Source of the DNA: Bacillus nitratireducens
Lineage (GTDB): Bacteria; Bacillota; Bacilli; Bacillales; Bacillaceae_G
Reading direction: 5' to 3'
NCBI RefSeq assembly: GCF_001884135.1
Contig: NZ_MAOC01000007.1
Location: 62,001-126,000, forward strand
Length of the DNA: 64,000 bases
Numbering within the stretch: position 1 is the stretch's first letter; each line of letters begins with the position of its first letter. Shown piece by piece: positions 1-64,000 of this stretch. The position numbers were made by a program, and so were the translations under genes. The notes under the pieces are model-generated. The model worked only from the letters and a program-made list of their open reading frames with translations. It was not told where the DNA came from and did not search any database.

Positions 1-791
<791 letters not shown>

Positions 792-912
792 TCAATCCTC
801 CATTTTTTCTTGTATTTATTTACAGAAATAGTGAAGGTCTGGCCAACTTAATGTTACCATCCAGCTATGTATTGCATGTTTACAGTCATCACCACCTTTC
901 ATGTTCTTTTAC

Positions 913-1755
913 CTATCTACTCGACTCCCGAACTACCTTTGCTACATGAATAGTCAAATAAATCATTTCATTTGAAGTTAAATAATGTCCGTATTTCTTT
1001 TGGATAAATAGTTGAATCTTTGAAACACATTCAAACTCTTTCATATACTTATTTTTAATAATCTCAAATAACTCTTCATCAGATTCATCACTGTATGTGC
1101 TATTCGTAATTAGCCGGGAAGCAAAAAACTTTAAATGGCTAATAAAACGATAAAAGGAAACCGATTCTTCTATAATCTCAATACCAAAATGAACCCTTAC
1201 AATTGTCAGCACTTCTTGAATCAACTGTGTGATCTCATGTACGATTGGCTGTTCTTTATGCAACTGAGCGTTTACAATATGAAAAGCAATAAAACCTGCT
1301 TCATCATCAGGTAAACGAATGTGCGTCTCTCTTTCAATAATATCCAGTGCTTTCATTCCAATATTAAATTCATCTTTATAAAATCGTTTTATTTCCCATA
1401 GCAGTGCATTTTTAATCTGAATTCCTTCTTTAATCCTTTGAATTGCATTATGCATGTGATCACTCAATGAAATATAAATACCTTCATTGAGTTTTTTACC
1501 TAATTTTCTTTGAGCATATCCAATAATTTCATCTGAGAGTTTCATATGCTCAATGGGTATGTTATTTAGCAATTCTTGTAATTTATTAGATATATCTTGA
1601 TTGGCTATGCGAAAAATTTTGTTTACCTTACTTTCATCAATCACATCACCTTTTGATTTTTGATAGCCTATTCCTTTTCCCATAACAATTATCTATTTTC
1701 CATTTTTATCCTCCGTAATAACGACATTGTTATTTAGATTCCTTTTAACTTCCAT
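913..1755 (-). pseudogene. licT: LicT/BglG-family antiterminator with in-frame stop
   Basis: LicT-type proteins bind a leader RNA of PTS operons and prevent early termination; PTS-mediated phosphorylation of two PRD domains controls them. The expected reading frame starts at ATG 1755 with MEVKRNLNNNVVITEDKNGK and then meets TAG at 1695-1693. It continues in the same frame with IIVMGKGIGYQKSKGDVIDE. The usual family sequence there reads NGKEIIVMGKGIGFQ, so a glutamate codon appears to have become a stop by a single base change. The remaining 256 codons from ATG 1683 contain the rest of the RNA-binding domain and both PRDs. Restart at that ATG would remove the first 24 residues of the CAT RNA-binding domain. 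I did not see a good ribosome-binding site there. A loss-of-function allele is the likeliest reading. Confidence 0.82.
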
Positions 1756-2119
1756 ATATTTCACTCCAATCAAGGATATTTTAGTATGGATTTATCATAT
1801 ATTATTCCGATATAACATAAAAAAGCCCATCCATTAAAATGCATAGAAGTACCTAAAAACTTCTCTGCACACTAATGAATAGGCTTAGCTTGTATTAAAA
1901 CAATTACTACCCAATTCCATTGATATACGTACATAATATCCTAAATTTAAAATTTCGTCAACGCCGTTAATGGCACAAATCTACAAAAGGAATACTACCG
2001 ACAAATCGTCTTAATCTGTACGCCTAAGTTTCTGGAAACCTAAATAACCCCTTATTTTAACCCTGAAATTTTGATGTTGTTGTTTGAAGTGTTGTATTTT
2101 CTCCCTATAATGATTTAAA
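1756..2119. other. Non-coding stretch between licT and MocR remnant
   Basis: This gene-free stretch of about 360 bases holds an orphan terminator on the minus strand (1818-1886), a likely licT upstream region and sequence I cannot assign. On the plus strand a frame of about 28 codons is open from roughly 1957 to 2042, but it has no start codon and I do not recognise it. It looks like the scar of a deletion that removed the front of the MocR gene and a divergently transcribed neighbour. Confidence 0.5.
1818..1886 (-). terminator. Orphan intrinsic terminator upstream of licT
   Basis: On the minus strand two arms of about 28 bases, beginning AAGCCTATTCATTA and ending GGATGGGCTT, pair with several G-U pairs and two mismatches. 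A run of T follows. No gene ends just before it, so it probably terminated a gene that has been lost. Confidence 0.65.
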
Positions 2120-2769
2120 ACCTTTGATACTTGTTATACAAATGAAGACAAGAAAAAAATCGTCGCTCTTGCCGAAAAATATGATGTTTACATTGTAGAA
2201 GATGATTATTTGGCAGAATTTGATATGGATTCCAAGGCAGATCCATTATTTGCATATGAACCTAACGGTAGAGTTATTTATGTTAAAAGTTTTTCAAAAG
2301 TATTTGTACCAGGATTACGCATCGCAACAGTTATACTCCCTGAAGCGATGGTTGATCAATTTGTACAATATAAATTTATTGCTAATTTCAATACATCGAC
2401 ACTATCACAAAGCGCTTTAGAAATATATATATAAAGTGGAATGTTCCATTATCATATTGATAATGGAACAAATTGTACATTAATAAAATGACTATCTTAT
2501 TAAATGCTTGTTCATCTTATTTACCAAACTATATAAAATTTACTAAGCCAAAAGGTGGTTTGTATCTTACTATTTTCTTACCTTCACATATAAACATTGA
2601 CAAGTTAATTCATTCGTTAAAAGAAAAACATATTTATGTAGATAATGCATCTAGAATGTATTTAGAAGGAAACAAACACAAAGTAATCCGGATAAGTATC
2701 TCTCAAGTAAATAAAGATAAAATAGAATATGGTATTAATCTTAATGTGAAACTCAAAAAGACACCTTAA
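2120..2769 (+). pseudogene. MocR-type GntR/aminotransferase regulator remnant
   Basis: MocR regulators join an N-terminal GntR DNA-binding domain to a class I aminotransferase-like domain that binds pyridoxal phosphate. Only the second half of the aminotransferase-like domain survives here. It reads CYTNEDKKKIVALAEKYDVY then VEDDYLAEFD, followed by the lysine region SFSKVFVPGLRI. There is a TAA stop at 2432-2434. The frame then shifts by about 2470 into a second piece containing KPKGGLYLTIFLP and ending at 2769. The GntR domain and the first half of the partner domain are missing. Immediately upstream the sequence decays: FKTFDTCYTNED resembles the usual FQ-PTG-CYTNED. It is the only plus-strand coding sequence in the window and cannot make a working regulator. 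Confidence 0.8.
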
Positions 2770-2785
2770 AATAAAGGTGTCTTTT
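2756..2785. terminator. Bidirectional terminator, MocR remnant and mutL
   Basis: AAAAGACACCTT and AAGGTGTCTTTT form a perfect 12-bp stem with a 6-base loop. The A and T tracts on each side allow it to act in both directions, ending mutL on the minus strand. Confidence 0.85.
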
Positions 2786-2811
2786 AACGTTTCGCATTAA
2801 AGAGGTTAACC

Positions 2812-4755
2812 CTACATAACCCTCTTAAACATCTTCTCCAACTCATAAGTAGAATGATGCACAAGAATCGGTCTTCCGTGCGGGCATGTGTAAGGGTTTG
2901 TTGTTGTACGAAGTTCTTCAAGTAAAGCGAATATTTGATCGTTCGTTAAATATTGATTTGCTTTAATGGAAGCCTTACAGCTCATCATGATTGCTGCTTC
3001 TTCTCGTAGTTTTTTAATATCAACTTTTTTAAGTTTGACAACTTGCTCCATCATTTCATCAATGATTTCTGTTTCTTGTCCTTTCGGGAACCACGTTGGG
3101 TGCGAGCGGACGATAAAGGATTGATGGCCGAATTGCTCTAAAAATAGTCCGACTTTTTTTAGTTCTTCCAGCTGCTCTTCGACACGTAAAAATTCAGTAA
3201 GAGATAAGTCAATACGGTACGGTACAAGTAGTTCTTGTACTTCTTGCGCTACTCTTCCTACTTTATCACGGAAATATTCATAATTGATACGTTCCTGCGC
3301 TGCATGCTGATCAATCATATATAACCCATTATCATTTTGAGCGAAAATATATGTTCCGTGCATTTGTCCAATTGGATAAAGCGGCGGTAAATCATTACCG
3401 TTCATTTCAATCTCTTTTATTTCGTGAACTTCTTCTTCCAATTCCTCTAATTCAAAATCATCATCGTTGCTAGTCCATTCCTTTTCCTCTCGAACCGTTT
3501 CTTCTATTACCGGCTTAGAGGATGGCTGCCAACTTTGCTCTTCTCTTACTAGTGACTGTGGTGGTTGCCATTCTTGCTTCGGCGGTTGCCAAAGTTGTGC
3601 TGGTCGTTTCACAGTCGTTGTTTCTTCTTGTTTTTCATCCATACCAGTCGGTAAAACGATGTTAGGCATAGATGATTCTCTCGGTTTTGTATGCTCAAAC
3701 TTGAACTGTTCTTGCACACTTTCATCTTTTTCTTTTTTCTTCGTTGTTACGCCAGCATCTGGAATAAGCTGTATTTTTTTGAATGCCGATTGCAATGTTT
3801 CTTCGATAAGCTTTAGCAATTCTTGTTCTTTACTAAAACGAACTTCTAATTTCGCTGGATGTACGTTAACGTCAACAAGCATTGGGTCCATTTCAATCGA
3901 TAAGAAACCGATTGGATATCGTCCGACTGGCAGTAATGTATGGTATCCTTGCTGAACTGCTTTCATTAATACGAAATTTCGAACGTAACGACCATTTACG
4001 ATCGTTGACATATAATTACGAGACGCTCTCGTTACTTCTGGTAATGTTACATACCCTTTAATTGTGAAGTCTAAAGATTCGGCTTCAATTGGAATAAGCT
4101 TCTTCGCAACTTGAATGCTGTAAATCGATGCAAGTACTTGTCTTACATCACCGTTTCCTGACGTATGAAGCAATTTCTTTTCATTATGAAACAGTTTTAG
4201 CGATACTTCTGGATGAGACATTGCAATACGATACACGATATCTGTAATGTTCCCAAGCTCTGTATGAATCGTTTTCATATATTTAAGGCGCGCTGGTGTA
4301 TTAAAGAATAAGTTTTGTACTGTAATATCTGTTCCTTTTCGGCTCGCTGTTTTCTCTTGTTTTATAATGTCTCCACCTTTAATCATAAGGTGTGTACCAG
4401 GCGCATCACCTGTGCTTGTAATTAATTCTAACTCACTTACAGAGGCAATACTCGGCAGGGCCTCTCCGCGGAAACCGAGCGTTCTTATACGAAACAGATC
4501 ATTTTCATCTTTAATTTTGCTCGTTGCGTGGCGTTCAAATGCAACGATACAATCTTCTTCTGCAATGCCATCTCCATTATCAATGATGCGAATTTTCGAT
4601 AACCCAGCTTCTTCTAAGTGGATTTCAATAGATGTACTATTCGCATCGATGGAATTTTCCACGAGTTCTTTTACAACTGAGGCAGGGCGCTCTACTACTT
4701 CCCCTGCCGCAATTAAGTTAGAGAGTTGATCATCGAGTTTGCGAATTTTCCCCAT
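2812..4755 (-). CDS. mutL: DNA mismatch repair endonuclease MutL
   Basis: MutL links mismatch recognition by MutS to strand incision. The 647-residue protein starts with a GHKL ATPase domain showing [15 protein letters not shown] and [12 protein letters not shown]. The C-terminal dimerisation and endonuclease domain shows the metal-binding motif [17 protein letters not shown] and CPHGRP, so it is an incision-competent MutL as in B. subtilis. QELLVP near the start of that domain matches the beta-clamp binding motif. The linker, about residues 340-450, is acidic and contains a repeated WQPP/WQPS element. mutL lies 8 bp after mutS, and its ribosome-binding site AAAGGATGA overlaps the mutS stop, so the two are cotranscribed. 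Confidence 0.98.
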
Positions 4756-4763
4756 CTACTTAC

Positions 4764-7445
4764 TCATCCTTTCTTTAACTTTTTTTGTAAACGATACAGT
4801 TCGTTCATCGCTTCTAAAGGTGTCATATCTAGTAAATCAATTTTTTTAATTTGTGCAAGTACTGCCGTTTCTTTTTGATCTAACACAAGCTTGTCTTGTT
4901 TCTTCGCAGACTGTTCTCCTCCAAAGAAAGATAGTTGCGATTCTTCTTCAGTCTCTTCTTGCTTTTCTTGCTTTTCTTGTATTTCTGCTTGTTCTTCTTT
5001 TACAACTACAGGTTCTGGAGCAACTTCTTGCACTTTCACTTCTGTGCGCTTTGGAATAATAATTTCTTCCTGTCCCTCTAGTTGTGCTAACACTTCTTTC
5101 GCGCGAGCGATTAAGCTATCTGGAAGCTCAGCAAGTTGCGCAACGTGAATTCCATAACTTTTATCCGCTGCTCCATCTTGAATTTTATGAAGGAAAACTA
5201 CTTTTCCATTTTCTTCAATAGCTGAAACATGTACATTCTTTAGTTGGTCTAAACTTTCTTCTAACACTGTTAATTCATGATAATGTGTAGAAAATAATGT
5301 TTTCGCACCAATTTGGTCATGAATATGTTCAATGATTGCTTGTGCAAGTGCCATACCATCATACGTAGATGTACCGCGTCCAATTTCATCGAATAAAATT
5401 AAACTTCTTTCTGATGCATTTGCAATTGCATTTTTCGCTTCTAACATTTCAACCATAAATGTACTTTGACCTGAGATTAAATCATCCGCTGCACCAATTC
5501 TCGTAAAGATTTGATCGAAGACGGGTAATACTGCTTCTTTCGCTGGTACAAAGCAACCAATTTGTGACATAACAGTAACAAGTGCTAATTGTCTCATATA
5601 CGTACTTTTACCAGACATGTTCGGTCCTGTAATTAAAAAGACATCCATCTTCTCCGGCATAATACAATCATTCGGTACATACAATTTCCCGTTCAATACT
5701 TTTTCAACGACAGGATGACGACCATCTTTAATAAAGATTTCGCGCTTAGTTGTTAAAACAGGTTTTACAAACTGCTCTTCTTCACTAACTGTCGCAAAGC
5801 TTTGCAACACGTCTAGCTCACTAATTACTTTCGCTAAATGCTGTAATTTCGGAATGAATACTTTAACTTCTTCGCGAAGTGCTGTAAATAAATCGTATTC
5901 TAATTGTACAATTTTCTCTTCTGCTTCTAAGATTAATGTTTCTTTTTCTTTTAGTTCATCTGTTATGAAGCGCTCTGCATTTGCAAGTGTTTGTTTTCGC
6001 TCATAGCGCCCTTCTGGAAGTGCTGCAAGATTCGCCTTCGTCACTTCAATGTAGTAGCCGAAAATACGGTTGTATCCAATTTTTAATGATTTAACCCCTG
6101 TAATATCACGCTCTCGTTTTTCAAGCTCAGCGATCCACGTTTTCCCGTTTTTACTAACGTAACGATATTGATCAAGCTTGTCATTATAACCGTCTTTAAT
6201 AATATCTCCATCTTTAATAGAAAGCGGTGGGTTTTCTTGAATACTTCTTCCTAGTAATTCAGTTAAGCTCTCACATGGATCCGCACCTTGAATTAACCTT
6301 GCTGCATAAGCATTATCTAAAAGACTAATCGCTTCTAAAATAGCTGGTACTTGAAGTAAAGAACGTCTTAACTGTAATAAGTCCCGTGCATTTACATTAC
6401 CAAATGCAACTTTCCCTGCTAAACGCTCTAAATCATATACTTCTTTTAACTTTTCTTTTAAATCTTCACGTAAGAAGTAATCATTTACAAACGTTTCAAC
6501 CATTTCTAAACGCTCTTCAACTTTTTCTTTCTGAATAAGTGGACGTTCCATCCACTGTTTTAACATACGACCACCCATAGCTGTTTTCGTTTTATCTAAT
6601 AGCCATAATAATGATCCTGTTTTTTCTTTTGTTCGAAGTGTTTCTGTCAGTTCTAAATTTCGCTTTGAATGCACATCAATTTTCATAAACTGGTTCGTAT
6701 AATAAATTTCCACTGGTTGCAAGTGATCTAACGAACGTTTTTGTGTTCTTATCACATAGTTAAATAAGCGTCCAATTGCTTTAATTAACTTTGCTTGTGA
6801 AACATTTTTCACAAGATGTTCTAACCCTTCCGGAATAGTTGTTGCATCTTCATACGAAATCGTCATTTTTAATGTTTCAGTTAATTTATTTAATTCATCT
6901 TTTGAAAATGTAGAATCTACAACAATTTCTTTTGAACCAGTTGCATACACTTCTAATAAAATATCTTCTACTGAACCTGTTAACAACGTCACTGTATTTT
7001 GTCCAGTCGTTAAGTCATTACAAGCTAGCGCATAAGATCCATCTTCGAAATGTGTTAATGCTGCTAAGAAGTTATTCTCTTTCTCGTCTATTGTACGCCC
7101 TTCCATCATCGTTCCTGGCGTAATTAGTTGTACTACTTCACGACGTACTACACCTTTAGCTGTTTTTGGATCTTCCACTTGCTCACAAACAGCTACTTTA
7201 TATCCTTTTTCAACAAGTTGTTCAATGTAATTTTTAGCTGCATGATGCGGTACACCGCACATCGGTATACGATCACTACTACCACCATCTCGGCTCGTTA
7301 ATGTAATTTCAAGTTCATGAGCTGCTTTAACCGCATCTTCAAAGAACATTTCATAAAAATCACCTAATCGGAAAAATAAAAAGGCATCTTGATAGTCTGC
7401 CTTAACCTTTAAATATTGCTGTATCATAGGGGTATATTGCGTCAT
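4764..7445 (-). CDS. mutS: DNA mismatch recognition protein MutS
   Basis: MutS finds mispaired bases and small loops and recruits MutL. The 893-residue protein begins with domain I carrying the mismatch-reading motif GDFYEMF. The C-terminal ATPase has the Walker A motif GPNMSGKST, the segment [12 protein letters not shown] and the nearby STHYHELT. The tail is Glu/Gln-rich with QLSFFGG, which matches the beta-clamp binding motif of B. subtilis MutS, and ends in a helix-turn-helix region. The start is supported by a GGAGG ribosome-binding site. Transcription probably starts at an extended -10 promoter near 7540, with mutL downstream in the same operon. Confidence 0.98.
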
Positions 7446-7537
7446 ACTTTTCCTCCATAATTCTTACATAGTAATCAATTTTCATATATGTCACACTTCA
7501 CGGACATCCATATCTCCTATTTCAGGAGTCTTTCCTC

Positions 7538-7546
7538 ATTATAGCA
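7538..7546 (-). promoter_or_regulatory. Extended -10 promoter for mutS-mutL
   Basis: On the minus strand TGCTATAAT matches an extended -10 element, TGnTATAAT. I see no good -35 hexamer at normal spacing. It lies about 95 bases before the mutS start. Confidence 0.5.
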
Positions 7547-7594
7547 CATTTCATAAGGAATCATGTTCATTCAAGCATCACTTATGTAAAGTAA

Positions 7595-7623
7595 AAAGCT
7601 AGGAAGAACTTCTCCCTAGCTTT
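7595..7623 (-). terminator. Terminator of cotE
   Basis: AAAGCTAGG and CCTAGCTTT form a 9-bp stem, with flanking bases adding pairs. A T-rich tract follows on the minus strand just after the cotE stop codon. Confidence 0.8.
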
Positions 7624-7626
7624 CTA

Positions 7627-8169
7627 TTACTCTTCTTCTGCATCGACGATAAAGTTCGGATCTAATTCTTCAAACTCATCATCATCGACTTGGAAATCCT
7701 CGTCTGATTCTACGCAACCTTCAGGATTTACACTTACACAAATTTTCGTTTCCCCAACTACTTCTGTTACAAATTCACGTTCTACAGTTACAACAATTTT
7801 ATTACCATTTGGTGATACAAGAGCTTCTAAACAATTTGGTGGCTGAATGACACGAGCAATAATTTCTAAATCATCACCAGAAAAGTTTTTATCACGATAT
7901 CCAATACTCACTTCATCAGTGTAGTTCACACGTTCTGTTACAACTTCTGTCTTTGTGTTTCCATCAAATGAATACCAAGTGTTCACATCATAGAAACCTT
8001 CAATTTCCACATGCTTTCCATTCTTTCTTGCTTCGTACGAGTGGTTAATTACCCAGCACCCTAAAATACTTGTTGGCTCATTATTCGATTCACATGTATG
8101 CGTTGACTTTGTATACTTACGTCCTTTTCCAACCACTGCTTTTGTAATAATCTCTCTAAATTCGGACAT
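7627..8169 (-). CDS. cotE: Outer spore coat morphogenetic protein CotE
   Basis: CotE is the scaffold on which the outer spore coat assembles; in the B. cereus group it is also needed to attach the exosporium. The 180-residue protein begins [20 protein letters not shown] and matches the CotE family in length and in its very acidic C-terminal tail ([16 protein letters not shown]). It has no signal peptide or membrane segment, as expected for a mother-cell cytoplasmic assembly protein. A strong GAGGAGG ribosome-binding site precedes the ATG. The position between ricA and mutS is the same as in B. subtilis. A sporulation-type promoter candidate lies at 8199-8229. Confidence 0.97.
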
Positions 8170-8198
8170 TCGTAACCCTCCTCAATCACTATTCACTT

Positions 8199-8229
8199 AA
8201 TCATATGCGTGACAATAGCGGAATGTGTC
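8199..8229 (-). promoter_or_regulatory. Candidate sigma-E/K promoter of cotE
   Basis: On the minus strand CAC, 17 bases, then CATATGATT resembles the mother-cell sporulation promoter pattern (AC, 16-17 bases, CATA-type -10). The predicted start falls just before the ribosome-binding site. The sigma factor is inferred from known cotE regulation. Confidence 0.42.
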
Positions 8230-8269
8230 ATTCTTTTTTCGAGAAGAACTTACGTTTAACCCACTAAAA

Positions 8270-8295
8270 AAAGAGATGTCAATTCGACATCTCTT
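8270..8295 (-). terminator. Terminator of ricA
   Basis: AAAGAGATGTC and GACATCTCTTT form an 11-bp perfect stem with a 4-base loop. It abuts the ricA stop codon and is followed by T residues on the minus strand. Confidence 0.88.
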
Positions 8296-8726
8296 TAACA
8301 ACCACAATTTCCTTTTTTACTTTCTACCGCTGCGCCCGTTTCACCCTTCAATACATCGCCATTAGTTGAAATTAATATTTCATCTGTTACGTTGTTAGAA
8401 ATCGTACTTGCAACTAGCTGTAGTAAGTCATTTACATATGTTTGTGAAGATTTAAATTCTTGCACAACTGGGATACTATCCAACTTATCTTGCAATGCAT
8501 CAATTTCAGCTTCTACTTTTTTCAAAGCTTCCCATTTCCCGTAATGCTGCAAGTTTACTGCTTGCTTTTGCAGTGCTTTAATTTCATCAATTGCGCGCTT
8601 TACATTTTCATTTTTATGAATTTGTGCTTCTGCTCGCTTAAAGAAGTCGACTTCTTCTGTTTCAGAAATCATTTTTGCTAATTCTTTCGCTTGTTCAACA
8701 ATTTCATCTTTCGAATATGCTTTCAT
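8295..8726 (-). CDS. ricA: RicA (YmcA), RNase Y specificity factor subunit
   Basis: RicA works with RicF and RicT in a complex that redirects RNase Y to particular transcripts and affects sporulation, competence and biofilm formation. The 143-residue protein is a helical YlbF/YmcA-family member beginning MKAYSKDEIVEQAKELAKMI. It ends in a cysteine pair, KKGNCGC; C-terminal cysteines of this protein help bind an iron-sulfur cluster in B. subtilis. It starts 3 bp after miaB, so the two are cotranscribed. RNase Y itself (rny) is encoded about 7 kb away in this window. Confidence 0.92.
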   Translation of the reverse strand: MKAYSKDEIVEQAKELAKMISETEEVDFFKRAEAQIHKNENVKRAIDEIKALQKQAVNLQHYGKWEALKKVEAEIDALQDKLDSIPVVQEFKSSQTYVNDLLQLVASTISNNVTDEILISTNGDVLKGETGAAVESKKGNCGC

Positions 8727-8729
8727 CTA

Positions 8730-10259
8730 TTATTCCACCTCAATCGGCTCTTCAACTAATTCCCCGTTAAGAGACCAAGTTTTTGCTTCCGTTACTTTTA
8801 CTTTCACAAGCTGACCAATTAAAGATTTTGAAGCGACGAAGTTTACAAGTTTATTCGTACGAGTATAACCTGCGAGTACTTCTGGATTATTTTTACTTTC
8901 CCCATCAACTAACACTTCTACAATTTGACCTTTGTAACGATTATTCTTTTCAATTGCCAACGTATTTACTAGTGTATTTAAGCGTTGAAGACGTTCTTTT
9001 TTCACTTCCATCGGTACATTATCTTTCATTTTTGCAGCTGGTGTACCTTCGCGCGGAGAATAAATAAAGGTAAAGGCAGTATCAAATCCTACTTCACGAT
9101 ATAACGACATCGTTTCTTCAAATTGCTCATCTGTTTCATTTGGGAAACCAACGATAATATCAGTTGTGAATACTGCATTTGGAATTGCTTCTTTAATCTT
9201 TCTTACAAGTTCTAAATAATGCTCACGTGAATATTTACGCGCCATAATTTTTAACATCTCTGTGCTTCCAGATTGAACTGGTAAGTGAATATGTTCTACT
9301 AAGTTTCCAGCTTTTCCAAGCACTTCAATTAAGTGATCATCGAAATCACGTGGATGGCTCGTTGTAAAACGAATACGGGCAATATCAACTTTACGGAGTT
9401 CGTCCATTAAATCGCCAAGTCCGTATTCAAAATCTTCAAAGTCTTTACCATATGCATTTACGTTCTGGCCAAGTAATGTAATTTCTTTATAACCATTCGC
9501 AGCTAAATGACGAATTTCTTGGATAATGTCTTCTGGACGTCTGCTTCGCTCTTTTCCACGTGTATACGGCACGATACAATATGTACAGAACTTATCACAG
9601 CCATACATAATATTTACCCAAGCTTTAATATCACCACGGCGTACTTTCGGAAGGTTTTCAATTACATCCCCTTCTTTTGACCAAACTTCAACTACCGTCT
9701 CCTTCGAGAACATTGCATCTTTTAGAATATACGGCAATCTATGAATATTATGCGTTCCAAACACCATATCTACATGCTGATTTTTTTGCATAATTTTATT
9801 TACAACAGATTCTTCTTGAGACATACAACCACATACACCAATTAAAAGGTCCGGATTTCTTCTTTTTAATGACTTTAAATGACCTAGTTCACCGAACACT
9901 TTATTTTCAGCATTTTCACGAATTGCACAAGTATTTAATAAAACTACATCTGCATCTTCAGTTGAAAAGGTTGGCTCATATCCAAGTGCGGTGAAAATAC
10001 CCGCCATTACTTCCGTATCATGCTCATTCATTTGACAACCATATGTACGAATATAGAACTTTCTTCCTGTACCAAAATTGCGAAATTCTTCAGGTAAGCC
10101 AAAATCCCGTTCAATTTTAACTTCTTCTTTCCCTCGTTTTTTCGCGTCTTTTAAGGAAGGTGGTTGGTATACACTTTCAAAGTATTTACTATAATCTTTC
10201 TCTTCTTTTTTCGTAGAGGAATTCGCTTGTTGACTTGCTAATCGTTGTTGCTCGTTCAT
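8730..10259 (-). CDS. miaB: tRNA ms2i6A37 methylthiotransferase MiaB
   Basis: MiaB is a radical-SAM iron-sulfur enzyme that adds a methylthio group to i6A37 of tRNAs. The N-terminal UPF0004 domain shows [19 protein letters not shown] and [10 protein letters not shown], giving the three auxiliary-cluster cysteines. The radical-SAM motif is [19 protein letters not shown]-terminal TRAM domain ends at [12 protein letters not shown] start it at ATG 10259, giving 509 residues, because AAAGGAGA sits at ideal distance; the frame remains open 45 bases further upstream without such a site. The gene is followed 3 bp later by ricA. Confidence 0.97.
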
Positions 10260-10650
10260 CGGTAATCTCCTTTCACCCTTAACTATACACACTCTATAGT
10301 CCATTTTAATGCGCTTTGACTCACCTCAAAAATGGTTAGATAGCTTGAGAGATAACTTGTCCTTTGAAACTTGAGTAATCAATCTAATCATTCATAAGAA
10401 TGAAGTCTTCCCCACACAAATAGACATTCCCTTTTCATACTTCTTTTTGTCCTATCCAAAAGCATATTGCTTTATCCCTATAAACATTACCATAGTATGA
10501 AGCGTTGCGCCAATTTTAACAAGAAAGAGGCTTTGTCTGATCTTACATTTCATCAGCAATGAACTCGCCATTTTCATACAACGATTTATATATTATTTTA
10601 CCATTCTGAATTTTCTAAGTAAATAAGACTACCCTATATTTTTTACTCAT
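10260..10650. other. Intergenic stretch between korB and miaB
   Basis: This stretch of nearly 400 bases has no convincing gene. The minus strand has a short open fragment at about 10615-10545, reading KIQNGKIIYKSLYENGEFIADEM before a stop. It lacks a start codon and I do not recognise it, though it could be the end of a lost gene. No clear promoter for miaB was found by eye. Confidence 0.5.
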
Positions 10651-10676
10651 AAAAAAAGGTTACCAAATGGCAACCT
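10651..10676 (-). terminator. Terminator of korAB
   Basis: AGGTTACC and GGCAACCT form an 8-bp stem with one mismatched or wobble pair and a 4-base loop. Seven T residues follow on the minus strand, 12 bases after the korB stop. Confidence 0.85.
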
Positions 10677-10688
10677 CCTCTTCTTATA

Positions 10689-11555
10689 TTACATAAATTC
10701 AGCAACAAGTTCATCAAACATTTTCTGATCCATATTTAAATCAGCTTGCACTAAAGGCTTCTCACTATACCCTTTTACAAGTTCTTGGTATGAAGGTTGC
10801 TTTGTATTTTGATAAATTAAACCTGTTACTAACCCGTTCTTTTCCATTAATGTTTGCATAGCCATCATGCGGTTAGATGGATCATATCCTTCTACTGTAC
10901 TTAGTTTCGTTAAATTCTCTTTAAACCAATCATAAGTATTTACTTTATTGTAAGTAACACATGGACTAAATACATTAATTAATGAAAAGCCTTTATGGTT
11001 AATACCAGCTTCAATAATTTGCGTTAATTCTTTTAAATCACTTGAAAAGCTTTGCGCCACAAATGTCGCACCAGCTGTTAAAGCCATTTCCATAACATTT
11101 AGTGATGGTTCAATTGAACCTTGTGGTGTACTTTTCGTTTTAAATCCAGCTTCACTACGTGGTGAAGTTTGACCTTTTGTTAATCCGTAAATTTGGTTAT
11201 CCATTACGATGTACGTAATATCAATGTTACGACGAATAGAATGGATCGTATGTCCCATACCAATCGCAAAACCATCACCGTCACCACCGGATGCAATAAC
11301 TGTTAAGTCACGATTTGCCATTTTTACACCTTGTGCAATCGGAAGAGCACGTCCGTGAATACTATGCAAACCATATGAATTAATATACCCTGAAATACGA
11401 CCTGAACAGCCGATACCAGAAATAACAGCTAGCTCATCTGGATTTAAACCAACGTTAGCTGCCGCACGCTGAATCGCAGCCTGCACCGAGAAGTCTCCGC
11501 AACCTGGGCACCAGTTTGGTTTTACACTGTTACGAAAGTCCTTAAATGTTGCCAT
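10689..11555 (-). CDS. korB: 2-oxoacid:ferredoxin oxidoreductase, beta subunit
   Basis: With KorA this enzyme oxidatively decarboxylates a 2-oxoacid, probably 2-oxoglutarate, to its CoA ester while reducing ferredoxin. The 288-residue beta subunit binds thiamine diphosphate and an iron-sulfur cluster. WCPGCGDFS supplies cluster cysteines. GGDGDGFAIGMGH is followed by MDNQIYGLTKGQTSP, the thiamine-binding region, and a further conserved cysteine is in SPCVTYN. Its start overlaps the 3' end of korA by 14 bp, so the two are translationally coupled. Substrate choice between 2-oxoglutarate and other 2-oxoacids is inferred from the Bacillus orthologue. Confidence 0.93.
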   Translation of the reverse strand: MATFKDFRNSVKPNWCPGCGDFSVQAAIQRAAANVGLNPDELAVISGIGCSGRISGYINSYGLHSIHGRALPIAQGVKMANRDLTVIASGGDGDGFAIGMGHTIHSIRRNIDITYIVMDNQIYGLTKGQTSPRSEAGFKTKSTPQGSIEPSLNVMEMALTAGATFVAQSFSSDLKELTQIIEAGINHKGFSLINVFSPCVTYNKVNTYDWFKENLTKLSTVEGYDPSNRMMAMQTLMEKNGLVTGLIYQNTKQPSYQELVKGYSEKPLVQADLNMDQKMFDELVAEFM

Positions 11556-13299
11556 TTAATACAACCCCTTTTTTGCATTCGTTGTAAATCTCTTTCGGCA
11601 AGAATGGATTTCCATCGTATTTTAAAAGACTAGAAATTTTCTCACCACTGCCAAGATTCATTTTCATAATGTTAGCAAGCTGACCAGTTGCATTGTTTTC
11701 TACTACTACAACACGCTTCGCTTTTTTCACAAGTGGATCGATTTCAGCTGTTGGGAACGGATGAATTAAACGTACATGGGCATGGTTTACTTTCATTCCT
11801 TCTTGTTCCAAACGTTGCATTGCCTCTTCGATCGCACCACGAGTTGAGTTAAAGCCAACTAACAATACGTCTGCGTCATCATGCTTAGCATTTTTGTAAA
11901 TAGGGGTATTAAACTGCAAGTTCGCCATTTTACGGAAACGTTTGTCCATTTGATCTTTACGATTTAACGCTGATTCAGATGGTTTACCCGTTTCATCATG
12001 TTCTACACCTGTAACATGGTGAATACCATTTTTCATACCAGGTAAAACACGTGGTGAAATTCCATCTTCTGTTACTTCATAACGCTTGAAGTATGCTTTA
12101 TTTTCACGTTCTGGTAATTCTACTTCTAAATCAAGCTTACCGCGACGAATTTCAACCTTATCTAACTTAAGTGGCTCTACTGTTTGCTTTCCTAAAGAAA
12201 GCTGTAGATCTGTTAAGAAGATAACAGGCACTTGATATTCTTCTGCTAAATTAAATGCTTCTACAATATCATAGAAAGCTTCTTCAACTGTACTTGGCGC
12301 CATTACGATCTTTGGAATTTCACCATGCGTTCCGTAAATCATAGCCATTAAGTCAGACTGCTCTTGTTTTGTTGGTAAGCCCGTACTTGGACCACCACGT
12401 TGTGTATCAATGATAACTAGCGGTGTTTCAGTAATACCTGCTAAACCTATTGCTTCCATCATTAAAGAAAGACCAGGACCAGCAGATGCTGTTAATGTAC
12501 GAACACCAGCGTAGTTTGCACCGATTGCCATTGTACAAGCTGCGATTTCATCCTCAGTTTGGATTACTGTCCCGCCGACTTTCGGTAACTTTTTAATTAA
12601 GTATTCCATAATTTCAGATGCAGGTGTGATTGGATATGCAGACATAAAGCGAGCACCACCAGCTACTGCACCAAATGCGATTGCATCGTTTCCAATCATA
12701 AACATGCGTTTCTTACCGTCAGCTTTTTCAAGCTGCATCATGTTTACTTTTTCACCAAGCAATTCTTTCATATATTGAGAGCCGCGTTTAATGGCTTCCA
12801 TATTCTTTTGAACGACTTGCTCTCCTTTACGACCAAAGATTTCTTCAACAACCTCTAAATACGCTGTTTCGTCTAATCCTAATACCGCACTAGATGCCCC
12901 AACAGCAACCATGTTTTTCATTAATGATGTGCCTAACTCTGAAGCAATATCTGTAAACGGTATCACATATAGATTTACATCTGTATTATCAGGTATTGTT
13001 GGATTAAATTTTGCATCCGCAACTACAATTCCACCCGGACGTAGTTCGTGGAAGTTAAAATCAATTGTTTCTTGATCAAAAGCAATTAAAATATCTAAAT
13101 CATCTGAGATCGCGCGTACTTCTGTTGTACTTACACGAATTTTATTATTTGTATGGCCGCCTTTAATACGTGATGAGAAGTGGCGGTAACCGTATAGGTA
13201 ATATCCTAATCGGTTTAATGCAATACAGAAGATTTCCCCTGTACTTTCAATTCCTTCACCTTGTTGGCCTCCAACTTTCCATGAAAGTTGACTAATCAT
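11542..13299 (-). CDS. korA: 2-oxoacid:ferredoxin oxidoreductase, fused gamma-alpha subunit
   Basis: This is the large subunit of the ferredoxin-dependent 2-oxoacid dehydrogenase. Residues 1 to about 180 form the gamma domain (KVGGQQGEGIESTGEIFCIA and SSRIKGGHTNNKI). The rest is the alpha domain, showing GNDAIAFGAVAGGARFMSAY and then the PITPASEIMEYL motif, with a C-terminal transketolase-like region. Fusion of gamma and alpha is normal for the 585-residue two-subunit type. A ribosome-binding site lies just before ATG 13299. The gene forms a two-gene operon with korB. Such enzymes are usually linked to low-potential ferredoxin metabolism, here probably an alternative to the NAD-dependent dehydrogenase. 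Confidence 0.93.
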   Translation of the reverse strand: MISQLSWKVGGQQGEGIESTGEIFCIALNRLGYYLYGYRHFSSRIKGGHTNNKIRVSTTEVRAISDDLDILIAFDQETIDFNFHELRPGGIVVADAKFNPTIPDNTDVNLYVIPFTDIASELGTSLMKNMVAVGASSAVLGLDETAYLEVVEEIFGRKGEQVVQKNMEAIKRGSQYMKELLGEKVNMMQLEKADGKKRMFMIGNDAIAFGAVAGGARFMSAYPITPASEIMEYLIKKLPKVGGTVIQTEDEIAACTMAIGANYAGVRTLTASAGPGLSLMMEAIGLAGITETPLVIIDTQRGGPSTGLPTKQEQSDLMAMIYGTHGEIPKIVMAPSTVEEAFYDIVEAFNLAEEYQVPVIFLTDLQLSLGKQTVEPLKLDKVEIRRGKLDLEVELPERENKAYFKRYEVTEDGISPRVLPGMKNGIHHVTGVEHDETGKPSESALNRKDQMDKRFRKMANLQFNTPIYKNAKHDDADVLLVGFNSTRGAIEEAMQRLEQEGMKVNHAHVRLIHPFPTAEIDPLVKKAKRVVVVENNATGQLANIMKMNLGSGEKISSLLKYDGNPFLPKEIYNECKKGVVLNGNI

Positions 13300-13526
13300 C
13301 TCCTACACCCCTTTTGGCTGCATTCATTGTAGTGTATTTTTTTACAGTATTAGTTTAGCATTTTTTATACAAATAAACTACAATGGACGCAAATTATGCC
13401 TCTTCTGATTTCCCTGAATCTTTAGTATAAAGCTATTTCGTTTTCCATTCTAGTATTAGGTCTTAAAAAAATCAATAAATTCAAGTGAATTCATTTTAAT
13501 TTTTCTGAATTTTTAAAATACAATCT

Positions 13527-14450
13527 TTAGAACGTTACACAGTCAACAAAATTTTTATACAAAAATCGATCTACAGTTGATTCACTATACTTTTTACACA
13601 GGTGATTAATTATATTTTCATAATCCCTGTATGCTTCTACACCTACAACAGTTTCTAAAATCCCATCAAAATCAGAACCGAATCCTATATTTTTTTCTCC
13701 ACCTAATGAACAAATATATTCCACATGTCTTAATATATCTGCTATATTCGCTTGTCTTTCATTCGTTAAAAACTGCGGTACGAATGTAATACCAATAATG
13801 CTATTTTTCTTTATGAGAGCTCTTATTTGTTCATCGGTTAAATTGCGTGGATGCCCACAAAGTTGATAACAGTTTGAGTGAGATGCAATTGGGTTTTTAG
13901 CTATTTCTATAACATCCCAAAAGCTTCTTTCATTTAAATGAGACACATCGGTCCATAAATCTAACATATTAAGTTCTTGTACAACTTGTCTACCAAATGT
14001 AGTTAAGCCTGCACCACGTGTCTCTAGCGCCCCATCAGCTAATAAATTGGCATAGTTCCATGTTAATCCAAAGGAACGTACACCTAAGCGATAAAACAAA
14101 CGTAATTTCATCGCTTCTTTTCCAATCGCTTCGCATCCTTCTAATGTTAATAACGCTCCAATCTCGTCCTGTTTTAGCATGTTAATATCGTTTTTTGTCT
14201 GAATAAACTTCATTCCTGGTAGCGATAGAATTTCACTATGAAAAATATCTATCATTTGCAGTGCAACTTCAAAGCGCTTTTCATACGCTACTGTTTCTGG
14301 TATATATATCGCAAAGCATTGTATACTTCCTTTTCTTTTCTTTAATTGTTCAAATGTAATATGTAATTGTGAATCGTTTTGAAAGTCTTTTTTTCCCTTT
14401 GCACTCCATAACTGAAAGAGTACATCGCAATGAGCATCAAAAATTTTCAT
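13527..14450 (-). CDS. Membrane dipeptidase family M19 (renal dipeptidase-like)
   Basis: This is a zinc-dependent peptidase of family M19, whose members cleave dipeptides, often with D-residues. The metal-binding pattern is visible: DAHCD at the N terminus, LTLEGCEAIG, DVSHLNE, ASHSNC and GFGSDFDG. I start it at ATG 14450, giving 307 residues, because GGAGG is 7 bases upstream; ATG 14456 would be only one base from that site. An upstream extension to 14486 would run into the spoVS terminator. I see no signal peptide, so the enzyme is probably cytoplasmic. It may recycle peptidoglycan or other dipeptides; the substrate is unknown. Confidence 0.88.
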   Translation of the reverse strand: MKIFDAHCDVLFQLWSAKGKKDFQNDSQLHITFEQLKKRKGSIQCFAIYIPETVAYEKRFEVALQMIDIFHSEILSLPGMKFIQTKNDINMLKQDEIGALLTLEGCEAIGKEAMKLRLFYRLGVRSFGLTWNYANLLADGALETRGAGLTTFGRQVVQELNMLDLWTDVSHLNERSFWDVIEIAKNPIASHSNCYQLCGHPRNLTDEQIRALIKKNSIIGITFVPQFLTNERQANIADILRHVEYICSLGGEKNIGFGSDFDGILETVVGVEAYRDYENIINHLCKKYSESTVDRFLYKNFVDCVTF

Positions 14451-14469
14451 ATTCATTCCTCCACTATAA

Positions 14470-14505
14470 AAACAACCTGTTTGCATACATGCAAACAGGT
14501 TGTTT
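14470..14505 (-). terminator. Terminator of spoVS
   Basis: AAACAACCTGTTTGC and GCAAACAGGTTGTTT form a perfect 15-bp stem with a 6-base loop, 5 bases after the spoVS stop codon. Confidence 0.88.
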
Positions 14506-14509
14506 CAAC

Positions 14510-14770
14510 TTAACGAGGTTCTACAATTAATTTTATTGCCGTACGCTCTTCGCCATCGATCATAATATCTGTAAACGCTGGGATACAAATCAGATCCAAA
14601 CCACTAGGCGCTACAAATCCTCTTGCAATTGCTACTGCCTTTACCGCTTGATTCAATGCACCTGCACCAATAGCTTGAATTTCTGCTGTTCCGCGTTCGC
14701 GAATAACACCTGCAAGTGCACCAGCTACAGAATTAGGGACCGACGTTGCTTTAACTTTTAATATTTCCAT
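14510..14770 (-). CDS. spoVS: Stage V sporulation protein S
   Basis: SpoVS is a small Alba-fold protein needed for passage to stage V of sporulation in B. subtilis. The 86-residue product starting at ATG 14770 (MEILKVKATSVPNSVAGALA) has exactly the family length. GAGGAGG precedes this ATG, so the longer upstream frame is not used. A sigma-H type promoter match is located at 14827-14856, agreeing with the known sigma-H control of spoVS. It lies between ymdB and the dipeptidase, and its own strong terminator makes it a single-gene unit. Confidence 0.97.
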   Translation of the reverse strand: MEILKVKATSVPNSVAGALAGVIRERGTAEIQAIGAGALNQAVKAVAIARGFVAPSGLDLICIPAFTDIMIDGEERTAIKLIVEPR

Positions 14771-14826
14771 TCCGCGTTTCCTCCTCGTTTTTATAAAAAG
14801 TAATAGCAATTATTTCACTTTAACTT

Positions 14827-14856
14827 ATATTCACGAGGAATGGCACGTATTCCTGC
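14827..14856 (-). promoter_or_regulatory. Sigma-H promoter of spoVS
   Basis: On the minus strand GCAGGAATA, 12 bases, then CGTGAATAT matches the sigma-H consensus RnAGGAwww, 11-12 bases, RnnGAATww, with a single departure. It lies about 57 bases before the spoVS start. Confidence 0.65.
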
Positions 14857-14919
14857 TAAATTTCTGTAATTTTTCTAAAAAATTAAAATATAATGACTTC
14901 TCTAACTTTTCGTTAAAAA

Positions 14920-15714
14920 TTACTCAAAAAACGGCTGATCATCATTAATTAAAATGCGTTCAATTTTCTTCGCTTTCCCTGTATTTGGATCCACATCGAT
15001 TAAAACTGCACTTAATTGCGTTCTGCCATTCGTTACCTCAAAACGTACTGGTAAGTTCGTTAAAAACTTCTTCAATACCGCTTCGCGATCCATACCTAAA
15101 ATACCATCATACGGTCCTGTCATACCAACATCTGTAATATAAGCTGTTCCGCTTGGTAAGATACGATTATCAGCTGTAGGAACGTGTGTATGTGTACCTA
15201 CTACAGCTGTAGCACGGCCATCTACGTACCAACCTAACGCCTGCTTCTCACTTGTTGTTTCAGCATGAAAATCAACAAAGATAATATTCGTACGTTTTTT
15301 TGCAATATTGATTAATTCATCCACTTTTCGGAATGGACAATCAATTGGAGGTAGGAAAGTACGTCCTTGTAAGTTAATTACTGCAACTTCTGTTCCGTTA
15401 CAGTTCACAAAGATAAGACCTTTTCCTGGCGTTCCTTCTGGGAAGTTAGCTGGTCTTGCAAGATATTTAGCATCATCAATAAATTCAAATACTTCACGAT
15501 TATCCCAAGCATGGTTTCCAAGCGTAACTGCCTGTGCCCCGCACTCCAAAAAGTTTCGATATATTTTTTCCGTAATTCCACGTCCACCCGCAGCATTTTC
15601 TCCATTAATGATTGTTACTGTAGGTGTATATTTTTTCTTTAATGCCGGTACGTACTGTTGAATCATGTCTCTACCAGGAGATCCTACTACATCCCCAACA
15701 AATAATATTCTCAT
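14920..15714 (-). CDS. ymdB: Metallophosphodiesterase YmdB
   Basis: YmdB is a calcineurin-like phosphodiesterase that hydrolyses 2',3'-cyclic nucleotides and influences the choice between motility and biofilm formation in B. subtilis. The 264-residue product starting at ATG 15714 (MRILFVGDVVGSPGRDM) has the family length. Metal-binding motifs are FVGDVVG, NGENAAGG, LGNHAWDNRE, VDFHAETTSEK and GTHTHVPTAD. It directly follows rny, as in B. subtilis, although the rny terminator at 15863-15891 suggests partly separate expression. Confidence 0.95.
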   Translation of the reverse strand: MRILFVGDVVGSPGRDMIQQYVPALKKKYTPTVTIINGENAAGGRGITEKIYRNFLECGAQAVTLGNHAWDNREVFEFIDDAKYLARPANFPEGTPGKGLIFVNCNGTEVAVINLQGRTFLPPIDCPFRKVDELINIAKKRTNIIFVDFHAETTSEKQALGWYVDGRATAVVGTHTHVPTADNRILPSGTAYITDVGMTGPYDGILGMDREAVLKKFLTNLPVRFEVTNGRTQLSAVLIDVDPNTGKAKKIERILINDDQPFFE

Positions 15715-15862
15715 ATGTCTTACCCTTTCTATGTACTGCATTTTTTATTACCTTACTCTAACAAGCAATTTCCTTATAATATTAAAAATTTACCTATTAT
15801 AAGTTTCTTTCACTTGCATACTTCTCATAAATAATTTTATTTTACCCAATTCCAACACAAAA

Positions 15863-15891
15863 AAATAAAGTGGTGTTTCACCACTTTATTT
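15863..15891 (-). terminator. Terminator overlapping the end of rny
   Basis: AAATAAAGTGGTG and CACCACTTTATTT form a perfect 13-bp stem with a 3-base loop. A T-run follows on the minus strand. The stem overlaps the rny stop codon, so ymdB would depend on readthrough or its own promoter. Confidence 0.88.
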
Positions 15892-17448
15892 TGCGTATTC
15901 CACTGCACGTGTTTCACGAATAACAGTAACTTTAATATGTCCTGGATAATCCAGTTCACTTTCAATACGTTTTCGAATATCACGAGCTAAACGATGAGCT
16001 TCTAAATCATCAATTGTATCTGGTTTTACCAGAATACGAACTTCACGTCCTGCTTGAATTGCGAAAGATTTTTCTACGCCTTCATAAGACTCTGAAATTT
16101 CTTCTAACTTTTCAAGACGACGAATGTAGTTCTCAAGTGTTTCACTACGAGCTCCCGGTCTTGCAGCTGATAATGCATCTGCTGCTGCAACTAGAACTGC
16201 AATGATAGAAGTTGGTTCTGTGTCACCATGGTGAGATGCGATACTGTTTATTACAACAGGATGCTCTTTATATTTCGTTGCGAGTTCAACACCAATTTCA
16301 ACGTGGCTACCTTCTACTTCATGATCAATTGCTTTTCCGATATCATGTAATAGACCAGCACGTCTTGCTAGTTTTTCATCCTCACCAAGCTCCGCTGCCA
16401 TAAGTCCAGTTAAATATGCAACTTCCATAGAGTGTTTTAAGACGTTTTGTCCATAACTTGTACGGTATTTTAAACGACCTAAAATCTTAATTAAATCTGG
16501 ATGTAAGCCATGAACACCCACTTCAAACGTTGTTTGCTCTCCGACTTCACGAATATACTCGTCCACTTCACGTCTTGATTTTTCGACCATCTCTTCAATA
16601 CGCGCTGGGTGAATACGTCCGTCCTGTACTAGTTTATCAAGAGCGATACGAGCTGTTTCACGACGAATCGGGTCAAATCCAGATAGAATTACCGCTTCTG
16701 GTGTATCATCGATAATAAGGTCAATACCTGTTAACGTTTCTAGCGTACGAATATTACGACCTTCACGTCCGATAATACGTCCCTTCATTTCGTCGTTTGG
16801 AAGATTTACAACCGAAACGGTTGTTTCAGCAACATGATCAGCTGCACATCTTTGCATTGCAAGAGATAAAATCTCTTTTGCTTTCTTATCCGCTTCTTCT
16901 TTCGCACGAACTTCACTTTCTTTTACCATAACGGCAATTTCATGAGAAACTTCACTTTCTACTTTACCAAGAATAATTGCTTTCGCTTGTTCGCGTGTCA
17001 GATTGGAAATGCGCTCTAATTCTGTTTGTTGCTTTTGAACTAACTCTCCCACTTTGCTTTCCAACTCTTCAATCTGTTGTTGTTTCGCTACAAGAGAATC
17101 CTCTTTCTTTTCCAACTGTTGCTCGCGCTTATCGAGCGTTTCGTCTTTACGATCAAGGTTCTCTTCTCTTTGCATTAAACGATTTTCTTGTTTTTGTAAT
17201 TCGCTTCTACGGTCACGAATTTCTAATTCAGCTTCTGTACGAAGTGTATGAATTTCATCCTTTGCTTCTAAAAGCGCTTCTTTCTTAAGTGCTTCTGCTT
17301 CACGATTCGCTTCGTCTAGAATACGTTTCGCTTCATTAGTTGCACCATTAATCTTCGCTTCAGCAATAGACTTTCGAACAAAAAAGCCAACAACTGCACC
17401 GACTGTTGCAAGCAAAATGGAGATGAGTATCCAAACTGTACTACTCAT
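15886..17448 (-). CDS. rny: Ribonuclease Y
   Basis: RNase Y is the membrane-anchored endonuclease that starts decay of many mRNAs in Gram-positive bacteria. The 520-residue product from ATG 17448 has an N-terminal membrane helix ([19 protein letters not shown]). A long coiled coil of about residues 30-200 follows, then a KH domain ([20 protein letters not shown]) and an HD domain with the catalytic pair in [13 protein letters not shown]. The start is chosen on family length and on the GGGGAGGTG ribosome-binding site; the upstream extension has none. The long leader carries a consensus promoter and several hairpins. The partner ricA is in the same window. Confidence 0.97.
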
Positions 17449-17672
17449 GATTTCACCTCCCCTTGCTATGAATGAAAAAAGACTGTCGGCATGTACATTG
17501 AATAGCAACGTACAGCAAAGACCGTCGTCCCGCTTTTTTAAGGGACTTTCTTCATTTCACAATTAAAATGTCATATTATTATTTCGGCAAGATTTAAGTC
17601 TTACTCCGAATATTACTTCTCTTCTTGAGAAGAGTATATCGTATATAAGAAAAAATATACATTCTCATTGTA
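17449..17672 (-). promoter_or_regulatory. Structured 5' leader of rny
   Basis: The region between the rny promoter and its start codon, about 210 nt, contains several possible hairpins on the minus strand. One has TACTCTTC arms near 17618-17640. One pairs AAGA and TCTT near 17590. One pairs GTCCC with GGGAC near 17522-17546. The last is an imperfect hairpin at 17478-17528 that ends in six T, 30 bases before the ATG. This arrangement suggests transcription attenuation, but that is inference. Confidence 0.45.
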
Positions 17673-17695
17673 TCTATCGCAATTTTCATTGTCAA
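17667..17695 (-). promoter_or_regulatory. Sigma-A promoter of rny
   Basis: On the minus strand a perfect -35 TTGACA (17695-17690) is separated by exactly 17 bases from TACAAT (17672-17667). Confidence 0.8.
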
Positions 17696-17896
17696 GCGTT
17701 GTCTACTTTTACTTTCTTTACCTTCAGCCCTGAATCTTATCTGAATTCGAAAAGTAGGTAGCATATTATCCTGGAAAACCTTAGTAAATCCCATTGTCTT
17801 CACGTAAAATATATGAATATTCCTCTTTACACATAGCCTTTTGGATAGAATAAATATTTTATCTCCAACTATATACAACGCTTTCATAGCGAATTT
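17696..17896. other. Gene-free stretch between recA and rny promoter
   Basis: I see no gene or clear signal here. A long minus-strand frame at 17594-18013 overlaps the end of recA, has no ribosome-binding site and is not a gene. In B. subtilis, as I recall, pbpX sits between recA and rny; nothing like it is present. Confidence 0.6.
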
Positions 17897-17897
17897 A

Positions 17898-17931
17898 AAA
17901 ATAAAAGACACGATTCCGTGTCTTTTATTTT
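17898..17931 (-). terminator. Terminator of recA
   Basis: AAAATAAAAGACACG and CGTGTCTTTTATTTT form a perfect 15-bp stem with a 4-base loop, ending at the recA stop codon. Confidence 0.88.
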
Positions 17932-18962
17932 TAATCTTGAAGGGTTGAATCTTCCGTGTCTTCAACACCAGAGTCTTCACCAATTCCATGATGTTCACGA
18001 ACAAAGAAGGCAATTTCCTCTCTTAAATCCGTATTCTCTTTTAAGAATTGCTTCGAATTCTCACGACCTTGTCCTAAGCGTTCTTCATTATAAGAGTACC
18101 AAGCACCACTCTTTTGCACGATATCAAGTTCAGAAGCCATATCTAAGATTTCACCTTCTCTTGAAATACCTTCTCCGTACATAATATCAACTTCAGCAAC
18201 ACGGAATGGTGGTGCTACTTTATTTTTAACTACTTTTACTTTCGTTTTATTACCAACGATGTCGTTACCTTGTTTTAACTGCTCAGCACGACGCACTTCA
18301 AGACGGACAGTTGAATAGAATTTCAACGCACGACCACCTGGAGTTGTTTCTGGGTTTCCGAACATAACCCCAACTTTTTCACGAATTTGGTTGATAAAGA
18401 TTGCGATTGTTTTTGATTTGTTGATTGCACCTGAAAGTTTACGAAGTGCTTGTGACATTAAACGTGCTTGTAAACCAACGTGAGAGTCACCCATGTCTCC
18501 TTCGATCTCAGCTTTCGGTACAAGAGCTGCTACAGAGTCAATTACGATAATATCAACCGCGCCACTTCGTACAAGTGCTTCTGCGATTTCTAGTCCTTGC
18601 TCCCCTGTATCAGGCTGTGATAATAGTAATTCATCGATGTTAACACCTAATTTTTGTGCATAAACAGGATCCATCGCATGCTCCGCATCGATAAATGCTG
18701 CTTGTCCACCTTGTCGCTGTACTTCCGCGATTGCATGTAATGAAACTGTTGTTTTACCTGAACTTTCAGGTCCGTAAATTTCAATAATACGGCCACGTGG
18801 GTATCCGCCTACCCCTAGTGCCACATCTAGTGCTAAAGAACCACTTGAAATTGTAGAAATTCTACGCTCCGCTTGTTCTCCTAATTTCATAATTGAACCT
18901 TTACCGAATTGCTTCTCTATTTGTTTTAACGCCATATCTAATGCCGCTTGACGATCACTCAT
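17931..18962 (-). CDS. recA: Recombinase RecA
   Basis: RecA forms filaments on single-stranded DNA, carries out strand exchange and stimulates LexA self-cleavage in the SOS response. The 343-residue protein has the Walker A motif GPESSGKTT, the Walker B region [13 protein letters not shown], loop L1 and L2 segments including [20 protein letters not shown], and an acidic tail ([12 protein letters not shown]). AAGGAGGAAT precedes the ATG. A LexA box and sigma-A promoter lie upstream and a strong terminator follows. The cinA-recA order is conserved in Firmicutes, where CinA is linked to competence. Confidence 0.99.
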
Positions 18963-18995
18963 TCATAATTCCTCCTTAACTGAACTGCTAATCTT

Positions 18996-19025
18996 ATTAT
19001 ACCTATTTTCAATTCAATTTGCCAA
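18996..19025 (-). promoter_or_regulatory. Sigma-A promoter of recA
   Basis: On the minus strand TTGGCA, 18 bases, then TATAAT lies just downstream of the LexA box and about 35 bases before the recA start. Confidence 0.65.
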
Positions 19026-19032
19026 CAAAAAT

Positions 19033-19046
19033 CGAACATTTATTCG
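19033..19046. promoter_or_regulatory. LexA (SOS) box upstream of recA
   Basis: CGAACATTTATTCG matches the Bacillus SOS box CGAAC-4 bases-GTTCG with one mismatch. It is immediately upstream of the recA -35 element, as in B. subtilis, indicating damage-inducible expression. Confidence 0.8.
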
Positions 19047-19090
19047 ATTTTTTTATTTTATATCGAATCAAACTAGATTTTCCCACAAAA

Positions 19091-19124
19091 AAAACCAGAA
19101 GAAACTCATATCTCTTCTAGTTTT
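19091..19124 (-). terminator. Terminator of cinA
   Basis: AAAACCAGAAGA and TCTTCTAGTTTT form a 12-bp stem with one wobble pair. Eight T residues follow on the minus strand. It overlaps the cinA stop region. Confidence 0.82.
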
Positions 19125-20344
19125 TTGTATAAATGATAAAACCCATATTTTGTAGAGCGTTCTCTAATTTGTTGACGACTTCCACTTAAATTAAGAGGGA
19201 AGACTTCAGTCGGTTCATCCTTAATCGCCAATCCAACAAATACTGTTCCTGGTTCTTTATACTCCGAAGCATCAGGTCCTGCCACCCCAGTAAAGCTAAT
19301 TCCAATATCTGCTTTTAACAGTTTCTTTACATTTTCAGCAAGATAACGAGCACATTGTTTACTAACCGCGCCGTCAGTACGTAACACTTCTTCAGGTACA
19401 TGTAAAATTTGTTGCTTTACTTCATTTTGATAACAAATGACTCCGCCTTTAAACACAGACGAAACACCCGCATTTTCTGTTACTTGATTTCCAAAGAGAC
19501 CGCCTGTTAAACTTTCTGCACATGCTAAAGTTAACCCTTTTTGCTTCAATAACTCTATTGCCTTGTAATGAAGAAAATCTTGGTCATATCCGTAGAAAAA
19601 TTCTCCTACTCTTTCTAAAATCAAATTTTCCACATGTTGAATTAGTTTCTCCGCCTCATTCGCATCATGATGTTTTGCAGTTAAACGTAATGTCACTTCT
19701 CCATCATTTGCGAGTGGTGCAATGGTCGGGTTCGTTTGTCCATCAATTAAATCTTGAACTTTTACCTCTAATTGAGATTCCCCAATACCGAAAAAGCGAA
19801 GAACGCGAGAATAAATATTTTCCCCTGTTGTAAAGTTACGTAAAAAAGGCTCTACGTACCTTACATACATCGGCTTCATTTCTTTTGGCGGCCCTGGTAA
19901 TAAAATATAAACTTTTCCGTTTTTATTTAAACCCATGCCAGGTGCCATACCGTGATCATTCGCAAATACAGTCGATCCACTTAGAACGAGCGCCTGCTTT
20001 TTATTATTTTCCGTAAATTCACGGCCTGTACGCTTAAAATAATCGCTTATGGACGTTAATGCTGTTTCATCATACACAAGCTCTTCACCTAAGCTAGACG
20101 CTATTGTTTCTTTCGTCAAATCGTCTTTTGTCGGCCCTAATCCGCCTGTGAAAATAAGCATATCAGCGCGCTCTTCAGCCAATTCAATTGCCTTTTGTAA
20201 TCGCTTGTTATTATCACCCACAACAGTATGATAGTACACATTTATTCCAATTGAAGCTAACTTTTCAGATAAAAACTGGGCATTTGTATTTGCAATTTGT
20301 CCAAGTAACAATTCAGTTCCAACCGCAATAATCTCAGCATTCAT
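19106..20344 (-). CDS. cinA: Competence/damage-inducible protein CinA
   Basis: CinA-family proteins combine an N-terminal MoCF/COG1058 domain with a C-terminal domain that in relatives is an NMN deamidase. In Gram-positive bacteria the gene is linked to competence. The 412-residue protein starts [20 protein letters not shown] and shows [11 protein letters not shown] and [12 protein letters not shown] in the first domain. [20 protein letters not shown] and [20 protein letters not shown] lie in the second. It lies 20 bp after pgsA and upstream of recA, but a terminator separates it from recA. Confidence 0.95.
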
Positions 20345-20365
20345 CCCAATTCCCCCATAAAACTT

Positions 20366-20944
20366 CTATTTTGAGTTTACAAAAGCAGCCCTATTTTTCC
20401 AGAAATAATCCCATCCTGAAATAACAGTGAAGATTAATGCAATCCATATGAAAATATCAGCAACTGGGATATGGATTAAATTTAAAGGTACATCGTGTAA
20501 TAAATACGCTGCAATCGCAATAATTTGTGTCCATGTCTTAATTTTCCCTAACTGATTTGCTGCCACTACTTCCCCTGTCCCAGCAAGTACAAGGCGTAAA
20601 CCTGTTACTGCAAACTCACGGCTTATAATTATAATAACGATCCAAGCAGGTACATATTGCATTTCTACCAATGTGATAAGTGCTGCCGAAACAAGTAGTT
20701 TATCTGCTAACGGGTCAAGGAACTTCCCTAAATTCGTTACAAGATTATACTTTCTTGCATAATGTCCATCAATCCAATCTGTAGCCGAAGCGATAATAAA
20801 GATAAGTGCCCCTACTAAATGTTGAATTGGTAACTCTACATCACCAATTATAAATGAGCCCCATTCAAAGGGCACTAACATAATTACCATAAAAATTGGA
20901 ATTAAGAAGATTCTAGATATTGTAATTTTATTTGGTAAATTCAC
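20366..20944 (-). CDS. pgsA: Phosphatidylglycerophosphate synthase PgsA
   Basis: PgsA makes phosphatidylglycerol phosphate from CDP-diacylglycerol and glycerol-3-phosphate in the cytoplasmic membrane. The 192-residue protein has the CDP-alcohol phosphatidyltransferase signature visible as DWIDGHYARKYN, then LGKFLDPLADKLL, and four or five hydrophobic segments. It starts with GTG at 20944, 7 bases after GGAGG. It follows rodZ, but a hairpin with six T at 20988-21006 lies between them, so it may rely on readthrough or a separate promoter. The enzyme is essential in B. subtilis. Confidence 0.96.
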   Translation of the reverse strand: MNLPNKITISRIFLIPIFMVIMLVPFEWGSFIIGDVELPIQHLVGALIFIIASATDWIDGHYARKYNLVTNLGKFLDPLADKLLVSAALITLVEMQYVPAWIVIIIISREFAVTGLRLVLAGTGEVVAANQLGKIKTWTQIIAIAAYLLHDVPLNLIHIPVADIFIWIALIFTVISGWDYFWKNRAAFVNSK

Positions 20945-20982
20945 AGCTATTCCTCCATCATATCAAAAACATTTGTTCATTG

Positions 20983-21006
20983 AAAAAAGTCATCGAAGCG
21001 ATGACT
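20983..21006 (-). terminator. Terminator after rodZ
   Basis: AGTCATCG and CGATGACT form a perfect 8-bp stem with a 3-base loop. Six T residues follow on the minus strand, directly after the rodZ stop. Confidence 0.75.
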
Positions 21007-21007
21007 G

Positions 21008-21919
21008 TTATTGTGCAGGTTGCCCTATCCCTTGGTTTTTTATCACCAATCTTTGGTGAAGTTCTTTTTCTGGATCCAATGGGAAAGCAACCACTTGACC
21101 ATTCAGTTTAACTTCAACATTCGTTGCATTTCCAATATTAAGTCGCACTTCTTTTACTGTTGATAAATCACGTTTTTCTATTTGGCCACCTTGTACTGTA
21201 GTGTTTAGAATTTCGTTCCCAGCATCATCTTTAACATCTACATAACTCGCACCTTTACCCGATATTTCCAGTTCTAATGTTTTATTATTATGAATTTCCA
21301 AAGTAGATACCTTACCAGTTGTTCCAACTACTTTTACCTCTTGCTGTCCAGTTGGTTGTGCTGGTTGTTCCTCTTTCTTTGGCTCTTCTTTTTTTGGTTC
21401 TTCTTTTTTTGGTTCTTCCGCTTTCTCTTCATCTTTCTTCGTATCTAGCGGAGAATTTTTTGCTTTTTGAACTTCAATTTTCTCACTTTGAGCATTTGGA
21501 ACTTGCCTATCATCTTTTCCAGTTAACGCTTGAATAACAAACCATACTACCACTCCAAATGCAATCACTAATAACGCAATCAAAATTTTCGGCATATGAT
21601 CTGCAATTGGCCATGATGAAGATTTTTGCATTGTTTCTTGTGTTTTCTGTCCAGTTGATACTTGTGGAACATCGTGTTTTTCAGATTGTGGTATCGTACT
21701 CTGATATTCTACAAGCAGTTCCTCTCCATTTAATCCAACCGCATCTGCATATTGTTTAATGAATGCACGCGCATAAAAAGTTCCTGGCAATACATTATAA
21801 TTGCCTTCTTCAATCGCTACTAAATGGCGTTTTTGAATTTTTGTAATTTCATGCAGCTGATCAATAGACAAGCCTTTCGCTTCTCTTGCTTCTGTCAGCT
21901 TTTGTCCTAATTCCGTCAC
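21008..21919 (-). CDS. rodZ: Cell-shape protein RodZ (YmfM)
   Basis: RodZ is a membrane protein that links the MreB cytoskeleton to cell-wall synthesis. The 303-residue product has an N-terminal helix-turn-helix of the Xre type (LGQKLTEAREAKGLSIDQLH). A single membrane segment follows (ILIALLVIAFGVVVWFVIQA), then a charged Lys/Glu/Pro linker and a C-terminal DUF4115 domain outside the cell. I chose the GTG at 21919 because GAGGTG lies 6 bases upstream; the GTG at 21928 overlaps that site. The linker contains three near-identical EEPKK repeats encoded by 15-bp direct repeats. It follows ymfK by about 20 bp. Confidence 0.92.
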   Translation of the reverse strand: MTELGQKLTEAREAKGLSIDQLHEITKIQKRHLVAIEEGNYNVLPGTFYARAFIKQYADAVGLNGEELLVEYQSTIPQSEKHDVPQVSTGQKTQETMQKSSSWPIADHMPKILIALLVIAFGVVVWFVIQALTGKDDRQVPNAQSEKIEVQKAKNSPLDTKKDEEKAEEPKKEEPKKEEPKKEEQPAQPTGQQEVKVVGTTGKVSTLEIHNNKTLELEISGKGASYVDVKDDAGNEILNTTVQGGQIEKRDLSTVKEVRLNIGNATNVEVKLNGQVVAFPLDPEKELHQRLVIKNQGIGQPAQ

Positions 21920-21940
21920 TACTAACACCTCAATATTTCT

Positions 21941-22726
21941 TTAAAAGTCAAACATAGAGAAATTATTTTGCGTACCTTGCTCAATTTCATCTACTAAATT
22001 ATATTGAATTTCTTCATCATAATCGTTACGCAATTCGATAATATAATCAAAATCATCCAATGTGTATTCCGACTGACTCACAAATACATCTGGATGTTCC
22101 ACAACTTTCGTTGCAGGCAACCTCATGATTTCACGAACAAGCTGCCAATGTCTTTCATTTGCACGCTTTGTTGATACAATTCCATCTAGTATGAAAATAT
22201 TATCGTCGCTATACTCATCTTCAATCAATTGGCTACGTACAGTTTGCTTAATAAGAGTCGATGATACGAATAGCCATCTCTTATTTGCACAAACACTTGC
22301 GGCAACAATGGATTCTGTTTTTCCGACACGAGGCATTCCTCGTATCCCAATTAGCTTATGACCTTCTTTTTTCATTATCTCCGCCATAAAGTCTACAAGT
22401 AATCCTAATTCATCACGTACAAATCGAAATGTCTTCTTATCATCTGCATCTCGTTGTATGTACCTACCATGTCTAACTGCTAGCTTATCTCTAAGCTTTG
22501 GCGGACGATATTTCGTTACCGTTATATTATCCATCGTATTTAGAATTGATTCAAGTCTAGAGATTTGCTCTTGATTATCACACATAAGCAGAAGTCCACG
22601 TCGTGCATTATCTACACCATTAATTGTGACAATATTGATGCCAAGCATACCGATTAACGAAGAAACGTCACCAAGTAAGCCAGGTCGGTTTTTATGTATT
22701 TCATATTCAAAATACCATTCAATCAT
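21941..22726 (-). CDS. ymfK: YmfK, DUF3388 protein
   Basis: YmfK is a conserved Firmicute protein of unknown biochemical role, always near ymfJ and rodZ. The 261-residue protein begins MIEWYFEYEIHKNRPGLLGD. Its N-terminal 75 residues look like an ACT-type ligand-binding domain (LLGDVSSLIGMLGINIVTIN). The second part has the segment GIRGMPRVGKTESIVAASVC, which resembles a P-loop and suggests nucleotide binding. No membrane segment is seen. Function should be treated as unknown. Confidence 0.85.
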   Translation of the reverse strand: MIEWYFEYEIHKNRPGLLGDVSSLIGMLGINIVTINGVDNARRGLLLMCDNQEQISRLESILNTMDNITVTKYRPPKLRDKLAVRHGRYIQRDADDKKTFRFVRDELGLLVDFMAEIMKKEGHKLIGIRGMPRVGKTESIVAASVCANKRWLFVSSTLIKQTVRSQLIEDEYSDDNIFILDGIVSTKRANERHWQLVREIMRLPATKVVEHPDVFVSQSEYTLDDFDYIIELRNDYDEEIQYNLVDEIEQGTQNNFSMFDF

Positions 22727-22834
22727 CCAAGATCACTCCCCCACGCTTACTTTACACCTACGTACTATATTATATGATTTCACCTTAATAGGGAAGCTAA
22801 ATGTATAATCTACCCCTCTTAATTATTATACAAA

Positions 22835-22867
22835 AAAAGTAGAGAGGAGTTTCTCCTCTCTACTTTT
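22835..22867 (-). terminator. Terminator of ymfJ
   Basis: AAAAGTAGAGAGGAG and CTCCTCTCTACTTTT form a perfect 15-bp stem with a 3-base loop, overlapping the ymfJ stop codon. A T-run follows on the minus strand. Confidence 0.88.
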
Positions 22868-23114
22868 ACTTATGTTGTACAAACTTCACCATTAAATTTG
22901 CGATTGTATGTTGCTCTTGTTCATCAGCAACTTTCCAAAGCTCAGACAATAATTTTTCTTGATCGTTGCGCGCTTCTACTTCATTAGCTAAATAATCTCC
23001 AACACGAAATGCCATATCTGATACGGCACCACCATCAAGCCCTTTCCCCCCCGCTTGTTCTAAACGTTCTCCCAAAAAGCTCTTCCACTGATCAAAATTA
23101 TCTAACACTGACAT
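22866..23114 (-). CDS. ymfJ: YmfJ, DUF3243 protein
   Basis: This small conserved protein of 82 residues starts MSVLDNFDQWKSFLGERLEQ at ATG 23114. It belongs to the DUF3243 family, found mainly in Bacilli. It is predicted soluble and helical, with no recognisable catalytic motif. The start is chosen because GAGGTG is 9 bases upstream, whereas the upstream extension to 23129 has none. It lies between ymfI and ymfK as in B. subtilis. Its role is unknown. Confidence 0.88.
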   Translation of the reverse strand: MSVLDNFDQWKSFLGERLEQAGGKGLDGGAVSDMAFRVGDYLANEVEARNDQEKLLSELWKVADEQEQHTIANLMVKFVQHK

Positions 23115-23189
23115 GTTTAAGCACCTCACTATTGAGTAATAGAATCATGCTTAATTTGTACATTTTTTTGTTTTTTATGTAAGAAATTT

Positions 23190-23903
23190 TTAACAATGCC
23201 AACCGCCATTGACTCCAATAATTTGCCCCGTAATATAAGAAGCTCCTGGTGAAACAAGGAAGGAGACTGTTTTTGCTACCTCTTCCGGTAGTCCTAGCCT
23301 ACCTAATGGAATATCTTCAGCAATTTCATTTTTATCATCTGCTGAAAATATATTTAACATTTCTGTTTCGATTGCACCTGGCGCTACCGCATTAACACGT
23401 AATCCACTTAAAGAAACTTCTTTCGCTAAAGCTTTCACATATGAATTTTGTGCACCTTTTACCATTGAGTACAGCACCTCACAAGATGCTCCTATTTGCC
23501 CCCAAATGGATGAAATAACAACAACATTTCCACTTCTCCGCCCGATCATCGATGGAAGCGCCATCGAAAGAAGTCTATATACACTCTTCACTTGAAGCTC
23601 GACCATATAATCTAATTCTTCATTTGTAACATCTGTTACTAATCCAAAAATACTCTTTCCAGCTGCGTATACAATAACATCAATAGGATGTTCTATTTGC
23701 GCCCACAATTCCTCTGCTCCATCTCTAGAAGCTAAATTTGCTTGCACAGGAATCACTACATCAAATTCCTTCTGTAACTCCCTTACCTTCTCTTCGCTTT
23801 TATTGTAATGAATATAGACTGTATAACCATCCTCGATTAACTGCTTCGAAATAGCAGAGCCAATCCCTCCGCTCCCTCCAGTTACTAATGCATACTTTTT
23901 CAT
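23190..23903 (-). CDS. ymfI: SDR-family reductase YmfI (EF-P modification)
   Basis: The 237-residue protein is a short-chain dehydrogenase/reductase. It shows the NADP-binding motif TGGSGGIGSAI, the segment YAAGKS, and the catalytic serine and tyrosine region ending LYSMVKGAQ. In B. subtilis YmfI reduces the 5-aminopentanone modification on elongation factor P to 5-aminopentanol, which matters for swarming motility. Its synteny here (ymfH-ymfI-ymfJ) supports the same role. It resembles FabG, so an acyl reductase function cannot be excluded from motifs alone. Confidence 0.82.
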   Translation of the reverse strand: MKKYALVTGGSGGIGSAISKQLIEDGYTVYIHYNKSEEKVRELQKEFDVVIPVQANLASRDGAEELWAQIEHPIDVIVYAAGKSIFGLVTDVTNEELDYMVELQVKSVYRLLSMALPSMIGRRSGNVVVISSIWGQIGASCEVLYSMVKGAQNSYVKALAKEVSLSGLRVNAVAPGAIETEMLNIFSADDKNEIAEDIPLGRLGLPEEVAKTVSFLVSPGASYITGQIIGVNGGWHC

Positions 23904-23942
23904 AAGTTCCCTCTCTTATCTTTTATGTATAAATAAATAATA

Positions 23943-23985
23943 CCCTCATCTTACCATTTGGCAATAACCAAACGTTAGATGAGGG
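23943..23985 (-). terminator. Hairpin between ymfH and ymfI
   Basis: CCCTCATCT and AGATGAGGG pair, and inside them CCATTTGG and CCAAACG add further pairs. The T-tract after it on the minus strand is weak (TATTATTT), so partial termination after ymfH is likely. Confidence 0.65.
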
Positions 23986-24019
23986 ATATAGATACTGCGT
24001 TTTTTATTCAAGTATCACT

Positions 24020-25306
24020 TTACTTTTTTGGCAACACTTGGCAGACGCTCATTCTCTCTTCAATTAATAATGTTTTTGCTGCTTGTTGTAGGTCTTGAAC
24101 AGTTAAGCCTTCTAACACTGTAAGAGCATCAAATAAACTAGATTCATTAAACGCATATCGTGTAAACTGATTTGCAATATATTCAGGTGAATTCAATGAT
24201 CGTAAAAATCCACCTATTTTCTTTTTCTTCACCCGTTCCAACGCAGCCTCATCTAACTGATCATAATTCGTTTGCAGTAAAATACCTTTTAATCGATCTG
24301 CCAATTCATCAGGTTGCTTCGTATCTCCACCAACCATCGCAAAACCGAAGTTATTTTCTTCTGTATAGTCATACGAGAACGAATCATCAATAAGACCTTC
24401 ATTATATAAAGATTCATAATGAACTGACCCTTTTCCAAATAAATAATCTAAAAGTAATGTAAGCGCAATTTCTTGTTTTAAAAGAGCTTGCCCTTTTTCT
24501 TGTAAATTCGTTGCTTTAATACCAACTAAACATTTTGGAGTTTGAACAGGCATTGAAATAATCTTTTTCTTTTCATTTACTTCTTCTGGTTCCTCTTCAA
24601 AAGAACGAACGATTTCCGGTTGGTTTTCGTAATCTTTTTTCTCTTGATTGTCACGAACTAAATCCATTGTTTTTTCAGGATCAATCGCTCCAACAACAAA
24701 CAATAACATATTGCTTGGGTGGTAAAAAGTCTCATAACACTCATACAATAGGTCTTTTGTAATTTTACTAATAGACTCAATCGTCCCTGCAATATCAATT
24801 TTAATTGGATGCTTCACAAACAAGCTATCGATTAACCCAAAATATAAACGCCAATCTGGATTATCTTGGTACATTTGAATTTCTTGGCCGATAATACCTT
24901 TTTCTTTTTCAACCGTTTTTTCCGAGAAATACGGTTCTTGAACAAAATTTAACAACGTATTTAAATTTTGCTCTACATTTGATGTACAAGAAAAGAGGTA
25001 AGCCGTTCTCGTAAAGGACGTAAAAGCATTTGCTGAAGCACCTTGTTTACTAAACAATTGAAATGCGTCATGGTCCTCCTTTTCGAACAATTTATGCTCA
25101 AGAAAATGAGCAATCCCATCTGGCACACGAGTCATTTCTTCTTTTCCAAGTGGGACAAACGTATTATCAACAGAACCGTACTTCGTCGTAAATGTCGCAA
25201 ATGTTTTATTGAATCCTTGTTTCGGTAAAATGTATACATCTAATCCATTCGGAAGTTTTTCATAATATAGTGTCTCTTTTAATTGCTCATACACAATCTT
25301 CTCCAT
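24020..25306 (-). CDS. ymfH: M16 zinc peptidase YmfH, catalytic half
   Basis: The 428-residue protein is an M16B (pitrilysin-type) peptidase. It has the inverted zinc motif HFLEH within GIAHFLEHKLFEKEDHDAFQ and the downstream acidic ligand region EKGIIGQEIQMYQDNPDWR. The C-terminal half lacks the Arg-Tyr motif usual in single-chain or homodimeric members (here SLYNEGLIDDSFSYDY). YmfF, encoded immediately upstream with adjacent ends, has the opposite pattern. The two probably form a heterodimer. No signal peptide is seen, so it acts inside the cell. The substrate is unknown. Confidence 0.9.
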   Translation of the reverse strand: MEKIVYEQLKETLYYEKLPNGLDVYILPKQGFNKTFATFTTKYGSVDNTFVPLGKEEMTRVPDGIAHFLEHKLFEKEDHDAFQLFSKQGASANAFTSFTRTAYLFSCTSNVEQNLNTLLNFVQEPYFSEKTVEKEKGIIGQEIQMYQDNPDWRLYFGLIDSLFVKHPIKIDIAGTIESISKITKDLLYECYETFYHPSNMLLFVVGAIDPEKTMDLVRDNQEKKDYENQPEIVRSFEEEPEEVNEKKKIISMPVQTPKCLVGIKATNLQEKGQALLKQEIALTLLLDYLFGKGSVHYESLYNEGLIDDSFSYDYTEENNFGFAMVGGDTKQPDELADRLKGILLQTNYDQLDEAALERVKKKKIGGFLRSLNSPEYIANQFTRYAFNESSLFDALTVLEGLTVQDLQQAAKTLLIEERMSVCQVLPKK

Positions 25307-26581
25307 TTATTCTCCCTCCGTTCCATGTAAAAAGTAAATTGTATCTAATTCAATATTATTAGCAACTTTCACAATTTCTTCTTTCGTCACGCCTTCTATA
25401 CCCGTTAGCCACTCTTCAACTGGACGCGTACGCTCTGAAATAACGCCATGATAAAGCATTTCAACAAAACCACGTGGTGTATCAACAGCCTCTAAGATTT
25501 GATTTTGAATTACACTTTTTGTTTGTTGCATCTCTTCCTCTGAAAAATCACCGTTTTGCATTGCTTTCATCTGTTCTTTAATAATTTCAACCGCTTTTTC
25601 AAAGTTCTTCGCTTCAATTCCAGACATAACGAAGAGCAAACCTTTATGACTTTCAAATCTTGATGCTGCATAGTACGCTAAACTATTTTTTTCACGGACG
25701 TTTACGAATAACTTTGAATGAGAAAACCCTCCAAATAATCCGTTAAACAATTGCAGTGCAAAATAATCTTCATCTTTATACGTAATGAATGTGCGATAGC
25801 CGATATTTAATTTACTTTGCTTTAGTTCTTGTTTTTCAACAATTTCTTTCTCTTCATTATTTCGTTTATGAAGAAGTACATTTCTTTCTTTCACAACACG
25901 AGGCGAAATCGAAAAATACTTATTTACAAGCTCCACAGCATCTTCTGAAATGTCACCAATAATATATAAATCCATTTCATCTTCCGCTAACACTTTTTGA
26001 TAATATTGATACAAACTTTCATTTGTAATAGAAGCAACACTTTCTTTTTTCCCATTTGCACTTAAACGATATGGTTCTACTTTGCACATTTCTTCAATTA
26101 AACGCTCGTTTGCATAACGCATTTTATCATCATAAGTAGCCTCAATTCGTTGCAAGAGTGCTCGTTTCTCACTTTCTACAATAGCAGGTAGAAAACCTTC
26201 GCCTTCTGTTGCTGGATGTAAAACAATATCAGATAACATAGAAAGCGCTTTTTCAAATAACGGTGGTGCATCGCGTAAATATGTTTCATTTGCGATGTCT
26301 ACATAAATAGAGATAATATGGTCTTCCCCTTTCTTACTTACATCTACCGCTAAAGAAGATCCATATAATTCTTCTAAATATTGACGAAGGCGAATTACAG
26401 AAGGTAGTTTTTCTGTCGCACTTTGCAATACGTATGGCAATAGGGCACGCTCTGTCACCGTCTCCTCATTTAAAGGTGCTTTAAAACGAAATACAAAGGT
26501 ATTTGTTTTATATTTATCAGTCGGAATAATATGTACTCGCAAGCCACCTAATTCATGTAGTTGCTGTTCCATTAGTTTCAT
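25307..26581 (-). CDS. ymfF: M16 peptidase-like YmfF, non-catalytic half
   Basis: The 424-residue protein has the M16B fold but lacks the HxxEH zinc site: the expected position reads LLPYVLQSATEKLPS. Its C-terminal half keeps the Arg-Tyr element REKNSLAYYAASRF that positions substrate in M16B pairs. It is adjacent to ymfH with no gap, and the ymfH ribosome-binding site lies in the ymfF 3' end, consistent with equal production of two subunits. GGAGGG precedes the start. The leader carries a 12-bp inverted repeat and a 12-bp palindrome. Function as partner of YmfH is inferred. Confidence 0.9.
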   Translation of the reverse strand: MKLMEQQLHELGGLRVHIIPTDKYKTNTFVFRFKAPLNEETVTERALLPYVLQSATEKLPSVIRLRQYLEELYGSSLAVDVSKKGEDHIISIYVDIANETYLRDAPPLFEKALSMLSDIVLHPATEGEGFLPAIVESEKRALLQRIEATYDDKMRYANERLIEEMCKVEPYRLSANGKKESVASITNESLYQYYQKVLAEDEMDLYIIGDISEDAVELVNKYFSISPRVVKERNVLLHKRNNEEKEIVEKQELKQSKLNIGYRTFITYKDEDYFALQLFNGLFGGFSHSKLFVNVREKNSLAYYAASRFESHKGLLFVMSGIEAKNFEKAVEIIKEQMKAMQNGDFSEEEMQQTKSVIQNQILEAVDTPRGFVEMLYHGVISERTRPVEEWLTGIEGVTKEEIVKVANNIELDTIYFLHGTEGE

Positions 26582-26745
26582 TAATAGCCCTCCTTTACGT
26601 ATGTAGGAATATTCCTCTTCAATATACAGTTTTTAGAAATAAAAAATCAACTTTTCTTCCTTATTATGCTTACATTTGAGTCTTTCTAAAAACTTTAATA
26701 TGTAAGGAACATAGTAAATTTCCGTATTAAATATATTCTATGTAA

Positions 26746-26773
26746 AAAAGCCCGCACTAATGTGCGAGCTTTT
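26746..26773 (-). terminator. Terminator of the nucleoside transporter operon
   Basis: AAAAGCCCGCAC and GTGCGAGCTTTT form a 12-bp stem with one mismatch or wobble and a 4-base loop. Six T residues follow on the minus strand. Confidence 0.85.
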
Positions 26774-26791
26774 CTTATACTTTCTAAATAC

Positions 26792-27751
26792 TCATCGTTT
26801 TCCTTTTTCATAAGGCGTTCCGAGTGCTTTCGGAGCTTCAGATCGGCCTACAAAACCAACAAGTGCTAATATTGTAAATACATACGGTAATATCGTTAAG
26901 AATACACTTGGAATTTCTTTTAATACAGGAATTGTACCACCTGTTATCCCAAGTGATTGAGCAAATCCGAAGAATAGAGCTGCTCCAAGGGCACCTAGTG
27001 GATTCCATTTACCGAAAATCATAGCTGCTAATGCTAAGAAACCTTGTCCAGTAATTGTAGCACCTGAGAAGTTACCAGAAATCGACATTGCGAAGACCGC
27101 ACCACCCACTCCTGCGAACATTCCAGATATACAAACTGCAATATAACGCATTTTATATACATTAATCCCCATCGTATCTGCTGCCATTGGATGTTCACCA
27201 ACTGCACGAAGACGAAGACCGAACGGCGTTTTATAAATAATGTACCAGACAACAAAAGCTAAAATAATAGCAATATATGATGTTAACGGTACATTTGAGA
27301 AAAAGATTTTTCCGATTACCGGAATATCCGAAAGGCCCGGAACATCGATTTTTTCAATGCGGTATTGAATGAAATCAGTTTGTCCTTTGCCAAAGATTTT
27401 CTTAATCGCAAATACTGTTAAACCAAGAGCTAAGAAGTTAATCGCTACCCCACTTACTACTTGATCCGCACGGAATGTAATAGATGCTACCGCATGAAGA
27501 AGTGCAAATAACCCACTACCAATCGCTGCAAATAATAGTGCAATCCACGGAGTCATCGCTCCCCACGTATCACCCATTAATAACGTTGTAACGATACCAG
27601 TAAATGCACCAAATAACATTAAGCCTTCTAATGCTATATTTACAACTCCAGAACGTTCACTGAACACTCCACCTAACGCCGTAAAAATAAGTGGCGCTGC
27701 CGTATATAACGTACCAGTCACAAGAATGGCTAAAATATCTATAAAGCTCAT
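26792..27751 (-). CDS. nupQ: Nucleoside ABC transporter permease (NupQ-like)
   Basis: This 319-residue integral membrane protein is the second permease of a BMP-type nucleoside importer. It has about eight to ten hydrophobic segments and the family sequences GGVFSERSGVVNIALEGLML and LRAVGEHPMAADTMGINVYK. It is adjacent to nupP, whose stop is directly before its start. In B. subtilis the homologous NupNOPQ system imports guanosine. The operon here sits behind a guanine riboswitch, which agrees with a purine nucleoside as substrate. Confidence 0.9.
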   Translation of the reverse strand: MSFIDILAILVTGTLYTAAPLIFTALGGVFSERSGVVNIALEGLMLFGAFTGIVTTLLMGDTWGAMTPWIALLFAAIGSGLFALLHAVASITFRADQVVSGVAINFLALGLTVFAIKKIFGKGQTDFIQYRIEKIDVPGLSDIPVIGKIFFSNVPLTSYIAIILAFVVWYIIYKTPFGLRLRAVGEHPMAADTMGINVYKMRYIAVCISGMFAGVGGAVFAMSISGNFSGATITGQGFLALAAMIFGKWNPLGALGAALFFGFAQSLGITGGTIPVLKEIPSVFLTILPYVFTILALVGFVGRSEAPKALGTPYEKGKR

Positions 27752-28810
27752 TTATTTCCCCTCCTTGCTCATGCGTGTAAGTGCCCAGCGTAAAACATAA
27801 CTGCAAGCAACAAAGAAAATAATACATGCAATAATAACATTAATTAACTCAGAAGGTACATCTGCTTCAAAATTCATTTGCGGGGCTGCACTTTTCAAAC
27901 CACCGAACAGTAAAGCCGATAATAATATACCAAACGGATTATTTCCTCCAAGAAGAGCTACCGCAATCCCATCGAATCCAATACCAGTAAACGACGTCAT
28001 TGCCGTCATACTTTGGAATGTTCCTAGACCTTCCATTGCCCCACCAATTCCAGCAAAAGCACCAGCAATCGTCATTGATAATACAACATTACGAGAGACT
28101 TTCATCCCTGCATATTGCGATGCATTTTGGTTAAAACCAACCGATTTTAACTCATATCCTAACGTAGTTCTATCTAGCAAGAACCACATTACAATAGCAA
28201 TTATAATAGCTACAACAATTCCCCAGTGCAAACGAGATCCATCTGTCAATGAAGATAGCCAATCAGAAGCTAATGAAGCACTCGCTTGTACATCATAAGA
28301 TTTCTCGTTACCTTCATGTATAAAACGTTTAATAAGGTCATACGTAACATAAAGCGCAATATAGTTCATCATAATTGTTACAATTACTTCATTTACTTTA
28401 AGCTTTCCTTTTAAATATCCAGGTATAAAACCCCATAAACCACCAGCAATCGCGGCTACTAAAATAGATAATGGAATATGCAAAAATGCCGGTAACGATA
28501 CTGCATAACCAAACCAAACAGCGGCAAGCCACCCAACTAATAATTGTCCTTCTACCCCAATGTTAAAAAGACCGGTACGAAATGCAAATGCCACGGAAAG
28601 TCCTGCTAGCACAAGCGGAATCATCGTACGTAACGTTTCACCAATTGCTTGCGGATTTCCAACCATTCCTTCCCAAAGCGCTGCATACCCAACAATTGGA
28701 TCATATCCACTAACTAACATTACAATGGCACCAACAAGTAAACCAAAAATAACGGATAATACAGGAACTAAAATATTAATTGTTCGCTCCGTTAAAAATT
28801 TTTTAGCCAT
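27752..28810 (-). CDS. nupP: Nucleoside ABC transporter permease (NupP-like)
   Basis: This 352-residue permease has many hydrophobic segments and family sequences such as ETLRTMIPLVLAGLSVAFAF, GLFNIGVEGQLL and ELKSVGFNQNASQYAGMKVS. Its start overlaps the end of nupO by 8 bp, so translation is coupled. It forms the membrane channel with NupQ. Assignment of guanosine or purine nucleosides as substrate is from the B. subtilis homologue and the upstream riboswitch. Confidence 0.9.
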   Translation of the reverse strand: MAKKFLTERTINILVPVLSVIFGLLVGAIVMLVSGYDPIVGYAALWEGMVGNPQAIGETLRTMIPLVLAGLSVAFAFRTGLFNIGVEGQLLVGWLAAVWFGYAVSLPAFLHIPLSILVAAIAGGLWGFIPGYLKGKLKVNEVIVTIMMNYIALYVTYDLIKRFIHEGNEKSYDVQASASLASDWLSSLTDGSRLHWGIVVAIIIAIVMWFLLDRTTLGYELKSVGFNQNASQYAGMKVSRNVVLSMTIAGAFAGIGGAMEGLGTFQSMTAMTSFTGIGFDGIAVALLGGNNPFGILLSALLFGGLKSAAPQMNFEADVPSELINVIIACIIFFVACSYVLRWALTRMSKEGK

Positions 28811-30335
28811 TTGTATTCACCTTCTCTTTCTCCGTTCCGCCAGCCATCAACAAACCAAGCTGTTGTTCATTTGTTTCTTTTGCATCGACAATCGCTACAA
28901 TTTCCCCTTCATATATAACAGCAACTCGATCGCTAACATTTAAAATTTCATCCAGTTCTAACGATAGAAGTAATACCGCTTTCCCCTTATCTCTCTGCTC
29001 GATTAACTTCTTATGAATAAATTCAATCGCCCCTACATCTAAACCACGTGTTGGTTGTGCTGCAATTAATAAATCTGGATTTCGATCTACTTCACGTGCA
29101 ATGATAGCTTTCTGCTGATTTCCACCTGATAGAGCACGCGCTAATGTTTGTTCGCTAGGCGTACGTACATCAAACTGTTCAATAAGAGCCTTTGCTTTCT
29201 CTGTGATTTTACTAAAGTTTAAAATCCCCTTCTTTGAAAATGGGTTTTTATAGTACGTTTGCAAAACTATATTGTCTTTAACAGAAAAATCAAGCACTAG
29301 CCCGTGTTTATGACGGTCTTCTGGAATATGACCAATTCCTTCCTCTGTAATTCTTCGAACAGGCCAATTCGTTATTTCTTTTCCTTTAATTGCAATAGAA
29401 CCTGACTCAACTTTTCGTAAACCAGTAATCGCCTCTATTAATTCACTTTGTCCATTTCCATCAATCCCTGCAATCCCAACAATTTCTCCTGCACGAACAG
29501 TTAAGTCAAGGCCTTTTACAGCAGGTAATTGGCGTGCATCATGAACGACAATATTCGAAACAGATAGAACCTCTTCTCTCGGTTTAGCCTCTATTTTTTC
29601 TGTTTTAAAATTCACTTGACGTCCGACCATTAATTCTGCAAGTTTATGTTCATCCATTTCCGCAACGTCAACTGTACCAATCCCTTTACCTTTACGAATA
29701 ATTGTACAACGATCGCAAACTTCCATAATTTCTTTCAACTTATGTGTAATAAGAACGATAGATTTCCCTTCTTGTACAAGTTTTTTCATAATTTGAATCA
29801 ATTCATTAATTTCTTGAGGGGTTAATACCGCAGTAGGTTCATCAAATATTAAAATCTCCGCACCACGATAAAGTGTCTTTAATATTTCAACCCTTTGCTG
29901 CATCCCAACCGAAATATCTTCAATCTTTGCATATGGATCAACAGCTAAACCGTACTGTTCAGATAATTGTTTAATTTCTTTTGCAGCCTCTTCAACAGCG
30001 ATTTTCCCTTTTCTCTTCGGTTCATTTCCAAGAATAATATTCTCTGTAACTGTAAAATTATGAACAAGCATAAAATGTTGATGGACCATCCCAATTCCAA
30101 GGTCATTTGCTATATTCGGATTTGTAATTTTTACAGGTTTCCCTTTAATTTTAATCTCTCCCTGTTCTGGTTGATACAAACCGAACAGTACATTCATCAA
30201 TGTTGATTTCCCTGCACCATTTTCTCCAAGTAAAGCGTGTATCTCTCCCTGTTTTACTTGTAGCGTAATATCATCATTCGCTACAATGCCTGGGAATACT
30301 TTTGTAATATTGTTCATCTCAATTACGTATTCCAT
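28803..30335 (-). CDS. nupO: Nucleoside ABC transporter ATPase (NupO-like)
   Basis: This 510-residue protein contains two ABC ATPase domains in one chain, as in sugar and nucleoside importers. The first has Walker A GENGAGKST and signature ISVGMQQRVEILK. The second has the degenerate Walker A GIDGNGQSE and signature LSGGNQQKAIIAR. I start it at ATG 30335 (MEYVIEMNNITKVFPG), with AAGGAGGAAC upstream; the longer frame to 30362 has no such site. An intercistronic hairpin at 30401-30429 separates it from the lipoprotein gene. Confidence 0.92.
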   Translation of the reverse strand: MEYVIEMNNITKVFPGIVANDDITLQVKQGEIHALLGENGAGKSTLMNVLFGLYQPEQGEIKIKGKPVKITNPNIANDLGIGMVHQHFMLVHNFTVTENIILGNEPKRKGKIAVEEAAKEIKQLSEQYGLAVDPYAKIEDISVGMQQRVEILKTLYRGAEILIFDEPTAVLTPQEINELIQIMKKLVQEGKSIVLITHKLKEIMEVCDRCTIIRKGKGIGTVDVAEMDEHKLAELMVGRQVNFKTEKIEAKPREEVLSVSNIVVHDARQLPAVKGLDLTVRAGEIVGIAGIDGNGQSELIEAITGLRKVESGSIAIKGKEITNWPVRRITEEGIGHIPEDRHKHGLVLDFSVKDNIVLQTYYKNPFSKKGILNFSKITEKAKALIEQFDVRTPSEQTLARALSGGNQQKAIIAREVDRNPDLLIAAQPTRGLDVGAIEFIHKKLIEQRDKGKAVLLLSLELDEILNVSDRVAVIYEGEIVAIVDAKETNEQQLGLLMAGGTEKEKVNTNG

Positions 30336-30400
30336 TTTGTTCCTCCTTCTAGCAGGGAACACTCCCCAATTGCAGTCTATTAAAGGTATTTTTATATATA

Positions 30401-30429
30401 CAAAGGTTAGTTCTAAGAACTAACCTTTG
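30401..30429 (-). terminator. Intercistronic hairpin after the lipoprotein gene
   Basis: CAAAGGTTAGTTC and GAACTAACCTTTG form a perfect 13-bp stem with a 3-base loop. It has no T-run, so it more likely stabilises the upstream mRNA or causes partial termination, favouring more binding protein than ATPase. Confidence 0.6.
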
Positions 30430-30443
30430 CTATTTCTCTATTA

Positions 30444-31520
30444 TTATTTCTTTAGAGAAGCTTCATATGCTTTATATTCTTCGTCAGTTGCAGGTACTTT
30501 AATTTCACCAGCAGTAATTTTCTTCTCAAATTCTTCTACTTTTGTTAAGATTTCTGGATTTACTTTTTTCACATTGTCAGTAGTTTTCGCAATACCAACA
30601 CCGTCATCTTTTAATCCGAACTCTTCTATTTTACCGCCTTTTAACTTACCATCTTTCGCTTCTTGCGCTACTTTAGCTACTGCAATATCAACACGTTTTA
30701 CCATAGAAGTTAAAGTTACGTTTTCAGGCATACCTTCTTGGTTTTGGTCACGGTCAACACCGATTACCCAAACGTTTTCACCTTTTTTCTTACGGTTTTT
30801 TGCTTCTGTGAATACACCGTTACCAGTTGCACCTGAAGCGTGATAAATTACGTCAACACCTTGACCGTACATTGCTGAAGCTAATACAGATCCTTTTTCT
30901 GGCTTATCAAACGCATCAGCATATTGCGATACAATTTCGATATTTGGATTTACTGCTTTTGCACCAGCTTTAAAACCTGATTCAAATTTTGTAATTAATG
31001 GACTCTTCACACCACCAACAAAACCTACTTTATTTGATTTTGTTGTCATTGCTGCTACAGCTCCAACTAGGAATGAACCTTCATGGTCTTTAAATGTAAT
31101 ACTTGTTACGTTTGGCTTATCCACAACTGTGTCTACAATCGCAAACTGTTCTTTCGGATACTGTTCAGCTACTTTTGTAATCGATTTTTCCATTAAGTAA
31201 CCAATACCAAATGTTGTGTTATAATTATCTTTCGCAAATTTCGTTAAATTCGGGATATAGTCTGCATCCTTACTTGATTGCAGGTAACGATATCCTTCAT
31301 TTTTCTTTAAGTCGTTGTCTTTACCAAATTTCGTTAAACCTTCCCAAGCTGATTGGTTGAATGATTTGTCATCAACGCCCCCAACATCTGTAACCATACC
31401 AACCTTAAACTCTTTATCCCCTTTTTTGTCACTATCCGCTTTATCCGAGTTACCACATGCACCTAACACTGTACTTGCTGCTAACGTTAACGATAATAAA
31501 AGACCTGTTTTTTTCTTCAT
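30444..31520 (-). CDS. nupN: BMP-family nucleoside-binding lipoprotein (NupN-like)
   Basis: This 358-residue substrate-binding lipoprotein has a signal peptide ending in the lipobox LGAC, with the lipidated cysteine at position 22, followed by a flexible Ser/Asp/Lys region. It belongs to the Bmp/Med family (KVGMVTDVGGVDDKSFNQSA and VGFVGGVKSPLI). It would capture a nucleoside outside the membrane and deliver it to NupP/NupQ. GAGGGG precedes the ATG. It is the first transporter gene after the GntR regulator and is followed by a hairpin that may raise its expression over the other subunits. Confidence 0.92.
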   Translation of the reverse strand: MKKKTGLLLSLTLAASTVLGACGNSDKADSDKKGDKEFKVGMVTDVGGVDDKSFNQSAWEGLTKFGKDNDLKKNEGYRYLQSSKDADYIPNLTKFAKDNYNTTFGIGYLMEKSITKVAEQYPKEQFAIVDTVVDKPNVTSITFKDHEGSFLVGAVAAMTTKSNKVGFVGGVKSPLITKFESGFKAGAKAVNPNIEIVSQYADAFDKPEKGSVLASAMYGQGVDVIYHASGATGNGVFTEAKNRKKKGENVWVIGVDRDQNQEGMPENVTLTSMVKRVDIAVAKVAQEAKDGKLKGGKIEEFGLKDDGVGIAKTTDNVKKVNPEILTKVEEFEKKITAGEIKVPATDEEYKAYEASLKK

Positions 31521-31610
31521 ACTAGAAACCCCTCCTGAAATGTTTTATCTAATGAATCATACGCTGCTGTCCCTTACTTCTTGCTGTCACCTCCCTAAAA
31601 AGGAACTTCC

Positions 31611-32336
31611 CTACATACGCTTTCTTAATACGTGGAAGCTAAACTTATCAGCTCTAAAGTAATTAATAGAATATAAGATTGGCTCATCATTTTGATCATA
31701 GTGCATTTGTTTTAAAACTAGCAGTGCCGTTTCAGGTTCACATTCTAAAATCGGTGAGATTTTCGGATGATAACCAATCGGTTCAATATGAGCAACTGCG
31801 TAAGTGATACGCTTATGCGTATTATTATGTATAACTGTAAGCAGTGATTCCTCATTGTACCCCGATAAATCTGGTAATATCTCTTTCGCTAGTTTATCAA
31901 TGCAATATACAACTGGTTCCCCATCCGCTGTACGAACACGCTCAATCATTACCGCATTAAAACCATCTTCACTATTAAACTTCTCTTTTTCTTCTTCTGT
32001 TAAAGTTGTTGTAGATGATGATAAAAAGATTGTTCCTGGTGTTTTCCCCACACTAGAAATCATATCTGTAATACTAGAAAGTTGCTCTATTCCAGAAGAA
32101 AATAATGGCTTCGCATTTACAAACGTCCCTACACCATGTCTACGAATAACAACATTTTCTTCTTCTAAAATACGTAGTGCTTCCCTTAAAGTTGCCCTAC
32201 TTACACCAAGTTCTTTCGCTAGATCGAACTCTGAAGGTAACTTTTGTTTTTCTTTGTAAGCCCCATCTTTAATTTTTCCTTTGATGTGATCAATCACTCG
32301 CAAATACAAATGACGACTATCGGATTTTACTGACAT
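31611..32336 (-). CDS. ymfC: GntR/HutC-family transcription regulator YmfC
   Basis: The 241-residue protein has an N-terminal winged helix of the GntR family ([20 protein letters not shown] then [11 protein letters not shown]). A C-terminal UTRA ligand-binding domain follows ([18 protein letters not shown]). I start it at ATG 32336, preceded by GGGGGAG; the frame extends five codons further without a better site. It is the first gene after the guanine riboswitch and terminator, and the transporter genes follow on the same strand. It may therefore sense a nucleoside-related ligand and regulate the operon, but that is inference. In B. subtilis ymfC occupies the same place next to spoIIIE. Confidence 0.9.
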
Positions 32337-32490
32337 AAGACTCCCCCGCATTTCAATTATTCGACCTCTGATGTAAGACTTCTTTTCTCTTTTTTCAACT
32401 TACAACATAGTATGAAATACTAACAATAAGCATAATTGTCGAATAAATATTAATAATTTTTCAAGAAGAAATTTTCACTCTTTATTCCAT

Positions 32491-32546
32491 AAAAAAAACT
32501 TTGTACCATAAACATTCCTCATATAGAGAAAAAGTTCGGCACAAAG
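32491..32546 (-). terminator. Riboswitch-controlled terminator
   Basis: On the minus strand CTTTGTGCC and GGTACAAAG form a 9-bp stem with one wobble pair, followed by eight T. The upstream segment at 32560-32565, ACAAAG, can pair with the same CTTTGT, giving an alternative antiterminator at 32541-32565. This is the expression platform of the guanine riboswitch. Confidence 0.82.
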
Positions 32547-32577
32547 ATCCCTTACATCCTTTGTTACACACTTTTCC

Positions 32578-32646
32578 CCTCATAGTCTAGCAATTCATGG
32601 TTGCCAGGTAGAAACTTATGGACCTTATCTCCAAGATTATATGAGG
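32578..32646 (-). ncRNA. Guanine-class purine riboswitch aptamer
   Basis: On the minus strand CCTCATA and TATGAGG form the closing P1 stem. Between them are the conserved purine-riboswitch elements: TATAATC after P1, the J2/3 segment AAGTTTCTACC, loop L3 with AACCATGAA, and GACTATGAG at the end. The base before TATGAG that sets specificity is C, as in guanine aptamers, not T as in adenine aptamers. A promoter lies just upstream and a terminator just downstream. It controls the ymfC-nupNOPQ operon, so guanine or hypoxanthine would shut off transcription. Confidence 0.92.
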
Positions 32647-32666
32647 CAGTGATTCTTTTCGAAGTA

Positions 32667-32695
32667 ATCTTACCACTTGCTCCCATATGTGTCAA
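32667..32695 (-). promoter_or_regulatory. Sigma-A promoter of the riboswitch operon
   Basis: On the minus strand TTGACA (32695-32690), exactly 17 bases, then TAAGAT (32672-32667) gives a near-consensus promoter. Transcription would begin about 15 bases before the aptamer. Confidence 0.82.
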
Positions 32696-32832
32696 CAGAA
32701 TTCAACATTTTTCTACATTAAATATCGAACGTTTCGAAAACCAAAACAATAAGCATTCGTATTCTAAAGAGCACCTCGTTATGTAAGCCCTTTCTTTTAT
32801 GTTGACTATAGTATATAACAAAAACAGCATAT

Positions 32833-32868
32833 AAAAAAGCCTAATTGTAAAAACAATTAGGCTTTTTT
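32833..32868 (-). terminator. Terminator of spoIIIE
   Basis: AAAAAAGCCTAATTGT and ACAATTAGGCTTTTTT form a perfect 16-bp stem with a 4-base loop, next to the spoIIIE stop codon. Confidence 0.9.
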
Positions 32869-35265
32869 TCAAGAACTTTTTTCTTGTACATCTTTAATGA
32901 GTACTTCCCTCGGTTTACTACCTTCATAAGGACCTACTACACCATTCATTTCCATGGCATCAATTAAACGAGCCGCTCGCGTATATCCTACTCTAAATCT
33001 ACGTTGTAACATAGACACAGATGCTGTTTGCATTTCTACGACAAGCTGAATCGCTTCATCGTATAATTCATCTTCTACTTCCCGCTTTGTTTCAGGAACA
33101 TCTTGCGGAATCATATCCTCTTGATATTGCGCTTTTTGTTGCGCAACAACATATTCTACGACTCTCTCAACTTCATCATCTGATAAAAATGCTCCTTGTA
33201 CACGAACAGGTTTCGATGCACCAATTGGTATGAACAACATATCTCCACGCCCCAGCAACTTCTCTGCACCACCACCGTCAAGAATCGTTCGAGAGTCTGT
33301 TTGGGAAGATACAGCAAATGCAATACGCGATGGAATATTCGCTTTAATAACACCTGTAATAACATCAACTGACGGACGCTGAGTCGCAATAATTAAATGA
33401 ATACCAGCAGCACGTGCCATTTGAGCTAAACGCATAATCGCATCTTCTACATCAGAAGATGCAACCATCATTAAATCAGCTAACTCGTCCACAATCACTA
33501 CAATATATGGTAATTCTGGTTGTTTCGCTTCCGATTGGCTATTATGCTCTTTAATATGATCGTTATACCCTTCAATGTTACGCGTACCGCTATGCGCGAA
33601 TAATTCATAACGACGCTCCATTTCACTCACAACTTTCTTCAAAGCCTGTGACGCTTTTTTCGGATCAGTTACAACTGGCGTTAATAAATGCGGAACACCG
33701 TTATATACATTTAACTCTACCATTTTCGGATCAATCATCATTAATTTTACTTCATGCGGTTTCGCACGCATTAAAATACTTACAATAATTCCATTAATAC
33801 ATACACTCTTTCCGCTACCAGTCGCACCAGCTACTAATAAATGGGGCATTTTATTTAAACGTGCCAATACAGCCTCTCCTGTAATATCACGTCCAAGACC
33901 AATTAATAACTTCTCTTCTGGGTGGTTATTCGCCTTTGAATCAAGAACTTCTCTGAGCGTTACCATAGAAACTTCTGAATTCGGAACCTCAATCCCAACA
34001 GCTGATTTCCCGGGAATAGGTGCTTCAATACGAATGTCTTTCGCTGCTAAAGCAAGCGCTAAATCATCACTTAAACTAACAATTTTGCTTACTTTTACTC
34101 CCATATCAGGATACACTTCATACTTCGTAACTGCGGGACCTCTATGTACTTTTGTTACTTTCGCTTTCACACCAAAACTTTGGAATGTACGTTCCAATTT
34201 ACGAGCATTTTCATAAATTTCCGCATTTTCATTTGTAACTTGCTTATTTTTTGGAAACTTTAATATATCAAGCGAAGGAAGCTTATAATCTTTATTTTCC
34301 ACATTAGAAAATTGCATAGGAGGTGTTTTCGTTTCACCTTCTAGCGATTCAACTATTTTTTCTCCTCGTTTCTTTTGAGGTTGCTCTTCTGGTGTAACCG
34401 GAACTGCCTCTTCAATAAACGGAGGAGTGATTAAATCATTTTCATTTTCTTTTTCTTTTATCTGCTTTTCCGCCTCTTCACTTACTGGATAATTCTCAGT
34501 AAAATTTGAAATAATTGGCGGACCGATTTCTATCTCTTCTACTGGCTCAATAGCCTCTTCTCGTTCGGCAACTCGTTCACGCCTCGTGCTTCTTGTTGTT
34601 TTTTTCTTTTCAGTTTGCTCAGCGACCCTTTTAGATCTCCAATCTTTATAATCCCCTTGCATTACTTCGAATTGACTTCTAAGAATTCGCCCTACAGGAG
34701 CCAGCACTTCTCCAATATGTTTATTTGTTATACACAGTATCCCGAGAATAACTAAAATAATGCCAATGATATATGCTCCTACTTCGTCAAATAAGAAATA
34801 ACACGTTGCGAACATAAGCGCACCGAACATACCACCACCTAAATGAACACTATCTGGGCCCTTTTTCATTTCAAGGAAGAAGTAATCTTTTGTACTAACA
34901 ATTACAGAAGTATTTTGCACAGCTCCATCTTTCGTAAGAAGATTAAATAATGTAATATGACTAAACATTAATATTGCTAATACAATTAAATAAACACCTA
35001 TTAGCCGTTTATTTAAAAGGTTTGGCCATCCACGCTTTATAACAAAAGCAACAGATAAAGCTATTACACCTAAAACACCAATTATGTACCACTCACCAAA
35101 GAAGAAGCGAAAAAATAACACAAACGATTTCCCTACTACACCTAGCTGTAAAATCGTAATAATCGAAAGTGCAAAAAGAGTCAACCCGACGATTTCATAA
35201 TACAAAGTTGGCTTTATCGTACGCCTTGCTTTTGCCTTCGTCCCTCTTTGCTTTTGTTTTGCCAT
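32869..35265 (-). CDS. spoIIIE: DNA translocase SpoIIIE (FtsK family)
   Basis: SpoIIIE pumps the chromosome into the forespore through the sporulation septum and also clears trapped DNA at division. The product from ATG 35265 ([15 protein letters not shown]) is about 798 residues. It has four N-terminal membrane segments, an acidic linker, and a C-terminal motor with Walker A GATGSGKS, Walker B region [13 protein letters not shown] and the gamma winged-helix domain ([20 protein letters not shown]). CGAGGTGAAG precedes this ATG. The order tepA-ylzJ-spoIIIE-ymfC is as in B. subtilis, which favours SpoIIIE over the second FtsK paralogue. Confidence 0.95.
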
Positions 35266-35400
35266 TTCTTCACCTCGTGTTCTAAAAATTAAGTACAACT
35301 TCCTAAAAAAAGCTCTACTTATATGTCTTTCTCTCTATTTTTCTGGTCTTTATATCTTCTATTTTTACACTTCTTGTAAAATGTTAAATAAACAGAAGAA

Positions 35401-35421
35401 AGCAGCCTACTCATGGCTGCT
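35401..35421 (-). terminator. Terminator after ylzJ
   Basis: AGCAGCC and GGCTGCT form a 7-bp GC-rich stem. A moderately T-rich tract follows on the minus strand, 57 bases after the ylzJ stop. Confidence 0.6.
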
Positions 35422-35477
35422 CAACCGTCTTGTTTTTTATATTATACCATAGCTTCTAAACAAAATCCTTCTTTTTG

Positions 35478-35681
35478 CTAAAAGGTAATTTTCTGTCCAG
35501 GCTCAAACTCTAGGTAGTGAGACGGATTCGTACTTAGCACACGTACAATCGAGTAACATTGATTATCCTCCTCAGAGACCATTAATTCCACGCCATTTAC
35601 ATTCACAACTTTTTGACTTTCGCATTGTGAATAATCGGCCGGATATACAAGTTGCTCTGGCATAATTGTATATAAAATCAT
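35478..35681 (-). CDS. ylzJ: YlzJ-like small protein
   Basis: This 67-residue protein begins [20 protein letters not shown] and corresponds to B. subtilis YlzJ by sequence and position. Its start overlaps the end of tepA by 4 bp (ATGA), so it is translationally coupled. It is probably a small soluble beta-rich protein; no known catalytic motif is visible. Its function is unknown. Confidence 0.88.
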
Positions 35682-36427
35682 TGTAGCATTGTCCCTTCTG
35701 TCTGATTATCCACACGCGCATCAATTAATTCGTTTAACTTCCGCAGCGCGCCACCAATACCGCCGACATCATCTATAAGACCATACTTCACTGCATCTCC
35801 ACCTATTACATTCGTCCCAATATCTCGCGTCAAATTCCCTTTTGCAAACATAAGCTCTTTAAAACGATCTTCCGTTACTTTCGAATGCTTTGTCACAAAT
35901 CGAATGACTCTTTCTTGCATTTTATCCAAATACTCAAATGTTTGCGGCACACCTATAACAAGACCTGTTAAACGAATTGGATGAATTGTCATCGTCGCTG
36001 TTTCGGCAATAAATGAATAATCGGTTGAGACCGCAATCGGTACACCAATTGAATGCCCTCCTCCTAAAACAAGAGAGACAGTTGGTTTTGAAAGCGAAGC
36101 CACCATTTCAGAAATTGCTAACCCAGCTTCAACGTCACCTCCAACTGTATTTAATATTAAAAGTAAGCCTTCAATTTTCGGATTTTGTTCAATCGCGACA
36201 ATTTGCGGAATGATGTGCTCATATTTTGTTGTTTTATTTTGTGGCGGCAACTGAATATGACCTTCCACCTGCCCAACAATTGTTAAACAATGAATACGCG
36301 ATTCATTCATTTGCGGGACATTCGTCTGTCCAAGTTGTTGAATTTTCTCCACTATAGAAGCTTCTTTCGGAATTTCTTTCGGCTCAGCTTCTTTTTCTTC
36401 ATTTGTATAACGATCACGTTCTGTCAT
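35678..36427 (-). CDS. tepA: TepA, ClpP-like serine protease
   Basis: The 249-residue protein belongs to the ClpP/crotonase superfamily and matches TepA, implicated in protein export and spore function in B. subtilis. The N-terminal 50 residues are charged. The core has [20 protein letters not shown], then [13 protein letters not shown] with the probable catalytic serine, and [15 protein letters not shown] with a histidine. There is no signal peptide. It is cotranscribed with ylzJ. It starts about 100 bp after rnjB, whose terminator lies between. Confidence 0.9.
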
Positions 36428-36504
36428 ATCGTATCCCCTTTCACTCGTATATAACTATTATTTCTTAAGTTATAAATTTCATTCGATAGGGTTTAAAAAA
36501 GAAA

Positions 36505-36528
36505 AAGATCACCTGTAAAGGTGATCTT
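36505..36528 (-). terminator. Terminator of rnjB
   Basis: AAGATCACC and GGTGATCTT form a perfect 9-bp stem with a 6-base loop. TTTCTTTTTT follows on the minus strand, just after the rnjB stop. Confidence 0.86.
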
Positions 36529-36530
36529 CT

Positions 36531-38201
36531 TTATACTTCCATAATAATCGGTAAAATCATTGGCTTTCTCTTCGTTTCTTCGTACAAGAACTGCCCTAAT
36601 AATTCACGAATATTTTGTTTTAACATAGACCATTCAATTGAATATTCTTTAATAGATTGTTCAACAATCATACGTACAATATCTGTAGATCGCTCGATCA
36701 ACGCTTCTGATTCACGTACATATACGAAACCACGTGAAATAATTTCTGGACCAGAGATAATTTTCTTTTCATCTTTACCAAGTGTCACAACAACAACTAA
36801 AATTCCATCTTGAGATAACATCTTTCTATCTCGAAGAACAATATTACCAACGTCGCCAACACCTAATCCATCAATTAAAACATTGCCAGCTTGCACTTTA
36901 CCAACTAAGTTTGCTTCTTCATCGCCAAAAGCAATTACATCGCCTTTTTCTACAATAAAGATATTTTCTCTCGCAATACCTACATCTTCCGCTAAATATG
37001 CATGTGCTTTTTGCATACGGAACTCACCATGTACGGGTACAAAATACTTCGGCTTCATTAAATTTAACATTAGTTTTAACTCTTCTTGGCTACCGTGACC
37101 TGAAACGTGTACTTTTCTTTCACCATAATAAATAACCTCAGCCCCAGATCTAAATAACAAGTCAATAATTTTTGATACAGATATTTCATTTCCTGGAATT
37201 GGTGAAGCTGCAATAATAACCGTATCACCTTTACGAATTGAAATTTGTTTATGAGCTTGCTTCGCCATTCTAGAAAGGGCTGCCATCGGTTCCCCTTGAC
37301 TACCTGTCGTTAAAATAGCTACCTTTTTCTCTGGGAAATTGTCTACTTCTTGTAATGAAATAACCATACCTTCTGGAACATCTAAATAACCAAGACGTCT
37401 TGCAATGTCTACTACTTTCACCATACTACGTCCTACTACCGCTACTTTTCTTCCTGTTTCAGCAGCCGCATCAAATACTTGTTGAATACGATGTACATTT
37501 GATGCAAATGAAGCAACGATAATACGACCTTCTGCACCGTAGAACACTTTAGAAATTTCTACACCAACTTCTTTTTCCGAACCTGTGTAGCCTGGACGCT
37601 CAGCGTTTGTACTATCAGATAATAAGCAAAGTACGCCTTCATTTCCGATTTGCGCCATTTTCCCAAGATCTGCTCCATTATTTCCAATTGGAGTTTGATC
37701 AAATTTAAAGTCCCCTGTATACACTACAGCACCTTTTGATGTATGGAAACAAACACCAACAGAATCCGGAATACTATGTGTCGTTCCAAAGAATGACACC
37801 GTTGTAGTATTAAAATCTACTGTTGAATTTGAATCGATTGTTTTTAAGTCTACACGGCCTAACATGCCCGCTTCGCCAAGTTTTTCTTGTATAAGTCCTA
37901 CTGTTAATTTCGTTGCATACACTGGAATAGATAATTTACGAAGTACATAAACAATTCCACCAATATGATCTTCATGACCGTGAGTAATAAATAAACCTTT
38001 TACTCGCTCTTGATTTTCCACTAAGTATGTAATATCAGGAATAACGATATCAATTCCAAACATTTCATCTCCTGGGAACATTAATCCTGCATCTACAATA
38101 AAGATTTCAGAATCAATTTCAACACAGTACATGTTTTTCCCGATTTCACCTACTCCACCAAGAGCAAATACTTTAACAGACTCATTCTCTTTTCTCTTCA
38201 T
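36531..38201 (-). CDS. rnjB: Ribonuclease J2
   Basis: RNase J proteins are metallo-beta-lactamase ribonucleases with 5'-3' exonuclease and endonuclease activity; J1 and J2 form a complex. The 556-residue protein shows the catalytic motif THGHEDHIGG, the metal ligand region YTGDFKFD, the beta-CASP motif VHVSGHGSQEELKLM, and the C-terminal end KRKPMILPIIMEV. Its position between dapA and tepA identifies it as rnjB. All residues of the HxHxDH motif are present, whereas the B. subtilis J2 motif is, as I recall, degenerate. The leader is structured and has a poor ribosome-binding site, AGG 8 bases before the ATG. Confidence 0.9.
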   Translation of the reverse strand: MKRKENESVKVFALGGVGEIGKNMYCVEIDSEIFIVDAGLMFPGDEMFGIDIVIPDITYLVENQERVKGLFITHGHEDHIGGIVYVLRKLSIPVYATKLTVGLIQEKLGEAGMLGRVDLKTIDSNSTVDFNTTTVSFFGTTHSIPDSVGVCFHTSKGAVVYTGDFKFDQTPIGNNGADLGKMAQIGNEGVLCLLSDSTNAERPGYTGSEKEVGVEISKVFYGAEGRIIVASFASNVHRIQQVFDAAAETGRKVAVVGRSMVKVVDIARRLGYLDVPEGMVISLQEVDNFPEKKVAILTTGSQGEPMAALSRMAKQAHKQISIRKGDTVIIAASPIPGNEISVSKIIDLLFRSGAEVIYYGERKVHVSGHGSQEELKLMLNLMKPKYFVPVHGEFRMQKAHAYLAEDVGIARENIFIVEKGDVIAFGDEEANLVGKVQAGNVLIDGLGVGDVGNIVLRDRKMLSQDGILVVVVTLGKDEKKIISGPEIISRGFVYVRESEALIERSTDIVRMIVEQSIKEYSIEWSMLKQNIRELLGQFLYEETKRKPMILPIIMEV

Positions 38202-38465
38202 GTTGTTGCCTGGTTTAAAAATCTTGCAAACACTGATTTCACTAAAATTGTAGAGACACCAGGGGAAACTCTACAACCACCATATATTCACCGTCCAAGA
38301 CGAATGTCCTTACCGTTATGCGATATCATGTCCTTGTTTATTTTTTAAACCAGGTTTCACCTCTCTTTCATTATATAAATCAAATATCTTATTCGATATG
38401 ATATGAAAATTTCATTGAATCATAATTTTTCCCAATTTTGCTAAGCATACCCGTACTAAGCTACT
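38202..38465 (-). promoter_or_regulatory. Structured 5' leader of rnjB
   Basis: The leader of about 260 nt carries an inverted repeat on the minus strand, CCTGGTTTAAAAA at 38354-38342 and TTTTTAAACCAGG at 38221-38209, a perfect 13-bp stem closing a 120-nt domain. Inside are a perfect hairpin TTGTAGAG/CTCTACAA with a 13-base loop and a smaller AGGAC/GTCTT hairpin. The 3' arm contains the only ribosome-binding-like bases (AGG) before the ATG, so closing the stem should block translation. The regulator is unknown. A further GCTAAG/CTTAGC hairpin lies near the transcript start. Confidence 0.6.
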
Positions 38466-38472
38466 TAGCCAT

Positions 38473-38502
38473 ATTATACCTGATACAAGAAATAGAACAC
38501 AA
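38473..38502 (-). promoter_or_regulatory. Probable promoter of rnjB
   Basis: On the minus strand TTGTGT, 18 bases, then TATAAT gives a plausible sigma-A promoter about 265 bases before the rnjB start, which defines the long leader. Confidence 0.55.
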
Positions 38503-38776
38503 GTTAAATTATGCGAAAGACAAGAGAAGACATTAAAATGAGGTTATAATTTACGAGGGTGAAATTCATATCATCTTTATTATTTTTCCTACTCCACAAG
38601 AGTTTAATGGAAAAATATTCATGCGATTTCTTTGCATGAATATAAAACTATATGCACTGAAAATGTTTCATAATATATTAACTATGCAATCAGTATATAA
38701 CTAATTAAATGTTATTTCCCCTTCCCCCTACATCCTATTAACTCTAAGGAATGTTACTACAGTTAGTTAAAAAAAT

Positions 38777-38808
38777 AAAAATGACCTAGTTTCACACTAG
38801 GTCATTTT
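38777..38808 (-). terminator. Terminator of dapA
   Basis: AAAATGACCTAGT and ACTAGGTCATTTT form a perfect 13-bp stem with a 5-base loop just after the dapA stop. An A/T tract follows on the minus strand. Confidence 0.88.
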
Positions 38809-38811
38809 TTA

Positions 38812-39690
38812 TTAACGAGGAATGGATTGCATTACAGATTGTAACGTTACTCTTTCTGCTTCTGTTAATGGAAGAAGCGGTAAACGTACAGAACCTACAT
38901 CTAATCCCACCATTTGTAACGCTGTTTTCACTGGAGTTGGGCTTGGCGCCATAAATAATGAATCCGTTACTCTTACAAGTAATTGATGTAATTTTTGCGC
39001 CTTCTTAAATTCTCCTGCTTGGAACGCTGCAATCATTTCTTGCATTTCGTTTCCAATAACATGAGATGCTACTGAAACGATACCTTTCGCCCCAACTGCC
39101 ATAGCCGGTAACGTTAAACCGTCATCACCGCTGTATACTGCAAAGTCGTCCGCTGTTTTTTCAATGATTTCTGTCATTGTTAACACATCGCCGCCTGCAT
39201 CTTTAATCGCAACAATGTTTTCGATTTCTGATAAACGAACAACTGTATCAACGGAGATTTGTACAATAGATCGCCCTGGAACGTTATATAGCATAACCGG
39301 AAGTGGCGTGCTTTCAGCAATCGTTTTAAAGTGCTGATACATTCCTTCTTGACTCGGTTTGTTATAATACGGCGCCACTAGCATAACTGCATCAACACCA
39401 ACTTCTGTTGCCTTTTTAGTTAAGTCAACAGAGGCATGTGTATTATTGCTACCTGTTCCAGCGATTACGGGCACCCTTTTATCGACAACAGTTACGACAT
39501 GGCGATATAACGCTACTTTTTCTTCTGATGTTAATGTAGGAGATTCACCTGTCGTTCCTCCTACCACAATTGCTGTTGTACCGTTATCAATTAAATAATT
39601 TACCAATTTCGTTGTCTTTGCAAAATCGATATTCCCGTTTATATCAAACGGTGTTACCATCGCGGTTGCAATTGTCCCAAAATCTATCAT
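38812..39690 (-). CDS. dapA: 4-hydroxy-tetrahydrodipicolinate synthase DapA
   Basis: DapA condenses aspartate semialdehyde with pyruvate, the first step committed to diaminopimelate, lysine and spore dipicolinate. The 292-residue protein has GGTTGESPTL, the catalytic tyrosine in LYNVPGRS and the Schiff-base lysine in VAIKDAGGD. It lies 11 bp after dapG and ends the asd-dapG-dapA operon. Its product is the substrate of DpaA/DpaB encoded just upstream, so the cluster gathers the complete branch to dipicolinic acid. Confidence 0.98.
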   Translation of the reverse strand: MIDFGTIATAMVTPFDINGNIDFAKTTKLVNYLIDNGTTAIVVGGTTGESPTLTSEEKVALYRHVVTVVDKRVPVIAGTGSNNTHASVDLTKKATEVGVDAVMLVAPYYNKPSQEGMYQHFKTIAESTPLPVMLYNVPGRSIVQISVDTVVRLSEIENIVAIKDAGGDVLTMTEIIEKTADDFAVYSGDDGLTLPAMAVGAKGIVSVASHVIGNEMQEMIAAFQAGEFKKAQKLHQLLVRVTDSLFMAPSPTPVKTALQMVGLDVGSVRLPLLPLTEAERVTLQSVMQSIPR

Positions 39691-39701
39691 GGTCTCACTC
39701 C

Positions 39702-40934
39702 TTATTGTTCCAGTTGCTTTTCTTTTGAAAGCTCAAACGCACTATGTAATGCATTTACAGCCTCCACTAAATCGGTTTCTTTTACAAGAACCCAAATTGT
39801 CGTATGACTATCTGCTGATTGCAGAATTTGAATACCTTTTTCCGCTAAAGCTGTAACGATTTTCGCAGTAACCCCTGGGTATCCTGCCATTCCAGCTCCT
39901 ACAATAGATACTTTTGCACAATGCTCTGTCACAATTGGCTCATATCCAAGGTTCTTTAATAATTCAACTGCACGACTTGATACATTATCACTCACCGTAT
40001 AAGCTACTCCAGTAGGTGAAATGTTAATTAAATCGACACTTATTCCTTCATTCGCCATTTCTTTAAACACATGCTGTTGCAAATCATATGCCGTTTCTTT
40101 TGCAAGCACTTTAATTTGCGTCACATTTGATACGTGAGCGATACCTGTAACAGGTCGTTCTTCTACATCACGGCCTTTTGTAGCACCATCAGATGCTGAA
40201 ATAAGCGTACCTTCACTATCAGAATACGTAGAACGTACACGAAGCGGCACTTTTGCATGCATCGCAATTTCAACTGCACGTGGATGAACGACTTTTGCAC
40301 CTTGATATGCCATGTTACAAATTTCGTTATACGTTACCGTTTGAAGATGACGTGCATCTTTTACAATACGAGGATCCGCAGTCATAACACCTTCTACATC
40401 TGTGAAGATATCAATAAATTCAGCATGAAGCGCAACACCTAATGCTGAAGCTGAAGTATCGCTACCTCCGCGTCCAAGTGTTGTCGTATCACCTTTTTTC
40501 GTTTGTCCTTGGAATCCTGTAACGACGATTACATCTACATTTTCTAACTCTTCATGTACGCGATCGCAATTCATTTCAATAATCTTAGCATTCGTAAAAT
40601 CATCATTTGTTACAAAACCAGCTTGTGCACCATTTAACGCTGCTGCTTTTATACCGTTCTCATTTAACATGTTAGAGAAGACGATTGCTGAGATTAATTC
40701 TCCGCATGATAATAATAAATCTTGCTCACGATTAGAAATGCGAGATTCCTCTTGATTTACAAGACTTAACAAAGTATCAGTTGCATATGGTTCACCTTTA
40801 CGGCCCATAGCAGATACGACAATAACTACTTTATAACCAGCAGCTAACGATTTTTTTATATGATGAAGCGCATGCTTACGTCCATTTTCATCGCGTACTG
40901 ATGTGCCACCAAATTTTTGAACAATTATTTTCAT
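39702..40934 (-). CDS. dapG: Aspartokinase I (diaminopimelate-sensitive type)
   Basis: Aspartokinase phosphorylates aspartate to begin the diaminopimelate, threonine and methionine pathways. The 410-residue protein has the kinase motif VQKFGGTSVRD, the nucleotide and substrate region TLGRGGSDTSASALGVAL, and two C-terminal ACT domains. I start it at ATG 40934, because the GTG three codons upstream overlaps the GAAGGTG ribosome-binding site. Position in asd-dapG-dapA identifies it as the isozyme that supplies cell wall and spore dipicolinate. No lysine riboswitch is seen before it. Confidence 0.95.
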   Translation of the reverse strand: MKIIVQKFGGTSVRDENGRKHALHHIKKSLAAGYKVVIVVSAMGRKGEPYATDTLLSLVNQEESRISNREQDLLLSCGELISAIVFSNMLNENGIKAAALNGAQAGFVTNDDFTNAKIIEMNCDRVHEELENVDVIVVTGFQGQTKKGDTTTLGRGGSDTSASALGVALHAEFIDIFTDVEGVMTADPRIVKDARHLQTVTYNEICNMAYQGAKVVHPRAVEIAMHAKVPLRVRSTYSDSEGTLISASDGATKGRDVEERPVTGIAHVSNVTQIKVLAKETAYDLQQHVFKEMANEGISVDLINISPTGVAYTVSDNVSSRAVELLKNLGYEPIVTEHCAKVSIVGAGMAGYPGVTAKIVTALAEKGIQILQSADSHTTIWVLVKETDLVEAVNALHSAFELSKEKQLEQ

Positions 40935-40957
40935 ATTTTGCACCTTCTCTTAGCCGT

Positions 40958-42004
40958 TTACACTAATTGTAATTTTACTAAGCGCTCTGCAATTTGAACA
41001 GAATTCCATGCAGCGCCTTTTAATAAGTTATCAGATACGACCCAAAGATGGAATCCTTTATCGTTATTTAAATCTTTACGGATTCTTCCAACGAATACTT
41101 CGTTTTTACCTACTGCAGTAGCTGGCATTGGATATAACTGCTCTTCTGGATTATCTTGCAGAACAATACCTTCCGCATTTGCAAGTAAGCTCTTTAATTC
41201 TGCTACTGTTACGCCTTCTTTTTCTACTTCGATGTAAACAGACTCAGAATGCCCTGATACAACTGGTAAACGTACACATGTTGCCGCTACTTCTAATTCA
41301 GGCATATGCATAATTTTTTTCGTTTCATTAATCATTTTCATTTCTTCAAACGTAAATCCATTATCTTGGAACTTATCAATCTGTGGAATCGCATTAAAAG
41401 CAATTTGGTAATGTTTTTTGTCACCTGATACAGGTAAAACATTCGCCTTAACTTCTTCGCCATTTAAGATTGCTTGTGATTGTTCATGAAGTTCTTCAAT
41501 CGCTGCCGCACCAGCACCTGATACAGCTTGATATGTGGAAACGATTACTCGTTTTAAACCATATTGCTGACGAACTGGCTCAAGAGCTACTACCATTTGA
41601 ATTGTAGAACAGTTCGGATTTGCAATAATACCATTATGTTCTTTTAAGTCGTTTTCATTTACTTCAGGTACAACAAGTGGCACGTTTTCTGTCATACGGA
41701 ATGCACTTGTATTATCAACAACAATCGCACCGCGCTTTGCTGCTTCTGGCGCTAATTGTTTCGATACAGATCCACCAGCACTAAATAGTGCGATATCTAC
41801 TCCTTCAAAACTTTCAGGAGTTGCCTCTTGAACTGTAAATTCTTCGCCTTTAAATACAAGTTTCTTACCTGCAGATCGTTTAGATGAAAGTAACGTTAAT
41901 TTCCCGATTGGAAATTCTCGTTTCTCTAAAGTATTTAACATTTGTTCACCAACTGCGCCGGTTGCTCCAACTACAGCGACATGAAAAGTTTTTTGCTTTT
42001 CCAT
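40958..42004 (-). CDS. asd: Aspartate-semialdehyde dehydrogenase
   Basis: Asd reduces aspartyl phosphate to aspartate semialdehyde with NADPH. The 348-residue protein has the nucleotide-binding motif [11 protein letters not shown], the catalytic cysteine in NPNCSTIQM and the substrate region [11 protein letters not shown] use ATG 42004, 7 bases after AAAGGGG; the frame has a GTG just upstream at 42007. It follows dpaB after about 150 bp and precedes dapG. Its leader has two overlapping hairpins that cannot both form. Confidence 0.96.
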
Positions 42005-42154
42005 CACTATGCCCCTTTCTAGATACCAATCCTTCTATAACTTAGAATTAGAAGGAGCATAAAATGCCCCTCCCAATCTTAATAACGTTAATTTTATCAT
42101 ATTCTACAGTAAGAATGATGGTTTCATCAAAAATTGTCCGTTTTTTTTCGTTTT

Positions 42155-42754
42155 TTAATTCATATATCTGAATTTTTCTACAACAACAGGTTGCAATTGC
42201 TTCCCTTGCAATGCTTCTAATACTGTATCTTCAAGTAACTCCATACGAGCTACCATTGAGTTCGGTTTTTTCTCTGGTGCATCTTGGCCGAATGGGACGA
42301 AGTAGATGTTTTTTGTAGCCATTAGGCGCATGAGATTAACCCCATTAAGCCCTAAAGCGTCATTCGTCGAAACAGCTAACACAACAGGCTTTCCATTTCT
42401 TAGCGTCGCTTTTGCTGCCATTAGTACTGGAGAATCTGTCATTGCATTTGCAAATTTACTCATAGAATTTCCTGTTAGTGGTGCAATCACCATGCAATCT
42501 AGTGGAATTTTAGGTCCTAGTGGTTCTGCGCCAACGATTGAATTAATTGCCTTAAAACCTGTTATTTCTTCAATCTTTTTAATCCACTCTTCTCCTTCTC
42601 CAAATCTAGTATTTGTTGATTGAACAGTGTAAGAAACAACGGGACGTACTTCTGCTCCCTCAGCAATTAATTTTTCTAAATGAGGCATCACTTCCTCATA
42701 CGTACAATGTGAACCTGTAAAACCAAATCCTATTCTTTTCCCTTTTAAATTCAT
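42155..42754 (-). CDS. spoVFB: Dipicolinate synthase subunit B
   Basis: DpaB is the flavoprotein-like subunit of dipicolinate synthase, which makes the major small molecule of the spore core in the mother cell. The 199-residue protein starts MNLKGKRIGFGFTGSHCTYE and has the flavoprotein-family segments CMVIAPLTGNSMSKFANAM and KPVVLAVSTNDALG. Its start overlaps the end of dpaA by 4 bp (ATGA), so the two subunits are translationally coupled. It is also known as dpaB. Confidence 0.95.
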   Translation of the reverse strand: MNLKGKRIGFGFTGSHCTYEEVMPHLEKLIAEGAEVRPVVSYTVQSTNTRFGEGEEWIKKIEEITGFKAINSIVGAEPLGPKIPLDCMVIAPLTGNSMSKFANAMTDSPVLMAAKATLRNGKPVVLAVSTNDALGLNGVNLMRLMATKNIYFVPFGQDAPEKKPNSMVARMELLEDTVLEALQGKQLQPVVVEKFRYMN

Positions 42755-43653
42755 TCCCCATTCTCCTTTCTTGCTATTGCACCTTCTGCTAGTAACTGAG
42801 AAAGAACGTTCGCTAAAATTTGTCCGGCTGTTTTCGGAGCAACAATACCCGGCAAACCAGGTGCTAACAACGCCTTGACTCCTCTTTTCTCCGCATATCT
42901 AAAATCGGTACCGCCTGGTTTCGAAGCTAAATCAATTACTAACGTATGAGCTGGCATTTTTGAAATAACATTCGCTGTCACAACGAGATGCGGAATTGTG
43001 TTAATCACAATATCGATATTACCTACTTCTTTTTCTATGTCTTGCATATGAAAAGGAGAAAACATCATTTCTGTAATACGAGCAATATGTTCCGATCGTC
43101 TCGCTCCTACTTTGACATGTGCTCCTAATGATTGAAAGGCTCTTGCTACACTCATACCAGTTCTACCAAACCCTAAAACCATTACATTCGATCCATGGAT
43201 TGTATAATCAGTATGTTGAATAACCATCATTAGTGTACCTTCTACAGTCGGAATAGAGTTATAAATTGCAACATCATCACGATCAAATAATTTTACAAGT
43301 TTTCGATTCGTAGTGGATACAAGATTCTCCAAATAAGGTGTTCCGATACCTGAATATATAGTAAAGTGTTCTGGTGTTTTTTCAATTTGCTCTTGCGTAA
43401 TAGAAACCTTTTCATTTGAAAAAATAGTATCTACTTCTCCTTTGGCATTCGTCCCTGCAACTGGCAAAATAATGGCATCTAAAGCAGCGAAATTTAAATC
43501 CTGTATACTTTCTTTTGCTGCCCCAGTGAAGCCATGATCTAGCTGTTCAAACCCTATTAATGAAAGTTTCGCATCTAGTTCAACTAACTTGCGAATTACT
43601 TCTAGCTGCCGTGCATCTCCTCCTATGACAGCGATATGCATCTCAGTCAACAT
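42751..43653 (-). CDS. spoVFA: Dipicolinate synthase subunit A
   Basis: DpaA is the dehydrogenase-like subunit of dipicolinate synthase. The 300-residue protein starts with MLTEMHIAVIGGDARQLEVI and contains the NADP-binding segment GFGRTGMSVARAF and the region DLASKPGGTDFRYAEKRG. GAAGGTG lies 9 bases before the ATG. A mother-cell sporulation promoter candidate is located at 43718-43746. It is the first gene of the operon that supplies dipicolinate, with asd, dapG and dapA downstream. It is also known as dpaA. Confidence 0.95.
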   Translation of the reverse strand: MLTEMHIAVIGGDARQLEVIRKLVELDAKLSLIGFEQLDHGFTGAAKESIQDLNFAALDAIILPVAGTNAKGEVDTIFSNEKVSITQEQIEKTPEHFTIYSGIGTPYLENLVSTTNRKLVKLFDRDDVAIYNSIPTVEGTLMMVIQHTDYTIHGSNVMVLGFGRTGMSVARAFQSLGAHVKVGARRSEHIARITEMMFSPFHMQDIEKEVGNIDIVINTIPHLVVTANVISKMPAHTLVIDLASKPGGTDFRYAEKRGVKALLAPGLPGIVAPKTAGQILANVLSQLLAEGAIARKENGE

Positions 43654-43717
43654 TCCCTAATTCACCTTCTTTTTCTTTCATTTATAAGAAAAATGCCTAC
43701 TTTTTCTTTTTCCTCCA

Positions 43718-43746
43718 CATCATATGTAATGTACGAGTTTGAGGTG
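43718..43746 (-). promoter_or_regulatory. Candidate sigma-K promoter of spoVFA
   Basis: On the minus strand CAC, 17 bases, then CATATGATG resembles the sigma-K pattern (AC, 16-17 bases, CATA-type -10). In B. subtilis spoVFA-spoVFB is transcribed by sigma-K. The same spacing and -10 core occur before cotE in this window. Confidence 0.45.
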
Positions 43747-43800
43747 ATTGAAAAACAAAAAGCACACATGTTTTATCTGCTCTATATAAAAATAAGAAAA

Positions 43801-43823
43801 AAGACAACCAAAACGGTCATCTT
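43801..43823 (-). terminator. Terminator of ymxH
   Basis: AGACAACC and GGTCATCT form an 8-bp stem with two wobble pairs. A T-run follows on the minus strand directly after the ymxH stop. Confidence 0.72.
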
Positions 43824-44075
43824 TCATTCTGACTTTGTATGATTTGTAAAATCGCAAATTACCATGTCGTGTCCCACTTTCTTAATTTGGTTCCATTCCA
43901 CCCTCACTTCTTGTTGTTCTCTTTTAAAGCCTCCCCATTTCCCAAGCGGTATTATAAGAGCTTGTATTCGCCCGTCTCGCTCATTAATTTCTACATCTGC
44001 GTGACCTAAAACTCCCATTTTTTCCGCTCTTTCTAAATCCACAATCTCTTTACCACTTAATTCACTTAAACGCAT
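43824..44075 (-). CDS. ymxH: YmxH, YlmC-family PRC-barrel protein
   Basis: This 83-residue protein begins MRLSELSGKEIVDLERAEKM and belongs to the YlmC/YmxH family with a PRC-barrel fold. It has no membrane segment. GGGGGAG precedes the ATG. It lies between mlpA and spoVFA as in B. subtilis. Terminators on both sides make it a single-gene unit. Its function is not established; related proteins have been linked to sporulation. Confidence 0.88.
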   Translation of the reverse strand: MRLSELSGKEIVDLERAEKMGVLGHADVEINERDGRIQALIIPLGKWGGFKREQQEVRVEWNQIKKVGHDMVICDFTNHTKSE

Positions 44076-44142
44076 GAAATCTCCCCCTTATCTTTTTATA
44101 AAAGCCTCCTATAATAAGTACCTATTCTGCATATATAAAAAA

Positions 44143-44178
44143 AATAACCGTACCTCATATAAATGAGATACGATTATT
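44143..44178 (-). terminator. Terminator of mlpA
   Basis: AATAACCGTACCTCAT and ATGAGATACGATTATT form a 16-bp stem with two wobble pairs and a 4-base loop. Eight T residues follow on the minus strand. Confidence 0.85.
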
Positions 44179-44206
44179 CTCGAAAAGGAATGAATCATAA
44201 AACCAA

Positions 44207-45448
44207 CTAAAGTTTCATTCCTTTTGGTAATTTTCCATCTGGACTAATAAGTGCCGCAGAGAATTCATCTGTAAACATGTTACGAATTAATTCGTCTACA
44301 TTTTGTTTTGTTACAGTATTTACACTTTCAATTATTTCATCAAGAGAACGATGTTTACGAAGAAGTAATTCGTTTTTACCGTTACGGCTCATACGACTAT
44401 TCGTACTTTCTAAACTTAACATTAAGTTTCCTTTTAATTGCTCTTTACTATTAACAAGCTCTTTTTCTGTAATACCTGTATTTTTCAACGTATTTAACGT
44501 CTCTTGCATTGTTTCATACAGTGTATCTAATTGTTGGCTACCTGTTCCACCGTAAAGCGTTAACATCCCTGTATCTTCATAAGAAGAGTGATAAGAGAAT
44601 ACTGAGTACGCCAATCCACGTTGCTCACGTACTTCTTGGAATAAACGGCTACTCATACTACCGCCTAAAACATTATTTAATACAATTAAGTTATAAATAT
44701 CTTCGTGTCCCATTTGCAAGCCTTTATATCCTAAGCATAAATGAGCTTGTTCTGTTTCCTTCTTACGTGATACTTTATTGAAATGGAAAATTGGGCTATG
44801 TACTTGTTCACGATTTGTTGTGCCTTCGTAATTACCGAAATATTGCTCTACAATTTGTAAAAATGATTCATCAATATTTCCTGCAATTGATACAACTACA
44901 TTTTCAGGTGTGTAATGATCTTTTATATATTGACGTAACGTATCACCTGTAAATGTTTCAAGTGTTTCTTCTGTTCCTAAAATAGGATATCCAAGCGGAT
45001 GCGTTTCATATGTTGCTTTCGTTAACATATCATGTACAATATCATCTGGCGCATCTTCGTACATTTTTATTTCTTCACATACAACATTCTTCTCTTTTTT
45101 CAGTTCTTCCTCATCAAATGTTGAATTAAAGAACATGTCTGCTAAAACATCTAACGCGTATTTAGCATGCTCATCTAACACCTTTGCATAGTAACATGTA
45201 TATTCTTTTGAAGTAAAAGCATTTACTTGTCCGCCAATGCTATCAAATGATTCTGCAATTTCTCGCGCGCTACGTGTTTCTGTCCCTTTAAAGAACATGT
45301 GCTCTAAAAAGTGCGAAACCCCATTGTTTTTTTCATTTTCATTTCTTGAACCTGCATGGATCCATATACCAATCGCAACTGAGCGTACAGTTGGAATATT
45401 CTCCATAACAATTCTTACACCATTTTTACACGTATATTTTTTAATCAA
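44207..45448 (-). CDS. mlpA: M16 zinc peptidase MlpA (YmxG)
   Basis: The 413-residue protein is a mitochondrial-processing-peptidase-like M16B enzyme. It keeps both halves of the active site: the inverted zinc motif in NGVSHFLEHMFFKGTETRS and the Arg-Tyr element VREQRGLAYSVF. It can therefore act as a homodimer, unlike YmfF/YmfH. In B. subtilis MlpA influences extracellular protease production. The start is TTG at 45448 (product MIKKYTCKNGVRIVMENIP), 6 bases after GGAGG; the longer frame to 45505 has no ribosome-binding site. No signal peptide is present. Confidence 0.93.
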   Translation of the reverse strand: MIKKYTCKNGVRIVMENIPTVRSVAIGIWIHAGSRNENEKNNGVSHFLEHMFFKGTETRSAREIAESFDSIGGQVNAFTSKEYTCYYAKVLDEHAKYALDVLADMFFNSTFDEEELKKEKNVVCEEIKMYEDAPDDIVHDMLTKATYETHPLGYPILGTEETLETFTGDTLRQYIKDHYTPENVVVSIAGNIDESFLQIVEQYFGNYEGTTNREQVHSPIFHFNKVSRKKETEQAHLCLGYKGLQMGHEDIYNLIVLNNVLGGSMSSRLFQEVREQRGLAYSVFSYHSSYEDTGMLTLYGGTGSQQLDTLYETMQETLNTLKNTGITEKELVNSKEQLKGNLMLSLESTNSRMSRNGKNELLLRKHRSLDEIIESVNTVTKQNVDELIRNMFTDEFSAALISPDGKLPKGMKL

Positions 45449-45534
45449 AAACTTTCCTCCTAATGCCAGTTTCTCTAAATAATTGCTATTATTTAATGAT
45501 AACAAGTTTAAGGATGAATGTCATGCAAATGTAT

Positions 45535-46434
45535 TTAATCTACACGTTTTTCATCCAGTAATTCTGTTATATTCCCCACTTTATATCCTTGTTCCTTCAA
45601 ATTTTTAATCATAGTTTCTAATGCTTCCGTTGTAGATGAAGTAGGATGCATTAGCACGATAGCACCTGGATGTATTTTCCGCATTACTCTCTGCAATAGC
45701 ACGCCTGGTTCTGGTCGCTTCCAATCAATTGTATCTACCGTCCACATAATCGTACCCATTTGAAAATCATCTGCTATCTTTACTACCTCATCCCGAAAAC
45801 TTCCACTTGGAGGAGCAAACCATCTCACCTTTTGATTCGTAGCTACTTCTATCATTTGATTCGTTTTTTGCAATTGCTCTCGTATTTCCTCCGAAGATAA
45901 CGTTTTCATATTGGGGTGTGTGTAAGAATGATTTCCTACTTCTTGATTCGCATCTACAATCATCTTTGCAAACCTCAAATTTTCTTTCACCCAACGTCCT
46001 TCTAAAAAGAAAGTCGCCTTCACATCATGTTTTTTCAATATCTCTAATATACGAGGCAAATACTCATTGCCCCATGCCACATTAATTGTTAATCCCACCA
46101 TTTTTTTATTTGGGTGCCCTCGATAAATGGGAGCTGGTGGTAAATCTTTTAGATGGACACTCGGTGATACTTCCTTGAATTTAAGTTGTTGTTGATCAAA
46201 CTTCTTGAGCGTCTTCATATTATTGTAGGATGCTTCTACATCCACTTGTCTTCCATTATATCCTGGTGTCGCTTTCCAAATCTTATCAATCACCGCATTT
46301 TGCGGAACAACCTCATACTGTTTTGCTTGTTTTTGAATTTCTTCATACAAACTATCTTGAGCAAAAACGGAATAAGAGCCTAAACCAACATATAAAGAAA
46401 ATATTAATATGTATGCAAATATACGAACTTTCAT
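45535..46434 (-). CDS. ylxY: Polysaccharide deacetylase-like protein YlxY
   Basis: The 299-residue protein from ATG 46434 has a signal sequence (MKVRIFAYILIFSLYVGLGS and then YSVFAQ) and a NodB-type fold, so it is exported. Motif 1, normally TFDDG, reads NVAWG, so the usual catalytic aspartates are missing. Motif 2 is intact as GNHSYTHPN. Motif 3 is altered to WFAPPSGSF. B. subtilis YlxY shows, as I recall, the same pattern, so this is likely a family trait. GGGAGGG supports the chosen start. It lies directly after pnp and before mlpA. Activity on peptidoglycan or other polymers is uncertain. Confidence 0.9.
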   Translation of the reverse strand: MKVRIFAYILIFSLYVGLGSYSVFAQDSLYEEIQKQAKQYEVVPQNAVIDKIWKATPGYNGRQVDVEASYNNMKTLKKFDQQQLKFKEVSPSVHLKDLPPAPIYRGHPNKKMVGLTINVAWGNEYLPRILEILKKHDVKATFFLEGRWVKENLRFAKMIVDANQEVGNHSYTHPNMKTLSSEEIREQLQKTNQMIEVATNQKVRWFAPPSGSFRDEVVKIADDFQMGTIMWTVDTIDWKRPEPGVLLQRVMRKIHPGAIVLMHPTSSTTEALETMIKNLKEQGYKVGNITELLDEKRVD

Positions 46435-46565
46435 ATAAACCCTCCCATTAACTATATAAAAAGAAAACCATTTTCTTCTTATCTTTGTTAATTTGAGCGT
46501 TATGATGAAAACTATACCTATACTGACATAAAAATATATGCAAATCATGTTTTTTACATAACAAA

Positions 46566-46588
46566 AAAAGCCAGTTTAACTGGCTTTT
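46566..46588 (-). terminator. Terminator of pnp
   Basis: AAAAGCCAG and CTGGCTTTT form a perfect 9-bp stem with a 5-base loop just after the pnp stop. Seven T residues follow on the minus strand. Confidence 0.88.
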
Positions 46589-46590
46589 AC

Positions 46591-48729
46591 TTATTGCTGC
46601 TCTTGTTTATTTTCTTCTTTCGCAGCTTCTTTTTCTTGCTCTTCTTTTAGCAATACTTTTCTAGATAGGTTCACACGACCTTGCTTGTCAATCTCGATAA
46701 CTTTAACTGTAATTACATCACCGATTTTCACAACGTCTTCTACTTTACCTACACGCTCAAGTGCCAATTCAGAAATGTGGACTAATCCATCTTTACCGCT
46801 GAATAATTCAACGAAAGCACCGAATTTCTCAACACGTTTCACTTTTCCTTCGTAGATTTCACCTACTTGTACTTCACGAACGATATCTTCGATAATTTTC
46901 TTAGCTTTGTCATTCATTTCTTGATTTATTGAAGAAATGAATACTGTACCATCTTGCTCGATATCAATTTTAACGCCAGTTTCTTCAATAATTTTATTGA
47001 TTTGTTTACCGCTCGGCCCAATAACGTCACGGATTTTATCTGGGTTAATTGTCATTGTAATGATCTTTGGAGCATACGCTGATAATTCAGTACGTGGCTC
47101 TGCAATAACAGATAACATATGATTTAGAATGTGCACACGACCAACTTTCGCCTGTTGTAATGCCTCTTCTAAAATTTCACGAGATAGACCATCGATTTTA
47201 ATGTCCATTTGCAGTGCAGTTACACCTTTTGCTGTACCTGCTACTTTAAAGTCCATATCACCTAAATGATCTTCCATACCTTGAATATCAGATAAAATTG
47301 TGTAATGCTCACCAGTTTTAACTAGACCCATTGCAATACCTGCAACTGGTGCTTTAAGTGGAACACCAGCATCCATCATTGCTAAAGTACTACCACAAAT
47401 ACTTGCTTGTGAAGTAGAACCATTTGATTCTAAAACTTCAGATACAAGACGTACTGTATATGGGAAATCTTTTTCAGATGGAATTACAGGCTCAAGAGCA
47501 CGTTCTCCTAGTGCACCGTGACCAATTTCACGACGCCCTGGTCCACGCATCGGTCTTGTTTCACCAACACTAAATGATGGGAAATTGTAATGGTGCATAA
47601 AGCGTTTTGATTCTTCTACACCAAGACCATCTAAAATTTGTACATCGCCTAATGCACCTAATGTACAAATACTTAGTGCTTGTGTTTGTCCACGTGTGAA
47701 TAAACCAGAACCGTGTGTACGAGATAAAATACCAACCTCTGATGCTAATGGACGGATTTCGTCACCTTTACGGCCATCTGGGCGGATTTTTTCAACTGTA
47801 ATAAGACGACGTACTTCTTCTTTTACAATTTTATATAAAATCTCACTTACTTGTCCTAATGTGTCAGCGTCAGCTTCCTGCGCTTCGTAATGTTCAATTA
47901 CACGCTTTTTCACTTCGTTAATTGCATCTTCACGTGCATGCTTTTCATGTACTTGAATCGCTGAATGCATATCTTTCTCAGCCATTTCACGTACAGCTTG
48001 ATTAAGATCAGCGTCAACTTCATAAAGTTTTACTGCTAATTTCTCTTTACCTACAGCTTGTACAATCTCTTCTTGGAATGCAATTAGACGTTTAATTTCG
48101 TCATGACCAAACATAATCGCTTCTAACATTGTTTCTTCAGGTACTTGATCTGCTCCTGCTTCAACCATGTTAATTGCATCTTTCGTACCAGCTACAACTA
48201 GGTGAATATCACTTTGTTCTTGCTGTTCTACTGTTGGATTAATAACGAACTCGCCATTAATACGACCAACTGTTGCACCAGCGATTGGGCCTTCAAATGG
48301 AATATCTGAAATCGATAACGCTAATGAAGAACCAAACATAGCTGCCATTTCAGAAGAACAATCTTGATCAACACTCATTACAATGCTGACAACTTGTACT
48401 TCGTTACGGAAACCATCTGCGAAAAGTGGACGAATTGGACGGTCGATTAAACGACTTGCCAAAATTGCTTTTTCACTTGGACGGCCTTCACGCTTAATAA
48501 AGCCGCCTGGAATTTTTCCGACTGCATATAAACGCTCTTCATAGTTTACTGTAAGTGGGAAGAAATCTACATTTTTTGGCTCTTTTGATGCAGTTGCTGT
48601 AGATAGAACTGCTGTGTCGCCATATCTTACTAATACTGCTCCGTTCGCTTGTTTTGCAAGCTGACTTGTTTCAATTGTTAGCTGACGACCAGCTAAATCT
48701 ATCGAGAAGACTTGCTTTTCCTGACTCAT
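46591..48729 (-). CDS. pnp: Polynucleotide phosphorylase
   Basis: PNPase degrades RNA from the 3' end using phosphate and is the main 3' exonuclease of Bacillus. The 712-residue protein has two RNase PH domains (the first with [16 protein letters not shown], the second with [19 protein letters not shown]). A KH domain follows ([20 protein letters not shown]), then an S1 domain ([20 protein letters not shown]) and a charged tail. GAGGGG precedes the ATG. It follows rpsO, whose terminator may be partly read through, as in the classic rpsO-pnp arrangement. Confidence 0.98.
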
Positions 48730-48864
48730 TTAAGTACCCCTCTCAATTTAAAATATTCAATTCTTCTATGTAAATGGATAGTATATCACAATATTCTTTC
48801 CTCTAGTATTGCCGAAAATTTAATAAGCTATAAAGAGTAGAAGATATATTTTTACCTAACAAAA

Positions 48865-48884
48865 AAGCGGGAATATTCCCGCTT
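48865..48884 (-). terminator. Terminator between rpsO and pnp
   Basis: AAGCGGG and CCCGCTT form a 7-bp GC-rich stem. Six T residues follow on the minus strand, just after the rpsO stop. Confidence 0.85.
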
Positions 48885-48890
48885 CTTTGA

Positions 48891-49160
48891 CTATCGACGT
48901 AAGCCAAGCTTTGTGATTAATTCACGGTAACGTGTGATATCGCTATTACGAAGGTAAGTAAGTAAGTTACGACGTTTACCAACCATCTTTAATAGACCAC
49001 GACGTGAATGATGATCCTTCTTGTGAGTACGTAAGTGCTCGTTTAGAGTGTTAATTTGCTCCGTTAGGACAGCAATTTGAACCTCTGGAGAACCAGTATC
49101 AGTCTCATGAGTTCTAAATTGTGCAATGATTTCATTTTTACGCTCTTGTGTTAAAGCCAT
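48891..49160 (-). CDS. rpsO: Ribosomal protein S15
   Basis: S15 is a primary 16S rRNA-binding protein of the small subunit. The 89-residue sequence ([20 protein letters not shown] to LITKLGLRR) matches the family throughout, including [16 protein letters not shown] and [30 protein letters not shown] precedes the ATG. The upstream region of about 75 nt has features of an S15-binding leader. pnp follows after a terminator. Confidence 0.99.
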
Positions 49161-49175
49161 CCTATTTCACCTCCT

Positions 49176-49250
49176 ATTAATTAAACCCCCAGTTACCTAG
49201 CAAGCGTCGGTGAGTCGCAATGCCAAGCAATGGTTGTCATAAAGTACATA
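49176..49250 (-). promoter_or_regulatory. Candidate S15-binding leader of rpsO
   Basis: The minus-strand segment before rpsO contains TTGCTTGGCATTGCGACTCA followed by CCGACGCTTGCTAGGTAACT, which can fold into nested short hairpins (GCGA and ACGC around CTCACCG). S15 autoregulation through its mRNA leader is known in related Bacillales. The match here is from general shape and position only. Confidence 0.42.
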
Positions 49251-49260
49251 ACATAGAATA

Positions 49261-50232
49261 CTACTTTTCATTTGAAAAAGCAAGTATATTCTTTGCGCTT
49301 GAAAAATATTCTTGGGCGATTTTCTTATCTTTCGCGATTTGTGCGACTAACTCATCAATACCATTAAACTTTTTTTCTTCTCTTATACGCATATGCCACT
49401 CCACCGTGACACTTTGATCGTATATATCTTTATTAAATTCAAATAGATGTACTTCAATAGATAATTGGCGCTCATTCTCTTTAAAAGTTGGTTTATATCC
49501 AATATTACATACGCCATCGTGCCATTCATCGTGAACTTTCAATCTCACTGCATATACACCTACAGGTGGGAGTAGATATTCATCACTTAAACCTACATTT
49601 GCAGTTGGAAAGCCAATTTGGCGTCCACGCTTATCACCGTGCACAACTGTTCCTTCTACCGTATAAGCTCTCCCTAAAATAGATGGAATCTGCTCCATTT
49701 CTCCATTTCGAATTAACTTTCGTAATGAAGTAGAACTTACTTTTTCTTCTTGATATTCAACTTTTTCGATCACGGTCTGTGTAAACTCCCCTCTTGCATG
49801 AAATGGTAAAGTCTCCATCTTCCCTTTCCCTAAACGTCCATATGAATAATCAAATCCTGCTACTACATGCTTTACGTTTAAATCAATAATATAATCATCT
49901 ACAAATTGTTGTGGTAATAATCCTGCAAATGATTCATCAAATTTAATAACATATAATATATCGATTCCTAAACTTTCGACTATTTTTTCTTTATCACGCA
50001 TTGGTGTAATATACTCCACATGCGCTTCCTTTTTCCCTAAAACAACAGATGGATGAGGATAAAATGTCATAACTGCACTTTTATATCCCCGTTCATCCGC
50101 TATTTGCTTCGCAGTTCGAATCACACATTGATGTCCTAAATGAATGCCATCAAAAAATCCTAATGCCATTACAGTAGGTGGTAATTCTAATTTATTTTGT
50201 TCATGTGGATGAGTTAAATGAATAAGTTTCAC
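49261..50232 (-). CDS. ribC: Bifunctional riboflavin kinase/FAD synthetase
   Basis: RibC (RibF) converts riboflavin to FMN and then FAD. The 323-residue protein has an N-terminal adenylyltransferase domain with the nucleotide-binding segment LGFFDGIHLGHQCVI and FYPHPSVVL. The C-terminal kinase domain shows GTVVHGDKRGRQIGFPTANV. I start it at GTG 50232, 9 bases after AAGGTG; the other GTG four codons upstream overlaps that site. It follows truB after about 30 bp and precedes rpsO, as in B. subtilis. Confidence 0.95.
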   Translation of the reverse strand: MKLIHLTHPHEQNKLELPPTVMALGFFDGIHLGHQCVIRTAKQIADERGYKSAVMTFYPHPSVVLGKKEAHVEYITPMRDKEKIVESLGIDILYVIKFDESFAGLLPQQFVDDYIIDLNVKHVVAGFDYSYGRLGKGKMETLPFHARGEFTQTVIEKVEYQEEKVSSTSLRKLIRNGEMEQIPSILGRAYTVEGTVVHGDKRGRQIGFPTANVGLSDEYLLPPVGVYAVRLKVHDEWHDGVCNIGYKPTFKENERQLSIEVHLFEFNKDIYDQSVTVEWHMRIREEKKFNGIDELVAQIAKDKKIAQEYFSSAKNILAFSNEK

Positions 50233-50275
50233 GCTTGAATTCACCTTTTTCTGTAATAATCCTTCCGATAATTCA

Positions 50276-51199
50276 TTATAGCTTTAGTTCTTGATTATTC
50301 ACAAGTACTTTCATTGGCTTTAGCATACCAGGGTGTTTTGGGTGGTGCTCATAAATCGCTAAGCAACAATCATTTTTATCAAATACTGTAATAAATGGTG
50401 CTGTTATTTCTAATTCATTCTTTAAGAACATACCATTTTTTATTTTTTCTGCTTGCTTTTCATCTACAACCATTTTCGGAAACTTACTTAACGCTTCGTC
50501 AATTGAAATGAAGATAGACTCTACTGTTCCATTTTGCACGTTTTCTTCAATTTCTTCAAATGATATGCAATCTTTTAGTAAAAATTCACCAGATGCTGTT
50601 CTTACAAGATGGGACATGTGTGATGGAAAACCAAGTTTTTCACCAATCATTACTGCTAGCGTTCTTACATATGTTCCTTTACTACACGTTACACGGAAAC
50701 GGAATGAAATGTTTTCCCCTTCAAAAACTTCACGTTCATCAAGTAATACAAATTCGTGAATTGTAATTGTACGAACTGGACGTTCAACCTCTTGACCTGC
50801 TCTAGCATATTCGTATAGTTTTTTCCCGTTTACTTTTACAGCTGAAAACATCGGTGGCATTTGTTCAATTGTTCCTGTTAACTTTGCAAGAACATCTTCT
50901 ACTTCTTTTCGTGTAATAACACGATCTACATTTTTCGTTTCTACAACTTCACCCGAAGCATCTTCAGTCGTCGTAGAAAATCCTAATGTTACTTCACCTT
51001 CATACGTTTTCGTCTCACTTGTTAAAAATTGTGCAATTTTCGTTGCTTTACCAACACAAATCGGTAATACGCCCGTTACATCTGGATCTAATGTTCCCGT
51101 ATGACCAATTCGTTTCTCACGTAAAATCTTCCTTAATTTAAATACACAATCATGTGACGTCATGCCTTTCGGCTTATGTAATAATACTACACCTTCCAT
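50276..51199 (-). CDS. truB: tRNA pseudouridine-55 synthase TruB
   Basis: TruB forms pseudouridine 55 in the T-loop of tRNAs. The 307-residue protein has the catalytic aspartate in HTGTLDPDVTGVLPICVGKA, the family segments LHKPKGMTSHD and PPMFSAVKVNGKKLYEYARA, and a C-terminal PUA-like region. It lies between rbfA and ribC. The rbfA terminator (51262-51287) stands upstream, so truB-ribC may be expressed by readthrough or from another promoter. Confidence 0.97.
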   Translation of the reverse strand: MEGVVLLHKPKGMTSHDCVFKLRKILREKRIGHTGTLDPDVTGVLPICVGKATKIAQFLTSETKTYEGEVTLGFSTTTEDASGEVVETKNVDRVITRKEVEDVLAKLTGTIEQMPPMFSAVKVNGKKLYEYARAGQEVERPVRTITIHEFVLLDEREVFEGENISFRFRVTCSKGTYVRTLAVMIGEKLGFPSHMSHLVRTASGEFLLKDCISFEEIEENVQNGTVESIFISIDEALSKFPKMVVDEKQAEKIKNGMFLKNELEITAPFITVFDKNDCCLAIYEHHPKHPGMLKPMKVLVNNQELKL

Positions 51200-51261
51200 A
51201 TATGTTCACCTCATCATAATTCTTTCATAATAAATATCCAAAACTTATTTTGCATTGAAAA

Positions 51262-51287
51262 AATGGATAGACATATGTCTATCCATT
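51262..51287 (-). terminator. Terminator after rbfA
   Basis: AATGGATAGACAT and ATGTCTATCCATT form a self-complementary 26-base palindrome overlapping the rbfA stop. Six T residues follow on the minus strand. Confidence 0.85.
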
Positions 51288-51642
51288 ATTCTTCACGTTT
51301 ACCTTCTTTATTAATTTCATGTAAAAGTGTATCAATTCGATGACCATATCCGATAGACTCATCAAATTCAAAAGAAATTTCCGGTGTTTTACGAAGACGA
51401 ATACGTTGGCCAATTTCTGAACGAATGAAGCCTTTTGCCTTCGCTAAACCTTTTAATGTACTTTCTTTCTGTTCTTCATCACCTAAAACAGAAATATATA
51501 CTGTAGCAATTTGTAAATCTCCACTCACTTGTACATCTGTTACTGTAACAAATCCGACACGTGGATCTTTAATTTTACGACTGATGATGTCGCCTAATTC
51601 TTTTTTCATTTGCTCGCCTACACGGTTTGCACGTAATTTCAT
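51286..51642 (-). CDS. rbfA: Ribosome-binding factor A
   Basis: RbfA is a late-acting maturation factor for the 30S subunit with a KH-like fold. The 118-residue sequence begins [20 protein letters not shown] and contains [19 protein letters not shown] and [15 protein letters not shown], typical of the family. GAGGTGAAGAATT precedes the ATG. It ends the rimP-nusA-rnpM-rplGA-infB-ylxP-rbfA unit. Confidence 0.97.
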
Positions 51643-51657
51643 AATTCTTCACCTCAT

Positions 51658-51939
51658 TCAGTACCATTCCAATTGTGTTATCGTACGTTCAATTTCAGGA
51701 AATGAATCGATGTACTCGAGTACACGATTCATTTCTTTTTCACAGATAACACGATTTGAGGATACGGAAACAATTGCAATTTCTGTACGTTGCCATACAT
51801 CTTGATGCCCTACTTCTGAAACAGCTACGTTATAACGCTGCTTCACACGAGTTAGCACCCTTTGCAAAATTGCTCGTTTCTCTTTTAAAGAATGCACATC
51901 GTAAATCATACACTCGAATGAGAGTGAAGCGATAATCAT
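51658..51939 (-). CDS. ylxP: YlxP, DUF503 protein
   Basis: This 93-residue DUF503 protein begins [20 protein letters not shown] and contains [20 protein letters not shown]. It is conserved between infB and rbfA in Firmicutes and has been proposed to help ribosome maturation. Its start overlaps the end of infB by 4 bp (ATGA), so translation is coupled. Confidence 0.9.
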
Positions 51940-54005
51940 CGCTTCACTTCTTCCATAATGTACGCTTCAATGATGTCCCCTTCTTTAAGATCATTATATC
52001 TCTCAATTGTAATACCACACTCATAGTTTTGTGCAACTTCTTTTACGTCGTCTTTGAAACGTTTTAACGTATCAAGTTGTCCTTCGAAGACTACTACGCC
52101 ATCACGGATAATACGAACGCCACTATCACGTGTAATTTTACCGTCGATTACGTAACAACCTGCGATTGTTCCAACTTTTGTTACTTTGAACGTTTGACGT
52201 ACTTCCGCTTGACCGATTACTTTTTCTTCGAATTCTGGATCCAGCATACCTTGCATTGCTGATTCGATTTCTTCGATTACTTTATAGATAATACGGTGTA
52301 AACGAACATCAACGTTCTCTAATTCAGCTGTACGCTTCGCATTCACATCAGGGCGTACGTTAAATCCAATTATAATTGCATTAGATGCAGAAGCTAAAAT
52401 AACATCAGATTCTGTAATCGCACCTACGCCTGTATGGATAATTTTCACTTTTACGCCTTCAACATCAATTTTACGAAGTGATGCTGCCATTGCTTCAACA
52501 GAACCTTGTACGTCTGCTTTCACAATTAAGTTAATTTCTTTTACATCGCCCTCTTGGATTTGTTGGAATAAATCTTCAAGGCTTAATTTAGATTTCTCAC
52601 CACGTTGAGCAAGTAACGCTTCTTGTGCACGTGATTCACCGATTTGACGAGCTTTCTTCTCATCAGCGAATGCCATGAAACGATCTCCCGCTTGTGGTAC
52701 TTCATTTAAACCTGTAATTTCAACAGGAGTTGATGGACCAGCAACTTTTACACGACGACCAATATCACTTACCATCGCACGAACACGACCGAATGATGTT
52801 CCAACAACAATTGGATCTCCAACTCGAAGTGTACCGTTTTGAACAAGTAATGTCGCGATAGTTCCTTTACCTTTATCAAGCTGCGCTTCAATTACAGTAC
52901 CAGCTGCATAGCGATTTGGATTTGCTTTATATTCTTCTACTTCACTCACAAGAAGAATCATTTCTAGCAAGTTGTCAATTCCCTCGCCTTGAATTGCAGA
53001 AATTGGTACGAAAATTGTGTCTCCGCCCCAAGCTTCTGGAACTAATTCATATTCTGTTAATTCTTGCATTACACGATCAGGATTTGCCGCTGGTTTATCC
53101 ATTTTATTCACAGCAACAATAATTGGTACTCCAGCTGCTTTCGCATGGCTAATTGCTTCAACTGTTTGTGGCATAACACCGTCATCAGCTGCAACAACAA
53201 GAATTGTAATATCTGTTACTTGTGCACCACGAGCACGCATTGTTGTAAATGCCGCGTGACCTGGTGTATCTAAGAACGTAATTTTCTTATCATTTACATC
53301 AACTTGGTATGCACCGATATGCTGAGTAATTCCACCAGCTTCGCCAGCAGTTACTTTTGAATTACGGATAGAGTCAAGCAATGTTGTTTTACCATGGTCA
53401 ACGTGTCCCATAATTGTAACAACAGCTGGACGTTCTTGTAAGTTTTCTTCATCATCTTGCTCATCGATGAATGTTTCAAATTCAGTTTCACTTACAACTA
53501 CTTCTTCTTCTACTTCAATACCGTAATCAGTAGCAATTAACTCAATTGTATCTTTATCTAAGTCTTGGTTAATTGTCGCCATAATTCCTAGCATGAAGAG
53601 CTTTTTAATAATTTCAGATGGCTCTTTGCTTAACTTCTTAGCAAGGTCACCTACTGTAAGGCTTCCAGAGAAAGTGATTTTATCTGGTGTTTCTACTATT
53701 TGTGTTTGTTGTCTTCCAGCAAAGTTATCTTGACGTTTGTCTTCATTTCCTTTGCCTTTTTTCTTCTTCTTATTATTACTGTTCTTTTTACTGCGAACAA
53801 CTTTCTCTTCTACTTCAAACTCATCTGCAACAGAAGGTTTTTCTGCTCCAGTGTTATATTGATTATCTAATTTGTTTACTACTTCATCTTCTAACATTGT
53901 CATATGATTCGAAACCTCGATATTCATCTCTTTTAGTTTTGTCATAAGATCTTTACTTGAGATATTATTTTTTTTTGCATATTCATGTACTCGAATTTTA
54001 CTCAT
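51936..54005 (-). CDS. infB: Translation initiation factor IF-2
   Basis: IF-2 is the GTPase that delivers initiator tRNA to the ribosome. The 689-residue product from ATG 54005 ([20 protein letters not shown]) has an N-terminal IF2N domain, a short lysine-rich linker with a KKKKKGKG run, and a second IF2N domain. The GTPase follows, with G1 [10 protein letters not shown]3 DTPGHAAF and G4 NKMDKP, then the C-terminal tRNA-binding domains. The frame is open 20 codons further, inside rplGA, but family length and the GGGGGTGAAGGT site favour this start. Confidence 0.97.
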
Positions 54006-54009
54006 ACCT

Positions 54010-54321
54010 TCACCCCCGGTAATTTGTATCGAGCATGCTACGTAGCTTTTTCGCAAAGCCTTCATCTAACACAGCTACAACGACTCGCTCGTCTCTCCCA
54101 ATCGCATGCCCTAATTGTTGTCGATTTTCGACTTTTCTCATTGGTATGTTGTAGTACGTGGTTTTATCAATGATACGTTTTGTAGTGTTCGCTGACGCAT
54201 CTTCAGAAAGCAATACTAGCTTTGCTTTGCCACTTCGTACTTCTTTTAAAACGAGTTCTTCACCCGAAATAATTTTTCGAGCGCGGTTTGCTAGTCCTAA
54301 AAACGATTTCCAATCGGACAC
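54010..54321 (-). CDS. rplGA: L7Ae-family RNA-binding protein RplGA (YlxQ)
   Basis: This 103-residue protein of the L7Ae/L30e/S12e family starts [20 protein letters not shown] with a GTG codon directly after the rnpM stop. The family segment [20 protein letters not shown] is clear. Such proteins bind kink-turn RNA. Its ribosomal role in Bacillus is not settled. It lies 4 bp from infB in the nusA operon. Confidence 0.92.
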
Positions 54322-54594
54322 TTACTTCGACTCCTTCTCAACAAGCTCAAGAAGCTCTTCGTACAGAGAACTGTCGATTTTCGCTTTTAGATGATGTTCC
54401 AAAATATTTTTCTTTTGGGCTTGAATAATGCATTCTTTATCTTTTGACAAATATGCACCTCGTCCTGATTTTTTTCCTGATAAATCAATAGACACTTCGC
54501 CCTCTTTGGAACGAACAATGCGAACGAGCTCTCGTTTTGATTTCATCTCTTGCGTTGCAATACATTTTCGTAACGGAACTTTTCGATTGCTCAT
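54322..54594 (-). CDS. rnpM: RnpM (YlxR), RNase P modulator
   Basis: The 90-residue DUF448 protein from ATG 54594 begins MSNRKVPLRKCIATQEMKSK and has GRGAYLSKDKECI. B. subtilis RnpM binds RNase P RNA and reduces its activity. GAGGTG is 6 bases before this ATG; the other ATG at 54600 would touch it. It is encoded directly between nusA and rplGA, so transcription, tRNA processing and translation factors are coupled in one operon. Confidence 0.93.
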   Translation of the reverse strand: MSNRKVPLRKCIATQEMKSKRELVRIVRSKEGEVSIDLSGKKSGRGAYLSKDKECIIQAQKKNILEHHLKAKIDSSLYEELLELVEKESK

Positions 54595-54605
54595 ACTCAT
54601 CACCT

Positions 54606-55712
54606 CTATTCGATTTCGTCTTCAACTGAATCGAATCCGAATGCGATTACGCTATCTTCTTCTGTTACAATACCAAGTTGTTTCGCATCAGACTCACTTT
54701 TAATATCAATTTTCCAGCCTGTTAATTTAGCTGCAAGACGTGCATTTTGTCCACGCTTACCAATTGCTAATGAAAGCTGGTGGTCTGGAACAACAACAGT
54801 TGTTGCTTTTTCTTCTTCATCTACAAGTACTTTAACAACTTGTGATGGACTTAAAGCATTTGCAACATATTCAACTGGATCATTTGACCAGCGAACGATG
54901 TCAATTTTTTCACCTTTTAGTTCATCTACAATGCGTTGTACACGTTGTCCTTTCGGTCCTACACAAGAACCTACTGGATCAACATCGATATTCTCTGCAT
55001 ACACAGAAATTTTCGAACGATCGCCTGCTTCACGCGCTACAGAGCGAATTTCTACAGTTCCATCATAAATTTCTGGAACTTCCATTTCGAATAAACGTTT
55101 TAAAAGACCAGGATGTGTACGTGATACGTAAATTTGTGGTCCTTTCGTTGTTTTTTCTACTTTTGTAATAAATACGCGAATACGATCATGTGGTTTATAT
55201 TGCTCATTTGGCATTTGCTCACTTACAGGTAATAAAGCTTCTACTTTCCCTAAGCTTACATAGATGAAACGAGCATCTTGGCGCTGTACAATACCAACCA
55301 TAATGTCTTCTTCACGATCACTAAATTCTGAATAAATAACACCACGTTCCGCCTCACGAACTCGTTGTGTTACAACTTGTTTTGCAGTTTGTGCTGCAAT
55401 ACGACCAAAATCTTTTGGCGTTACTTCAATTTCTAGTACGTCGCCATCTTGGTAGTTTGGATTAATTTGTCTTGCCTCTTCTACAGAGATTTCAAGACGT
55501 GGATCAAACACATTATCAACAACGTCTTTACGTGCTAAAACTTGAATTGTTCCCACTTCTGGGTTAAAGCTCACACGAACGTTTTGTGCTTGGTTAAAAT
55601 TGCGTTTATAAGCAGAGATTAATGCTGCTTCAATTGCATCAATAATAATATCTTTGCTAATACCTTTTTCTGACTCTAAAACGAGCAAAGCATCTAACAA
55701 CTCAGTGCTCAT
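54606..55712 (-). CDS. nusA: Transcription termination/antitermination factor NusA
   Basis: NusA binds RNA polymerase and stimulates pausing and termination at weak terminators. The 368-residue protein has an N-terminal polymerase-binding domain (MSTELLDALLVLESEKGISK), an S1 domain and two KH domains (VGSCVGPKGQRVQRIVDELK and LSLAIGKRGQNARLAAKLTG). There are no C-terminal acidic repeats, as usual in Gram-positives. It follows rimP by 17 bp. In B. subtilis NusA represses its own operon through a NusA-dependent leader terminator; a weak terminator in the matching position is seen here at 56297-56314. Confidence 0.98.
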   Translation of the reverse strand: MSTELLDALLVLESEKGISKDIIIDAIEAALISAYKRNFNQAQNVRVSFNPEVGTIQVLARKDVVDNVFDPRLEISVEEARQINPNYQDGDVLEIEVTPKDFGRIAAQTAKQVVTQRVREAERGVIYSEFSDREEDIMVGIVQRQDARFIYVSLGKVEALLPVSEQMPNEQYKPHDRIRVFITKVEKTTKGPQIYVSRTHPGLLKRLFEMEVPEIYDGTVEIRSVAREAGDRSKISVYAENIDVDPVGSCVGPKGQRVQRIVDELKGEKIDIVRWSNDPVEYVANALSPSQVVKVLVDEEEKATTVVVPDHQLSLAIGKRGQNARLAAKLTGWKIDIKSESDAKQLGIVTEEDSVIAFGFDSVEDEIE

Positions 55713-55729
55713 GAAGATCCCCCTTCTTA

Positions 55730-56200
55730 CTAAAACGTAACAGCAAGTCGCGCATTGGCAACTTTATCCATTGGAATTTGGATTTCTTTTTTACGTGTTT
55801 TAATTGTTAATAGTAGTGTAATTGTAGTACCGTCGTAGGAAAGTAGCTTTCCTTCAAACATTTTTTCACCATCAATCGGCTCATATGTTTTAATTGCCAC
55901 TTGTTTCCCTACCGCTTGCTGGAAGTCTTTCTCTTTCTTTAATGGGCGTTCCGCTCCAGGAGATGATACATCCAAAAAGTAAAGATGAGGAATTGGGTCC
56001 TCTTTATCTAAAGCTTCGCTTAAACGTTCACTTACCGCACCGCATTCTTCAATGTCGACTCCCTTTTCAGAATCGATGAATACGCGTAAGAACCAGTCTT
56101 GTCCTTCTTGCACATACTCTACATCTACAAGTTCAAGATTTAACTCCTCAACGATCGGCTGCGCAAATGCTTCTACAACTTCTGTGACTTTCTTATCCAT
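55730..56200 (-). CDS. rimP: Ribosome maturation factor RimP
   Basis: RimP helps 30S subunit assembly. The 156-residue product from ATG 56200 starts [20 protein letters not shown] and shows [17 protein letters not shown] and [29 protein letters not shown] precedes this ATG; the frame upstream to 56254 has no such site. It is the first gene of the nusA-infB operon, downstream of a weak leader terminator. Confidence 0.95.
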
Positions 56201-56296
56201 AAACAGCCTCCTTCCTGCCGTCATGTACCATTTACAAGAAAAGATCCCGTTCATTCAGACGGTCTATCTTCTTCTTTCTCGTTAGCTAACAAAAGC

Positions 56297-56314
56297 CCCT
56301 GCCGTTAAGCAGGG
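56297..56314 (-). terminator. Weak leader terminator before rimP-nusA
   Basis: On the minus strand CCCTGC and GCAGGG form a 6-bp GC-rich stem followed by GCTTTTGTT, an interrupted T-tract. The palindrome GTTAGCTAAC adjoins it. It lies about 80 bases before the rimP start, where a NusA-dependent attenuator would be expected. Confidence 0.6.
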
Positions 56315-56427
56315 AATATCTGTCTTAGTATTACCAAATTTAAGAAGTAAAACTTGTAACAAAATATGTATATACGACAGAAATATCTTTACTATCCACA
56401 TAGATAAAATGTAGATAGTAACACGAA

Positions 56428-56447
56428 AGAGTGGGTTTCCCCACTCT
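56428..56447. terminator. Terminator after polC
   Basis: AGAGTGGG and CCCACTCT form a perfect 8-bp stem with a 4-base loop. The T-tract is short on the minus strand and stronger on the plus strand. Confidence 0.7.
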
Positions 56448-56533
56448 CTTTTTCACAAAATATACATGACATGGTTATCTCGGTTTATAGTATACCATAG
56501 CAAATATTGATTTGCAAAGACTTTTCCTTCCTG

Positions 56534-59500
56534 TTAGAACAGTGATAATTGGTTTTGATCCGGTAAATCTCCTAGACAACCTTGACTATCTAAATACTCA
56601 ATAATTGTTTTTGAAACCTTACTGCGCTGCTGTAAGTCTTCTTTTGATAGGAAGTCTCCATTTTTACGTGCTTCTACAATACTTAAAGCTGCGTTTGTAC
56701 CAAGACCAGGTACTGCATTAAATGGAGGAATTAATGAGTCTCCATCAATAATAAATTCTGTTGCATGCGAGCGGTATAAATCAACCTTTTGGAATGAGTA
56801 TCCACGCTCACACATTTCAAGTGTCATTTCTAGTACAGTTAATAAACTCTTCTCTTTCGGCGCTGCATCCAATCCTTTTTGAGCAATTTCGTCAATTTTT
56901 ACGCGTATGGATGCTGAACCTTTCGCCATCGCTTCTACATCAAAATCATCTGCACGAACTGTAAAATATGCCGCATAGAATAAAAGTGCAAAATGCACTT
57001 TAAAGTACGCGATACGTACAGCCATAAGTACGTAAGCAGCCGCATGGGCTTTAGGGAACATGTATTTAATCTTCTTACATGAATCAATATACCAACCTGG
57101 TACATTATTATTTTTCATGTCCTCTTCCCATTCTTCCGGTACACCTTTACCTTTACGAACTGACTCCATGATTTTGAAGGCTAATGATGGATCTAAACCT
57201 TGATAAATTAAATATACCATGATGTCATCACGACAACCAATAACCTCACTCAGTGTACATGTACCATTATAAATTAACTCGTTTGCATTACCGAGCCATA
57301 CGTCAGTACCATGTGATAGTCCAGAGATTTGGACTAACTCTGAGAATGTCGTTGGTTTTGTCTCTTCTAACATTTGTCTTACGAATTTCGTACCAAACTC
57401 TGGTATACCAAGTGTACCTGTTTTACAGTTGATTTGTTCTTCCGTTACCCCTAACGATTCTGGACCAGAGAAAATTTTCATCACTTCTGGATCATCCGTT
57501 GGTATTGTTTTTGGATCAATACCACTTAAATCTTGTAACATACGAATAACGGTCGGATCGTCGTGTCCAAGTATATCAAGTTTTAATAAATTATCATGAA
57601 TCGAGTGGAAATCAAAGTGCGTTGTTCTCCACTCAGCCCCTATTGAATCCGCCGGAAACTGTATTGGTGAGAAATCAAATATGTCCATGTAATCTGGTAC
57701 TACAATAATACCGCCTGGATGCTGTCCCGTTGTACGTTTTACCCCTGTACAACCTGCAACTAACCGATCTATCTCTGCATTTCGAATCGTTAAATTATGA
57801 TCATTCGCATATCCTTTTACATACCCATAAGCGGTTTTTTCCGCAACTGTACCTATCGTTCCCGCACGGTATACATAATCTTCACCGAACAGTATTTTCG
57901 TATAGTTATGGGCACGTGGTTGATATTCCCCGGAGAAGTTCAAATCGATATCGGGCACCTTATCTCCTTTAAATCCAAGGAACGTTTCAAACGGAATATC
58001 ATGTCCATCTTTTACGTATGACACATTACACGTTGGACATTCTTTATCTGGTAAATCAAAACCAGAACCTACAGAACCGTCATTAAAGAATTCTGATTGC
58101 TTACACTTTGGACATACGTAATGCGGTGGTAATGGGTTTACTTCTGTAATTTCCATCATTGTTGCAACAAATGATGACCCTACCGATCCACGCGAACCTA
58201 CTAGATATCCGTCTACTAACGATTTTTTCACAAGCTTATGTGAAATTAAATAAATAACGGCGAATCCATGTCCAATAATACTTTTCAATTCTTTTTCTAA
58301 ACGAGCCTCTACAATTTCTGGTAGCTCTTCCCCATAAATGCTGCGTGCCATTTTATAACTCATATCACGCGTTTCATCATCGGCACCCTCAATTTTCGGT
58401 GTGTATAGATCATCTTTTACTGGATGAACATCACCAATTAATGACGCAACCTTTTGTGTATTCGTTACTACAATTTCTTTCGCTTTGTCTTCACCTAAAA
58501 ATGAAAAACACTCTAACATCTCATCTGTTGTACGGAAATGTACGGGTGGTAATGAATGGCGATTTAAAGGATTTGCTCCGCCCTGCGAACTTACTAAAAT
58601 TTTACGATACATTGCATCCTCTGGATCTAAATAATGCACGTTCCCTGTAGCAACAACTGGTTTTTCTAACGTCTCACCTAGTTTTACTAAATTAGAAATA
58701 ATTGTTTTTAATTGCCCTTCATCTCTAACGAGTTCACGTTCTACTAAATGACGTAACACCTCTGGAGGCATAACCTCAATATAGTCATAAAACTGTGCAA
58801 TTTCTTCTACTTCTTCAGGTGCTTTTTGCATCATCGCTTCAAACACTTCACCTTTATCACAAGCCGTTCCTACTATAATGCCTTCACGATATTTTTTTAA
58901 TAGAGATCTTGGCACTCGTGGTACACGATAAAAGTAATTCAGATGAGAATATGAAACAAGTTTATATAAATTTTTTAATCCAACGTCTGATGTGGCAAGT
59001 AATGTCATATGACTTGGACGCCCACGTTTATATGCATCCCCTTGCCCCATACTATCGTTTAGTTGATCGTGATATTCAAATCCCTTTTCAATCACATCTT
59101 TTAACATTTTCACAAGTAAATATCCCGTTGCTTCTGTATCATAAATCGCACGGTGATGTTGCGTTAATTCAATATCAAGCTTTTTACACATTGTATTTAA
59201 TCGATGATTTTTCATTTCTGGGAATAAAAACCGTGCAAGTTCTAACGTATCGATAACTGGGTTTTTCGTTTTTTCTAGCCCAGCCTTTTTAAAACCTACG
59301 TTAATAAATCCCATATCAAAGCTTGCGTTATGGGCAACAAGTGTATGGTCACCCATCCATTCCTCAAACTTTTTGAACACTTCGTCCACTTCTGGAGCAT
59401 CAGTTAACATATCATCTGTAATACCTGTTAATTCAATAATTGTTGCAGATAATGGTTGATGTGGATTTGCGAAAGATTCAAAGCGATCAATGATTTCGCC

Positions 59501-60835
59501 GCCTTTTATCTTTACGGCAGCTAACTCAATGACTGTGTCATACACAGCTGATAAACCTGTCGTCTCAACGTCGAAAACAACATACGTTTCCTCTGCAAGT
59601 AAACGATGCGCTTCGTTATATGCAATCGGTACACCATCATTAACTAAATTCGCTTCTACACCATATATAACTTTAACCCCAGCCTTTTTACCCGCAGAAT
59701 ATGCCTCTGGGAAAGACTGCGCAACAGCATGGTCTGTAACAGCAATTGCCTCATGTCCCCATTTACCTGCTTGGGCAACAAGTCTAGAAACAGGAGTAAC
59801 AGCGTCCATTTGGCTCATCGGTGTGTGAAGATGCAGCTCTACACGTTTTTCACCTTCTGGCGCTTTATCTTTACGAGACGGTCCTGCTATTTCATTTATA
59901 TCATTTGCAATCATTACTAAATCTCGAACGAATGTATCATTTTGAACAGAACCACGCGCTTTCACCCACATTCCTTTTTTCAAGGATTGCAGCATTGGAA
60001 TATCTTCTTTGTCACGCGAGAACATTTTGATCATAATTGAATCCGTATAGTCTGTTATTTTTAAAGTTAATAACGTACGGCCACTACGAAGCTCTTTCGT
60101 TTCTACATGGAAGACATACCCTTGAACTGTTTTTCTTCTTTCTTCATCTTGAATTTCTCGCATCGGTGTAATCTCTTCATCCGGCTTAATAAGATATCCG
60201 AGTACAACCGGCCCTTCATGCACAACGCTGCTTTCTTCAGCTTGCTTCTTCGCCATTTCTTCCATAGCTTGTATAACACGTTCACGATCTTCTTGCTGCG
60301 TTTGCTCGCGAAACTTTTGCATTTCTTCTGTATTTTGCTGTATATGTGTGTCTAACTGAAAACGTGGGAATCCAAAAGTTTCGTATTGATCCCCTACTGG
60401 TTTCGCTACGTTTTTCTTTAAAGCAGTAGATTCCAGCTCATTATTCACATTTATTAGCAACTTCACTCCATTCACCTGCGGAAGCTGCTTCTTTAAGTAA
60501 GCAAACATAGGTGAAAATGTAATTCGTTCCGTACAAAGCGGCCAATACGCCCTCACTTCTTCTTCTGTAAATTGTTTATTCTCTGTTTCTAATGCAAATG
60601 TTGTTCTTGCAATATGAGAAAATGATTGCTTAAGCTTTGTTTCTAGCAATTCATATAATTCTGTAGGCAAAATACGTGGCACTTGTAAATCAAAATGCCA
60701 ACTTTTATTCGCTTTATCAATAACGAGCCTTTCAATACCACCACCTTGTAAATATTGATTTATAAGGTCGTCTGGTATTTGCAACTGCTGGAGCAAAATT
60801 TGAAATCGCTCTTGTTGTTCATTTGTTAATGACAT
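56534..60835 (-). CDS. polC: DNA polymerase III PolC
   Basis: PolC is the main replicative polymerase of low-GC Gram-positives. The product from ATG 60835 ([20 protein letters not shown]) is 1433 residues. It carries, in order, an N-terminal domain, an OB fold, and a PHP domain ([15 protein letters not shown]) into which the proofreading exonuclease is inserted ([17 protein letters not shown]). A zinc-binding element ([12 protein letters not shown] and ECPTC) and the polymerase domain ([15 protein letters not shown]) follow, and it ends with QLSLF, a beta-clamp binding motif. AGGAG is 7 bases before this ATG. It is transcribed alone between proS and the nusA operon. Confidence 0.99.
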
Positions 60836-60932
60836 ATGCACTCTCCTTCCATTTGCTATTATAAATTGAATCGTACTACAAAGAAAGATTTCTCCCTTCT
60901 TCTTTTACGAAATACGTTTACAAAGAAAGAGA

Positions 60933-60955
60933 AGGTACCTCATAACGAGGTACCT
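60933..60955 (-). terminator. Terminator of proS
   Basis: AGGTACCTC and GAGGTACCT form a perfect 9-bp stem with a 5-base loop just after the proS stop. Flanking AGAAG and CTTCT pairs extend it. Confidence 0.82.
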
Positions 60956-60959
60956 CTTC

Positions 60960-62660
60960 TTATTTTAAAATATTAGCAATATATGTTTGAAGTTCTTCTA
61001 CTTTCACTTCTTCAGACTCGCCTGTAGCACGTACTTTCACTTCTACAATACCTTCATCCGCTTTTTTACCAACTGTAACACGAACTGGAAGGCCGAATAA
61101 ATCTGCATCTGCAAATTTAACACCTGCACGTTCTGCACGATCATCTAGTAATACTTCGTATCCTTGCTCTTGCAATGAGTTGTAGATGTTTTCACCCAAT
61201 TCACGTTGTGCATCAGATTTCATATTTACTGGAATTACATGCACATGGAACGGTGCAACAGCCTTTGGCCAAACTAAACCGTTCTCATCATTAAACTGTT
61301 CTGCAATTGCTGCCACTGTACGAGATACACCGATACCGTAACAACCCATAATAAGTGGTTTTGTTTTTCCGTTTTCATCTAGGAACGTTGCGTTCATTGC
61401 TTCACTATAACGAGTTCCTAATTTGAATACGTGACCTACTTCAATTCCGCGCGCGAAAAGAATTGTTCCATTTCCATCTGGAGATTGGTCTCCTTCTTGA
61501 ATGAAGCGTAAATCTGTATATTGACTCACTTTAAAGTCACGTTCTGGATTTACATTTACATAATGGAATCCTTCTTCGTTCGCTCCCGAACATCCGTTAA
61601 CAATTGATGCTACAGCATGGTCAGCGATAATTTCGATATCACCTGTAACACCAATCGGTCCTAAAGAACCAACTTCACAGTTTAATAATTCTTTCACTTC
61701 TTCATGAGAAGCAAGCTCAACAACTGAAGCGCCGTATACATTTTTCACTTTTACATCGTTTACTTCATGATCACCACGAACAAGTACAACTACTAATTTC
61801 TCATCTACTTTAAATACCATAGACTTAATGCACTTGTCAGCTTCAATGTTTAAGAATGCAGATACTTCTTCAATTGCTTTTTGATCTGGTGTTGCTACCT
61901 TTTCAAGTGCCTTTTCTGCTTCATCACTCTTCGTATACGTAGCTACCACAGGAGCCATTTCGATGTTTGCTGCATAATTAGATGTATCAGAGTATGCAAT
62001 TGTATCTTCACCAACTTCAGATAATACCATAAACTCATGCGTATCTTTTCCGCCCATTGCTCCAGAGTCAGCAATAACTGCACGGAAGTTCAAGCCACAA
62101 CGAGCAAAAATGTTAGAGTATGCTTTGTATAAACGATCATACACTTCATCTAAGCTCTCTTGCGTAGCATGGAAAGAGTATGCATCTTTCATTAGAAACT
62201 CTCTTCCACGTAATAGACCGAAACGAGGTCTTTGTTCGTCACGGAACTTTGTTTGAATTTGGTATAATGTTAACGGTAATTTTTTATATGATTTCACTTC
62301 ATCACGTACAAGATCAGTAATTACTTCTTCGTGTGTAGCTCCTAATGCAAATTCACGAGCGTTACGATCTTTCATACGCATTAATTCAGATCCGTAAGAA
62401 TACCAACGCCCTGACTCTTGCCATAATTCCGCAGCTTGCATAGCTGGCATTAATAATTCTACAGCTCCTGCACGCTCCATTTCTTCACGAACAATACGTT
62501 CTACTTTGTGTAATACTTTTAAACCAAATGGTAGAAAACTATAAATACCAGAAGCATTTTGACGCATAAACCCTGCGCGAAGTAATAATTGATGACTTTT
62601 AATTTCAGCATCAGCTGGAACTTCACGTAATGTAGGACTGAATACCATACTTTGTTTCAT
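60960..62660 (-). CDS. proS: Prolyl-tRNA synthetase
   Basis: ProS charges tRNA-Pro. The 566-residue protein is the bacterial class II type with an inserted editing domain of about residues 230-400. Motif 2 is [21 protein letters not shown] and motif 3 [23 protein letters not shown] precedes the ATG. It lies between rseP and polC, as in B. subtilis. The leader of about 100 bases holds the rseP terminator and no T-box that I can see. Confidence 0.97.
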
Positions 62661-62701
62661 TTATTCGCACCTCTTCATTTTACTCTTACACGCAACAAAA
62701 C

Positions 62702-62725
62702 CCCTCACCTCGAGTTAGGTGAGGG
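62702..62725 (-). terminator. Terminator of rseP
   Basis: CCCTCACCT and AGGTGAGGG form a perfect 9-bp stem with a 6-base loop. GTTTTGTT follows on the minus strand. Confidence 0.82.
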
Positions 62726-62769
62726 ATTTTATTGTACGAGCTCTATTTCATTATAAACTTCTTCTTATT

Positions 62770-64000
62770 TTACAAGAAAAACTTACGGATGTCATTCCAT
62801 GTTACAACTAACATAAGCAACATTAATAATGCAAATCCAATAAAGTGAACCATTCCTTCTTTTTGACGATCAATCGGTTTCCCTCTTAATGCCTCAATTA
62901 AGAAGAAGAACAAACGTCCACCGTCTAAAGCTGGAACTGGTAATAAATTAAATAAACCAAGGTTAATACTTAAAACTGCCGCTAAACTTAGTACACGCGT
63001 AAATCCATAATCTACAACTTGATCTGTTAAATTATAAATTCCTACTGGACCTGATAACTCATTAATAGAAAATTGACCAGTTACTAATTTCACAAGAGAA
63101 TCAAAAATTAGTTTCGTCCATTCGTACGTTTGTTCAAACCCTGATTTAATAGAACCCATCACTGTTTTCTCTACAGGAGAGTAAACACCAATTCTACCAA
63201 CTTCTTCTTTTCCTTCTTTATCAACCGTTGGTGTTACTTTTACATTAAACTGTTCATTATCACGCTTTACCTGTAACGTAATTTCTTTATTCGGGTTTTC
63301 ACGTACAATTGTTACAACATCTTTCCATGTACTAGTGTTCTTCCCATCAATCGCTTGAATTGTATCATTTTCTTTTAATCCAGCTTGCTGTGCTGCACTA
63401 TTCTCCATTACTTTTCCGACCATTGGCTTGTCAACAGGAACACCTTGTACAAATCCTAAAATCACAAAAATAACAAATGCTAAAATGAAGTTCATCGCAG
63501 GACCCGCAAAAATTGTTAAAGCACGTTGACCCAATTTCTTGGAGCCAAACTGCCTATTATACGGAGCAATTTGAATTTCTTCACCAGCAGTAATGATACG
63601 AGCTTTTTCATTCACTCGGAATGTTTGCAGCTCTTCCTCGTACTCTTCATATCCCGAAATTGTAAGATTATGTTCCAAATCAGCTTGTTCGACTTCAATG
63701 ACGCGAACATTTGGATATTTTTCATGTCCGTCAAAAACTAATTTCACAACTTCTTCTTTTTCATTTATTACAAGTCCAACCTTTTTCCCAGGCTTTAACT
63801 CCACAGTGTCCGCATCCTCGCCAGCCATTCTTACATAGCCACCAAGGGGTAGTAAGCGAATCGTATACACCGTTTCATTCTTTTCAAATGAGAATATTTT
63901 CGGACCAAAACCAATCGCAAACTCGCGGCATAAAATACCCGCTCTTTTTGCGAAATATAGATGCCCTAGCTCATGGAAAAATACGAGTGCACCGAAAATT
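62770..64000 (-). CDS. rseP: Site-2 metalloprotease RasP/RseP, 5' end missing
   Basis: RasP cleaves membrane-embedded substrates such as the anti-sigma factor RsiW and remnant signal peptides. The gene enters from the right edge, so the first residues are missing; the frame is open from the edge. The zinc motif FFHELGHLYFAKRAG is visible, followed by FGPKIF, LLPLGGYVRMAGEDAD, a PDZ domain and the second metal ligand region LLPVPALDGGRLFF. Several membrane helices are present. It precedes proS. Confidence 0.95.
   Translation of the reverse strand, partial: IFGALVFFHELGHLYFAKRAGILCREFAIGFGPKIFSFEKNETVYTIRLLPLGGYVRMAGEDADTVELKPGKKVGLVINEKEEVVKLVFDGHEKYPNVRVIEVEQADLEHNLTISGYEEYEEELQTFRVNEKARIITAGEEIQIAPYNRQFGSKKLGQRALTIFAGPAMNFILAFVIFVILGFVQGVPVDKPMVGKVMENSAAQQAGLKENDTIQAIDGKNTSTWKDVVTIVRENPNKEITLQVKRDNEQFNVKVTPTVDKEGKEEVGRIGVYSPVEKTVMGSIKSGFEQTYEWTKLIFDSLVKLVTGQFSINELSGPVGIYNLTDQVVDYGFTRVLSLAAVLSINLGLFNLLPVPALDGGRLFFFLIEALRGKPIDRQKEGMVHFIGFALLMLLMLVVTWNDIRKFFL

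Follow-up and report, generated by a model that had tools for sequence, protein, structure and literature searches.

The closest described counterparts of the arrangement considered here are the translation initiation sites of T4 genes 38 and 25. In the accessible text of the T4 review, structure between the Shine-Dalgarno (SD) sequence and the AUG is described as shortening the distance between them from 22 nt to 5 (gene 38) and from 27 nt to 11 (gene 25); destabilising changes lower initiation at these genes, and the split sites covered there have short hairpins (PMC3014915). A second point of reference is provided by the bcr repeats, which the accessible portions of their descriptions characterise as 100-400 bp long, specific to the B. 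cereus group, and transcribed in about half of their copies (PMC6542083, PMC3446304); low-copy bcr families are also mentioned there (PMC6542083 / PMC3446304).

The leader of rnjB in the window, the whole 64,000-nt stretch of DNA that was analysed, has a strong SD that is separated from the start codon by a large predicted RNA domain. With a confidence only slightly better than even, this is read as a split ribosome-binding site, its two halves held apart by the domain and joined by its closing stem, P1; the closed stem would enable translation. The relevant features are given below from the promoter to the gene, with SD strength, here and throughout, as predicted pairing with the 16S 3' end in kcal/mol.

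38473 to 38502, minus strand: conserved promoter, TTGTGT (38502-38497), 18-nt spacer and TATAAT (38478-38473), a pattern shared with relatives.
38450 to 38466, minus strand: promoter-proximal block AAGTAGCTTAGTACGGG, a diverged copy of the relatives' AAGTGACTTNGTNCGGG and the probable 5' end of the transcript, which would start near 38466.
38427 to 38436, minus strand: decayed position of the nearest relatives' SD (GGAGG there, GGGAA here), located by alignment; 16S pairing -4.2.
38357 to 38368, minus strand: strong SD AAAGAGAGGUGA, core GAGGUGA at 38363-38357, which pairs with the 16S 3' end more strongly than any other site of the leader (-13.2).
38342 to 38354, minus strand: 5' arm of P1, CCUGGUUUAAAAA, with predicted pair probabilities of 0.74-1.0.
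38222 to 38341, minus strand: 120-nt interior of the domain, in the predicted fold containing P2 (38336-38320 with 38242-38227), P3 (38316-38290) and P4 (38278-38269 with 38255-38246).
38209 to 38221, minus strand: 3' arm of P1, UUUUUAAACCAGG, from the inverted repeat and the predicted fold.
38202 to 38208, minus strand: spacer CAACAAC between P1 and the AUG, as read from the sequence.
36531 to 38201, minus strand: coding sequence of rnjB (RNase J2), 556 aa, with its ATG at 38201; full-length relatives are 79-80% identical.

On the minus strand, the gene order around rnjB is asd, dapG, dapA, then rnjB, a ClpP-like gene and spoIIIE, with names assigned from the protein sequences. DapA matches PDB entries 3hij and 1xky/1xl9, which are presumably from B. 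anthracis, over its full length, and 4 residues of 292 differ in the 3hij alignment. The window is taken to be part of a chromosome like those of the B. cereus group, distinct from the source of these entries. A terminator-like hairpin with a T run (38777-38809, minus strand) lies 3' of dapA and separates it from rnjB. The rnjB ATG at 38201 is the first ATG, GTG or TTG past the preceding in-frame stop, and the sole start found in the SD comparison; an internal start at 38132 with an SD-like stretch (-8.8) was rejected, as it would delete the conserved GGVGEIGKNM. Besides rnjB, no minus-strand open reading frame of at least 20 aa was found in the leader; two 13-codon minus-strand frames, 38329-38288 and 38283-38242, were read by eye within the domain.

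The two arms, CCTGGTTTAAAAA (38209-38221) and TTTTTAAACCAGG (38342-38354), are perfectly complementary and 120 nt apart, as the earlier note on this DNA had stated; P1 comprises 13 perfect base pairs on the minus strand (38354-38342 with 38221-38209), for a hairpin of 146 nt in total. Two nucleotides separate the end of AAAGAGAGGUGA from the first arm, and the second arm ends 7 nt before the AUG; the distance from GAGGUGA to the AUG is 155 nt in the linear sequence versus 9 nt with the stem closed (12 if counted from GAGG). The earlier note had considered an AGG in the second arm to be the only SD-like bases of the leader, and had proposed a stem that conceals the ribosome-binding site. The first of these views was not confirmed: the AGG pairs weakly with 16S rRNA (-2.5), GAGGUGA is the leader's best 16S match, and the 12-mer that starts one base earlier than AAAGAGAGGUGA reaches -15.1. 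The second found no support either, with the strong SD just outside the stem and a poor one within it; the predicted geometry rather favours the opposite sign, with a closed stem making the SD adjoin the AUG. No ATG, GTG or TTG lies within reach of AAAGAGAGGUGA, which is followed by CTG-GTT-TAA, the next ATG being 27 nt downstream.

Apart from P1, no perfect inverted repeat in the 64-kb window reaches 13 bp with arms 50-200 nt apart; over 100 Markov shuffles the mean number of such repeats was 0.19 and the maximum 1. In a stricter test with at least 5 G/C per arm, 0 were observed versus 0.04 expected, and the P1 arm with its 4 G/C was not counted. Of 20,000 shuffled leaders, two contained a 13-bp stem that ended 3-12 nt ahead of the start, neither of them with a strong SD just before the first arm; a 10-bp stem before the start arose 93 times, once with such an SD. 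In the predicted fold, the outer pairs of P1 have probabilities near 1, and keeping the first arm unpaired costs about 14 kcal/mol. The 170-nt stretch around P1 has a folding z-score of -3.3 (2 of 200 shuffles equally good), as does a stretch including the promoter region (0 of 100 shuffles equally good); the part upstream of the element has a z-score of -0.2, and the 120-nt interior by itself one of -1.2, with 28 of 200 shuffles as good and no clear excess of structure. As far as these predictions go, the structural signal is the closing stem. The 8-bp hairpin and the smaller one that the earlier note had seen inside the domain both recur in the predicted fold, where P4 forms a hairpin of 10 pairs with a short U run, AUUUUAG, on its 3' side. 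The domain also contains a second SD-like site, of about -11.4, in front of the 13-codon frame at 38283-38242, and a leader peptide may be made. When the whole predicted transcript is folded, the predicted probability of being unpaired is 0.29-0.95 for the SD and 0.29-0.41 for the AUG, parts of which are often paired elsewhere in the leader.

The rnjB leaders of 98 relatives were compared: the best 80 of at least 583 loci from genome contigs, taken as putative orthologues, and 18 of 30 loci from the Ectobacillus family, to which the L001 genome belongs; the other 12 family loci (L106-L117) have 55-57% identity, are probably paralogues and were excluded. Among the loci listed, no rnjB is closer than 80% identical to that of the window, and for this reason no B. 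cereus-group genome is believed to be among those searched. An adjacent linear SD of -10.2 or stronger is present in 98 of 98 relatives versus -2.5 for rnjB in the window, whose arrangement therefore looks derived. The gap after GRGG spans 6-13 nt in 97 relatives (6 in two, 7 in 19, 8 in 37, 9 in 18, 11 in 19, 12 in one and 13 in one), with the gap nearest 8 taken where several were possible; L093 had no GRGG. In the nearest relatives (L088, L089, L090 and L092), GGAGG follows the -10 box at about 40 nt, with the start codon another 7-8 nt on; the window aligns with these leaders up to their SD, and then continues for about 220 nt without counterpart before its ATG. Within the window, SDs weaker than -8 were found in two other minus-strand frames out of 45 open reading frames (-6.4 and -4.0) and in one plus-strand frame that is probably spurious (-1.5), under the generous choice of allowing the best start within the first quarter of each frame; a weak linear SD is unusual here, not unique.

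The promoter pattern, defined as TTG(T/C)NN, 15-20 nt, a TATAAT-like box and an AAGT-like block 4-8 nt beyond, occurs upstream of rnjB in 74 of the 98 relatives versus 7 of 1960 shuffles, and is present in the window from 38502. A generic promoter scan did not report this promoter, because its -35 box is weak and matches at only 3 of 6 positions. Since the conserved promoter lies upstream of both P1 arms, both are very probably transcribed, and the P1-like closing stem that the earlier note had seen at the rnjB start is supported; a transcription start downstream of the first arm, which the note had named as contrary evidence, is unlikely with the promoter in this position, the start itself being placed only by estimate. 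The rnjB promoter together with the first transcript bases (TTGTNT, TATAAT, AAGTGACTNGGTNCGG) is common to many Bacillales, as judged by the 74 of 98 matches to a loose pattern. The promoter-proximal block, with one mismatch allowed, was found in 7 of 19 family genomes, in at most one copy per genome.

If the site is split, the 16S 3' end would pair with AAAGAGAGGUGA just upstream of the 13-bp stem, and P1 would close over the 120-nt domain, leaving CAACAAC-AUG just downstream; closure would shorten the SD-AUG distance from 155 nt to 9 nt and so permit initiation, and opening of P1 would leave the SD apart from the AUG and lower translation. Sequence and computation establish the two arms, the SD and the spacings, together with the absence of a strong linear SD here and its presence in 98 of 98 relatives; we infer that P1 folds in vivo, that ribosomes initiate from the SD across the closed stem, and that anything acts on the interior. 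The case is built on one sequence, and the effective gap of 12 counted from GAGG speaks against it, being at the long end of the range (12 or more in 2 of 97 relatives). Further points against it are the frequent predicted pairing of parts of the SD and the AUG, the size of the domain, which greatly exceeds that of the T4 hairpins, the interior's folding at little better than shuffle level, and the second SD-like site of -11.4 inside the domain. The interior of the domain may be loop filler only, or it may be responsive to something. It appears rather unlikely that the domain is a sensor between SD and start, in which a ligand, a protein (perhaps RNase J) or a nuclease acting on the interior would set the closure of P1 and thereby the assembly of the site. 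Such a device would resemble a riboswitch, but one that acts by joining SD and AUG and not by masking the SD; feedback by RNase J is possible.

The element has no match in Rfam at gathering score, and none on its own strand up to E = 5, in agreement with the earlier note that no known class was recognisable; the whole window yielded at gathering score (Rfam 15) only a purine riboswitch elsewhere, an aptamer of that known class at 32563-32664 on the minus strand (78.7 bits). No tRNA-like structure was found in the element. Homologues of the element were found neither by DNA search in 19 genomes of the Ectobacillus family and 397 genomes of the order nor with a single-sequence model in the 397 order genomes; these searches had no positive control, and scoring in the order was confined to 2 (DNA) or 7 (model) first-look candidates from each genome, which makes them weak negatives. 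In the titles and abstract openings of the open-licence literature searched, no B. cereus rnjB leader element was found. A 19-base pattern comprising the first arm and its neighbours led to 28 viral-contig stretches and was rejected as a sign of homology; blastn matched the leader there over 19-27 nt and left the rest of the element unmatched. The 19 bases CCTGGTTTAAAAAATAAAC recur in all these viral stretches (L118-L145), many of which are similar over 27 nt at a single site; they may belong to a coding region conserved within one group of viruses, and no relation to the leader was seen.

The reading closest to the original proposal, that P1 occludes initiation by blocking the AGG and the ribosome footprint until a signal opens the stem, has several points in its favour and is nevertheless unlikely. 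The footprint of the initiating 30S subunit covers the position 7 nt before the AUG, where the second arm ends; the predicted stability of P1 is very high; and in Paenibacillus a predicted long-range stem covers the SD of the same gene. Once freed, however, the AGG would pair at just -2.5, and strong linear SDs occur in all relatives; AAAGAGAGGUGA, two bases outside the stem, would be left without a role, there being no ATG, GTG or TTG close enough for it to serve. The split site is preferred over this reading.

That the 146-bp stretch is instead an inserted MITE-like element, perhaps a B. cereus bcr repeat, which came to lie between SD and start and plays no regulatory part itself, is quite improbable; it would be in keeping with the roughly 220 nt missing from the nearest relatives, with the 13-bp terminal inverted repeats, and with the size, group specificity and frequent transcription of bcr repeats (PMC6542083, PMC3446304). 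Against insertion, no target duplication is present at the element ends, and a search of the 64-kb window for the 13-base arm with 2 mismatches gave 4 matches, as many as chance would produce; searches of plasmids and phages yielded no copy of the element, all matches there (four plasmid records and one phage) being short, and plasmid records carrying the rnjB region had no match to it. Insertion and split site are compatible, as an inserted element may have been tolerated because it folds. A further idea, site-specific inversion of the 120-bp segment, was set aside. Very improbable is a leader that serves as a site of processing, attenuation or leader-peptide synthesis, in which P4 and AUUUUAG would terminate transcription early, a nuclease would cut the domain, or translation of a 13-codon frame would affect the fold. 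The 10-pair hairpin of P4 with its short U run, the -11.4 site before the frame at 38283-38242, and the autoregulation of RNase Y via its own mRNA, as reported in the accessible text of PMC10303841, are consistent with one or another of these roles; yet P4 is not among the sites of the terminator scan (its loop exceeds the length allowed there), its U run is short, and the strong SD 2 nt before P1 would go unexplained.

The rnjB leaders of Paenibacillus (L154-L181, about 360 nt) have a predicted long-range stem between UAAUCUUCC near the 5' end and GGAGGGUUA, the SD itself. They were gathered from 86 matched genomes out of 245, with 30 loci, of which 28 were aligned in full length (alignment A5) and are 69-100% identical to the L042 leader. 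The stem is nearly invariant, with 27 or 28 of 28 leaders agreeing at each pair (27 of 28 at the first pair), a pattern that in these sequences is conservation, not covariation; elsewhere in the leaders, 7 of 61 predicted pairs show a double change. The same SD stem appears in the fold of 10 other loci; an outer helix at the start codon, UAAGUGA with UCAUUUG, was seen in the 28-leader fold only and not in the 10-locus fold. Conserved blocks GCGCGAGGGGCGCG and CAGCGCCGCT lie inside the stem, and neither L154 nor L181 has an Rfam match. This SD-covering stem is close to what the earlier note had proposed for the window, but belongs to a different family. Common to both leaders are a related promoter block and, 3' of it, a long-range stem predicted at the start of rnjB; in Paenibacillus the SD itself is one arm, whereas in the window the stem lies between SD and AUG, and no sequence relation between the two was seen. 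Two lineages are thus predicted to form a long-range stem where rnjB begins, each with its own layout.

If the split site is real, it makes production of an enzyme of mRNA decay depend on whether its own leader is intact, and it reverses the prediction of the earlier note, such that breaking the stem should lower and not raise expression; annotation that seeks SDs only in the last 20 nt before a start codon misses such sites.

Among known systems, translational riboswitches resemble the rnjB leader in having a P1-like stem that closes a branched domain near the start codon; unlike these, the leader has no Rfam match, and because its SD lies outside P1, the expected sign of regulation is reversed. 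In SD-occluding leaders the functional SD is found inside the stem; here the strongest SD (38368-38357) is outside. With bcr repeats and MITEs, as far as the accessible descriptions go (PMC6542083, PMC3446304), the element shares the size range, the terminal inverted repeats and the location in a 5' leader; it differs from them in showing no target duplication and no second copy in the 64-kb window. The T4 sites described in the accessible text of PMC3014915 were tested by mutation and probing, whereas the rnjB case is known from sequence and prediction; in both, the linear SD-AUG distance is too long (for rnjB 155 nt after GAGGUGA, with no strong linear SD), and structure in between restores a working distance, in rnjB a predicted gap of 9 or 12 nt compared with 6-13 nt in 97 relatives. 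In T4, and apparently in rnjB, the arrangement is derived in one lineage, with relatives that lack it. The T4 spans of 27 and 22 nt contrast with 155 nt and a multi-helix domain in the leader of a bacterial housekeeping gene; a 146-nt domain between SD and AUG would, if true, show how large a spacer structure the initiating ribosome tolerates.
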